A stretch of DNA of 37,205 bases from a virus: positions 1 through 37,205 of IMG/VR virus record IMGVR_UViG_3300042879_002976. The stretch is one strand, 5' to 3'. Below the pieces are notes generated by a model that ran no database searches, was not told the origin of the DNA, and saw only the letters and a program-made list of their open reading frames with translations. How positions within the stretch are numbered: the first letter of the stretch is position 1; each line of letters starts with the position of its first letter. A program made the position numbers and the translations under genes. Shown piece after piece: positions 1-37,205 of this stretch.

Positions 1-3000
1 AGTCTTGGTTGTAGTGCCACTTGCCCGCGGGTTGGCCGTCGCTGTCGAGGAATCCCTCCATGTGCTGGCGACCCTTCGGCTGCATCCACATCATGCTGAT
101 GGCGATGAGTTGGTTCTGGCTGTAGGACACGCCGTCGATCTCCTCGTCCATCCGCGAAAGTTCAAAAAGCAACTGCTGCCCCTGCATCTCGCCGCCGCCC
201 AGTTCGGAAAGGAACGCGGCCCACTCGTCGGAAAGCGCGGCAATGTCGTCGCTTTTGGCATTGTCGGCCTTGCGTTGCCGGTCGCTGATCTGGCGAGCGA
301 TCTTGCTGTCGTTGCCGAAAACGTAGCGCAGGACTTGGTCGAAGTTGAGGAGGTTGAGCATGGCGCTCTCCCACTTCGATGGCAGGCTATTCTCGCGCTT
401 TAGAGCGTCTTGGCGGGCCTTGTCGTCCTCCGCGGATACTCCGGCATCCTTGGACAAATCGGTGCGGTCGTAGCCCCGCTTGGTGCGCTGGGCGATGATG
501 CGCTGCTGCTCGCCCTTGTAGGCGCGGTTGAGGACGTCCTTGCCCATCGTGACCGCGGCGGCGCGTTGACTGCTGTCGGCGTTGGCCCAGTCGGCAAAGA
601 GCGGCACCATCTGCGCGGCCATCATGGCGTGCGTTTCCTCGTAGGGGTTAAGTTCACCGGCTTCGATCCGCGCCCATTGGCCGTCGGCATACGCTTGCGC
701 CTCCTCCGCGCTCCACTCGGTGGCCTCCTTGAGTTTGTCGAAAAGATCGTGGACGTCCGCGCCCAGCTTGCCCTTGGGTTTCTCTCCTGCCCCGCTGCGC
801 TGCGGCTTGGCCCGCTTGAAGAGTTCGACCGCGGCGGTGTTGTATTCGTCGCGCAGGAACTGCTCCAGCGCCTCATTGATCCGGTTGATGCGCTGGATAA
901 AGACGTCGGCAATGGCGCGGTCGGCACGGGTCGGGTCGAGGTTGCGCTCGGCGCGGTAACCGGCGGGCAGTTCGGTTTTCTTTTGCGCCTCGCCAATGTT
1001 CAGACCCTCGCGCATCCACGCGGAAATGATGGCACCGGACATGCCGCGGACTTCGCTGACCTTCTGGTCGCCCTTGAAGACGTCCATAGGATCGACCTTG
1101 GCCAGTTGCGTGTAGCCGCCGATCTTGCTGCGGACTTCCGGCGGCAGCACCGAAATGATGCCGTCGAGTTCGCCCAAGGCTTGCAGGATTTGCGTGCGGC
1201 GCATTTGCGCGAGGTCGCCGTCCTGCATACCGGCGAGCATGTCGCGGTTGTCGGCCATGACGCGGAGAAACTTCTCCTGCGCCTTCTCGTAGATTTTGAC
1301 GCGCTCCAGAGGGTCGCGGTCGAGCCGGTTCAACGCCGCGCCGACGCGGTCGATTTCGGACTGGGTGGAGATGGAGTAGGAAATGTCTGCCGAAACGCTT
1401 TGCAGTGCCTGCTGCAATTCTGGACTGCTGACGTCGCCACTTGTTTCGACGCTTACAACTTCAAGCCCGTGGTTGAGCAAAATGTTAACAGCTTCAACGG
1501 ACACTGATTTTGGAACGATTGCCGCTTTAAACTCCGTAAGGCGCACCACTCGCTGCGGCTTGCTTTCAAAATACGGAACCGGCGTATTCATCAGCGCCCG
1601 CGCCGCGGCCACTCCCTCCTGCGCTATTGCTGCGGGAACATCAACAAAATCCATTGAGCGCAAAGCGCGTTGCATGCCGCGCTCCGACATGTCTCCGGCT
1701 TTATACAAGCGGGCCAAAGCCTGCATAGAATTGTCCAACGCATCCCACGCATCTTTCCATTTGTAAAAATCAATGACCTTATCGCGCCACGCGCTGACCA
1801 CTTTTCTGGATTTTTCGCGTGCGGCTTCAACGTCTTCTTCGGAAGCCAAGCCTTCGGCGGCATTGCGAAGTTCAGTAAGCGAGCCAAAGCGGCGGGCGGC
1901 GGCGGCACGCGCTGGGCCTTCCCCGAAAGCCATTGTCTTTTCCACTCCGACAATGCGACCGGAAGACATGACGCGGGCAATGTTCTCCAGCGTGTAAGGC
2001 TCCCATTTGCCGCCCACCTTAATCCGCGGCGGCGAATACATATCTCGGATGGTCGATTCGACCCAGTCGGTAAATGCAGCTTCTTTGCCGGACAGCGCGG
2101 TATCCAGCGCCTTGCCGGTGGCTTCGGCGTCCACTTCGGTTTGGCCGTAAGACTCAATGTCCTGCTGGAGGATTTGCTTGCGCTGAAAGTAAAGCAGTCC
2201 GGTGTCCTCTTCGATGTTATTAGACATCATGCTTTCGCGTCGAAGCTGCTGAAGTTCTGGAGAAAGGTTTGCGATCTTTTCTTCAAGAGCGGCCAACACA
2301 ACGTCTGTCAGCTTTTGACGCGCTGCGGTGTCGTCGGGAGATATGCGCGTAACGTCGTTGCCTTCCGCGATGTAATCCTGCATCGCTTTAGTGCCGGTCA
2401 AATCCCACCGCTGCGCCTTCGGTCGCATGACGGGTTCGATTGTCACGTTTTCCGCGCTCTCCAAATACGCGGCCTTGGCCACGTTGGAGCGCGTCAGCTT
2501 GTTAATGGTGTCGTCGGGATTCGGCGTGTTGACCGCGTTGTCCCAGACGCCGCCGACAACTTTGTCACCGTAATACGAGGCGTAACGCGCTTCAAATGGT
2601 CGGAAGAAGTTGACCAACTTTTGCGCGACCGACATTTTGACCTTCTTGTATTCCGGCTTGGGAAAACGCGCAGTGTAGGCGTCGGCGTCGTAGACGGGAT
2701 TGAGCGATGGGTCGCCAAGTTCCTGCCCGCCCACCAAGGTAATTTCTCCGAAGCCCGTGATCGGTGTTCCGGTTTTGGTGACGGCAATAGACGGCACCGC
2801 CAACCCGCCCATGCGGTCAGCAAAGCGCAATTTTTCTTCGGACAACTTGTGCAGTGAAACGAGGCCAATGCTGTAGTTTTCGGTAGTGCTTGGGTATTCG
2901 CCACTTGCGGCCTGCCCCTTGACTTCGGCATCCTGCGCGTCAAGATTAGGCTGTGAACCTTGGGGAGAGAGTTTGTCATCTCTCCGCTCGACGGAAACGT

Positions 3001-6000
3001 CGGGGTCGGCGGTGTCAATCGTCTCGCTGGCGGGTTCACCGTCTTTTTTGTAAGCGGTAAGTAGCCACCGCATTTGCTGGTCAAAATACGTTTTGCGGAC
3101 GACGTATGTTTTGTCGTTGTTAACCAGTTGCACCGTGTTTTCATTTTCGGAAACAACTTCGGCGCTTTGAAACTCTTCTCCAAGCGTTGCAATAATTTCG
3201 GGTCGAAGTGCGGCAATTTTGGCAAGACCCCCCGAACCAGCTGCCCTTCCAGTAAAACCACCGTAAATCAAATCAACTTCGCCAATTTGCGGATGATTCC
3301 ACGCGGCAGGCACATAGCCTTGTTTGACGATCATCAAATGGTCGATGGCCTCTTGCGGACGACCGGAAAATTGCGGGAATGATTCGCCAAGGGCGGCGAT
3401 GCTGTAGTTCTCCACCGCCTGCGCCGTCGCCGCCGCTTCGTAGCCGTAGATCGGGCGACCAGTCATAATGCGGCGCTCGACCATGTCGAATAGATCAGAC
3501 GGCGTGGTGATCTGGTTGAATCCCATCGTCTGCAAGTCTTTGATTAGCGCGTCGAGGTCGGGCGCGTTTTTGCGGAACAAGTTGAAGACGCCTTTGACGC
3601 CAATGGCATTGCCGCCCTTGGATGCTTCGCGGATACGCTGCAACTCACCGGAGTATTGGTAGACCTTGCTGCTGGTTTTGGCTGGCAAACCGCCCGCCTC
3701 GCGCACGGCGTCGAGGATGTCGATTCCGCCGTCGGCAACAGCCTCCGCGGCGTCCTGCTCCATTTCAGCGTCCAGTTCGGCCTGTAACGCGGCACGCTCC
3801 TCGTCGGTCAATCCGTCGGCACCGCGTCCATCCGGCGCAACCTCCTGCGCGGTCTTTTTGCGGGAGCGGTCTACGATGGTCTGGTCGGCCAGTCCGACGG
3901 ACTCGGCAAGGAATTGCTCGTAGTCCTGCCCCAGCGTGCCGTCGGCAAATCCCTTGCGGAGCGCCAAACCGCGGGCCATGACCTCCTTGAGAACTTGGAC
4001 GAGGCGCTTGAGGTAATCGACAAAGCTGGCCGGTAGCTGGGACTCGGCGTTCTGGTCGATACGCTGGCTGACGTAGGCTTCGGCCACAATGGCGAGCGAT
4101 TCGATGATGTCGTCGAAGTTGTCCTTGGCGTAGGTTTCTCCGGTGATGGCCTCGGTGGCGGTGAGCCAGTCGCGCAGTTGCTGCTCGTTGACACTGCCTT
4201 GGGCGACGGCCCGCCGGACAAAAACGTGGTTGATCTCCTCCAAGGCGTCCTTCGGGCGCGAGGATTCGTTGAGCGCGATGACGCCGCGGAAGACGCCCTC
4301 GGCCACGGTTTCGATGCTGGCGGTGCCAAGGATCGTAAGCGTGCTGTAGTCTTGCCCCGCGGTGCGCGGGTCTTGGGCGATGCGGCGGTGCAGGGTTTCG
4401 ATGCCTGCGGTGTCGCCCAGTCCTTGCAGGCGCTCCAGTTCCTGCTGGGCGGTGCGGGAGCCTTCCAACCGGACGACGTTGTTGGGGTCTTGTTGCGTCC
4501 ACCAGTCGATCAGTTCCTTGGTGGCGATGCGGTCGGCGCTAAATTGCGCCGCGGTCGATTTCATCACCGCCATGCGGTAGGCATCCTCTGCGGCCTGTTG
4601 GCTGGTGGTGCGGTAACGCTCGACGCCCTTCTCGTCGCGCACGATGTAGGTCATGCGACCGGCGGTGTCCTTTTGCGTCTCCATCGTGGGCATGGCGGCG
4701 TCTTCTTGGTTGGTCGCTGCGGCGCGAGACTGCTCGGCTATGCGATCCTTGGCTGCTTGCACGCGCTCCGGCGGCATGTTCTTGAGAGTCTCGACGTAGC
4801 GGTTGCGGCGTTCCTGCGGCGTGGTGCCGTCTTCGATGTATCGGCGCTCCTGCTCGTTGATGCCGGTCGGATCGTACATCATCTTCTGGCGGCGCTCGGC
4901 GCTGGCAAAACGTTCGCCGTCGGCAAACGTCTCTACCATGTGACCGCCAATGACCGGCATGAGGGTCGCGGCCAAGACCTCCAAACGACTGTCTTTCCAC
5001 TGGGTCAGCGTATCTTCCCAGTTGACGTCGGGAAACTCGTCGCTCAAAGCGGCGGCGACGTCTTTGACCAGAGGTGTGGTCAGATCCTGTGTTCCCTCGG
5101 TGATGTTTTCGCCCACCACCTTGCCGAAAAAGCTGACCGCGCCTTGCGTGGTGCGGGCAAACCGCGCCGGATTGACCAGCTTCTGGATCGTCTCCCGATA
5201 CCACTTGTAGCGACCGAAAACGAGCTTGGCACCGAAGACCTCCGCGGCGGTCTGGAGCGGGGCGCTAACCGCGGCCAAGGTGCGTGATTGCGAGGGCGTG
5301 AAGCCCTCCAGACGGAGTTGGTTGTATTCGTCGGCGTAGATGGCCGCGCCGGTCAAAACGGGGCCAACAACGGGGATTGCGGCGACTCCGGTGAAGGCCA
5401 GCGATTGCGGCCCCAAAAGGGCAATATCCTGCACAAACTTCAGCGCACCGGTGGCGTTGCTCTTGACGGGATCAAAACGATTGTCGGCCAAGTCGCGTAG
5501 TTCGCGGACGACGTTGAAGCGTTGCAGTTCACGCTCGGCCTGCTGAAGCAGGGTTCCGCGGTCGTCGGTGCTGACCTCCTCAAAGTCCTGCGGGCTGAAA
5601 GCGGTGCCGGTGGCGCGGGTCAGTTGGCCGGTGTTCTTGTTGCGGAAAAGCGTGCCTTCGCCTTGCAGGAGAGCAACCTTGGCCTCGGCGTCGGTTTCCT
5701 GCGCGACCAGCGCGGTGGTGCGAACCATGTTGAGCGAGCGCGGCCACGCCTCCGCGGCCATTTCCCAGAAGCCCTTGTCGTCCATTCCTTGGCGCTTTGC
5801 GGCCATGAAGATGGCGGCGTAGCCACGGTCGCGCACTTCCTTGGGCAGTTCGCCCAGCCCGTCAATGATGGCGTTGAGGTCTTCGACCGTCTTGACGTCA
5901 TCCTCCGGCGCTCCCTCGACCTTGCGTCCGGTGACGTTGATGATATTGGCGTAGAGCCGTTGCAGGACGTCGCCGTGGTCGCGCAGCATCTGCTCGTTTT

Positions 6001-6661
6001 CGACGTAATATTGTTCTGCGGCCTTGAGCGTGTTGGCCTCCCAGTTGTCCGGCAAAGCGTCGAGGATCTCGGCGTTTTCCTCTTTCCACTTGGTCATTAA
6101 GGTCGGGATGTCTACCGGCGTGCCTTTGTTGACTTGGTCGAAAAGAGAAAGGGCAACGTCTCCGGCGATGAGGTCGTAGGCTTCGTCGCTTTGCTTCTTT
6201 GTCTCAAACGACTTGCGGACAAGTTCAAAGGCTTCGCTTTCGGTCTTGGGCGCTTTGCCCATGTTCTGCAAAAACCAGCGGTCGCGTTCGCTCGGATAAA
6301 GGTCGCCCATTTCGCGGGCGGTCTGGTTGGTCTGGGCGGCAATGAACTTGCGGTTGGCCGCGCCATATTTGACTTCGTCGTCGGCCTGCCCGCCGCCGGA
6401 GTCAGACCACCAACTGTTGACGTCGGCGTAGATGCCGGTCAGATCGTCGTAGTTGCGCGACTGCTCCTCGGCCAGCTTGGTTTCCGCCCAGTTGCGGAGG
6501 GCGCTGCGGTATTGCTCCTGTTCCATCGGACTGGCCGAATCGAAGGAGTCATAGAGTTCGCTGGCCCGCTGGTCATCGATGGCCAGCGTGAAGTCTGCGG
6601 TTTGCCTGCCTGCCGCGCCGCGGGAAACGGTGCGTCCCTCGTTGAGCATGGTCGGGGTCAT
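1..6661 (-). CDS. Giant polyvalent virion/ejection protein (T7 gp16 position), N-terminal 2220 residues
   Basis: One open frame runs from ATG at 6661, in an ATGA overlap with the stop of the gp15-like gene, to base 1. It continues in frame at 37205 to a stop at 37072, giving 2264 residues. It occupies the place of T7 gp16, the largest ejected core protein. Seen in order: a charged helical N-terminus; a hydrophobic stretch around residues 400-440; a degenerate zincin-like segment with EEINH at 808-812 where HExxH is usual; a compact domain at about 1095-1206 with GEVDLIYG (1127-1134) and WLLTAYKK (1199-1206), resembling the barnase/EndoU/colicin/RelE-like (PBECR) nucleases of phage polyvalent proteins; a segment from about 1260 with YSIGLVSLHKLSEEKL and RMGGLAVPSIAV typical of large polyvalent proteins; and a helical C-terminus. 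Inferred role: delivered into the host with the DNA, where its domains act early. The T7 gp16-type lytic transglycosylase motif was not seen here. Domain names rest on recalled patterns. Confidence 0.85.
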   Translation of the reverse strand, partial: MTPTMLNEGRTVSRGAAGRQTADFTLAIDDQRASELYDSFDSASPMEQEQYRSALRNWAETKLAEEQSRNYDDLTGIYADVNSWWSDSGGGQADDEVKYGAANRKFIAAQTNQTAREMGDLYPSERDRWFLQNMGKAPKTESEAFELVRKSFETKKQSDEAYDLIAGDVALSLFDQVNKGTPVDIPTLMTKWKEENAEILDALPDNWEANTLKAAEQYYVENEQMLRDHGDVLQRLYANIINVTGRKVEGAPEDDVKTVEDLNAIIDGLGELPKEVRDRGYAAIFMAAKRQGMDDKGFWEMAAEAWPRSLNMVRTTALVAQETDAEAKVALLQGEGTLFRNKNTGQLTRATGTAFSPQDFEEVSTDDRGTLLQQAERELQRFNVVRELRDLADNRFDPVKSNATGALKFVQDIALLGPQSLAFTGVAAIPVVGPVLTGAAIYADEYNQLRLEGFTPSQSRTLAAVSAPLQTAAEVFGAKLVFGRYKWYRETIQKLVNPARFARTTQGAVSFFGKVVGENITEGTQDLTTPLVKDVAAALSDEFPDVNWEDTLTQWKDSRLEVLAATLMPVIGGHMVETFADGERFASAERRQKMMYDPTGINEQERRYIEDGTTPQERRNRYVETLKNMPPERVQAAKDRIAEQSRAAATNQEDAAMPTMETQKDTAGRMTYIVRDEKGVERYRTTSQQAAEDAYRMAVMKSTAAQFSADRIATKELIDWWTQQDPNNVVRLEGSRTAQQELERLQGLGDTAGIETLHRRIAQDPRTAGQDYSTLTILGTASIETVAEGVFRGVIALNESSRPKDALEEINHVFVRRAVAQGSVNEQQLRDWLTATEAITGETYAKDNFDDIIESLAIVAEAYVSQRIDQNAESQLPASFVDYLKRLVQVLKEVMARGLALRKGFADGTLGQDYEQFLAESVGLADQTIVDRSRKKTAQEVAPDGRGADGLTDEERAALQAELDAEMEQDAAEAVADGGIDILDAVREAGGLPAKTSSKVYQYSGELQRIREASKGGNAIGVKGVFNLFRKNAPDLDALIKDLQTMGFNQITTPSDLFDMVERRIMTGRPIYGYEAAATAQAVENYSIAALGESFPQFSGRPQEAIDHLMIVKQGYVPAAWNHPQIGEVDLIYGGFTGRAAGSGGLAKIAALRPEIIATLGEEFQSAEVVSENENTVQLVNNDKTYVVRKTYFDQQMRWLLTAYKKDGEPASETIDTADPDVSVERRDDKLSPQGSQPNLDAQDAEVKGQAASGEYPSTTENYSIGLVSLHKLSEEKLRFADRMGGLAVPSIAVTKTGTPITGFGEITLVGGQELGDPSLNPVYDADAYTARFPKPEYKKVKMSVAQKLVNFFRPFEARYASYYGDKVVGGVWDNAVNTPNPDDTINKLTRSNVAKAAYLESAENVTIEPVMRPKAQRWDLTGTKAMQDYIAEGNDVTRISPDDTAARQKLTDVVLAALEEKIANLSPELQQLRRESMMSNNIEEDTGLLYFQRKQILQQDIESYGQTEVDAEATGKALDTALSGKEAAFTDWVESTIRDMYSPPRIKVGGKWEPYTLENIARVMSSGRIVGVEKTMAFGEGPARAAAARRFGSLTELRNAAEGLASEEDVEAAREKSRKVVSAWRDKVIDFYKWKDAWDALDNSMQALARLYKAGDMSERGMQRALRSMDFVDVPAAIAQEGVAAARALMNTPVPYFESKPQRVVRLTEFKAAIVPKSVSVEAVNILLNHGLEVVSVETSGDVSSPELQQALQSVSADISYSISTQSEIDRVGAALNRLDRDPLERVKIYEKAQEKFLRVMADNRDMLAGMQDGDLAQMRRTQILQALGELDGIISVLPPEVRSKIGGYTQLAKVDPMDVFKGDQKVSEVRGMSGAIISAWMREGLNIGEAQKKTELPAGYRAERNLDPTRADRAIADVFIQRINRINEALEQFLRDEYNTAAVELFKRAKPQRSGAGEKPKGKLGADVHDLFDKLKEATEWSAEEAQAYADGQWARIEAGELNPYEETHAMMAAQMVPLFADWANADSSQRAAAVTMGKDVLNRAYKGEQQRIIAQRTKRGYDRTDLSKDAGVSAEDDKARQDALKRENSLPSKWESAMLNLLNFDQVLRYVFGNDSKIARQISDRQRKADNAKSDDIAALSDEWAAFLSELGGGEMQGQQLLFELSRMDEEIDGVSYSQNQLIAISMMWMQPKGRQHMEGFLDSDGQPAGKWHYNQD

Positions 6662-8619
6662 GCGCTGCGATACATCTCGTAGGCTTGCTGCCACCCGCTG
6701 TTGTCGAGCGGGAAGTCTTGTCCGGCTTCGTGGCGAGCCATTGCTTGGGCAAAGGCAATCGCGTCTTCGGGTGAGGCCATGATTTCGGCCACGCTTTGGT
6801 CGGCGGTGAATCCGGCGCTTTGCAGGATGGAAAGGTAGCTGGACACATTATTTCCCCCGCTCCACTTGGCGATGGCTTGGCGCACGCTGCTGTTGCGGTA
6901 GCTGGGCCGGTCAAGTTGGTAAAGCAGCGCGGCGGCTCCATGAACCGGCGTGGGGAACTTGGCGATCTGGTTGCCTTGGCCCAAGCCGTCGTTGAGCTTT
7001 TGGCCATACTCGGCACCAAATTTTTTCTGCCATCCTCCGACATACCACATGGCTCCGGCGTTGTTGTTGCGGATGGAGGCTGGAGCGCGGCGTGATCCGG
7101 CGTTGGTCTGCGGGCCAAAGCGCGGGTCTTGCAACACGCGCCGCGGGTTGATGGTCGGCGCTTGAAGCACTTCCGGCTTCGGCGTGTCGGCCACGCCGTC
7201 GGCCATGTCCTCTTGGTAAATCTTGGTGCGGATCTGGTTGTATTGCTCGGTGACTTTGGTCGCGTCGGCGGCTTCCTTCGGGTTGGCTGATGCCCAGCTA
7301 TTGAGCATGTCGATCTCGCGGGACTGGCGCGTCTTGGCCGCTTGCCACGCTTCTTCGTTTTTAATGGAACCGTATTTGCCCAGCGTGAACATCTCGCGGC
7401 TGCGCTGCTTGATGGCTTCGATGGCGGTGCTGGGCTTGGGTTGCGCGTCCTTCTTTTTGTCGCGCAGCATTTGGCTCAAGTCGGCTTGGAAACCGGCGGG
7501 CATGGTGTGAACCCATGACAGCAGACGGTCAAATTCCTTGGATTCTTGGTCAACGGACGGATCGTAGAGGTCAATGGCGGTGACCAGTTGCGGGCGCTGG
7601 GCGAGGCGTTTGGCCTGTTCTTCGGGCGACTGGCTAAACGCCGCCTCCAGCTTTTGCATATTGAGCGTGTCCAGCCTGTCGCTCCATTGCTCGCGCAGTT
7701 GTTCGACGGTTCCGTATTGGCCTTCGGCAATGCCGGTGACGGCTTCGTTGTAGCTGTCGATGGTGGCGTTTTGGCTGTGGCCCTCCCACATTTTGAGCGC
7801 CTTTTTGATGTCGGCTGGCTCGCCGTTGAGCGACGGGAAAAACTTGCTTTCAAACGATCCGCTCTCGACCGCTTGGCGCAGATCGGCGGTTACTTCTTCA
7901 GCTTCCGCGGTCGTTCCTTCGGCCAGACGCTGGATCATTTGGGTGTCAACGGTTTCCCAAAGTTGGCGCTTGGTTTCGGCTTTTTGTCTTTGCTCAAATT
8001 TGATGATTTCAGACTCCCCGTATTCCTGCGTCCACAATCCTGCCTCCGCCCCTCGCCGCCATCCTGCCATGACGTCTTCGGGTCGCCCGTCCAACTCGGC
8101 CCGCTCAATGTAATTCTTTTTTTCCTGCACAGCCCGTCCGATCATGGCTTTGTTGGCGCTGGTAAACACTTGCGCTTTGATCCCGTTCTCTGTGTTGGCC
8201 AGCCATGTGTCGCGGCGGTTGAGTCCGTCGCGGGTGGTCATCTTGAGGGACGACACTTGGTCGCGCAGCTTGGGCGCGTAGTTGTTTTCCCAGATACTGT
8301 TCCATTCGCTCTCCGGCTTGGTGGCAACCTCGGCGTCGAACTTGGAAACCATGTCCGTCTTGATCCGGTCGGCGGCGGCAAGGTTGGCCTCGTCGCTGGC
8401 GCGGGCCATCGACAGCGAAAAGTCGCCCAGCACATTGGCCGCTTGCTGACCGGCGTTGCCAAGGTTCTCGTAGGCGCGGCCCACCGCCATGTAGCTGGCG
8501 TCGTCGATCATGCCCATCAGTTCGACGTCGGGCGTGCGGATGGCCCCTACCGGCAGCGGCACGGCGGTTGAGCCGGTCGCGGGAGCGTTGGGGATTTGGA
8601 CGAGCGGGATGTTGGCCAT
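6658..8619 (-). CDS. Internal virion protein, gp15-like, with C-terminal muralytic-like domain
   Basis: A 653-residue protein lying between the gp14-like and gp16-like genes, which is the position of T7 gp15. Most of it is charged and helical, with many Gln and Glu, as in internal core proteins that form part of the DNA ejection channel. From about residue 517 the sequence changes character: IRNNNAGAMWYVGGW, then FPTPVHGAAALLYQL and a conserved-looking helical tail. This resembles the IRNNNPGN signature of phage virion lysozyme-like (P5-type) proteins. The inference is that the peptidoglycan-opening activity that T7 carries on gp16 sits here instead. It overlaps both neighbours: the start codon shares a base with the upstream stop, and its TGA overlaps the next ATG. 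Confidence 0.8.
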   Translation of the reverse strand: MANIPLVQIPNAPATGSTAVPLPVGAIRTPDVELMGMIDDASYMAVGRAYENLGNAGQQAANVLGDFSLSMARASDEANLAAADRIKTDMVSKFDAEVATKPESEWNSIWENNYAPKLRDQVSSLKMTTRDGLNRRDTWLANTENGIKAQVFTSANKAMIGRAVQEKKNYIERAELDGRPEDVMAGWRRGAEAGLWTQEYGESEIIKFEQRQKAETKRQLWETVDTQMIQRLAEGTTAEAEEVTADLRQAVESGSFESKFFPSLNGEPADIKKALKMWEGHSQNATIDSYNEAVTGIAEGQYGTVEQLREQWSDRLDTLNMQKLEAAFSQSPEEQAKRLAQRPQLVTAIDLYDPSVDQESKEFDRLLSWVHTMPAGFQADLSQMLRDKKKDAQPKPSTAIEAIKQRSREMFTLGKYGSIKNEEAWQAAKTRQSREIDMLNSWASANPKEAADATKVTEQYNQIRTKIYQEDMADGVADTPKPEVLQAPTINPRRVLQDPRFGPQTNAGSRRAPASIRNNNAGAMWYVGGWQKKFGAEYGQKLNDGLGQGNQIAKFPTPVHGAAALLYQLDRPSYRNSSVRQAIAKWSGGNNVSSYLSILQSAGFTADQSVAEIMASPEDAIAFAQAMARHEAGQDFPLDNSGWQQAYEMYRSA

Positions 8620-9302
8620 TACGCTGCTGTGCCTCCTTTAGTTCCGCGGAAATTAAAGTTGCTTCCAATGCTCGCCGCTTGCGAAACGCCGGAGATAAGC
8701 GACCCGTAGCTATTGACGCGCAGGGCGTTGGCGGTGTTCTGGCCTTCCAAGAGGATCGGCTGGGCGCGGAAGGACGCGCTGGCCGCGTTGTAGTCGGCGG
8801 CGGCTTGGTCGATCAGCGAATACTGGGCCTGCCATTTTTCGACTGCGGCCTTTTGGAAATAGGCACCACGCTCAAGGTTGGCTTTGTAGAGTTCGTCGCC
8901 CACGGCCATGTTCATCAGTCCGGCGCTTTCGGCCATGACGGCCAAGGGCGAACCGCTGGTAGCCACACCTGCCTTGGCGTAGCGAGCGCGTTGGGTTCCC
9001 AAAAGTCGGTCGTTTTCTTGGCGCATCCGGCGGGCGCGTTCGCGGGCCTCTTGTTCCACGCGCAGCCCCTCGTTCTCCATGACCTTGGCGTTCTGCATGC
9101 CCGCGGCGTATTGCTGCTCGGCGGCGACCTTCTGCATCGCCGCCTGCATCTGCATGTTTTGCAGTTGCACTTGGTAGTTGTAGTTGGCCAGACGCTGCGC
9201 GGACGCGGCCTGCTGCTGCTGGCCGTAGTAGCTGATGCCCGCGCTGGCCAGCGTTCCCAAGATGGCCGTTCCGGCCAAAACTGATGCGGTGATTCCGGCC
9301 AT
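8619..9302 (-). CDS. Internal virion protein, gp14-like
   Basis: A 227-residue protein. A hydrophobic, glycine-rich N-terminus (about residues 4-26, TASVLAGTAILGTLASAG) is followed by a long Gln/Ala/Met-rich helical region (about 28-100) and a conserved-looking AKAGVATSGSPLAVMAESA segment. The same layout is common in T7 gp14-type core proteins, which are ejected first and insert into the outer membrane during DNA entry. It sits directly ahead of the gp15-like gene and shares one base with it, so the two are probably translationally coupled. Family assignment is by layout, composition and gene order. Confidence 0.8.
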   Translation of the reverse strand: MAGITASVLAGTAILGTLASAGISYYGQQQQAASAQRLANYNYQVQLQNMQMQAAMQKVAAEQQYAAGMQNAKVMENEGLRVEQEARERARRMRQENDRLLGTQRARYAKAGVATSGSPLAVMAESAGLMNMAVGDELYKANLERGAYFQKAAVEKWQAQYSLIDQAAADYNAASASFRAQPILLEGQNTANALRVNSYGSLISGVSQAASIGSNFNFRGTKGGTAA

Positions 9303-9303
9303 A

Positions 9304-9729
9304 TTATTCGATGACTTTGACGAGGTGGGTAACGTCCTCGTCGGCCTTGGTGAACCCGTTCTTCTGGTGGAACTTGACCAGCGAATCCTGCCTGCATGTC
9401 GTCATCATGGCGCGGTAGCCGGTGGCCTTGGCCTCGCCGGTCAGAAACGAATCCAAGTGACGGAGGGCTTTGACGGCGCGTCCCGCGTTGGCTTCGGGAT
9501 TGCTGACCATATACTCCAGCCAGCAAACCGGCGACGAGTTGTCCATGTAGAGCCACGCCGCGGCGGTGTCCTTGGTCTTCTCGCCCTCAACCCAGTAGGC
9601 AATGACGCCCAGCTTGGGCAAAAAGGTTTGCGGCACCGGATTCCACCCGTGGCCCGTCCACCACGCGCAGACCATGTCATAGTCTTGCGCGGGATCGAAC
9701 ATGCGGAGTTGGATGGCGGCTTGGCTCAT
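9304..9729 (-). CDS. GNAT-like acetyltransferase-fold protein in the virion module
   Basis: A 141-residue protein from ATG at 9729. An in-frame TTG at 9741 would add four residues but lies inside the repeated TTTGACTAAACC element, so I prefer the ATG. The C-terminal half carries GNAT-like features: GRAVKALRHLDSFL, then GYRAMMTTCRQDSLVKFHQKNGFTKADED, where a helix and KNGF pattern corresponds to the usual C-terminal GNAT motif. Proteins of this type occur between tail tubular B and gp14 in T7-like phages, at the position of T7 gp13. Enzymatic activity is not assured, and it may be a structural derivative of the fold. It overlaps nothing and lies 1 base ahead of the gp14-like start. Confidence 0.7.
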   Translation of the reverse strand: MSQAAIQLRMFDPAQDYDMVCAWWTGHGWNPVPQTFLPKLGVIAYWVEGEKTKDTAAAWLYMDNSSPVCWLEYMVSNPEANAGRAVKALRHLDSFLTGEAKATGYRAMMTTCRQDSLVKFHQKNGFTKADEDVTHLVKVIE

Positions 9730-9743
9730 GGGTTTAGTCAAAT
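9730..9743 (+). repeat. Dispersed element copy, reversed orientation
   Basis: GGGTTTAGTCAAAT on the plus strand, directly ahead of the GNAT-like gene start at 9729. It is an exact copy of the 12-base core in the opposite orientation to most others. Confidence 0.7.
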
Positions 9744-9753
9744 CACACTAATG

Positions 9754-12276
9754 TCAATCTCCGAAGGCGTCGAGCTTTGCGACAAGGGCGCGGACGGTCA
9801 GCGGATAGGGCAGGGTTTGCCGGAGGTAGAGGTCAGCGTCCTCGGAGTAGTTGCCCGCCAAGACGACCTCGGTATCGCCGCTGAAAGGCGGCGGGCTGGA
9901 GTCCATTGGGTCGCTAAAGTCGCGGGGATACATCCAAAGCCATTCGCTGCCGTCGGTGCTGGCCTGCCCACCCAAGGACTTGTAAAGGCTGACCTCGACG
10001 CGGTTGAGGCGTTTGTTGCGCCCGCGGGTCGGGCCGTCCTGCATGTTGTAGTCGAGCTTCATGGGCTGGAGCAGGCTGGTGAAGTGCAGTCCCACCAGCA
10101 CCTTGCTGGCCGCTTTGGCCAAGGTGATCTGCCCGCCGGAAACGATGACGCTGGGCTGCACGGCCCCGTCGGCCAAGATGCTGACCGTTTTGCCCTCCAA
10201 GTGGGACAGTCCGGTGATCGCGGTGGTGGCTGCGCCGGAGTAGCGTTTGGCGCAGTCCAGATACCACCAATCAGCCTTGGTCTGGGCATCGAACGCGGCC
10301 CGCCAGTCGGGGCGCAGGCGCTCGATGTAACGCTTGGTCTGGCCGTTGACTGTGCGCTTGACCGCAAACCAGACCTCGTCGTCATTGCCGCCCAGCCCGT
10401 AGATGGTGGCCACGGACTCAAATTCGCCGTCGGTCGTGTGCCGGTGCCACGCGACCACTTCCTGCTCGCGCTCGTAGGTCATCGCGGCCAGTTGCCCGTC
10501 GCCGCGCAAAGCCCAGAGAATGGCGTCGGGCTGCTGGGTGTAGCTCAACTCGGCAATGTCGCTGAAGGTAACGTGTTCGGCCAAAACGGTCATGTCGGGG
10601 GCGACCCATGCATCACGCTCAAAGGAGTAGACCAGTTCGCGCACTTTGCGCCCTTGGCGCTGGACGAAAAGCAGGACGTCGTTGATCAAGACGGCCCGCA
10701 TGTAGCGGGAACCGTAACCGGACTGGCGCTGGGCCTGCACGTTGCTCGGCGTGAGCGGCTGGTCGCTGGCCGTTGATCCGATTGTCCACTCGTCGCCGGA
10801 GGTTCCCAGCATGAGCTTGCGCTGCGAGTAGAGCCAGTTGATGCGGTTGCCTTCGCTGGCCGCGATGGTGAATTGCAGCGCGGCGTCATCAGTCGTCCCA
10901 ATCTTGAAGTTTTCAAAATCGTCCAGCGCGGAAAGCCAGACGTTCTGCGGGTGGCCGCTGGTTCCGGCGAAGGCAAGGCGCTGCTCATGGACGGCCACGG
11001 TGCGGGCGAACCCGTATTTGGAGCAAAAGGCCGATTGCTGGGACGACACGCTCTGGCGCGAATCGCTCCACCGGCCAAGGTATTCCAGAACGGTGGCGGT
11101 GGCCGAAGTGGCGCTGGCCACGGCGGTGATGCTGACCCGCCCGCCCTCGGTGTAGTCGCGGGTTTCCAAGATCATGCGGGCGTTGGTGTTGCTGGCATAG
11201 TTGGTGACGCGCAAAACGTATTCGGTTTCCAGTGGCTCGGTGCCGGTCGAGACGATGTTGCGGTTGCCGGTGGCGTCGTAGCTGCGGACGGTTTCCATCC
11301 GGCTGACGTTGTGCATTTCCACTGTCGCTGATGCGGCTCCGCTGTTGGCCACGGTGAAAGTAAACTGGTCGGCGCTGGTCACGGTAATCGTGTAGGCACC
11401 GGCAAAGGGCGCGGCTCCGGTGATCAGCACGGTGTCGCCGGTTGTCCAGCCATGAGCGGTCAAAGTTGCGGTGGCCGTGGTCGTCGAGCGCGTGACCGCG
11501 ACGGCGGAAGTGGCGAGCAGTTTGTCCATTTCCTCCTGCGTCTTGCGGAGAATGGACACGGTCGCGTCCCACGTTCCGGTCGTCTGAAAGTCCCATGTGG
11601 CGTTGGCCGACACGGGGATCACGCCGGAGAATCCGTTGGCCGAAATGGCCAGTTCGACAAAGTTGAGCGCCTTGTTGAAATTGAGGGCAATCTCGGTGCC
11701 GACGTCGGAGGCGGTGAAAAAGTTCTGCGAGGAGGTCAGCGTGATGGTGCCGCGGTTGGCCGACGCGGTGAACTTGACCGCGTTTTCCAGATCGACCAGC
11801 GGCGGGTATTGCCAGTTGACCGCGGCCAGCGTCCAGTTGTTGTCGGCCAAGCGGGTCAGTTTGTAGGGGGGATAGTTGGCGTGGGCGATGTAGAGGATGT
11901 CGTTGATCTGGACGTATTGCAGTTCGCGCAGATGGGCTTCGTCGTAGGGGCTGGCCAGTTCCAAGGGGTTGCTGGGGGAAGACGGGTTCATCACCGGCAC
12001 GCCATTGCCCCAGACGCGGAAATACTGGTGGCCAAACTCCAAGACAAAGCGCGTGGTCGTCGAAAAGTTGAAGGGGATTAAGCGGCAGCGTTTGTCGGAT
12101 AGCTTGGCTTCGCCCAAGTATTCGGTTCCGGCGCGGCGGTAGACCCCCCCGTAGGGCAGCACGATCATGTTCTCCAAGCGTCGGCATCCGCTGCGGTATT
12201 TCTCGACGTCCGTGCGGGCGTCCATGTAAGGACTCAACTCGCCTGCATTGAGGGCGGTGACGAGGAGATTGGCCAT
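9754..12276 (-). CDS. Tail tubular protein B / tail nozzle (T7 gp12-like)
   Basis: An 840-residue protein. The N-terminus has the characteristic pattern of this family: NAGELSPYMDARTDVEKYRSGCRRLENM followed by LPYGGVYRRAGTEYLG. The middle is beta-rich with Thr/Ala repeats, and the C-terminal half has HPQNVWLSALDDFENF and SGDEWTIGS, also typical. The protein forms the distal nozzle of the short tail through which DNA leaves. It follows tail tubular A at once, with start and stop separated by a few bases, the same order as T7 genes 11 and 12. The length matches the T7 protein (about 790 residues) with modest insertions. Confidence 0.92.
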   Translation of the reverse strand: MANLLVTALNAGELSPYMDARTDVEKYRSGCRRLENMIVLPYGGVYRRAGTEYLGEAKLSDKRCRLIPFNFSTTTRFVLEFGHQYFRVWGNGVPVMNPSSPSNPLELASPYDEAHLRELQYVQINDILYIAHANYPPYKLTRLADNNWTLAAVNWQYPPLVDLENAVKFTASANRGTITLTSSQNFFTASDVGTEIALNFNKALNFVELAISANGFSGVIPVSANATWDFQTTGTWDATVSILRKTQEEMDKLLATSAVAVTRSTTTATATLTAHGWTTGDTVLITGAAPFAGAYTITVTSADQFTFTVANSGAASATVEMHNVSRMETVRSYDATGNRNIVSTGTEPLETEYVLRVTNYASNTNARMILETRDYTEGGRVSITAVASATSATATVLEYLGRWSDSRQSVSSQQSAFCSKYGFARTVAVHEQRLAFAGTSGHPQNVWLSALDDFENFKIGTTDDAALQFTIAASEGNRINWLYSQRKLMLGTSGDEWTIGSTASDQPLTPSNVQAQRQSGYGSRYMRAVLINDVLLFVQRQGRKVRELVYSFERDAWVAPDMTVLAEHVTFSDIAELSYTQQPDAILWALRGDGQLAAMTYEREQEVVAWHRHTTDGEFESVATIYGLGGNDDEVWFAVKRTVNGQTKRYIERLRPDWRAAFDAQTKADWWYLDCAKRYSGAATTAITGLSHLEGKTVSILADGAVQPSVIVSGGQITLAKAASKVLVGLHFTSLLQPMKLDYNMQDGPTRGRNKRLNRVEVSLYKSLGGQASTDGSEWLWMYPRDFSDPMDSSPPPFSGDTEVVLAGNYSEDADLYLRQTLPYPLTVRALVAKLDAFGD

Positions 12277-12279
12277 GAC

Positions 12280-12885
12280 CTATTGGCTGCTGGGAAACTT
12301 GGTGTAGCGGGCCGCGACAAGGTCGCTGTTCGTCCACGGCATCTTGCGCCGGAGACGCTCCTCAAAGGCGTCGGCCATTCTCGCTTTTGGGCCGGTAATG
12401 GCTTCGTATTCTTGCAGCAACTCCTGCGGCATGTTGCGGCTTCCGGTGAGCGGGCCTGCCAGACGCGAGGCCAGCATGGTGGCGAGCGCATGGACAAACA
12501 GCGGGTGATAGAACGATCCGTCCTCCACGCGGGCGACATACCGGATGTTGGCCTCCTCGGCGTTGGTCAAAAGCTGGTCAGCCTCGACGCTAAACTCCCC
12601 CATCCTTTCGTTGGGTTCGTAGCCGTTGAGTTGAACGACGCGCAGGCAATCAACCGGCAACTGGTAGGCGCTGGCCCATTCGCTCTGCGGGGCGTCGGCC
12701 AGCTTGTTGAGCGCGGAGCGGCGCATGGCGAAGTTCCAGCGATGCCCTTGCAGGACTTCGTCGCGGGTCTGGGCGAAGAAACGGTTGCAAAACTGGGCCT
12801 GCTTGCTGTCGTCGGTCAGCGCCATGATCGGGCTGATGCCCAGCTTGGCCAAAGCCAAGTTGCAGATGGATGTTTCGTCGGCCAT
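12280..12885 (-). CDS. Tail tubular protein A (T7 gp11-like)
   Basis: A 201-residue protein from ATG at 12885 (MADETSICNLALAKLG). The open frame continues upstream, but the segment before this ATG looks non-coding, and the ATG matches the family start. Typical features are the ICNLALAKLG opening and RFFAQTRDEVLQGHRWNFAMRR, where family members have a similar W.FA.RR. The protein forms the adaptor ring between portal and nozzle. It lies just upstream of tail tubular B. The length matches the T7 protein (196 residues). Confidence 0.9.
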   Translation of the reverse strand: MADETSICNLALAKLGISPIMALTDDSKQAQFCNRFFAQTRDEVLQGHRWNFAMRRSALNKLADAPQSEWASAYQLPVDCLRVVQLNGYEPNERMGEFSVEADQLLTNAEEANIRYVARVEDGSFYHPLFVHALATMLASRLAGPLTGSRNMPQELLQEYEAITGPKARMADAFEERLRRKMPWTNSDLVAARYTKFPSSQ

Positions 12886-12943
12886 GAAAGTTAGAAAAAG
12901 GTGGCAGACTATTGAAGCCGGTCTGCCAGCGGCTGTGAGTGCC

Positions 12944-13414
12944 TTACGGCATGCGGAACGCGAGCAAGAAGGCAATCTTCTTACCGGCGGTGACCGCGTT
13001 GGTGCGGGCGAACGCCGCCGTCACTGTGCGGGTGTCGGCGGTGATGACGTAGCGCGGAAGCACGCTCGTCGCCACAGCGGCAGTGACTGCCGCGGAGCCT
13101 GCGGTCGAACTGTTGAGCGAGATCGAAGTCGCGCTGTAACGGTCGGCGTCGGAAGCATCCCCAATCGTGGAGATGGCAACCGAAGAACCGCCCAAGGACG
13201 CCTCGTTGGAGACGCGCCAGAGTTCGGGCAGCGGGATCGCGCCAACGGGCAGAACAGCAATGTTGATGCTGTCGCCGGTCGCCGCTTCCGTGCCGGTGCA
13301 TGTGTAGGTCGCTTGCGCGTAAACGACGTTGCCTTTGACAAGGTCGCCGTCCACGCGGTTGCGGACGTTAAGCTCCAGATTTTCGGGAGCGATGTCGGTG
13401 TAGAACGTAGCCAT
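12944..13414 (-). CDS. Small structural protein next to the capsid, function unassigned
   Basis: A 156-residue protein between the capsid and tail tubular A. It is beta-rich and full of Thr, Ser and Ala. IAVLPVGAIPLPELWRVS followed by ISTIGDASDADRYSATSISL resembles small phage structural proteins found beside coat genes, such as decoration or head-fibre type proteins. No catalytic motif is seen. The start has a good ribosome site (GGAGAATCATAATATG). Its position makes a head-associated role likely, but this is inference. Confidence 0.75.
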   Translation of the reverse strand: MATFYTDIAPENLELNVRNRVDGDLVKGNVVYAQATYTCTGTEAATGDSINIAVLPVGAIPLPELWRVSNEASLGGSSVAISTIGDASDADRYSATSISLNSSTAGSAAVTAAVATSVLPRYVITADTRTVTAAFARTNAVTAGKKIAFLLAFRMP

Positions 13415-13446
13415 ATTATGATTCTCCTATGGTTGGTTGTTGTTGA

Positions 13447-14355
13447 TTAGAGAACCTCGTCGGCTGCGATTTCGACGACCTTCTTCTCTTCCATGCGGGT
13501 CGCGCCAAGGCTCGCCACCGTGCGGATTTGCAGGGCGTGGCTCTTGTCGGCGCGGATGTCCACATGCACCTTGCGACCGGCGTCGGCCAGCTTGAGGCCG
13601 GAGCGGACGTAGGCGAAGCAAGTGCGAACACCAGTGCTGGAGTTGTAGGGAAGCAAGGACGACGCCACGCGGCGGAACTTGAAGCCCATGAAGGTGTCGA
13701 GTTGGCCCTGCACCAGCGCCTTGACGCTGTTGTAGTCGGCGCTGATCACCTCGGTCGTGCGAAGCAAATCTTGGAGTTGCTTCGCGCTGACCACAATGAT
13801 GCGAGGATCGCTGTCGTCCACCTCTGCGTCGTTGAGCAGATAGGAGGCTTGGCGAAGTTTCGCAATGGTCAGACCGCTGTTAGCGGTGCTGCCGGTTTCG
13901 ACGTAATCGACGGCGACCTTCTGCCCAGCGGGCAAAGCGGTCGGGGTCACGCCGGTTTCGCCCGTGTAGGCAGAACCCAGCGCCGCGTCGATGATGACCT
14001 TGTCGCAGGTGCGAAGGTAAGCCATCGCGTGGTTGTTGACCGTCTCGGACTGCGGCAGGCTGACCTCACCCAGATACTCGGCATCCCACTCGTCAAAGAG
14101 GGTGGCGTGTTCGTAGGGATACGGACGAAGCCAGCGTTTGGCGAGGGCCACATCGCTGATGTTGGTGTCGGCGGCGCGGGCGGTGATTTTGGTCATTTCG
14201 ACCGCAGCCATTTGGTTGAATGTTTTTTCTTTGCCGCGAACGGACTCCACGGACACGAACTCACGCAACTTGGAAACCTTCTGCTGAAGAAGGTGTTCCC
14301 AGTTGGAGGTGAACTCCGTCGTGAAATACTGCGGGATTTGTGCAATAGCAGACAT
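13447..14355 (-). CDS. Major capsid protein
   Basis: A 302-residue protein from ATG at 14355, preceded by AAAGGAGAAACAACT, one of the best Shine-Dalgarno sequences in the window and consistent with high expression. The open frame extends upstream to 14493, but that part is the non-coding leader. Sequence features such as YFTTEFTSNWEHLLQQKVSKL, FDEWDAEYLGEV, ADYNSVKALVQGQLDTFMGFKF and a C-terminal KVHVDIRADKSHALQIRTVASLGATR are typical of phage capsid proteins with the HK97 fold in T7-like genomes. The scaffold lies upstream, separated by four small genes. A long structured leader precedes it. Confidence 0.9.
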   Translation of the reverse strand: MSAIAQIPQYFTTEFTSNWEHLLQQKVSKLREFVSVESVRGKEKTFNQMAAVEMTKITARAADTNISDVALAKRWLRPYPYEHATLFDEWDAEYLGEVSLPQSETVNNHAMAYLRTCDKVIIDAALGSAYTGETGVTPTALPAGQKVAVDYVETGSTANSGLTIAKLRQASYLLNDAEVDDSDPRIIVVSAKQLQDLLRTTEVISADYNSVKALVQGQLDTFMGFKFRRVASSLLPYNSSTGVRTCFAYVRSGLKLADAGRKVHVDIRADKSHALQIRTVASLGATRMEEKKVVEIAADEVL

Positions 14356-14372
14356 AGTTGTTTCTCCTTTGG

Positions 14373-14386
14373 TTTTGACTAAACCC
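14373..14386 (-). repeat. Dispersed element copy ahead of the capsid gene
   Basis: On the minus strand GGGTTTAGTCAAAA, ending 17 bases before the capsid ATG and just before its ribosome site. A small hairpin (CCGCA-CGA-TGCGG) comes immediately before it. Confidence 0.7.
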
Positions 14387-14550
14387 GCATCGTGCGGATC
14401 TGGTCGGGTTGTTGTTGGTTTCTGTCCCGCGGCGCTACCGAGTATCCGTTCGTGACGGGTCGTCGGCCTTGGGTTGCCGTCGGGCAGGCTCAACGAGGAG
14501 GTGTCTGCCTAACTGTTTGCGAGAATTGCGCTGCGCCGGAAGTGGCGCAA

Positions 14551-14564
14551 GGGTTTAGTCAAAA
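14551..14564 (+). repeat. Dispersed element copy, reversed, in the capsid leader
   Basis: GGGTTTAGTCAAAA on the plus strand, 195 bases ahead of the capsid start. The 12-base core is exact and lies in the opposite orientation to the copy at 14373-14386. Confidence 0.7.
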
Positions 14565-14579
14565 AAAGTTGCGGGCTTT

Positions 14580-14611
14580 TGTGTATAGCAAAACGACGTT
14601 TGGTATACACA
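14580..14611 (-). promoter_or_regulatory. Inverted repeat with extended -10-like promoter candidate for the capsid
   Basis: TGTGTATA and TATACACA form an exact 8-bp outer stem, followed after one mismatch by 4 more pairs and a 6-base loop. On the minus strand the downstream arm reads TGCTATACA (14582-14590), an extended -10 form. A poor -35 (TTGTGT, 14607-14612) lies 19 bases upstream, which is longer than ideal. It could be a promoter covered by an operator, or only a hairpin. A start here would give a leader of about 220 bases. Confidence 0.35.
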
Positions 14612-14651
14612 ACGTGTCGAAGCCTTCGACATGGTTGAAACAACGTGTCGA
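14609..14651. repeat. Twelve-base direct repeat ACAACGTGTCGA, two copies
   Basis: Exact copies lie at 14609-14620 and 14640-14651, 31 bases apart. The first overlaps the palindrome GTCGAAGCCTTCGAC (14616-14630). The spacing is about three helical turns, so two proteins bound here would lie on the same face. No function is known. Confidence 0.65.
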
Positions 14652-14655
14652 CATT

Positions 14656-14802
14656 TCAGCGCAGCGCCGCCCACAAGAATCCGCCGTTGGCGCATCCGTA
14701 GAAGAAAAAGATGACGGCCATCGCCGGATCGCCCTGCTTCCACCACCCTACCGCGGTGGCAAAGTAAAGCAGGGTGCAGGCAAGGAGCGGCCAGAAGGTC
14801 AT
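14656..14802 (-). CDS. Small membrane protein, 48 residues
   Basis: From ATG at 14802 the frame reads MTFWPLLACTLLYFATAVGWW, a basic/acidic turn (KQGDP), then AVIFFFYGCANGGFLWAALR. This gives two hydrophobic segments with a short loop between them. Similar tiny two-helix proteins are common in phages and lack an assigned role; a holin-like or accessory membrane role is possible. Its start overlaps the stop of the HExxH gene (ATGA), so it is translationally coupled. The longer upstream open frame overlaps that gene and is not needed. Confidence 0.7.
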   Translation of the reverse strand: MTFWPLLACTLLYFATAVGWWKQGDPAMAVIFFFYGCANGGFLWAALR

Positions 14803-15086
14803 CCGATCACTCCGTCGTTCTTGCGCTCCACCCAGTCCATGACCTCGGCAATAACCAGACTGACCTCGGCAATGGCGTCTTCTTCGATGTCCCAAAAGCG
14901 GGCGTGAAGCAGTTCATGGATGACAAGTTCTTTGCCGCGGTGGGCAATAGCGTCTGGGTGGATGTAGACGGTTCTATCGTCTCGGACGCACAGTCCGTCC
15001 ACAGGCTCGCGATCCGGCGGGCGTTTGAGTTTGACCCTCCAGCACTTGCCGTCGAGGGCGACTCGTTTGGTGGGGATGTGTTTCAT
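14799..15086 (-). CDS. Small zincin-like metallopeptidase-type protein (HELLH)
   Basis: A 95-residue protein from ATG at 15086. VIHELLHARFW places an intact HExxH motif at residues 57-61, with Glu at 68, 69 and 74 as possible third ligand. HELLHARF followed by an acidic stretch (DIEEDAIAEV) matches a small phage protein type with a SprT- or ImmA-like minimal metallopeptidase look. The substrate is unknown; processing of a head protein or cleavage of a host factor are both possible. It is coupled by 4-base overlaps to both the HTH gene upstream and the membrane protein downstream. Confidence 0.65.
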   Translation of the reverse strand: MKHIPTKRVALDGKCWRVKLKRPPDREPVDGLCVRDDRTVYIHPDAIAHRGKELVIHELLHARFWDIEEDAIAEVSLVIAEVMDWVERKNDGVIG

Positions 15087-15337
15087 TTGAGTCGGTAGTG
15101 CGGGATGGGTCGGGTGACGCTGCCGGAAGTTGTTCGGAACGTCTTGCGCTCGCACCGGCCCTCGGCCACGGCGCGGCAGAGCATGGCACCCACCGTGGGG
15201 GTGGCCTTGCCCAGCTTGGCCGCTATTTCCTTGGGGGTAAGCCAGCCCTCCGGCACCTCGTCCACTTGCTTGGGCGTGGCCAAGGCCGCGGCCCACGCGG
15301 CGGCGGCAATCTGCTCGGCGGTCAGCGGTCTTTTCAC
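15083..15337 (-). CDS. Small winged-helix/HTH-like protein
   Basis: An 84-residue protein, start GTG at 15337 in a GTGA overlap with the stop of the phosphoesterase gene. An upstream ATG (15493) would force a long overlap with that gene, and its translated extension looks like a shadow frame. The core EGWLTPKEIAAKLGKATPTVGAMLCRAVAEGR is a helix-turn-helix pattern followed by a wing-like RKTFRTTSGSVTRPIPHYRL. It could be a DNA-binding regulator of the late genes or a structural adaptor. No target site can be assigned. Confidence 0.65.
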   Translation of the reverse strand: MKRPLTAEQIAAAAWAAALATPKQVDEVPEGWLTPKEIAAKLGKATPTVGAMLCRAVAEGRCERKTFRTTSGSVTRPIPHYRLK

Positions 15338-16149
15338 AGATCCGCGACCTCCGGCGCGGGCGGGTTGAAATGCAGATTGTGGACATTGGGCAGTGCGCCC
15401 TCCGGCTGGTTGCGCCAGTCCAGCACCATCATACTGGGACGCGGGATCGCATCCGGCACCACCTTGTGGGCGTGGCGTGTCAGAAACTGCCATCCGCCGG
15501 TAATGCCCAGCATGGACGCCCCGTCGCTAAACCATCCGCCGCAATGGCGGTGGGCGCGAAGAAAGACCTTGGCGGGTTCGTGACCGGCACGAAGCGAATT
15601 GAGGCGGGCGTTGCCCATCGCAATCGACATGGCGGTGGCCTCCAAGTAGGCGCGGCTGGTCACGCCAATGTGGTGGGTGGCGTCTATCAGTGTGCCATGA
15701 ATACGAAACAGCCACTTCTCGCGGGCCGCGCCATCCTTGGCCCCGATCAAGCGGGCCAGATACGATTCAATCTCATGGGTGTGGCACTCGGTGCCTTTGA
15801 CCACCAGCGTCTGGGCGGCGGCTTGCGACATGAGGCGAAGCGCCTCTGCGGCCATTTTGCAGTGCAGTTCGATGAGTGTGGCGACGACCTCCGGCGACTT
15901 GTGGTGGATGCCCTCGGTGGCATCACCGTTGACCAACAACACAAAAGGATCACTGCCCACAATCTCCGACACTTGGGCCTGTGCCTCCTGCCACTTTTCC
16001 CAGAGCCACGCTTGGTGGATGTTCTTGCCGAATCCGATGGTGTTGCCGTTGATGCTTTCGCTGTCCGGCGGCATCAACCCTACGCTCGACCCGCAATGCA
16101 GATCGCTGACGACGACCAGCAACTGCGGGCGTGATGGTTTTTTAGACAT
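15334..16149 (-). CDS. Calcineurin-like metallophosphoesterase
   Basis: A 271-residue protein with the ordered metal-binding motifs of this superfamily: SDLHCG (Asp16, His18), VNGDATEG (about 73-80), KGTECHTHE (about 116-124, in place of GNHD/E), DATHHIG and a final AHRHCGGWF. The full set suggests an active two-metal enzyme cleaving phosphomonoester or phosphodiester bonds. The substrate is unknown. Its place between scaffold and capsid is unusual for a nucleotide-metabolism enzyme. It starts 10 bases after the scaffold stop and is coupled to the HTH gene. Confidence 0.88.
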   Translation of the reverse strand: MSKKPSRPQLLVVVSDLHCGSSVGLMPPDSESINGNTIGFGKNIHQAWLWEKWQEAQAQVSEIVGSDPFVLLVNGDATEGIHHKSPEVVATLIELHCKMAAEALRLMSQAAAQTLVVKGTECHTHEIESYLARLIGAKDGAAREKWLFRIHGTLIDATHHIGVTSRAYLEATAMSIAMGNARLNSLRAGHEPAKVFLRAHRHCGGWFSDGASMLGITGGWQFLTRHAHKVVPDAIPRPSMMVLDWRNQPEGALPNVHNLHFNPPAPEVADL

Positions 16150-16159
16150 GGTGAGTCGA

Positions 16160-17029
16160 TTAGGCGCTGGTCAGCATCCGGCGCACTTGGTCAACGACCT
16201 CCGCGTCACCCTCTTGGTAGCGGGAGTAGAGCGGGTTGGCTTGGTTGGTCATAATGTCCCGTGCGCGGGCGCGAGTGCTGCTCGCTCCGGTCTGGTCACC
16301 GGCCACCAACTTGTCGTCGGACAACTTCTCCGCGAGGTTGACAATGGCTTTAACCACTTGCGGATCGACGAAGCCTTGGCTGGTCGGATCGACTCCGGCG
16401 GTCACTGCGGCGCGGCGAGCCAGTTCGATCTTCTCCGGCATCTTGTCGCCCCAGACCTTCTGAAGTTCGGCCCGTCCGGTTTCCAGTTGGGTTTCGATCA
16501 TCTGGGCGGCGGCTTGGTTCATCAGCGCGGCCCGCTCCATGTCGAAGCGCATGAACTCCTGCATGGCGGCGGCAGGAATGTGGTGCTTGTGGGCGAGTTC
16601 CGCGGCACGCTTGGCCACGTTCTCATCCCAGACGACACCTTCGGGCAGTTGTTCCGGTTTGAGGTTGTAGGCTTCGGGCGATTCGGGAACGCCGATGGCC
16701 TTGCGGTAGGCGGAAATTTCTTCCGGCGTGGACTTCTCGTTGGGAGGAACGATGGCGTTGGCCTTCTTGCCCAAAAGTTGCTCCAACCCGTTAAACCCTT
16801 TGGCCATCGACTCGACGTCGATCTTGTCGTTGCGCCAATACTTTTCGGGAACCCATTCGGGCTTTTCGGCTACTGCGGGCGCTGGCGCGTCGGTAACGCT
16901 GGCAGGCGCACTGGAAAGGAGTGTCCCTTCGGTTGTGACGCTGGTGTTAGGAGCGGGTGCGGTGGACGCGGAAACAGCGGCGCTGTCCGCGGTGGTGCTG
17001 GTTTCGGAGGTGGTGGTTGCATCAGTCAT
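16160..17029 (-). CDS. Capsid assembly scaffold protein (T7 gp9-like)
   Basis: A 289-residue protein. The first 50 or so residues are a Ser/Thr/Ala/Pro-rich disordered leader. Next come KPEWVPEKYWRNDKIDVESMAKGFNGLEQLLGKK and IGVPESPEAYNL, a pattern common in scaffolds of T7-like phages, then a long charged helical region. It guides capsid assembly around the portal and is absent from the finished head. It is the first gene after the portal group and is preceded by a copy of the dispersed element 25 bases upstream, so it may start its own transcript. The weak leader consists of repeated AACC units. Confidence 0.87.
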   Translation of the reverse strand: MTDATTTSETSTTADSAAVSASTAPAPNTSVTTEGTLLSSAPASVTDAPAPAVAEKPEWVPEKYWRNDKIDVESMAKGFNGLEQLLGKKANAIVPPNEKSTPEEISAYRKAIGVPESPEAYNLKPEQLPEGVVWDENVAKRAAELAHKHHIPAAAMQEFMRFDMERAALMNQAAAQMIETQLETGRAELQKVWGDKMPEKIELARRAAVTAGVDPTSQGFVDPQVVKAIVNLAEKLSDDKLVAGDQTGASSTRARARDIMTNQANPLYSRYQEGDAEVVDQVRRMLTSA

Positions 17030-17054
17030 AATGGTTGGTGTTGGTTGGTTGGTG

Positions 17055-17075
17055 TTTTGACTAAACCGCGTTTAG
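17055..17075 (-). repeat. Dispersed element copy with hairpin ahead of the scaffold gene
   Basis: On the minus strand GGTTTAGTCAAAA lies at 17067-17055, ending 25 bases before the scaffold ATG. Its GTTTAG half pairs with an upstream CTAAAC (17061-17075: 6-bp stem, 3-base loop). Confidence 0.7.
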
Positions 17076-17362
17076 CGGAGGACTTCGGTGGAGGGCCGCT
17101 CGACGTCGGCATCACCGACGACGGGCAGGGAAAGTTTGTGTTCGATGAAAAGGATCACCTCGCGCTGTCCGTCACGCACCGCGGCGGCGATGGGGTCAAA
17201 CGGACGCCCCAGCGTGCGCTCAAAGGCGGGCCGGTTCATGCGGAAGTAGGCTTTGAGGTTGTCCAAGACGACGCGGCCATCCTCGCTGTCAAAGGTGCGG
17301 TAGTAGGCGTTGTTGATGCGCTGGAGCGATTTGCTGCGCTCCAGTTCTTTGTCGGTGGTCAT
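17072..17362 (-). CDS. Bbp19-like phage protein
   Basis: A 96-residue protein. YYRTFDSEDGRVVLDNLKAYF, then NRPAF, DPIAAAVRDGQREVILFIEHKL, matches the small Bbp19-type proteins that follow the portal gene in many podoviruses. Its molecular function is not established. It overlaps the portal stop by 4 bases (ATGA). Confidence 0.75.
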   Translation of the reverse strand: MTTDKELERSKSLQRINNAYYRTFDSEDGRVVLDNLKAYFRMNRPAFERTLGRPFDPIAAAVRDGQREVILFIEHKLSLPVVGDADVERPSTEVLR

Positions 17363-19047
17363 GCGGTGGCTTGGTTCATCAAACGGCCAAGGGCGCTGTC
17401 CTGCTTGACGCTACCGGCTTTGCCTGCGGCCTCGGCCATCGTGAGCATCTCTTGTTGCTGCTGCATCTGGGCCTGTGCCTGTGCGCGGGCGGCGCGGGCC
17501 TCTTCGACCTCGTCCTCCTCGGCCAGCCAGTCGGCAGGCAGTCCGTCGTTGCGGGCGGTTTCGCGGGCGATAACGTCCCACTTGAAGTTGTCCAGCACTT
17601 CGGGGCGCACTTGCGCGATGATGGCGTTGCGCTCCATTGTCCTTGCCAAGGAAAGGTTGTGCATGGCGCGGATGGCGAGCGCGACCTTGCTGACGTAGCT
17701 GACTTCCGGCTCCGGCAGCATAGGCTGTCCCATCGCGTCCATCTGAATCGCGTCCTGCGGCGGCGGCGGGAAATGGCCGTTGCGGATAAGAATCCCGAAA
17801 ACTCCGCGCAGCATGGGCGAAAGCAGTTCGGTCGTCTTGCGGGTGAACGAAGGCGAAAACTGCACCAGCTTCTCGCTGGCCCGCTCGGCCACTTCGGTCG
17901 CGGTCATGTTGGTGCGCTCCATCGAGGCGAACATGCGAAACATGTCCACATGCATGGCGGTATTGATCGCGTTGGTCTTGCGGGCCTCGCGGTCGAGTCC
18001 AATAGAATAGTCGCCCGCGGTGGCCCACTCCTGCGGCAGAGCGTTGGGCTGCGTTGGGTCGTAATAAGTGACGCCCCCAGAGCGCAAATCGACTTCCCCT
18101 TCGTGCGTAGCTGGCATGAGGAGGCGAGGGAACGCTTTGATCTCGGAGAGGGCGTCAAGCTGTTTGGCCAAAAAATTGAGTTGGCGGGCTTCGGGCAGCG
18201 CCATCCATGCCGGAGAAACTCCATAAACGCCTTGCTGACTTTTGACATGCCTGCCCGCGAAAAAAGGTTTCTCGTCGTAACCGGAGTTACGGCACACATG
18301 CTTGTTGCTCTGGTCAACGTAGACCGACGCCCAAGGCTTGTTGGGGCCGTCAGCCTTGTTGCGGTCGCGGTCGCCGTCTTCCCGCTTGTAGAGGGCATGA
18401 ACGAAGCGGTGCTTCACTGTGCCGCCCTTGCCGGTGCGCCGGATCTCGGCCAGCTTCTTCTGCATGGCGGGCGCAAGGTTGTCTTCGCCAAACTTGTCGG
18501 CGGCTTGCAGGACGGTCAGTTCCAGTTCGCGGAAGACAGTGTCAATCAGTCCCTCGTCGTTCTCGGCCAAGCTGTAGGTGCCGATGTCGAACTTGTGGAA
18601 GACAAGCGGGTGCGAGATGCCCGATTCGACGAACATGCAGTAGGTGCCGAAGACGCTGTCGTCGTAGTAGAGTTCGTGGATCTCTGTATAAAGATTGCTG
18701 GTGGCCAAAAGCAACTGGGTCATCTCGCTGCACTTGGCATACCACTGCTTGGCCTTGTCGCTCATCACGCCCTTGGGCGGTTCGTAGACAAACCACCGCG
18801 AATCCGCGGGCGTGATGTAGGCAAGTTGGCCGTTGGCCAGCGTAGCCGCGGCTTGGACGGCGGAAGTGTCGAAGAGGACGTCGTAGCGCGAGCTATCCGG
18901 CACACTGCGCTTGGCGCTGATCTCGGCTTTCCTTGGGAGAAAATATTCCGCCAACTCTTGCCAATGCGTATCCCATGAGGCCCGCTCGGAACCCAAGTCT
19001 TGGTTGCGGGCGAGAACCCAGTCAGCGAGTTGGACGTTGTCTTTCAT
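17359..19047 (-). CDS. Portal protein / head-tail connector (T7 gp8-like)
   Basis: A 562-residue protein. Family features include the N-terminal W.....YFLPRKAEI, ANGQLAYITPADSRWFVYE, GVYGVSPAWMALPEARQLN, and MTATEVAERASEKLVQFSPSF near residue 380. The last 60 residues are Gln/Ala-rich. Twelve copies form the ring through which the terminase packages DNA. The length is close to T7 gp8 (536). Its start follows directly on the stop of a 28-residue membrane peptide. Confidence 0.92.
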   Translation of the reverse strand: MKDNVQLADWVLARNQDLGSERASWDTHWQELAEYFLPRKAEISAKRSVPDSSRYDVLFDTSAVQAAATLANGQLAYITPADSRWFVYEPPKGVMSDKAKQWYAKCSEMTQLLLATSNLYTEIHELYYDDSVFGTYCMFVESGISHPLVFHKFDIGTYSLAENDEGLIDTVFRELELTVLQAADKFGEDNLAPAMQKKLAEIRRTGKGGTVKHRFVHALYKREDGDRDRNKADGPNKPWASVYVDQSNKHVCRNSGYDEKPFFAGRHVKSQQGVYGVSPAWMALPEARQLNFLAKQLDALSEIKAFPRLLMPATHEGEVDLRSGGVTYYDPTQPNALPQEWATAGDYSIGLDREARKTNAINTAMHVDMFRMFASMERTNMTATEVAERASEKLVQFSPSFTRKTTELLSPMLRGVFGILIRNGHFPPPPQDAIQMDAMGQPMLPEPEVSYVSKVALAIRAMHNLSLARTMERNAIIAQVRPEVLDNFKWDVIARETARNDGLPADWLAEEDEVEEARAARAQAQAQMQQQQEMLTMAEAAGKAGSVKQDSALGRLMNQATA

Positions 19048-19134
19048 TTACCAGAGGTCTGCATCGTGGGTTGCGGCGATGAGAAGCATGATGCCGGTGG
19101 AAACAACAGCGAGGTGGTAGACGAGCGGTTCCAT
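19048..19134 (-). CDS. Predicted 28-residue membrane peptide before the portal gene
   Basis: ATG at 19134 reads MEPLVYHLAVVSTGIMLLIAATHDADLW to TAA at 19048-19050, with one hydrophobic segment at about residues 5-22. It ends exactly where the portal ATG begins, so coupled translation is possible. Its start lies 5 bases after the stop of the upstream gene. The size and hydrophobicity are all that supports it, and no homolog comes to mind. Confidence 0.45.
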   Translation of the reverse strand: MEPLVYHLAVVSTGIMLLIAATHDADLW

Positions 19135-19138
19135 GTGC

Positions 19139-19837
19139 TTATCCAAGAAGGCTGCGTTGGCCCAAGCGGCCCGTGTTGCCCGTGGCGGGGTTGTAGCCGC
19201 CGGTTTCACCGGCCAAGAGGCTGGCCCGCGGCTTGCGCTTGCCTTGCTGGGCGCGTTTTTGCTCGGCCACTTCGCTGGCCGGAGCCTGCGGCTGCGGGAC
19301 GTCGGACGCCTTTTGGCGCTCCTGCATCTCGGCGTTGTAAGCGTCGGCGGATCTGTTGTAGGAGGCATCCATCGCGGCGTTTTCTTGGCGCACGCGCTCC
19401 TTTGCCGCCATTTCCTGCCTCCAAGCGTTGTAGTAGGTTTTGTCGGTGTCGTTGGCATTGCGCTCGCTCATCTGCCAGAAATAATCGGGCATACCCCTTT
19501 CCAGCGACCCCACCGGCTCCGGCTTGTATTTTGGCGCGTTGGGCCACTGCACCTCTTTGTTGGTGCGGGCGACCATCGACGAAGAATCTTGGATGCCCTT
19601 GGGCTTCTCGCCCAACGGCGTCGGCGCGGGGCCGCTGCTTCGGGCGTCTTCCGCGGCCAGCATTTCGCTGGTCTGTTTGCGGTTTTTGGTGACCCGATCC
19701 CGCATCATGGACTCGGCTTGGTTGGCCTGCACTTGGAGCATGGCACGGGCCTTCCACGCCTCGTTGACCGCGGTGGCCTTTTGGCGCTGCGGGCTACGAT
19801 ATCCCGTAGCCTGTGATCCGGTTGGAATCAGCGCCAT
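19139..19837 (-). CDS. Charged, low-complexity phage protein with GGY..NPATG...LLG tail
   Basis: A 232-residue hydrophilic protein, rich in Gln, Ala, Lys and Glu, with predicted helices and a central KETQ/SER region. The last 30 residues (LLAGETGGYNPATG ... SLLG) strongly resemble the tail of the next upstream protein. It lies between the terminase and portal groups, a place where T7-like phages carry small poorly understood virion or packaging proteins. No catalytic motif is seen. It lies 3 bases after the stop of its upstream neighbour. Confidence 0.7.
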   Translation of the reverse strand: MALIPTGSQATGYRSPQRQKATAVNEAWKARAMLQVQANQAESMMRDRVTKNRKQTSEMLAAEDARSSGPAPTPLGEKPKGIQDSSSMVARTNKEVQWPNAPKYKPEPVGSLERGMPDYFWQMSERNANDTDKTYYNAWRQEMAAKERVRQENAAMDASYNRSADAYNAEMQERQKASDVPQPQAPASEVAEQKRAQQGKRKPRASLLAGETGGYNPATGNTGRLGQRSLLG

Positions 19838-19840
19838 AAG

Positions 19841-20137
19841 TTACCCCAAAAGACTGCTGCCCGTGGCTGGATTGCTGTAGCCGCCGGTTTCCCCGCCTTT
19901 AACCGTGCGAAGAAAACCTTCGCGCCGCGCTGCCTTTTCGCGTTCCGCGCCAGACGCCTCGTTAAAGGCGGTCATGTCGCGCTCTTGCGGAGGTGGCGGC
20001 GGCTTGATCTCCGGCATCTTGGGCATCTCCGGCATCTTGAACTGGGGCATGGGCGGTGGAGTTCCGCCTCCCCCGCCCATGCCTCCGAAATGGCAGCGGC
20101 AGATGAGGTCAATCTTGGACGAGTTGTAGAAGCGCAT
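19841..20137 (-). CDS. Gly/Pro-rich phage protein with GGY..NPATG..LLG tail
   Basis: A 98-residue protein. After an initial MRFYNSSKID segment it reads MGGGGG, then a Pro/Met-rich repeat (PEMPKMPEIKPPPPP), then a charged region and the tail GGETGGYSNPATGSSLLG. Small phage proteins with a Gly/Pro start and a TLLG- or SLLG-type end are common near portal genes of podoviruses. The start is uncertain. An internal ATG at 20080 matches the usual MGG opening, but its GGAGG is only one base away from the ATG; the ATG at 20137 overlaps the upstream gene by 29 bases and has no clear ribosome site. Confidence 0.65.
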   Translation of the reverse strand: MRFYNSSKIDLICRCHFGGMGGGGGTPPPMPQFKMPEMPKMPEIKPPPPPQERDMTAFNEASGAEREKAARREGFLRTVKGGETGGYSNPATGSSLLG

Positions 20138-20498
20138 ATTTTTGGATGAGTTTGTCGGTCGAAAAGAAAGTCAGCGGATGGCCACTCCTCTCCCATGCGA
20201 TGAGCGGAAGATAAAAGGGGATGTGGCGCAATAGTTTTTTGACTAAACCCTGCAAGCCTTGGTCGTCGGCCAAGGCGAAAGCGTAGACATACCATGCGTC
20301 CCAGTCCTTGCGCTGGAAGCCGCACCAGACGTCGTTGATCATCTCCTGCGGTGCGGCACTGCACACCGGCCTCGCCATCATCACATACTCCGGCGTGCTA
20401 AAAAAACAGCCATGCGAGAGGTGCGCGAGCATGTCTTCCTCAAACGTCCGCGGGGAATCCGCGGTGTAGAGCATCTTGCACTTTTCGATCGGCGTCAT
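20109..20498 (-). CDS. Hypothetical phage protein beside the large terminase
   Basis: A 129-residue protein with MLAHLSHGCFFSTPEYVMMARPV, VWCGFQRKDWDAWYVYAFALADD and LLRHIPFYLPLIAWER. The Cys/Trp-rich middle is compact and well folded in appearance. Proteins of this kind are often found next to terL in T7-like and related phages and have no assigned function. It is coupled to terL by a 4-base overlap. A copy of the dispersed 12-bp element falls inside its coding region (GLVKK). Confidence 0.7.
   Translation of the reverse strand: MTPIEKCKMLYTADSPRTFEEDMLAHLSHGCFFSTPEYVMMARPVCSAAPQEMINDVWCGFQRKDWDAWYVYAFALADDQGLQGLVKKLLRHIPFYLPLIAWERSGHPLTFFSTDKLIQKYALLQLVQD
20237..20250 (-). repeat. Dispersed element copy inside a coding region
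   Basis: Minus strand GGGTTTAGTCAAAA, translated as GLVK within the protein upstream of the Gly/Pro-rich gene, about 100 bases ahead of that gene's start. The 12-base core is exact. Confidence 0.65.
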
Positions 20499-22036
20499 CG
20501 TCGCACGATTGTCCGGCGGTTGAAGTCCAAGTCGCGGATGCCGGTCGTGACCACGGTCGGACGCGGCTTGGCAAAGCCGGTCTTGAGCATCCCTGCCATC
20601 TCGGCCTCGGCTATCATGCGGAGCGCATCCGCGGCGTGACTGGCCCAGTTGTGGACAGGCTCGTTGACCACAATGCCGGTCGCGCTCGACCGCTTGTAGG
20701 CGTAGTTGGCCAAGGCATCGAGGCCACGCTCGCAGGCAGGCAGGCGGAACGAGAACCGCGGGAACATTTGCAGGCAGGCGTTGATCCCGATCCAGATGTC
20801 ATGCGTCCTTGGCAGCACGCGCACGTTGGCCAGTCCGGCCTCGGTATACACTTGGGCGTCAGCCTTGCCGCTGGTGCGAGTCGCCGCGGCATCGTGTGGC
20901 AGGAAATGCGCTCCGTAGCTGTAGCCCTTGGCCAGCATGTGACCGACGCGCTGGACAGGCGTCATGTCCAGATCCATGTCGCAGTCGATCACGCGGATCT
21001 CGTTGCCGCCGATCACTTGGAAATACCAGACGACGGTGTTGACTGGCGAACCCAGATCCCACGCGGTATGCACCAAGGTCGAATTGTCGGTCTTGAACGC
21101 ACTGATCGCGCCGCTGGCTCGCAGCTTGTCGAGTTCGCCCGCGTAGATCGCGCCCTCGACCGGCGACTTGAAACACTCGTCGAGTGTGGTGGGGAACTCG
21201 CGGAAGATGAAGAGGCCCAAGTCGCGGGACTGCCGGTCATACCAGAGGCGTTGCTGGTCACTAAAAGTGTGGCCCGTTTGTGACTGCATCTGGTCAAGGT
21301 ATTGACTGATTGCTGGACTGATCGTGGCAGGATCGCCGTCGAGCCGGTAGGTCGGATCGTTATACCAAGGGAAAAAAACGACCCTCCAGTCCTTGTCCGT
21401 CTTTTGTTCTTCGGGGGTTTCCATCGACGCTTTGACCAAATCCCACAAGTGGCCTCCCCTGCCCCCCTTCCATGTCGTCTCCACAAGGACGGTGCCGTGT
21501 TCCGCGGACGGAATGGCTCCGGTGAGGATTTCCTCGGAACGCCGCGGGTCGTCCAAGGCAAAGGTTCCCCACTCGGAGATATGCAGAAATTGGTTGGTTC
21601 CACCGCGGGCGCGTAGGCCCGCGAAAATCGCGCTGGGCGCGTCCTTAAACGCTTGCACCTCAAAGATGCTGCCACTGTCGCGTATGATGCTGATGTCGGC
21701 CTTGAGTTCCGGTGCCATGTATTCGTAGGCAACCTTGCAGATGGTCGAGAGCTTGCGCTCCGCGTCGGCAGCGGTCTGATCGACGATGCTGACCTGTGCG
21801 CCCGCGTTGAAGAACGCCAAGTCAGCCAGCAGCAGATCGATGCATGTGGACATGCCCAAACGGCGGGCCTTGAGAATGATAATGCGCTTGAGTTTGCGCC
21901 GGAACACCATGTCGAAAACCTTGGCCTGCTCGGCCCGCGGCTCAAACTTCACCACCCGCCCGTCGTCGGCCCGCTTGATCGAATACAAGTTCGACAAGCG
22001 CCAGACGGGGTCACTCAATAACAACGGTTTGTCCAT
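20495..22036 (-). CDS. terL: Terminase large subunit
   Basis: A 513-residue protein from ATG at 22036; further upstream the frame overlaps the small terminase too far. The ATPase half has ARRLGMST at about residues 55-63 as a variant Walker A, with FLHISEWG near 150 as Walker B. The nuclease half has AWDLGSPVNTVVW (the first acidic ligand), VIDCDMDLDMT and HDAAATRTSGK. It translocates DNA into the capsid and cuts it. It overlaps the small subunit by 26 bases. Whether the ends are made by cos cutting or by headful or direct-repeat packaging cannot be told from the protein alone. Confidence 0.93.
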   Translation of the reverse strand: MDKPLLLSDPVWRLSNLYSIKRADDGRVVKFEPRAEQAKVFDMVFRRKLKRIIILKARRLGMSTCIDLLLADLAFFNAGAQVSIVDQTAADAERKLSTICKVAYEYMAPELKADISIIRDSGSIFEVQAFKDAPSAIFAGLRARGGTNQFLHISEWGTFALDDPRRSEEILTGAIPSAEHGTVLVETTWKGGRGGHLWDLVKASMETPEEQKTDKDWRVVFFPWYNDPTYRLDGDPATISPAISQYLDQMQSQTGHTFSDQQRLWYDRQSRDLGLFIFREFPTTLDECFKSPVEGAIYAGELDKLRASGAISAFKTDNSTLVHTAWDLGSPVNTVVWYFQVIGGNEIRVIDCDMDLDMTPVQRVGHMLAKGYSYGAHFLPHDAAATRTSGKADAQVYTEAGLANVRVLPRTHDIWIGINACLQMFPRFSFRLPACERGLDALANYAYKRSSATGIVVNEPVHNWASHAADALRMIAEAEMAGMLKTGFAKPRPTVVTTGIRDLDFNRRTIVRR

Positions 22037-22433
22037 CGCGGATTCTGGCGACCAGTGAGTCGGCGGCGCGTTGTCCAATGTCATGCTCGACCTTGTCCGG
22101 TGCGGCCAGTCCAAGCAGCTTGACCAGTTGTGTCTGGGCGCTGACCGCCACGTTGATCTCTTTCATATCCTCGGCCAGATCGATGAACCGCTCGTAGCGC
22201 GTCTTGGCCTTGGCCCGATCCAAATCAAGGTCGTCCTTGTTGGAGTCTTTGATGCGCTGGTTGGCGTCGGCAATATACCGCCGCGCCGTTCGCTCCGAAG
22301 CACCGTAGACGCTGTCACAAATGGCCACGATCTCTGAAGCGGGCTTGCCGCGAAGAAGCAACCGCTCCACCTCGCGGATGCGCCGTTCCAACTCCACATC
22401 ATCAGTGCGGTCGCCGCGGGGTGTTTCAGCCAT
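22011..22433 (-). CDS. terS: Terminase small subunit (probable)
   Basis: A 140-residue protein from ATG at 22433, which overlaps the HNH stop (TGATG). The N-terminal part LRGKPASEIVAICDSVYGASERTARRYIADANQRI is a helix-turn-helix suited to recognising the packaging site. It is followed by a coiled, charged region (RYERFIDLAEDMKEINVAVSAQTQLVKLLGLAAPDKVE), the usual oligomerisation region of TerS. The assignment rests on this layout and on its position just before terL. Confidence 0.82.
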   Translation of the reverse strand: MAETPRGDRTDDVELERRIREVERLLLRGKPASEIVAICDSVYGASERTARRYIADANQRIKDSNKDDLDLDRAKAKTRYERFIDLAEDMKEINVAVSAQTQLVKLLGLAAPDKVEHDIGQRAADSLVARIRDGQTVVIE

Positions 22434-22909
22434 CACGCTGCCCTCAATTCCAAATGCGCTTGCACATGATGCACGCGGCACAGCCAACGCACCTCCAGCG
22501 GCTTGTTGTAATCGTCATGGTGGGCCTCGGCCACGTTTCCGCACACTTCGCATCCACGTTTAGCCAAAACGCCTTTTTTGACCGCGTAACCCACCAGCCT
22601 ATGCGCCAAATACTTTTCCGGCTTGGACTGGCGGTATGCCCGTTGCTTTTCCGTTAGCTTCCGTCGGTTCTCGGCATTGGTTCTCCAGCGCCGCTCCGCG
22701 GCCAATTCCATTGCCTTCTTTTCGGGGATGCTGCGGTAAACCCGTTGTAGCTCACGCTTTCTGGCCTTGGCTTCCGGTTTTGCATGATTCGCTCGGCTTC
22801 TCGCGTTGCAACACGGCTTGCAAGTGTTGACACGCCCGTCGCGTAACTGCCGGTTGATATAAAAGTCGTCCAGCGGCTTGGTGATTCCACATTTTTTGCA
22901 GGTCTTCAT
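22433..22909 (-). CDS. HNH endonuclease, terminase-linked
   Basis: A 158-residue protein. The N-terminus carries a CKKCG...C..CC zinc-binding cluster (residues 4-34), the middle is strongly basic, and the C-terminus has CEVCG, EAHHDDY and CRVHH (about 119-148), an HNH/treble-clef arrangement. HNH proteins next to terminases can be needed for end formation during packaging in other phages, so a packaging role is reasonable; a homing origin is the alternative. A variant of the dispersed element ends 5 bases ahead of the start codon and there is no clear Shine-Dalgarno. Confidence 0.85.
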   Translation of the reverse strand: MKTCKKCGITKPLDDFYINRQLRDGRVNTCKPCCNARSRANHAKPEAKARKRELQRVYRSIPEKKAMELAAERRWRTNAENRRKLTEKQRAYRQSKPEKYLAHRLVGYAVKKGVLAKRGCEVCGNVAEAHHDDYNKPLEVRWLCRVHHVQAHLELRAA

Positions 22910-22914
22910 AAATG

Positions 22915-22928
22915 TTTTGACTGCTACC
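22915..22928 (-). repeat. Dispersed element variant ahead of the terminase-linked HNH gene
   Basis: Minus strand GGTAGCAGTCAAAA, 5 bases before the start codon; the AGTCAAAA half is conserved and the GGTTT half is not. Confidence 0.5.
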
Positions 22929-22943
22929 TTTTTACTCTGTTGG

Positions 22944-23288
22944 TCAAACTAAAACATTGACCGCGTTTTGACTAACCCGCTCTATCTTATTCGTCTCGCT
23001 TGCGCTCGCCTCAACTATGGTTGGTTGTGCGCTGTTCAGTCGTGCGTAGTCTATGCTGGCCTCCTTTAATTCCATCTCGCGGCAGATGTCCGCGTAAGCG
23101 CGGTCAGCGGCCATGCGTTCCAAGCGCAGCCTGTGACATTGCTCGCGGGCTTTGCGTAGCTCGCGTTCCAGCTTCCGCGCAAACTCCGCGCTGACTTTGC
23201 CAGTGCTGCACTCAAAGCGTTTCTTCAGCTTGCTGATCGAACTAAACGTCGTCACTTGGGCGTCGGTTTCGGGCGTGTCGCCTACCAT
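22944..23288 (-). CDS. Coiled-coil hypothetical phage protein
   Basis: A 114-residue protein from ATG at 23288. It opens MVGDTPETDAQ and then forms a long charged helix (FARKLERELRKAREQCHRLRLERMAADRAYADICREMELKEASIDYARL). Small phage proteins of this design are usually annotated without function. It overlaps the PD-(D/E)XK gene by 7 bases. The last codons contain a variant of the dispersed element. Confidence 0.65.
   Translation of the reverse strand: MVGDTPETDAQVTTFSSISKLKKRFECSTGKVSAEFARKLERELRKAREQCHRLRLERMAADRAYADICREMELKEASIDYARLNSAQPTIVEASASETNKIERVSQNAVNVLV
22966..22978 (-). repeat. Dispersed element variant at the end of the coiled-coil gene
   Basis: Minus strand GGGTTAGTCAAAA, with one base missing from the T run, translated as RVSQN in the last codons of that gene, 56 bases ahead of the HNH start. 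Confidence 0.5.
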
Positions 23289-23713
23289 GTGTGTTCGATG
23301 ACGCTGAAGTCGTCCTGCGGCAAGCAACAGCATGGCTCGACATCGTTGGGGTCGTTGCGGTCGGTGCGCCCGCCCATTTCAATGCGGTAAGCCATTGGGG
23401 TCTTTAGACGGTGCGCGTAGATGCCGTCCGACAACCCAAAAACCACATAAGCCGGAAGGTTGGTGTCGGCGGCGAATTGCATAAGCGCGGACACTCGGCC
23501 CAACGAGAGCCAAAGGTGTGGGTATTGTCGCAGCGAGATTGTGTGTCTCGCTTTGATTTCCACCCACGCCCTTGGCGTCCCGTTACGAAAGGCCAAAAAG
23601 TCCACCTTGTAAAACGTGGGAGTCTTTTGCAGATCCCAGCCCCACTTGGCGGCGACGACAGCGGCGACATTGGCCTCGCGCTCGACGTCGTTGGCTTGTT
23701 CGTATTTGACCAT
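23282..23713 (-). CDS. PD-(D/E)XK-type nuclease-like protein
   Basis: A 143-residue protein. KVDFLAFRNGTPRAWVEIKAR supplies Asp38, Glu52 and Lys54, the core D...ExK of the restriction-nuclease fold. An N-terminal helix (ANVAAVVAAKWGWDL) comes before it, as in many small resolvase- or Vsr-like members, and LFG/YVVFGLSDG with a beta strand comes after. It probably cuts or repairs DNA during replication; the substrate is unknown. It lies 2 bases after the SSB-tail gene. Confidence 0.75.
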   Translation of the reverse strand: MVKYEQANDVEREANVAAVVAAKWGWDLQKTPTFYKVDFLAFRNGTPRAWVEIKARHTISLRQYPHLWLSLGRVSALMQFAADTNLPAYVVFGLSDGIYAHRLKTPMAYRIEMGGRTDRNDPNDVEPCCCLPQDDFSVIEHTW

Positions 23714-23715
23714 GA

Positions 23716-23982
23716 TCAGAAGGGAATGTCGTCGTCCGGTGCGTCAGTAATCCGCGGTGTCTCCACCTTCGGTGCGTTGTAGTTGCTGCCCTTCTCCTTG
23801 GGTTGCCACGGCGGGCCAAACTTCAGCGAGAGGAAATCCTTCCCGCTTTTGCTGGTTTGCTCCCAGATGCTGATCTCGTAGTCGCGGCCTTCGATTTTAA
23901 CGGGGCCGCTCCACTTGGGCGCTTTGGGGTTGTCGCTTTGGCGCGGGAATGCCGCTCCTCGGTTGTCGTCGTTGTATTGCAT
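23716..23982 (-). CDS. Possible ssDNA-binding protein with SSB-type acidic tail
   Basis: An 88-residue protein. The body, KAPKWSGPVKIEGRDYEISIWEQ and GKDFLSLKF, is a short beta-barrel-like pattern resembling DUF736-type phage proteins. The last six residues are DDDIPF, the acidic tail by which SSB proteins recruit partner enzymes. It sits in the recombination block with recT and nucleases, where a phage SSB would be expected. The assignment is an inference from the tail and context. Confidence 0.65.
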   Translation of the reverse strand: MQYNDDNRGAAFPRQSDNPKAPKWSGPVKIEGRDYEISIWEQTSKSGKDFLSLKFGPPWQPKEKGSNYNAPKVETPRITDAPDDDIPF

Positions 23983-24185
23983 GGTGTTGGTGTTGTGTTG
24001 ATGTCGAGCGTCCCGTTGGGGAGCGCCCAGATTTGTTCGGATCGGAAATGCACAAACGCGCCGTCGCGTTCCATGACCACCGTCCAGATGTCGTTGGCCA
24101 GATTGCTCTCGCGGCTAACGATGATCGCCCAGCCGTAGCCAATGGGCGTCGAGACGGGGAACGGGCGTGCGAGTTCCAGCATCAT
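23823..24185 (-). CDS. Small hypothetical protein overlapping the SSB-tail gene
   Basis: A 120-residue frame. The first 60 residues (LELARPFPVSTPIGYGWAIIVSRESN ... IWTVVMERDGAFVHFRSEQIWALPNGT) look like a genuine small beta-rich protein of a kind seen in phages. The rest is Thr/Ser/Lys-rich low complexity that overlaps the next gene by 160 bases in another frame. Its start ATG-ATG overlaps the stop of the upstream gene. Either the extension is real, or a base has been lost and the gene should end earlier. The N-terminal half is the supported part. Confidence 0.5.
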   Translation of the reverse strand: MMLELARPFPVSTPIGYGWAIIVSRESNLANDIWTVVMERDGAFVHFRSEQIWALPNGTLDINTTPTPCNTTTTTEERHSRAKATTPKRPSGAAPLKSKAATTRSASGSKPAKAGRISSR

Positions 24186-24469
24186 GGGAAAGATGTGACG
24201 GCGCTGGGCTTCGCCATATTTGCGTATTGCGTCGTGTGCCGCATACGCACGCCGTCAAAGGGTGCGGAGCGCAGACGCTGGGCCACGGCTGCGCCCCTCG
24301 GATGAGCGTCGGTAAGACCCTTGTCCCTTCCCGCTCCTCCTAAAGAGTTCCGGCGGGTCGCGGATAGCGCAATACCGCGACGGCCCCCACACAATGCTGT
24401 CCCACCCTCCCCCAATGAGGTGGTGGCCAGATATGAGTTGGCGCAGCCTGTTCCGCCGGAAAGTTTCAT
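24182..24469 (-). CDS. Hypothetical protein, weakly supported
   Basis: A 95-residue frame that begins in a 4-base overlap with the upstream gene and ends in one with the downstream gene, so it fits the operon. The composition (Gly/Ala/Arg/Ser, no clear hydrophobic core) is not convincing. A copy of the dispersed 12-bp element ends 10 bases before the start. No other frame in this stretch is better. It may be a real but disordered protein, or an open stretch carried by the coupling. Confidence 0.4.
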   Translation of the reverse strand: MKLSGGTGCANSYLATTSLGEGGTALCGGRRGIALSATRRNSLGGAGRDKGLTDAHPRGAAVAQRLRSAPFDGVRMRHTTQYANMAKPSAVTSFP

Positions 24470-24672
24470 CGTCTCTTGGTTTTGACTAAACCTCTGCGAA
24501 AGTATTGCGGATTGCGCTCCATCCACGCGACGACTTCGCCGGTATTGCCGACGTCCTCGGCGCGAAAGGCGTTGTCGGAAACGAGATAGCAATGCTCTGC
24601 GAGAATGTTCATCACCGTAATCTCGTCATCGTGCAGGACGTTCTGGATGTAGGACTCCAGCGTGTTGGGCAT
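24466..24672 (-). CDS. Small hypothetical acidic protein
   Basis: A 68-residue protein: ESYIQNVLHDDEITVMNILAEHCYLVSDNAFRAEDVGNTGEVVAWMERNPQYFRRG. It has a compact helical look with an amphipathic first half. Not recognised. Its last codons read through the dispersed element (GLVKT). It lies in the replication block, 34 bases after an 86-residue ORF. Confidence 0.6.
   Translation of the reverse strand: MPNTLESYIQNVLHDDEITVMNILAEHCYLVSDNAFRAEDVGNTGEVVAWMERNPQYFRRGLVKTKRR
24480..24492 (-). repeat. Dispersed element copy at a gene junction in the replication block
   Basis: Minus strand GGTTTAGTCAAAA, within the last codons of the 68-residue ORF and 10 bases before the next start. The 12-base core is exact. 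Confidence 0.65.
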
Positions 24673-24706
24673 GTGGCGATTTTATGGGTGTGGTCAAATG
24701 GTTTCA

Positions 24707-24967
24707 TCATTCAAATGGGTTGGCTTGCCACGTTGTGCCTTGCTTGAAATAGGTCATTTGCGGGCCGTCGGGATTCATAACGCAAATCGTCGTTGCCTCC
24801 GGCATGACAAAATTTGCCAAATCGACCGCTCCCAACATGTCCGGCCCGCCACTGGTTGGAACTCGGATGACAAGCATCTCTTTACCAAGCGGGTAGATGC
24901 TCTCCCAATAACATTGCAAGACGTCGCTCCACGCGCACTGCGAATACGGGTCGAGATTTCTGCTCAT
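24707..24967 (-). CDS. Small hypothetical phage protein
   Basis: An 86-residue protein from ATG at 24967, overlapping the helicase-loader stop by 4 bases. It reads LDPYSQCAWSDVLQCYWESIYPLGKEMLVIRVPTSGG and ends MTYFKQGTTWQANPFE. Not recognised, although it has the balanced composition of a folded protein. The longer open frame upstream overlaps the loader gene and is a shadow. Confidence 0.65.
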   Translation of the reverse strand: MSRNLDPYSQCAWSDVLQCYWESIYPLGKEMLVIRVPTSGGPDMLGAVDLANFVMPEATTICVMNPDGPQMTYFKQGTTWQANPFE

Positions 24968-25680
24968 GCCGCCTCCTTCGCCGCTTCCAGTCGCAGCCCG
25001 TAGTCGCGCAGCCCTGTGGCGTCCACGATAACGCTGCCGTGCCGCATGAGGCGCGAGGCGATACGGACATCGAACTTCTCGGCTATCTGCTTGCGGCTGA
25101 AATTGGTCGTGATGACCGTCCACTTGCGGAGCCGCCGGTCGAGCAGATCGCCCATCTTGGACACGGCAAACTGGGTCGCCTCGCCGTCCGCACCCAGAGC
25201 GTCTGTGCCAAGGTCATCGATGGCCTTGAACCAGTCCTCCGCGGCGACGTCGAGCCGGTGATATTCGCCGGAACGTAGCTGACCCAGTAGGCGCGACCAA
25301 CGGCACATGAACGGCCCCGCCTGTGCGTAAAGCCAAAACGACGACACGCCGTTGCGCTTTAGGCGCTCGCGCTCTCGCGTGTAGACGCCCCGCCCGTAAA
25401 TCTTGAGCCATGCGACGATACGCTCGGCCAGATAGGTCTTGCCGCATCCGCTCTCGCCCACCAGCACCAGCCAGCGCGGCTCTGCGCCGTTTACTATGTC
25501 CGCGATGAACTCGCGGGCATTGCGAAGCATGTCATCGACAATAACGCGCTCTGGGGCCGTTTCCGCGCCCGTAAGGTGCCATTGCCAGTCCCAGTTCGGT
25601 TCGGTTTTAATAACCTTCGGGTTTGTTGACTCCGCTATAGCTGCGGAGGCGGTTCGCACCGCTTGTGCCATTGTTTGCAT
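24964..25680 (-). CDS. DnaC-like helicase loader / AAA+ ATPase
   Basis: A 238-residue protein from ATG at 25680, preceded by AAAGGAAAATCTT. Walker A is GESGCGKTYLAERI at about residues 75-82 and Walker B is AIDDLG near 151. ITTNFSRKQIAEKFDVRIASRLMRHG supplies sensor 1 and the arginine finger region. Phage DnaC-like loaders bring the host DnaB helicase to the phage origin. It overlaps the DUF1376 gene upstream by 74 bases in another frame, a typical initiator-loader pair. No phage helicase or polymerase is present, so host recruitment is likely. Confidence 0.87.
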   Translation of the reverse strand: MQTMAQAVRTASAAIAESTNPKVIKTEPNWDWQWHLTGAETAPERVIVDDMLRNAREFIADIVNGAEPRWLVLVGESGCGKTYLAERIVAWLKIYGRGVYTRERERLKRNGVSSFWLYAQAGPFMCRWSRLLGQLRSGEYHRLDVAAEDWFKAIDDLGTDALGADGEATQFAVSKMGDLLDRRLRKWTVITTNFSRKQIAEKFDVRIASRLMRHGSVIVDATGLRDYGLRLEAAKEAA

Positions 25681-26296
25681 AAGATTTTCCTTTCCGGTTG
25701 TTTTCTTTGAATCGTCCTGCCCACGCGGACAGCGCGTATTGCCAGTTGCCGATGGGGTTGCCGCGGCTATCCAGCCAGCGGCCAAAGCGGTCAATGTCGC
25801 GCCCCTTCATTTCGTCATACCAAATGCCCGTCTGCTGCTCGGTGAGTCCGGCATTGCGACCGGCTTCGATGACTTGCTCGCGGGTCGGTTCCTGCCACAC
25901 GGACGACGAGTCCCTATTAGAGTCTATATGTGACTGTGATTGCTTAAGCCTCGCTTGAGCCTCGCTTAAGCCAGCCTTACCTCCCTTTCTCCCTGCGGCA
26001 GAGAGCTTTGCGTGCTTTGCCTGCGCTTTGGCGCGTTCCTCGACCACCCTCTTGTGGGTCAAAACGCCATCCTTTTCGGTGAAAAACGCAAGGCAGGCTT
26101 TAGCCTCGCTTAACCACTGCTCGCGGGTCATCCGCGCCGTTGCGGCGAGAAAATCGGCGTCGGCTGGCAAGCCCTGCGGCCTGCGCCAATGTGCCATGAG
26201 CAGCAGCAAATATGCGCCGTGCTGCGCGGCGGTGAGGTGCATTGTGTCGGCCAAATAGTCACCGATCCACAAGGGCATCCATGCATCAGTCTTCAC
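25607..26296 (-). CDS. DUF1376 (YdaU-like) replication initiation protein
   Basis: A 229-residue protein. It opens PLWIGDYLADTMHLTAAQHGAYLLLLMAHW, the hallmark of the DUF1376/YdaU family, with a winged-helix domain over about residues 1-90. A basic linker (KHAKLSAAGRKGGKAG) follows, then a C-terminal EQVIEAGRNAGLTEQQTGIWYDEMKGR...GNWQYALSAW segment. These proteins pair with DnaC-like loaders in phage and prophage replication blocks. The origin may lie in or near this gene, but I see no clear iterons. Confidence 0.87.
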   Translation of the reverse strand: MKTDAWMPLWIGDYLADTMHLTAAQHGAYLLLLMAHWRRPQGLPADADFLAATARMTREQWLSEAKACLAFFTEKDGVLTHKRVVEERAKAQAKHAKLSAAGRKGGKAGLSEAQARLKQSQSHIDSNRDSSSVWQEPTREQVIEAGRNAGLTEQQTGIWYDEMKGRDIDRFGRWLDSRGNPIGNWQYALSAWAGRFKENNRKGKSYANNGTSGANRLRSYSGVNKPEGY

Positions 26297-26688
26297 AACG
26301 CCTCCTTCAGCGTGACTTCAAGGTAGGGTTCCTCGGTGCGGCACTTCTCCGCGACAAACTGGTCAACCAGCGCGTCGTCGGTAATCCAGCCCGCCGGTCG
26401 CAGGCAGTCGAGAACGCCTTTGGCGAGGTTATCGATGTCGGGTCGCTTGCCATGCCGCCGCTCGTTGGGCCTCGCCTTGGTGCGCCCGAAGGCGAACTTC
26501 AGCTTAATCAAGACCGGATAGTCTATCGGCTTGCGCGGTGCGTGTTTCTTGAGCGCGGCCACCAGCGCAGTCTGCGCGTCGGCTACTTTCTTCTTGGTGA
26601 AAAACATGGGCTTGCCCCCGCGGACGAATACGCCCTTCTGCTGGGCGGTGACGGTCGAAGGCTCCCCGTCGATAATTGCAGTGATCAT
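26293..26688 (-). CDS. rusA: RusA-type Holliday junction resolvase
   Basis: A 131-residue protein. KRPDIDNLAKGVLDCLRPAGWITDDALVDQFVAEK is the RusA signature, with the conserved aspartates of PDIDN and TDD and a following EK. The length matches RusA (about 120). It cuts four-way junctions arising from recombination or replication, which suits its place among recT and recE-like genes. It is coupled to both neighbours by short overlaps. Confidence 0.88.
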   Translation of the reverse strand: MITAIIDGEPSTVTAQQKGVFVRGGKPMFFTKKKVADAQTALVAALKKHAPRKPIDYPVLIKLKFAFGRTKARPNERRHGKRPDIDNLAKGVLDCLRPAGWITDDALVDQFVAEKCRTEEPYLEVTLKEAL

Positions 26689-26996
26689 GTGATGGGCTTT
26701 TTTCTGCGCGGTGGGCGCGGTTTGGGCGTGGTAATCCGGCGCATTACGAAGCCGGTTGGTAGACCGATTTCGATGAGGGCGGCTTGAAGGTCTTGGTCGG
26801 GAACCTCCGCGCCGTGTTTCAGCATGTCATCGAGCGCATCGCTGCGGTCGGGAACCATGCGGAGGGAAAGCGTCTCCCACCACACGATCCGCGCCGCGGC
26901 GTGCCTCACGGGCAGCGCCAGCGTCATTAGACGCTGACGCCACTCCGCGGGCGTGATGCCTCGGCTCCATCTCGGAACGTAGGCTTTGTCACTCAT
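26685..26996 (-). CDS. Hypothetical basic protein
   Basis: A 103-residue protein. It starts MSDKAYVPRWSRGITPAEWRQRLMTLALPV, continues with WWETLSLRMVPDRSDALDDML and ends in a strongly basic tail (RRITTPKPRPPRRKKPIT). The tail suggests binding to nucleic acid, but the family is not recognised. It is coupled to rusA by a 4-base overlap and shares a base with the upstream gene. Confidence 0.6.
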   Translation of the reverse strand: MSDKAYVPRWSRGITPAEWRQRLMTLALPVRHAAARIVWWETLSLRMVPDRSDALDDMLKHGAEVPDQDLQAALIEIGLPTGFVMRRITTPKPRPPRRKKPIT

Positions 26997-27247
26997 TACT
27001 CCTCGGCCTCCTGCCGCCCGCCGCCAAGGCGAAGCACTTCCAACAGCACTTGATTGACGCGCTTCTCGGCTTTCACCTCAAAACGAGTGTTGGTCAACTT
27101 GTCCTCGCTGCGTTGCAACCGCTCAAGCAACCCGTTGTATTGCTCAAGTAGGTCGTTGTATTTTTTCTCCGCGGCTAAAGCCTTGCACCGGATGATGTCC
27201 ATATCCTTGAGGAGCTTGGCGCTTGTTTGCTTGGTCTGTTCGCTCAT
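26996..27247 (-). CDS. Small coiled-coil protein
   Basis: An 83-residue protein from ATG at 27247 (the longer open frame upstream is a shadow of the nuclease gene). Nearly all of it is one charged helix with heptad-like spacing (LLKDMDIIRCKALAAEKKYNDLLEQYNGLLERLQRSEDKL). It overlaps the RecE-like stop by 4 bases. No function is assigned. Small coiled coils in such blocks can be accessory subunits. Confidence 0.65.
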   Translation of the reverse strand: MSEQTKQTSAKLLKDMDIIRCKALAAEKKYNDLLEQYNGLLERLQRSEDKLTNTRFEVKAEKRVNQVLLEVLRLGGGRQEAEE

Positions 27248-28056
27248 AGCGCCGCCTCCGCTTGCTTTGCCGCCCACGCCGGAAGGCCCAGCGTAGTGAT
27301 GTCTTGCGTGAACGAGGGCCAGTGATCCTCGGCCATGCAGTGCTTCACCGCGGCGAGATCGCGTTGGTATTGCTTGCGGCCCCACTCAATAGCCTGCTGG
27401 TCGAGCGCGTAGACGGCGACCGCGTAGGGCGGTGTTTTCTCCACGCAAACAAACAAGAACTCCGTCTTGTCGATCCCCAGCAGTTGGCAGAGGTCGAGGT
27501 AGTAGGCGGCTTGGACGTCGTAGCGATAACTCGCCACGCTCTTGGCCATCATGTCCGCGTCGGCGCTTTGGCAGGACTTGATGTCCACGATGACGTTGCC
27601 GGATTCCGGCAGCGCATCGATCCGCGCCTTGCGAAGGACGCCGTCTTCGCCGCTTGCGAATAGCGAACACTCGGTCTTCGCGTTGGCCAAAACCCGCTTC
27701 ACCGCGGGGTGCGACCAGACGCTCTCGCGCATGCCAGCAATAATGTCAGCTTCGCTTGACGTTATGATCGGTAAGGTCTGCGCTGCTTGCCATTCCTTGC
27801 CTTCCTTGGTCGTGAACTTCATGCCCTCTGGCTTGACCACCCACGCGCCAGAAACCGTCTCCGGCTCCAAGATGGCGCGGTGGATCATCTGGCCCAGCCG
27901 CATGGCCGGTGTCGTTTCGATGCGGAGCAGGCCATCGATGTATGCCTTAAAGTGCGCGGGCGTCCGCGGCGGCGCGATGTAGTCGAGCGCCGATTTGCTG
28001 ATGCCCTCGGCTTCGCGGTATTGCTTTTCCGGTAGCGACAGGATGCCGGTGTTCAT
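27244..28056 (-). CDS. RecE-like PD-(D/E)XK exonuclease
   Basis: A 270-residue protein. Features of the phage exonuclease VIII type are SKSALDYIAPPRTPAHFKAYI near the N-terminus, MRLGQMIHRAILEP, RKARIDALPESGNVIVDIKS (Asp near 146, Asp-x-Lys near 158-160) and YRYDVQAAYYLDL. The enzyme chews one strand of a double-stranded end to give single-stranded tails for RecT. It lies two genes downstream of recT, separated by a 51-residue ORF that overlaps both. Confidence 0.87.
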   Translation of the reverse strand: MNTGILSLPEKQYREAEGISKSALDYIAPPRTPAHFKAYIDGLLRIETTPAMRLGQMIHRAILEPETVSGAWVVKPEGMKFTTKEGKEWQAAQTLPIITSSEADIIAGMRESVWSHPAVKRVLANAKTECSLFASGEDGVLRKARIDALPESGNVIVDIKSCQSADADMMAKSVASYRYDVQAAYYLDLCQLLGIDKTEFLFVCVEKTPPYAVAVYALDQQAIEWGRKQYQRDLAAVKHCMAEDHWPSFTQDITTLGLPAWAAKQAEAAL

Positions 28057-28208
28057 ATGCCAGCCTCCTTCGCCGCGGAGTTAAGCGCATCGCTTTGCGT
28101 GCGGCGGTGTTCCAACTCGGCCATGAACTCGGCAACCATGTGGTCGCCGGTCATGCGGTCGGTGAGTGTGTTGAGCCACTCGACGGCCCAAACGAGGTCA
28201 GCGTTCAT
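28053..28208 (-). CDS. Small hypothetical protein between recT and the RecE-like gene
   Basis: A 51-residue protein from ATG at 28208 (MNADLVWAVEWLNTLTDRM) to a TGA that overlaps the next ATG (ATATGA). It is predicted to be helical and acidic in its first half. It overlaps the recT stop by 4 bases and the nuclease start by 4 bases, a tight coupling that argues it is real. GGAGG lies 6 bases before its own stop and serves the nuclease gene. Family not recognised. Confidence 0.6.
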   Translation of the reverse strand: MNADLVWAVEWLNTLTDRMTGDHMVAEFMAELEHRRTQSDALNSAAKEAGI

Positions 28209-28930
28209 TTCAGCACCTCCGCAAACAGTTCGCCGGTCGCCTTGTCGTTGAGCGCGGCGCGTTGACTTGGCTCCGCGGCGGTGTCGAAGAACTCCGCGGC
28301 GGTTGTCGGCTCCGGTAGCACTACGCTGGACGCGACTTCGCGCCCGCGGGCCACCTTGACTTGGTAGTCGGCCACCTCTTCGCGGATGCCCAGACCGCGC
28401 AGTGCGTCGGGGAAGGCATCGCGGAGCGCCCAGCTACGCGCCCGCATTTGCAACATGCGCGACGGGTATTGCTGCCAAGGGCCGGATTTGCCCCACAGGC
28501 CCGCCTTCTTCGCGTCGGCCTCGCTGAACGTGCGGACGACGGCACTGCGGTCGCGGCGTTTCACGATGCATGTGGCAACGTGACCTTCAGCCGTTTTGTC
28601 GCGGCCAACCGTTTCTTCGATGTCGAGAAACGACGGGTGTGCGGTGCAGAGCGCCAGCGCCGCATCACCGTAGATGCAGGGCTTGCCGTTGATGATGGCG
28701 ATGGACTGGAGCGCCTGCATGGGCGCGAGGCCCAGTTCCAAGCCATGCTGAACAGCGACCATCACCGCTTCGGGACTGCTAAAGCCCTTGGGCGCGAGGC
28801 CACTGTTAACGACCGCCTTGCAAAAGCGGGCCATCTCGTCGAAGGAGCGCAACTGCACTCCATGCTGGTCGAGTTGGATCTCGACGGGTTGGGTCTTTGG
28901 CAGAGCCAGTTGACCATTTTCTGCTGTCAT
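28205..28930 (-). CDS. recT: RecT-type single-strand annealing protein
   Basis: A 241-residue protein taken from ATG at 28930; an ATG at 28948 is also possible, and still earlier starts would enter a hairpin region. The signature GLELGLAPMQALQSIAIINGKPCIYGDAALAL and YPSRMLQMRARSWALRDAFPDALRGL is that of RecT/Bet-type annealing proteins. The protein coats single-stranded tails made by its partner nuclease and pairs them with homologous DNA. The partner is the RecE-like gene downstream. Confidence 0.92.
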   Translation of the reverse strand: MTAENGQLALPKTQPVEIQLDQHGVQLRSFDEMARFCKAVVNSGLAPKGFSSPEAVMVAVQHGLELGLAPMQALQSIAIINGKPCIYGDAALALCTAHPSFLDIEETVGRDKTAEGHVATCIVKRRDRSAVVRTFSEADAKKAGLWGKSGPWQQYPSRMLQMRARSWALRDAFPDALRGLGIREEVADYQVKVARGREVASSVVLPEPTTAAEFFDTAAEPSQRAALNDKATGELFAEVLK

Positions 28931-28958
28931 TGTATTTGTTCCCTTCATTGTGTTCTGA

Positions 28959-28997
28959 CCCGTCTCCGCGGCATGCTGCGGGGGCGGGTTTTGTTTT
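28959..28997 (+). terminator. Terminator-like hairpin on the plus strand, opposite the recT leader
   Basis: As plus-strand RNA, bases 28959-28969 pair with 28978-28988 over 11 pairs (two G-U wobbles) around an 8-base loop, and TTTTGTTTT follows. On the minus strand the wobbles become A-C mismatches, so the hairpin is weaker there. No plus-strand gene precedes it nearby. It could stop antisense transcription into recT, or be chance. Confidence 0.35.
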
Positions 28998-29010
28998 GTG
29001 GGTTGCATGC

Positions 29011-29172
29011 CTAAAATCGGACGCTGCGGTTTTCGTATTTGCGGAGCAGCCAGCGGTTCCACTTGTGGTGCGCCTGTGACTTGTCCCAGCCGGACATCCA
29101 ACCGGCGCTGTAGGCACCGATCACGGTGCAGATCCACATCCCTACGAGGATGACGATGAGGAGATAGTCCAT
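29011..29172 (-). CDS. Small single-pass membrane protein
   Basis: A 53-residue protein from ATG at 29172: MDYLLIVILVGMWICTVIGAYSAGW, then a basic, aromatic tail (HHKWNRWLLRKYENRSVRF). There is one membrane segment, with positive residues after it that suggest the tail stays inside the cell. Its start overlaps the stop of the upstream gene (TAATG). No function assigned; early membrane proteins of this size sometimes act in superinfection exclusion. Confidence 0.6.
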   Translation of the reverse strand: MDYLLIVILVGMWICTVIGAYSAGWMSGWDKSQAHHKWNRWLLRKYENRSVRF

Positions 29173-29360
29173 TAGATGGTCACCTCCATGCGTTCGGTTT
29201 TGCGGTAAGCCGCGATCATCTCGCGGATCGTTTGACGCCACTTGGCATCGCGCCGCCATTTAAGCGTGCGGCAAATGTCCTGCTTGAGCGCCACTTTGAT
29301 GGCGACGAGTTCCATGATCGTCAGCGGGGCGATTTGGTATGTGGGTTCGGGTTGTTTCAT
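29172..29360 (-). CDS. Small hypothetical basic protein
   Basis: A 62-residue protein: MKQPEPTYQIAPLTIMELVAIKVALKQDICRTLKWRRDAKWRQTIREMIAAYRKTERMEVTI. It is largely helical and basic in the second half. Not recognised. It is coupled to both neighbours by short overlaps. Confidence 0.6.
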   Translation of the reverse strand: MKQPEPTYQIAPLTIMELVAIKVALKQDICRTLKWRRDAKWRQTIREMIAAYRKTERMEVTI

Positions 29361-29581
29361 TGTGTGTTTTTCTTGTTCTGGTGTTTGAGCCGCTGCGACA
29401 TGGCAGAGGCGAAAGTGACGGGGTCGTGGTGAATGTGTTCGCCCTCCTCAAGGAGCCAGTAGTGGATGTCCGCGTAGCTCCACCCCTTGCGCCGGAGGAT
29501 GGCGACCGGCTCGACGAGTTGGTCGTAGTTGTGTCGACCGTTCCGCGGGACGGCGTTGCGGGCTTTATCGACCAAGGTCAC
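29357..29581 (-). CDS. Small hypothetical protein with HTH-like segment
   Basis: A 74-residue protein, start GTG at 29581 in a GTGA overlap with the HNH stop. VEPVAILRRKGWSYADIHYWLLEEGEHIHHDPVTFASAMSQRLK resembles small phage proteins in which a helix-turn-helix-like unit recognises DNA or a protein partner. The longer frame beginning near 30139 is a shadow of the HNH gene. Function unknown. Confidence 0.6.
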   Translation of the reverse strand: MTLVDKARNAVPRNGRHNYDQLVEPVAILRRKGWSYADIHYWLLEEGEHIHHDPVTFASAMSQRLKHQNKKNTQ

Positions 29582-30123
29582 GCTGCGGCCCTCCTTGGTT
29601 CGCGCCCCAAGATTTCGCCAAGGATGTGCTGGATGTGCGGCCAGCGATGGCCATGCAGCGTTTTGATCAACGCTCCGCGAGCGATGCCGATCTTCTCGGA
29701 GATAACGCGGTAAGTGACGCCATGCGCGAACAAAAGCGCCGCGGCAATAAACTGCGCCTCCGTATAGCGCGAACAAGTGTGCGCTGATCCTTTTGCGGCA
29801 CGCTTCCGCCCCTTCCGCGCACAATCGCGCTGGTTGTCGGCGGCGGTGCCAATGGACAAATGCAGCGGATTGACACAACTTGGCGTGTCGCAGGAGTGCA
29901 TGACATGCAGGCCAACCGGCGGGCGCTTCCCGTTGTGCAACGCCCAAGCAACACGATGCGTTGCCTCGCCGTTGCTTTTGCCTATTGGCATCCGGCCATA
30001 ACCGCGACTGCTCTTGCAGCCCTGCCAAAGCAGGCAATCGCCGCTGGCAACAACGCGCTCGGCCAAACGCCGCCGCGCCGAATCCATAAGCGCAGGACTT
30101 GTGAAAAGTTTGTCCCAGTTCAC
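29578..30123 (-). CDS. HNH endonuclease with C-terminal HTH-like segment
   Basis: A 181-residue protein, start GTG at 30123 with AAAGGGGAGTT ahead of it. CLLWQGCKSSRGYGRMPIGK, HRVAWALHNGKRPP, VMHSCDTPSCVNPLHLSIGT and NQRDCARKGR form the common phage HNH_3 layout (about residues 30-110). The C-terminal ALLFAHGVTYRVISEKIGIARGALIKTLHGH is HTH-like. This is the design of homing endonucleases, so it may be a mobile passenger. A 19-bp palindrome shared with the RHH promoter lies just ahead of its start, which suggests common control. Confidence 0.87.
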   Translation of the reverse strand: MNWDKLFTSPALMDSARRRLAERVVASGDCLLWQGCKSSRGYGRMPIGKSNGEATHRVAWALHNGKRPPVGLHVMHSCDTPSCVNPLHLSIGTAADNQRDCARKGRKRAAKGSAHTCSRYTEAQFIAAALLFAHGVTYRVISEKIGIARGALIKTLHGHRWPHIQHILGEILGREPRRAAA

Positions 30124-30311
30124 AACTCCCCTTTCTCAAGGTTCACTGAACCTTGGGCCAAAAGAAAAGCGCAGTGGGCGCTCAAAGAGCGAAACTCCAC
30201 TTTCGATTGTTTGAGTAGTCGGGCCTTAACGTCCCGCGGTATCTGGATGTTGAGTGGCAATACGTCTGCCGGTTTCCTCTGCTTGTTTTGTAGCATGGGC
30301 GATTGCTGCAT
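30120..30311 (-). CDS. Second ribbon-helix-helix protein
   Basis: A 63-residue protein. LPLNIQIPRDVKARLLKQSKVEFRSLSAHCAFLLAQG is a beta strand followed by two helices, the RHH (Arc/MetJ) design. It overlaps the upstream RHH gene by 86 bases in another frame and ends in a GTGA overlap with the HNH gene. Such proteins bind DNA as dimers through the strand pair. The start is uncertain, as an internal ATG at 30296 is also possible; the RHH core is unaffected. Confidence 0.7.
   Translation of the reverse strand: MQQSPMLQNKQRKPADVLPLNIQIPRDVKARLLKQSKVEFRSLSAHCAFLLAQGSVNLEKGEL
30137..30155. promoter_or_regulatory. Palindromic operator O2 ahead of the HNH gene
   Basis: CAAGGTTCACTGAACCTTG is a perfect palindrome about a central base (9 pairs). 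Its 13-base core GGTTCACTGAACC is identical to that of the palindrome in the RHH promoter. It lies inside the last codons of the second RHH gene, 14 bases ahead of the HNH start. It is probably bound by one of the two RHH proteins. Confidence 0.7.
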
Positions 30312-30480
30312 AGTCTGTTGCTGTTAGTTCAGTGGTTGATGTTTGAGCGGCCAATATTTCATTGACCACCTGTGCGACCGGAACACCACGCCGACGAGCA
30401 ATGCGACGAAGTCGCATGACCGTGGTGCGAGGAACCTGTAGTGAGAGAGGTTCCTTATCGGGTGAGTGTTGCGAAGGCAT
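30226..30480 (-). CDS. First ribbon-helix-helix protein (candidate repressor)
   Basis: An 84-residue protein from ATG at 30480. LSLQVPRTTVMRLRRIARRRGVPVAQVVNEILAAQ is a clear RHH unit, with LSLQV as the DNA-reading strand, followed by a short helical tail. An upstream ATG at 30528 would lie within the promoter and is unlikely. The gene stands directly behind a good promoter whose spacer is filled by a palindrome, which suggests self-repression as in Arc/Mnt-type switches of P22-like phages. With no CI-type protein present it is the best candidate for the lysogeny repressor; that is inference. Confidence 0.78.
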   Translation of the reverse strand: MPSQHSPDKEPLSLQVPRTTVMRLRRIARRRGVPVAQVVNEILAAQTSTTELTATDYAAIAHATKQAEETGRRIATQHPDTAGR

Positions 30481-30500
30481 TGTGTGTGGGTTCAATGGAA

Positions 30501-30528
30501 AACATAGCGGGTTCACTGAACCCGTCAA
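30501..30528 (-). promoter_or_regulatory. Sigma70-type promoter of the RHH pair with operator O1 in the spacer
   Basis: On the minus strand: TTGACG (30523-30528), a 16-base spacer, and TATGTT (30501-30506). The spacer carries the palindrome CGGGTTCACTGAACCCG (30508-30524), which also reaches two bases into the -35. An A/T tract at about 30530-30551 precedes it and could act as an UP element. A half-site GGGTTCA lies at 30488-30494. Binding here would block RNA polymerase directly. Confidence 0.75.
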
Positions 30529-30579
30529 TGACTTTTTTAAAAAAAGTTTTTGGCCACTCGGCGCGATCCACCAACCACA

Positions 30580-30786
30580 TCACGCGGCTTGAAGCGTGCG
30601 TTTGTGAAACGCCTTGCCCCGCCGCTTGTAGACCCCGCGGATTAGGCGCTCCTTGTAGTCGGGATGCTGCTCGTAGAACTTGGCCTTACGCTTGCGCTCC
30701 TTGGCGGCGAACTTCGGGTCAGCGTAGCGGTCGCGGTAGCGTTGCCGCATGTATTCCTTCTGCCGGTCGGGATCTGCGTATGGCAT
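30580..30786 (-). CDS. Small very basic phage protein
   Basis: A 68-residue protein: MPYADPDRQKEYMRQRYRDRYADPKFAAKERKRKAKFYEQHPDYKERLIRGVYKRRG. It is highly charged, with Arg, Lys, Tyr and Asp dominating. Similar DPE/DRQ-type basic proteins are common early phage products, possibly nucleic acid binding. It is the first minus-strand gene next to attP and lies upstream of the RHH promoter. Confidence 0.65.
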   Translation of the reverse strand: MPYADPDRQKEYMRQRYRDRYADPKFAAKERKRKAKFYEQHPDYKERLIRGVYKRRGKAFHKRTLQAA

Positions 30787-30891
30787 GACTGGTATGAGTC
30801 AAAACCAGTTCTAAAGAGCCTGCAATGTCTAAAATGAGTGCCAACTGGGTGTGTCAACTTTAAGCCTTTTCCGCTGTTTTACAGAGAGAAA

Positions 30892-30941
30892 GGCGAGGGT
30901 CGGAATCGAACCGACGCTTCGTGTAACCCCTTCTGTTACAG
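30892..30941 (-). other. tRNA 3' fragment forming the attP core, best read as tRNA-Tyr(GUA)
   Basis: On the minus strand: anticodon loop CTGTAAC (30935-30941, anticodon GTA), the 3' anticodon strand AGAAG, a long variable region of about 14 bases, the T arm GTCGG-TTCGATT-CCGAC (30899-30915) and the acceptor strand CCTCGCC (30892-30898). No matching 5' acceptor strand (GGCGAGG) exists upstream and the D arm is missing, so the gene is not complete. Long variable arms belong to Tyr, Ser and Leu tRNAs, and the loop favours Tyr. An alternative folding pairs GTAAC with GTTAC but lacks U33. Confidence 0.7.
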
Positions 30942-30959
30942 AGATAAAGGACTATTTTC

Positions 30960-30988
30960 TTGATGCATTGTAGGCATTTTAGTGTAGA
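30960..30988 (+). promoter_or_regulatory. Candidate integrase promoter
   Basis: TTGATG (30960-30965), 17 bases, TGTAGA (30983-30988), about 27 bases ahead of the integrase ATG. The match is only fair. The -10 touches the right flanking repeat at 30988-31006, so integrase binding there could repress its own synthesis. Confidence 0.35.
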
Positions 30989-31014
30989 ACTGGCTGGGTC
31001 AACTCTGACCTCTT

Positions 31015-32169
31015 ATGTCTTCACTCATCATCCTTCCCAACAGTCCCTATTGGATGGCCCGCATGCGGGTCTGGATTTTCTCACAAGACCACCCAGACGG
31101 CGGTTTCTGGCGTCAGACTTGTCGTAGCACAAAGATGCTGCACAAGACAACCCCGCGCAAAACGGCCCAGCGGTATGCCGACGAATTGGAGCGGATCGGG
31201 CGCGAGCTACGCGACCAGATACCGGACGAGGTGTGGATGAAAGCGAGCGTGGCGGCTCTCATGCGTGCCGCGGGCGTCAAAGGGTCAACACGCCGCACCA
31301 CATGGGAAAAGGCCGCACAGGGCTATATAGGCGCAAAGACGGCCAAACCTCGCAGCGTTGACTCCTACCGATCCCACTGCCAGCACTTCGCTGATTTCCT
31401 TGGCCAGCGGGCGCGGCATGACCTCAAGTCCATCACGCCGGAGGACATCAGCGAGTTCTACCACGCGCTGATTAAGCGCGGGCTGTCGGCTCGCAGCGCC
31501 CAGCAGATCACCAAGACCGTCCGCGCCGTCTTTCACCGCGCCCTGCACCTCCGCGAGATCGACGCCAATCCAGCGGCACTGTTCCGCATGAGCGAGGATG
31601 CCACGCCGTCGGGTCGGAAACCGTTCTCGACCCAAGACATCAGCGCCATTCTTGCCGCCGCGGACGACGAGTGGCGCATCGCCTGCCTCTTCGGGCTGAA
31701 CTACGGAATGCGCCTTGGAGACGCCATCCATCGCAGCCACGAGGAAATTGAAGGCGACGTCCTCCGGTTCATGCCGGAAAAGAAAAGCCGTCGCGGCAAA
31801 GTGGTCGCGGTGCCATTGATCGGGGAGCTAAACAAGTTGCGGGGCCGCGGCAAGATTACGCCCACGCTCGACGCCATGAGCATCACCGTTGCCTCGCGGC
31901 GCTTCTCGCGCTTACTCGACCGCGCTGGCGTTGCAAGGATCAAGACCAAGAAGAAAGGCGAAGGTCGCGGGATTACGGACAAGACGTTTCATAGCTGGAG
32001 ACATACGATCAACAGCCTCATGCTCGACGCAGGGGTTGATCAGCGCGTCCGTCAACTCGTCTGCGATCACGATTCGACAAAGGTCAGCAACAACTACACT
32101 CATGCTTCGATACAAACTATGGCCGAAGCGATTAAGCGTTCTGTGCCGACGTTAGAACGTAAGGAATAA
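31015..32169 (+). CDS. int: Tyrosine-family integrase
   Basis: A 384-residue protein and the only plus-strand gene. An arm-binding-like N-terminus is followed by a SAM-like core-binding domain (about residues 95-190: AQGYIGAKTAKPRSVDSYRSHCQHFADFLG) and a catalytic domain with Arg233 (GMRLGD), His326 and Arg329 (FHSWRHT), His352 (CDHDS) and the nucleophile Tyr361 (NNYTH). The full set argues for an active enzyme. It carries the phage DNA into the host attachment site, which the neighbouring tRNA fragment suggests is a tRNA gene. Its 3' end overlaps the lysis gene tail to tail by 38 bases. Confidence 0.95.
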   Translation: MSSLIILPNSPYWMARMRVWIFSQDHPDGGFWRQTCRSTKMLHKTTPRKTAQRYADELERIGRELRDQIPDEVWMKASVAALMRAAGVKGSTRRTTWEKAAQGYIGAKTAKPRSVDSYRSHCQHFADFLGQRARHDLKSITPEDISEFYHALIKRGLSARSAQQITKTVRAVFHRALHLREIDANPAALFRMSEDATPSGRKPFSTQDISAILAAADDEWRIACLFGLNYGMRLGDAIHRSHEEIEGDVLRFMPEKKSRRGKVVAVPLIGELNKLRGRGKITPTLDAMSITVASRRFSRLLDRAGVARIKTKKKGEGRGITDKTFHSWRHTINSLMLDAGVDQRVRQLVCDHDSTKVSNNYTHASIQTMAEAIKRSVPTLERKE

Positions 32170-32707
32170 CCTTCTGCCCGTAGCGATCCATCTCGCCGTA
32201 AACAAGGCCGATGAAGCTGGGCCACTGCTCGCGTGGGATTGTCTGGCATCCAAGACTTGAAGTCACAGATTGTGATACCGAATTAATGCTGCCCCCGCGG
32301 TGGATGTTGATGGCCACGCCCTGCGAGCGTCCAAGCTGTCCGTCCCGCGTAACTGGCAGCGATTCGCTGGGGTTGGCTGGTCGCAGCGCCGGATAAGGAT
32401 TGCCGCGGGAAATGCCGTGCTTGCCCTTCCGGTATTTGTGGACGCCTTCGACAAGGGACGCGATGCCCTTGCGCCAGAACGACGGGTCGGTGTTGCCGTT
32501 GTAGGCACCGAACGCGGTGGGCGAGATCACTGCAATGCAGTCATCCCAGATGTTGCGGTCGTTTTTCTTCGGGTCGCCAAGCGTGCGAAGGTAATAGCCG
32601 CGGATGCCCACGATAGCGACGGCGTCTTTCACGCCGTGCTTGCGGGCAATCTCCTCGACGTCCTGCGCGGTGATCCGCGGGCGCGTCTTCGGTTTAGTTG
32701 CGGGCAT
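32132..32707 (-). CDS. Probable peptidoglycan-active lysis protein, L,D-transpeptidase-like
   Basis: A 191-residue protein. GVAINIHRGGS (His136) and SSLGCQTIPREQWPSF (Ser151, Cys154) recall the H...S/T-x-G-C centre of YkuD-type L,D-transpeptidases and of related phage wall proteins with a GCQT motif. The N-terminal half has a helical AQDVEEIARKHGVKDAVAIVGIRGYYL. It follows a holin-like gene with a 14-base overlap, so it is the best endolysin candidate in the genome. No classical lysozyme or amidase was found elsewhere in the lysis region. The catalytic class remains an inference. Confidence 0.7.
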   Translation of the reverse strand: MPATKPKTRPRITAQDVEEIARKHGVKDAVAIVGIRGYYLRTLGDPKKNDRNIWDDCIAVISPTAFGAYNGNTDPSFWRKGIASLVEGVHKYRKGKHGISRGNPYPALRPANPSESLPVTRDGQLGRSQGVAINIHRGGSINSVSQSVTSSLGCQTIPREQWPSFIGLVYGEMDRYGQKVIPYVLTSAQNA

Positions 32708-32861
32708 CGCGTGCCATTACCAAACCAAATCCCGCGGTCAGCGAAGCGAAGAGCAACCCAAGGTCGGGAAGCTGTCCGGTGGTGAGGAAATCGCGGCCAG
32801 CACTGGAGGCCGAAGCGATGATGGTGAGGATGCCCAAAAGGGTCGTTTGCCAATTTTTCAT
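32694..32861 (-). CDS. Small holin-like membrane protein
   Basis: A 55-residue protein from ATG at 32861: MKNWQTTLLGILTIIASASSAG, a short loop, then LLFASLTAGFGLVMARDARN. Two hydrophobic segments and the MKNW...TAGFGL...A.D pattern are frequent in small phage membrane proteins next to endolysins, often called holins. It overlaps the lipoprotein stop (ATGA) and the lysis protein start. Alternatively it is an accessory membrane protein, with the 66-residue protein at 35094-35294 as the real holin. Confidence 0.7.
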   Translation of the reverse strand: MKNWQTTLLGILTIIASASSAGRDFLTTGQLPDLGLLFASLTAGFGLVMARDARN

Positions 32862-32995
32862 TTTGTTGATGTCGGTTTGGCCAACGGCATGGATACCGTC
32901 AGCGATTTGTTAGTGAAGTCGTAGCCAAAGCGGACTTCGGAAAGATTCGCGCAGCCTGTCAGCGTCAAAGCGGCGAGGATTAGAAAGAGGCGCAT
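32858..32995 (-). CDS. Small predicted lipoprotein
   Basis: A 45-residue protein from ATG at 32995: MRLFLILAALTLTGCANLSE. The signal peptide ends in the lipobox LTGC, giving a mature lipoprotein of about 31 residues (SEVRFGYDFTNKSLTVSMPLAKP). It is directly preceded by a variant of the dispersed element (one base before the ATG) and has no Shine-Dalgarno. Small lipoproteins in lysis clusters can be outer-membrane spanin subunits, but no inner-membrane partner is seen and the mature part is beta-like rather than proline-rich, so the role is open. Confidence 0.7.
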   Translation of the reverse strand: MRLFLILAALTLTGCANLSEVRFGYDFTNKSLTVSMPLAKPTSTK

Positions 32996-32996
32996 G

Positions 32997-33009
32997 TTTT
33001 GACTACACC
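32997..33009 (-). repeat. Dispersed element variant ahead of the lipoprotein and lysis genes
   Basis: Minus strand GGTGTAGTCAAAA, with one change from the core, ending 1 base before the lipoprotein ATG. No Shine-Dalgarno is seen there. Confidence 0.55.
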
Positions 33010-33026
33010 GTCCCGCCGGATGGGGG

Positions 33027-33470
33027 TCAAGGGTTTGAGGACAATGCGGCGATGGCTTCGGCGCTGGCAGCTTCGTAAGAACAAGGTGCAGCAGGCCACG
33101 ATGGGCGCGGCGAAGGATCAGCCGCCGATGCGACGATCAGCTGCGAAGTCCAATCGCGCAGGGATTGCATGAGCGGCCCAAGGGGTTTACCAGCCAGCAC
33201 AAGCGACAAGCGAAGATCGGACAGTGCGTGAAGTTGCGTGCTGGTAAGGTGCTGCTCGACCCATTCGGCGGCGGTGACAGCGGGCGGCGGTGTAGCGATC
33301 AAGCTGCGGGTGACGGCGTCCCAGATGAGGCTGCCGTTTTGCATCCCCTCGCCTTCGGCGTCGGTGAGCGGGAGCGCGGTGATGCCTGCGGGCAACGGAT
33401 CGGCGATGACGGTGCCGATGCTGACGGATTCGCCGGTCGTGGTGTTATAAAGGAGGTGCCAGTTTTGCAT
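33027..33470 (-). CDS. Tail-fibre-associated hypothetical protein
   Basis: A 147-residue protein from ATG at 33470 (MQNWHLLYNTTTGESVSIGTVIADPLPAGI), one base after the stop of the upstream fibre gene. The longer upstream frame is an overlap shadow. The opening, a turn around LYNTTTGE, is like that of short fibre-assembly or fibre-tip accessory proteins. The C-terminal part is Ala/Ser-rich. No firm family. Confidence 0.6.
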   Translation of the reverse strand: MQNWHLLYNTTTGESVSIGTVIADPLPAGITALPLTDAEGEGMQNGSLIWDAVTRSLIATPPPAVTAAEWVEQHLTSTQLHALSDLRLSLVLAGKPLGPLMQSLRDWTSQLIVASAADPSPRPSWPAAPCSYEAASAEAIAALSSNP

Positions 33471-33471
33471 G

Positions 33472-34317
33472 TTAGGGGATGCCGATGAGGGTGAAGCCGT
33501 AGCGGTCGGGGTTCGCACCGATGTTGTGTTTCACGGCGAGGCGGGAACCGCTCGGAATGTTGCGGCCAAAGAGCGATAGATAAGGCGGCGAGGACTGCAC
33601 GAACTCATTGGAGTTGTAGTTGACGATGGTGACGCCAAAAGTTTGCTCGCTGCCCGATGGCCCGACGCCAACCTCAAATTGCGGACTAAATGCCGAGATG
33701 CTGCTGTTGTGCGTAGACGGCACGATGGCCACGGCGCGGTAGGCTTGTGATGTTGATGCCGTTGCTTGCACCCATGTTCCGCTGGCTCCGCTGAAGCTGA
33801 TGCCTTGGCTGTTGGCCGTGTTGCCGCCGATGACATCCACGCTGGTGGGCGCAGTGGCGTAATCGCTGCTCGCTGTAAGGAGAAATACTTGTGCGGTTGC
33901 CGTTTTACCGCCCGTGACCACAGACTGAATGCGGGCAGACAGTCGCGTGCCGCTGGGGATTTGAAGCGGAATAGAAACAGCAACGCCTGTTGGGCCAGCC
34001 GTGGTTACTGCTCCACCAACGGCAAGGTTTGAAATAATGACCGTCTCAGAACCGCTGGCCCCTGTGGCGATGTCAATGAGTGTGGCGGTATTGGTGCTTA
34101 CCACGGCGATGTCTTGCACCATCAGCACCAACAGTCCCGCATTGGCGGAAGTTGAGGAGATGAGTTCGGAATACGAACCTTTGGTGTGCGCGGAGGTGTT
34201 GGCGGTCAATGACACCTCGGCGGTGGAATTGACAAGGGTGTAGGACGATTGCTCAAACCAATCGACATTGCGCCAAAGCGGCGTGGCACCGAGATAACCT
34301 TTTTGCAGGAGGGCCAT
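33472..34317 (-). CDS. Putative tail fibre / host-recognition protein
   Basis: A 281-residue protein, Ser/Thr/Ala/Val-rich and almost entirely beta-like (TAEVSLTANTSAHTKGSYSELISSTSANAGLLVLMVQD...). PSGTRLSARIQS and a C-terminal GRNIPSGSRLAVKHNIGANPDRYGFTLIGIP give two similar 'IPSGTRLS/IPSGSRLA' beta motifs in one protein, as in repeated sandwich domains. It lies in the fibre block. Receptor binding is inferred from position and composition. Confidence 0.6.
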   Translation of the reverse strand: MALLQKGYLGATPLWRNVDWFEQSSYTLVNSTAEVSLTANTSAHTKGSYSELISSTSANAGLLVLMVQDIAVVSTNTATLIDIATGASGSETVIISNLAVGGAVTTAGPTGVAVSIPLQIPSGTRLSARIQSVVTGGKTATAQVFLLTASSDYATAPTSVDVIGGNTANSQGISFSGASGTWVQATASTSQAYRAVAIVPSTHNSSISAFSPQFEVGVGPSGSEQTFGVTIVNYNSNEFVQSSPPYLSLFGRNIPSGSRLAVKHNIGANPDRYGFTLIGIP

Positions 34318-34320
34318 AGG

Positions 34321-34836
34321 TCAGGGATCGGTGATGAGATACAACGTGGCCGCGTCGGGACTTCCGATGGCGTTGTATTCGGCTTGCGTGAGGCTCACGA
34401 TGTTGTTGACCACGTCGCTGCCGCTGCCCGCGGAGGTGTCGCTGACGACGTTGGTGCCAGAGCGGTTGGCGATGGTCAGCGTGCGGGTGGTGCCGGTGGT
34501 GATGCTGGAGAGCGAAAACGCCAGTTCCTTACTGACATCCGCATTGTTGAGGATGCGAAAATTTGCATCCCGATACAAATCACTGAACGTCCCAGCATAC
34601 TTCCAGTCGTCGAGATTGCCGTTGTTCAGTTCCCGCACCCAGATTCCTGCCGGTTTGCGCGAGATGAAGTATAGCCCCTCGCCTTTTCTCACAAGGAAAG
34701 CACTGTTCACCGCGGGCGATCCCACCGTCACCGGAAGGTTGCTGTGGTATTCGACGTCGCCATCGATATAGCTCGTCCCGCCGCCGGAGCCAGTCTGGTC
34801 GAGCGCGTCAGTGAACGGGTTGTATTTCCAAGGCAT
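34321..34836 (-). CDS. Minor tail / structural protein with LTQAEYNAI C-terminal motif
   Basis: A 171-residue protein. It opens MPWKYNPFTDALDQTG, as do several phage fibre-associated proteins, and ends NNIVSLTQAEYNAIGSPDAATLYLITDP. That last pattern, LTQAEY.A...PD..TLYLI, is a recurring C-terminal module of phage minor tail and fibre proteins. The middle is beta-rich. A structural role is likely; the exact place in the virion is unknown. Confidence 0.7.
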   Translation of the reverse strand: MPWKYNPFTDALDQTGSGGGTSYIDGDVEYHSNLPVTVGSPAVNSAFLVRKGEGLYFISRKPAGIWVRELNNGNLDDWKYAGTFSDLYRDANFRILNNADVSKELAFSLSSITTGTTRTLTIANRSGTNVVSDTSAGSGSDVVNNIVSLTQAEYNAIGSPDAATLYLITDP

Positions 34837-34837
34837 G

Positions 34838-35092
34838 TTACGGGTAGGTCAACGTCTGGGTGAGCGGGTTGCCGTCGCCGTCGTAGGTGAAAGTTTCGGT
34901 CAGCACGATGGTGCCGCTTGCTCCACCTTGCCTGTAGACGATTTGCGTTGCATTGCCGCTTGTCCAAGTGAAGGCGCGGTAGTCGTAGGCGGGCTTGTTT
35001 TCCGCGAGCAACGCGGGCTTGCCATCCGGCCCCTGCGCGACGAGGACGACGTTGGAGGCAATCTTGTTCCAGTCTTGAATTTTGACGCTCAT
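34838..35092 (-). CDS. Small hypothetical structural-type protein
   Basis: An 84-residue protein: MSVKIQDWNKIASNVVLVAQGPDGKPALLAENKPAYDYRAFTWTSG, ending TFTYDGDGNPLTQTLTYP. Beta-rich with a YDGDGN turn. It lies 1 base after the stop of the membrane protein upstream and 1 base before the next gene. Probably part of the tail or fibre complex, by context only. Confidence 0.65.
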   Translation of the reverse strand: MSVKIQDWNKIASNVVLVAQGPDGKPALLAENKPAYDYRAFTWTSGNATQIVYRQGGASGTIVLTETFTYDGDGNPLTQTLTYP

Positions 35093-35093
35093 A

Positions 35094-35294
35094 CTATTTG
35101 CGGGGCATGTTGCGAATAATGCTGATCAGCGAAGCGATGCCGCAAAGGCAACCAAGTGCTACGCCGGTCAAGCGGAGGAAGGCTTCGATGTGCGCCATGT
35201 AGCTGATGTAGACGCCGGAGAACGAGGCGACCATGCCGGTAACGCCTTTGAGAAACGGCGCGAAGGTCGCGTATTGGTGGTCGTTGGGAATCAT
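35094..35294 (-). CDS. Small membrane protein, holin candidate
   Basis: A 66-residue protein. After a polar start (MIPNDHQYATFAPFLK) come two hydrophobic segments, GVTGMVASFSGVYISYMAHI and LRLTGVALGCLCGIASLISII, and a basic end (RNMPRK). Many phage holins have this size and layout. It lies among the fibre genes about 2.2 kb upstream of the lysis protein, and a second small membrane protein lies next to that gene, so which one makes the hole is open. Confidence 0.7.
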   Translation of the reverse strand: MIPNDHQYATFAPFLKGVTGMVASFSGVYISYMAHIEAFLRLTGVALGCLCGIASLISIIRNMPRK

Positions 35295-35647
35295 GGCTGC
35301 TCGACCCCCAAGATGAACATGGCCTCCGCGACGAGTTCTTCAAAGCTGTGCGGCGGTTCGGCAAAGTTAGTCTGCCCCTGCGCCGCTTGAATCGTGATGC
35401 CGTTGAGCCAGTCGTAGACCGCTTCCAGCATGGGCGCGTCCTCTTCGGGAAACGTGTCGCGCCAGTCTTTCATTTGCAGCAGGCGGGCGGTGCTGAAGTG
35501 TGACGCGATGTGGGCCTCCGCGAGATCAAGCGGACTGACCACGGGAACCTCCGGTTGCGGACGGCTTTCGATTTCCGCGATTTCCTCCGGCGTAAGCGGG
35601 ATGACGCTTTGCTCTCCAGTGATGACGTTGACTTCGATGCGATCCAT
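35291..35647 (-). CDS. Hypothetical protein, fibre-associated
   Basis: A 118-residue protein from ATG at 35647 (MDRIEVNVITGEQSVIPLTPEEIAEIESRPQPE). The longer upstream open frame overlaps the tail fibre gene and is a shadow. The start EVNVITGE...LTPEE is common in small phage proteins that follow fibres. The rest is helical and acidic. It is coupled to the membrane protein by a 4-base overlap. No known function. Confidence 0.65.
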   Translation of the reverse strand: MDRIEVNVITGEQSVIPLTPEEIAEIESRPQPEVPVVSPLDLAEAHIASHFSTARLLQMKDWRDTFPEEDAPMLEAVYDWLNGITIQAAQGQTNFAEPPHSFEELVAEAMFILGVEQP

Positions 35648-35649
35648 AA

Positions 35650-37026
35650 TTAGCCCTCGTAGATAATGTTGACGCTGCCCGCGTCGAAGGTGTCGGTGCC
35701 GTTGACGGTGGTGAGGCGGATGCGGTCGAGGGTTGACGCAATAGTAATTTGTCCGCCTGTTGAATAGGCGTTTGGGCCGTCTGTTCTTCCAAAAGATCCA
35801 AAGCAGACCCAAGCGTTTCCACCAATGCTCACAATTTGCATCGCGCCGGAATACTGATACGATGCCGCCTGCTCTGGACTAATTAGCCATCCGGCAGTGC
35901 TGTTAAGCCCAACGCCATTTCCGCCGCAGCCAGAAACATAGCCGGAAGAGTTAATTCCGGCAGATGTTCCAACGCGCACAACTACATTGCTGCTGCCGCT
36001 TGTGCTTAACCCTGCAATTAAAACAGTAATTCGTTTCACCCAAGACGGAATGCCAGTAAAGTCGATTGCCGTTCCGCTCGTCGTAGCAACCGCCGTCGCA
36101 AGCGTAAGCGGCTGCGAAAGTTTTGCCGGAGTGACCGCGCCGTCGGCAATACGGGCGATTGGCAGTGTTCCAGTTGTCAACTTTGAAGCGTCTACGCCGC
36201 TGGCGATTTTTGCATCTGTCACATTGGCGTCTAAAATCTTTGCCGTGGTGACCGCGTTCGATGCGAGCAGTCCTGCATCGACAAACCCGCTGCCAAACTT
36301 TCCGCGGCCCGTCGCATCTGCGGTGAAAAATCCCGCGGCGAAATCGGCCAGCGACATGTTCTCGTCTACCAGCGACCAGTTGCCCGCGGTGGTTCCGGTC
36401 GCAATATAGACGTCGTTGGTATCGCGCTGCGTGCCAAGTTGTCCGGTAAAATCTGGCGCTGCCAGCGCACGCTCTCCGGCGTCGGCAAAGGTCTTGATCC
36501 CCGCCGGAACAGACAGCGTGGTGCCGGTCAGCGCGAGGTAGCTTTTAACTTCGCTCAAGGTCAGCGCCTTGGGTTGGTTGTTGGCGTCAAGTCCCAAGAG
36601 CGTGTTAGGAACCGCGACAACTTCGTTTTTCTCGCCGGAGCCTTCGGTCACGCGGAAGCTGCGGGTGACGGCCCGCTCGTTTTGCTGGGCAAGGAAAGTT
36701 AGTTTGTCCAGCGCCCGCTCATGGGACGCCGCGGGAAAGTCGCCGCCCTCTTGGTAAGTGGTCGTCTGGGTCGCCGGAACGGTGCGGAAAATGGTCAGCG
36801 TGCTGGTCGCGGGAACAGCGACCGCGGTGCGGACTGTGCCGCCGTTTACGTCTCCGGCTCCAGTATGGTTGGTCAGCGTGACCGCGGTTTCCACGCCCGT
36901 CGCGGTGACCTTGGCCGTCGCGGCCAGATGCGCGTTTTCAAGAAACACGAACGGCACGGCGTAACTCGTCGAGGTCGAGTTATTGCCGGTGTAGGAAATG
37001 GAAGATGTGTCGGACTGAACGGCCAT
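35650..37026 (-). CDS. Tail fibre protein with T7 gp17-like N-terminus
   Basis: A 458-residue protein. The first 150 residues match the T7 tail fibre anchor domain: ISYTGNNSTSTSYAVPFVFLENAHL, GTVRTAVAVPATSTLTIFRTVPATQTTTYQEGGDFPAASHERALDKLTFLAQQ. A linker with FADAGERALAAPDFTGQLGTQRDTNDVYIATGT is followed by a short DAGLLASNAVTTAKILDANVTDAKI repeat region, common in trimeric fibre shafts. The last 150 residues are a separate beta-rich tip that should bind the receptor. It lies 45 bases after the giant protein and is preceded by the dispersed element 7 bases before the ATG. Confidence 0.87.
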   Translation of the reverse strand: MAVQSDTSSISYTGNNSTSTSYAVPFVFLENAHLAATAKVTATGVETAVTLTNHTGAGDVNGGTVRTAVAVPATSTLTIFRTVPATQTTTYQEGGDFPAASHERALDKLTFLAQQNERAVTRSFRVTEGSGEKNEVVAVPNTLLGLDANNQPKALTLSEVKSYLALTGTTLSVPAGIKTFADAGERALAAPDFTGQLGTQRDTNDVYIATGTTAGNWSLVDENMSLADFAAGFFTADATGRGKFGSGFVDAGLLASNAVTTAKILDANVTDAKIASGVDASKLTTGTLPIARIADGAVTPAKLSQPLTLATAVATTSGTAIDFTGIPSWVKRITVLIAGLSTSGSSNVVVRVGTSAGINSSGYVSGCGGNGVGLNSTAGWLISPEQAASYQYSGAMQIVSIGGNAWVCFGSFGRTDGPNAYSTGGQITIASTLDRIRLTTVNGTDTFDAGSVNIIYEG

Positions 37027-37033
37027 GTTAGTG

Positions 37034-37046
37034 ATTTGACTAAACC
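37034..37046 (-). repeat. Dispersed element copy ahead of the tail fibre gene
   Basis: Minus strand GGTTTAGTCAAAT, 7 bases before the fibre ATG, in the 45-base gap after the giant gene. The 12-base core is exact and no Shine-Dalgarno is seen. Confidence 0.7.
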
Positions 37047-37071
37047 GTCGTGGTCATGGTGGCGCAATAGT

Positions 37072-37205
37072 TTATTCGTCGCCGCTAAAGACGTTGTCGC
37101 CTACCTCAAAGACGTCCTTGGCCAAGTTGCTGATGGATGCGGCTCCGGCGATGGTGCCGTTGAAAAGTCCGGCGGCGGCGAGGACGCGGTTGACGTCGGC
37201 CACGA
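37072..37205 (-). CDS. C-terminal end of the giant polyvalent virion protein (continues from base 1)
   Basis: The frame enters at 37205 with two bases of a codon, reads 43 residues beginning VADVNRVLAAAGLFNG and ending FSGDE, and stops at TAA 37072-37074. The missing first base is supplied by base 1, which completes a Phe codon and gives GKWHYNQDF followed by VADVNRVL. It has no start codon of its own. It lies 45 bases before the tail fibre start, as T7 gene 16 precedes gene 17. If the window were linear this would instead be the 3' end of an unrelated gene. The frame match and the natural join argue against that. Confidence 0.8.
   Translation of the reverse strand, partial: VADVNRVLAAAGLFNGTIAGAASISNLAKDVFEVGDNVFSGDE

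Follow-up and report, generated by a model that had tools for sequence, protein, structure and literature searches.

Our analysis has shown that two RHH genes in a 37,205-base virus record that lacks end repeats (the whole stretch of DNA analysed, hereafter the window) are accompanied by two matched palindromes, one (O1) in the promoter and the other (O2) where the regulator genes end, and that a T tract stands just before O2. The RHH genes, O1 and O2 all lie on the minus strand. Judging from sequence comparison, Verrucomicrobiota phages and mobile elements repeatedly show this layout, with the site sequence differing from case to case. Comparison of the loci shows matched pairs, constant positions, the T tract and selection at the DNA level. 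On balance, we lean slightly towards a model in which the first RHH protein (RHH1) uses O1 to repress the promoter and O2 to block elongation; at O2 the T tract would aid release of the RNA. RHH1 bound to the O1 palindrome would turn off the promoter of RHH1, RHH2 and the early recombination and replication genes, and RHH1 bound to O2 would halt any polymerase that had got past that promoter. The active site of the stalled polymerase would then lie in or near the T tract, and the weak RNA-DNA hybrid there would favour backtracking and release. Leaky transcription could replenish the repressor and leave the genes past O2 silent, and the O2 block would separate the regulator genes from the early operon.

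The 13-mer GGTTCAGTGAACC occurs exactly twice in the whole 37 kb, the two copies lying 370 bp apart, and pairs of identical-arm 13-mer palindromes within 500 bp appeared in 0/300 dinucleotide shuffles. O1 (CGGGTTCAGTGAACCCG, 30508-30524, core 30510-30522), a putative operator that has matched copies at O2 in relatives, lies between the -35 box TTGACG (30523-30528) and the -10 box TATGTT (30501-30506) of the RHH1 promoter. A sequence-only reading of this DNA had described O1 as a 17-bp palindrome filling the promoter spacer; it does stand between these boxes, but it shares the last two bases of the -35 box and stops one base before the -10 box. Both boxes come from a consensus scan; TTGNNN is found at the -35 place in nearly all relatives, and a -10-like box follows O1, not O2, in most families. 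The promoter match alone is weak (one found in 27-33 kb versus 1.5 expected in shuffles), and the boxes given throughout are consensus matches that may not follow the hosts' promoter rules. An A/T palindrome, ACTTTTTTAAAAAAAGT (30531-30547), abuts the -35 box on its upstream side, and a near-identical one precedes the promoter of L099, a different genome. There is also a half operator, TGAACC, on the minus strand at 30489-30494, 21 bp past O1; in relative L008 a fuller copy of it, GTTTCAATGAACC, covers the RHH1 start codon.

O2 (CAAGGTTCACTGAACCTTG, which reads CAAGGTTCAGTGAACCTTG on the minus strand; 30137-30155, core 30140-30152) is the proposed roadblock, or stoperator, site. The same reading had placed a 19-bp palindrome with the core of O1 just before the HNH gene. 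We recovered it at 30137-30155; it is, however, not intergenic, being located inside the 3' end of RHH2, and the GTG codon of the HNH gene is 14 bp further on. The T tract (TTTTCTTTT, 30160-30168, minus strand) ends 7 nt before the O2 core.

The proposed repressor RHH1 (84 aa, 30226-30480, minus strand) has a predicted RHH domain, a conserved MPxQ..DK N-terminus and a C-terminal helix. Its start is likely the ATG at 30480, the TTG at 30528 given by the ORF finder being the -35 box. RHH2 (63 aa, 30120-30311, minus strand) overlaps it by 86 bp out of frame (30226-30311), so that the RHH2 strand region is encoded within the 3' end of RHH1. This overlap recurs in relatives, and between the window and L007 nucleotide identity is 92% within it and about 85% outside. 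Profile matches of RHH1 fell below the cut-offs (Pfam CopG_antitoxin 0.04 and RHH_4 0.056; PHROG Arc-like 0.042), and RHH2 had no family profile match in Pfam or PHROGs. The RHH1 model (pLDDT 73) contains the two RHH helices and a third, with the strand not called by DSSP. Nearly all of its leading structural matches are RHH proteins, at Z values of no more than 5.0 and Foldseek E above 0.1, and it aligns with Arc, CopG and ORF56 over residues 10-52 at low Z. The RHH2 model is also RHH-like, with similarly modest confidence.

The sequence-only reading had proposed seeking its 13-base core in related phages. Both 13-mers are kept exactly as in the window in L003-L007. The matched pair is kept with a different 13-mer in L008, L032 and L033-L038: GGTTAAGTGAACC stands at the O1 and O2 places of L008 (52% RHH1 identity), GGTTCACTGAACC at both places of L032, a contig of a Verrucomicrobia MAG, and GGTTTTAGTAACC at both places of L033-L037 (46-49% RHH1 identity). 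The 13-mers are matched within each genome yet differ between these groups; the two sites of a genome thus change in step. The first base of O2 falls at the first codon position in the window, at the second in L008 and L032, and at the third in L033-L037, and its occurrence in all three reading phases indicates that the DNA, not the peptide, is conserved. Taken together, these loci show selection on the DNA of both sites. The gene after O2 varies (HNH, a third RHH, others) and O2 stays. In L008 the third RHH gene (5357-5527) comes directly after O2, where the window has HNH, and L035 and L036 have small RHH-like genes at the HNH position. The latter two loci also hold a third site copy, without a strong T tract, within their RecT-like gene.

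RHH1 homologues occur in 17 operator families, drawn from viral contigs and Verrucomicrobiota genomes, each with its own promoter palindrome and one or two repeats about 320-435 bp downstream; the palindrome sequence differs between families and matches within each locus. Most strong members carry one or two site copies between +289 and +445, counted from the start of RHH1. The upstream copy is closer to the start codon than the promoter spacer in L038, L100, L101 and L108, site orientation differs in L048, L058, L101 and L108, and L053, L055 and L063 have O1 with no downstream copy found. L063 and L052 (G038 C2) are tandem RHH cassettes with different operators; in the upstream one the second gene is broken and a downstream site is missing. 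At E 0.001, RHH1 profiles matched in 16, then 32, of 388 Verrucomicrobiota genomes, the weaker matches being doubtful; these counts are of profile matches with one genome per species, and doubtful weak ones (E about 1e-4 to 1e-3) were not counted as family members. A tblastn search of INPHARED phages with RHH1 gave no match, and a viral scan with the MPNQPD group gave no relatives. An IMG/VR scan found TTGACNGGTTNANTGAACC in 19 stretches, and only the window's family has RHH genes and a second site; the remaining matches look like chance.

A T-rich tract ending about 7 nt before O2 was present in 18/18 families, with one O2 taken from each (the 17 with a matched O1, and L047, whose O1 was unrecognised). 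The T fraction at positions -13 to -8 is 0.67-1.00 in these families. Within the 20 nt upstream of O2, the most T-rich stretch of 8 nt contains a mean of 7.0 T, versus 2.8 at random sense-strand positions of the same loci. This T content was reached in 0/20,000 simulations, with the tract noticed and counted in one dataset in which sites had been picked by O1 similarity, not T content. At O1 there is no T tract and a -10-like box comes next, whereas downstream sites show the reverse: the mean -10-like score is 4.1 after O1 and 2.6 after downstream sites, against a background of 2.5. Much of the tract is coding DNA, and O2 T content is partly due to FLL-type codons. The T content of the window's tract is above synonymous expectation (P 0.005, own codon usage), as it is in the combined synonymous test (P 3e-8, local base composition, with the frame picked by length and uncertain for some loci). 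The tract is also found at non-coding sites, namely L054 O3, L058 and the VirB2 leader in L039. Three readings of the tract were set aside: it is not part of the binding site, as O1 is without it; it is not a general stoperator feature, as it is missing at Trixie sites; and an intrinsic terminator is not indicated, as no conserved hairpin precedes it across families (mean shuffle P 0.68), though L058 and a few others have one.

The sequence-only reading had taken the pair for a self-repressing RHH regulator that also controls the next gene. Self-repression agrees with the promoter operator, the matching downstream site and the position at the head of an early operon beside an integrase. The part that made O2 an operator of the next gene's promoter fared worse. 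O2 is more likely, on present comparisons, to be an elongation block into the whole downstream operon, because it lacks a -10 signal above background, lies inside RHH2 and follows a T tract that is absent from O1. A separate downstream promoter under the same repressor, for which the T tract would be an upstream promoter element, is nonetheless an unlikely reading that deserves some weight: TTG- or TTA-like triplets often stand at a -35-like distance before O2, and one family (L035, L036) has CAAAAT after it. Yet the -10 signal after downstream sites does not rise above background, and a consensus scan, whose consensus may not be the host's, found no such promoter at O2 in the window.

A second alternative concerns the protein. 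The main binder could be RHH2 or a mixed RHH1-RHH2 dimer in place of RHH1 alone, as the overlapping genes would be co-made and both products model as RHH proteins. The outward strand residues of RHH1 track the site core, being SxQ in the window and L032, GxY in L033-L038 and SxS in L008. Those of RHH2 do not: they differ at a common core (NxQ in the window versus SxM in L032; L033 and L035 also differ) and agree (SxM) in L008 and L032 though the sites differ. Because the residues of RHH1, not RHH2, follow the core, these few contrasts favour RHH1 as the putative binder. L058, moreover, has site copies and no evident RHH2, and we regard a binder other than RHH1 alone as rather unlikely.

It is less probable still that O1 and O2 are bound together in a DNA loop that strengthens repression, with the T tract incidental or bending the DNA. 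Two identical sites do flank the regulator genes, but helical phasing is not seen among the O1-O2 spacings of the 17 families (Rayleigh P about 0.9), and a loop leaves the placing of the tract on the upstream side of O2 alone unexplained. We consider it very improbable that the tract and palindrome work at the RNA level, whether by causing a frameshift or through some other mRNA structure close to the RHH2 end: a T run, a spacer of about 7 nt and a palindrome do resemble a slippery site with a stem-loop, but no slippery heptamer is formed by the window's tract, the codon phase is not constant, the tract is retained where the site is non-coding, stems of only 4 bp can form from GGTTTTAGTAACC and GGTTAAGTGAACC, and O1, of the same sequence, is located upstream of the transcript.

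An elongation block at O2 would explain its constant place, its indifference to reading phase and to the next gene, its lack of a -10 box, and the tract, while at least one of these features goes unexplained under looping, under a second promoter and under an RNA signal alike. We infer RHH1 to be the binder, with a stop to elongation at O2 and maintenance of lysogeny as the outcome. A small bound repressor need not stop polymerase, however, since lambda CI and Cro block it poorly (PMC10310618). As O2 lies inside a translated gene, a ribosome behind the polymerase could also push it through the site.

The nearest phage precedent is the stoperator system of cluster A mycobacteriophages (L5, Bxb1, Trixie), whose repressor binds a 13-bp site in the early promoter and copies outside promoters; these copies are proposed to block elongation, and the site varies between phages with the repressor (PMC9283540, PMC6550527). 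The likeness lies in copies of the promoter operator outside promoters, represented here by O2 and O3 copies, without -10 boxes, in 18 families. In contrast, the cluster A repressor acts as a monomer, carries an HTH and a stoperator domain, and is unrelated to the 84-aa RHH-like RHH1. Its sites are asymmetric, of fixed orientation and more than 20 in number, whereas those described here are near-palindromes, two or three to a locus, without fixed orientation, and the T tract before O2 has no counterpart at Trixie stoperators. In yeast Pol I termination, the enzyme is halted by a roadblock protein inside a T-rich stretch that lies 15 bp upstream of the site of that protein; this stretch favours backtracking and gives a weak hybrid, and release also needed an RNA hairpin (PMC12366685). 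Pol I terminators (Reb1/Nsi1, TTF-I) thus resemble O2 in having a T-rich stretch upstream of a protein site (here at -13 to -8). They differ in serving a eukaryotic polymerase through an unrelated protein at a constitutive rDNA end, O2 being conditional by proposal, and in using a hairpin that is not conserved here. SSV1 F55, which regulates lysogeny in an archaeal virus, is a small RHH protein with repeated 11-nt sites in early promoters and its own, and it maintains the carrier state; the cited account of it describes no elongation block or T tract (PMC9608457). P22 Arc, CopG and similar RHH repressors resemble the RHH1 model in fold, at low Z and with sequence matches below the Pfam cut-offs. 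Arc binds in a promoter spacer; to our knowledge, no downstream operator copy with a T tract is known for these repressors. Neither an elongation-blocking RHH repressor nor a bacterial T-rich roadblock terminator was found in the open-access literature.

The first gene after O2 encodes an HNH endonuclease-like protein (29578-30123, minus strand; Pfam HNH_3 2.2e-10, PHROGs). It is followed on the same strand by early genes for RecT, exonuclease VIII-like, RusA, primosomal and DnaC-like loader proteins (24964-29137, starts approximate), the operon that O2 is proposed to gate. A tyrosine integrase gene (31015-32169, plus strand; Pfam, PHROGs) diverges from the RHH promoter, and no tRNA or known RNA was found near it. 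In the window, L008, L036, L050 and loci in G292 and G472, an integrase gene is found no more than about 3 kb away. The RHH1 source is probably a temperate phage of Verrucomicrobiota, and from the integrase and the layout we infer that the RHH system would control lysogeny. The earlier statement that no CI- or Cro-like protein is present holds for the proteins scanned; since many of the ORFs in the 1-9 kb region have no match, there could be a regulator besides the RHH proteins, and these may not make up the whole lysogeny switch, as that reading had suggested they might.

MAG G002 has the GGTTTTAGTAACC module and, on another contig that may not belong to the same element, two further copies before a VirB2-like conjugation operon. 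In this VirB2-like leader (L039, 4850-5000) the two GGTTTTAGTAACC copies are 43 bp apart, the second with a T tract, and the VirB2/VirB4-like operon adjoins an integrase. This arrangement suggests that the repressor of the GGTTTTAGTAACC module may also gate transfer genes in G002. A broader conjecture, which we offer tentatively and rate somewhat short of probable, is that phages and conjugative elements of Verrucomicrobiota share a widespread latency device. One RHH protein would serve as both repressor and conditional termination factor, T tract and operator would end bacterial transcription in the manner of Pol I, and joint change of repressor and site would give rise to new immunity groups. 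If true, mobile elements of a little-studied phylum would have a simple latency switch without CI or Cro, and bacteria would end transcription, as Pol I does, by a T-rich stretch and a roadblock protein. The proposed O2 system is small enough for reconstitution in a test tube. Its signature (a T tract, about 7 nt, then a palindrome repeated from the promoter) would reveal the repressor site of an unannotated element and thereby make immunity groups predictable. Two further families, L081 and L099, were located starting from the tract.
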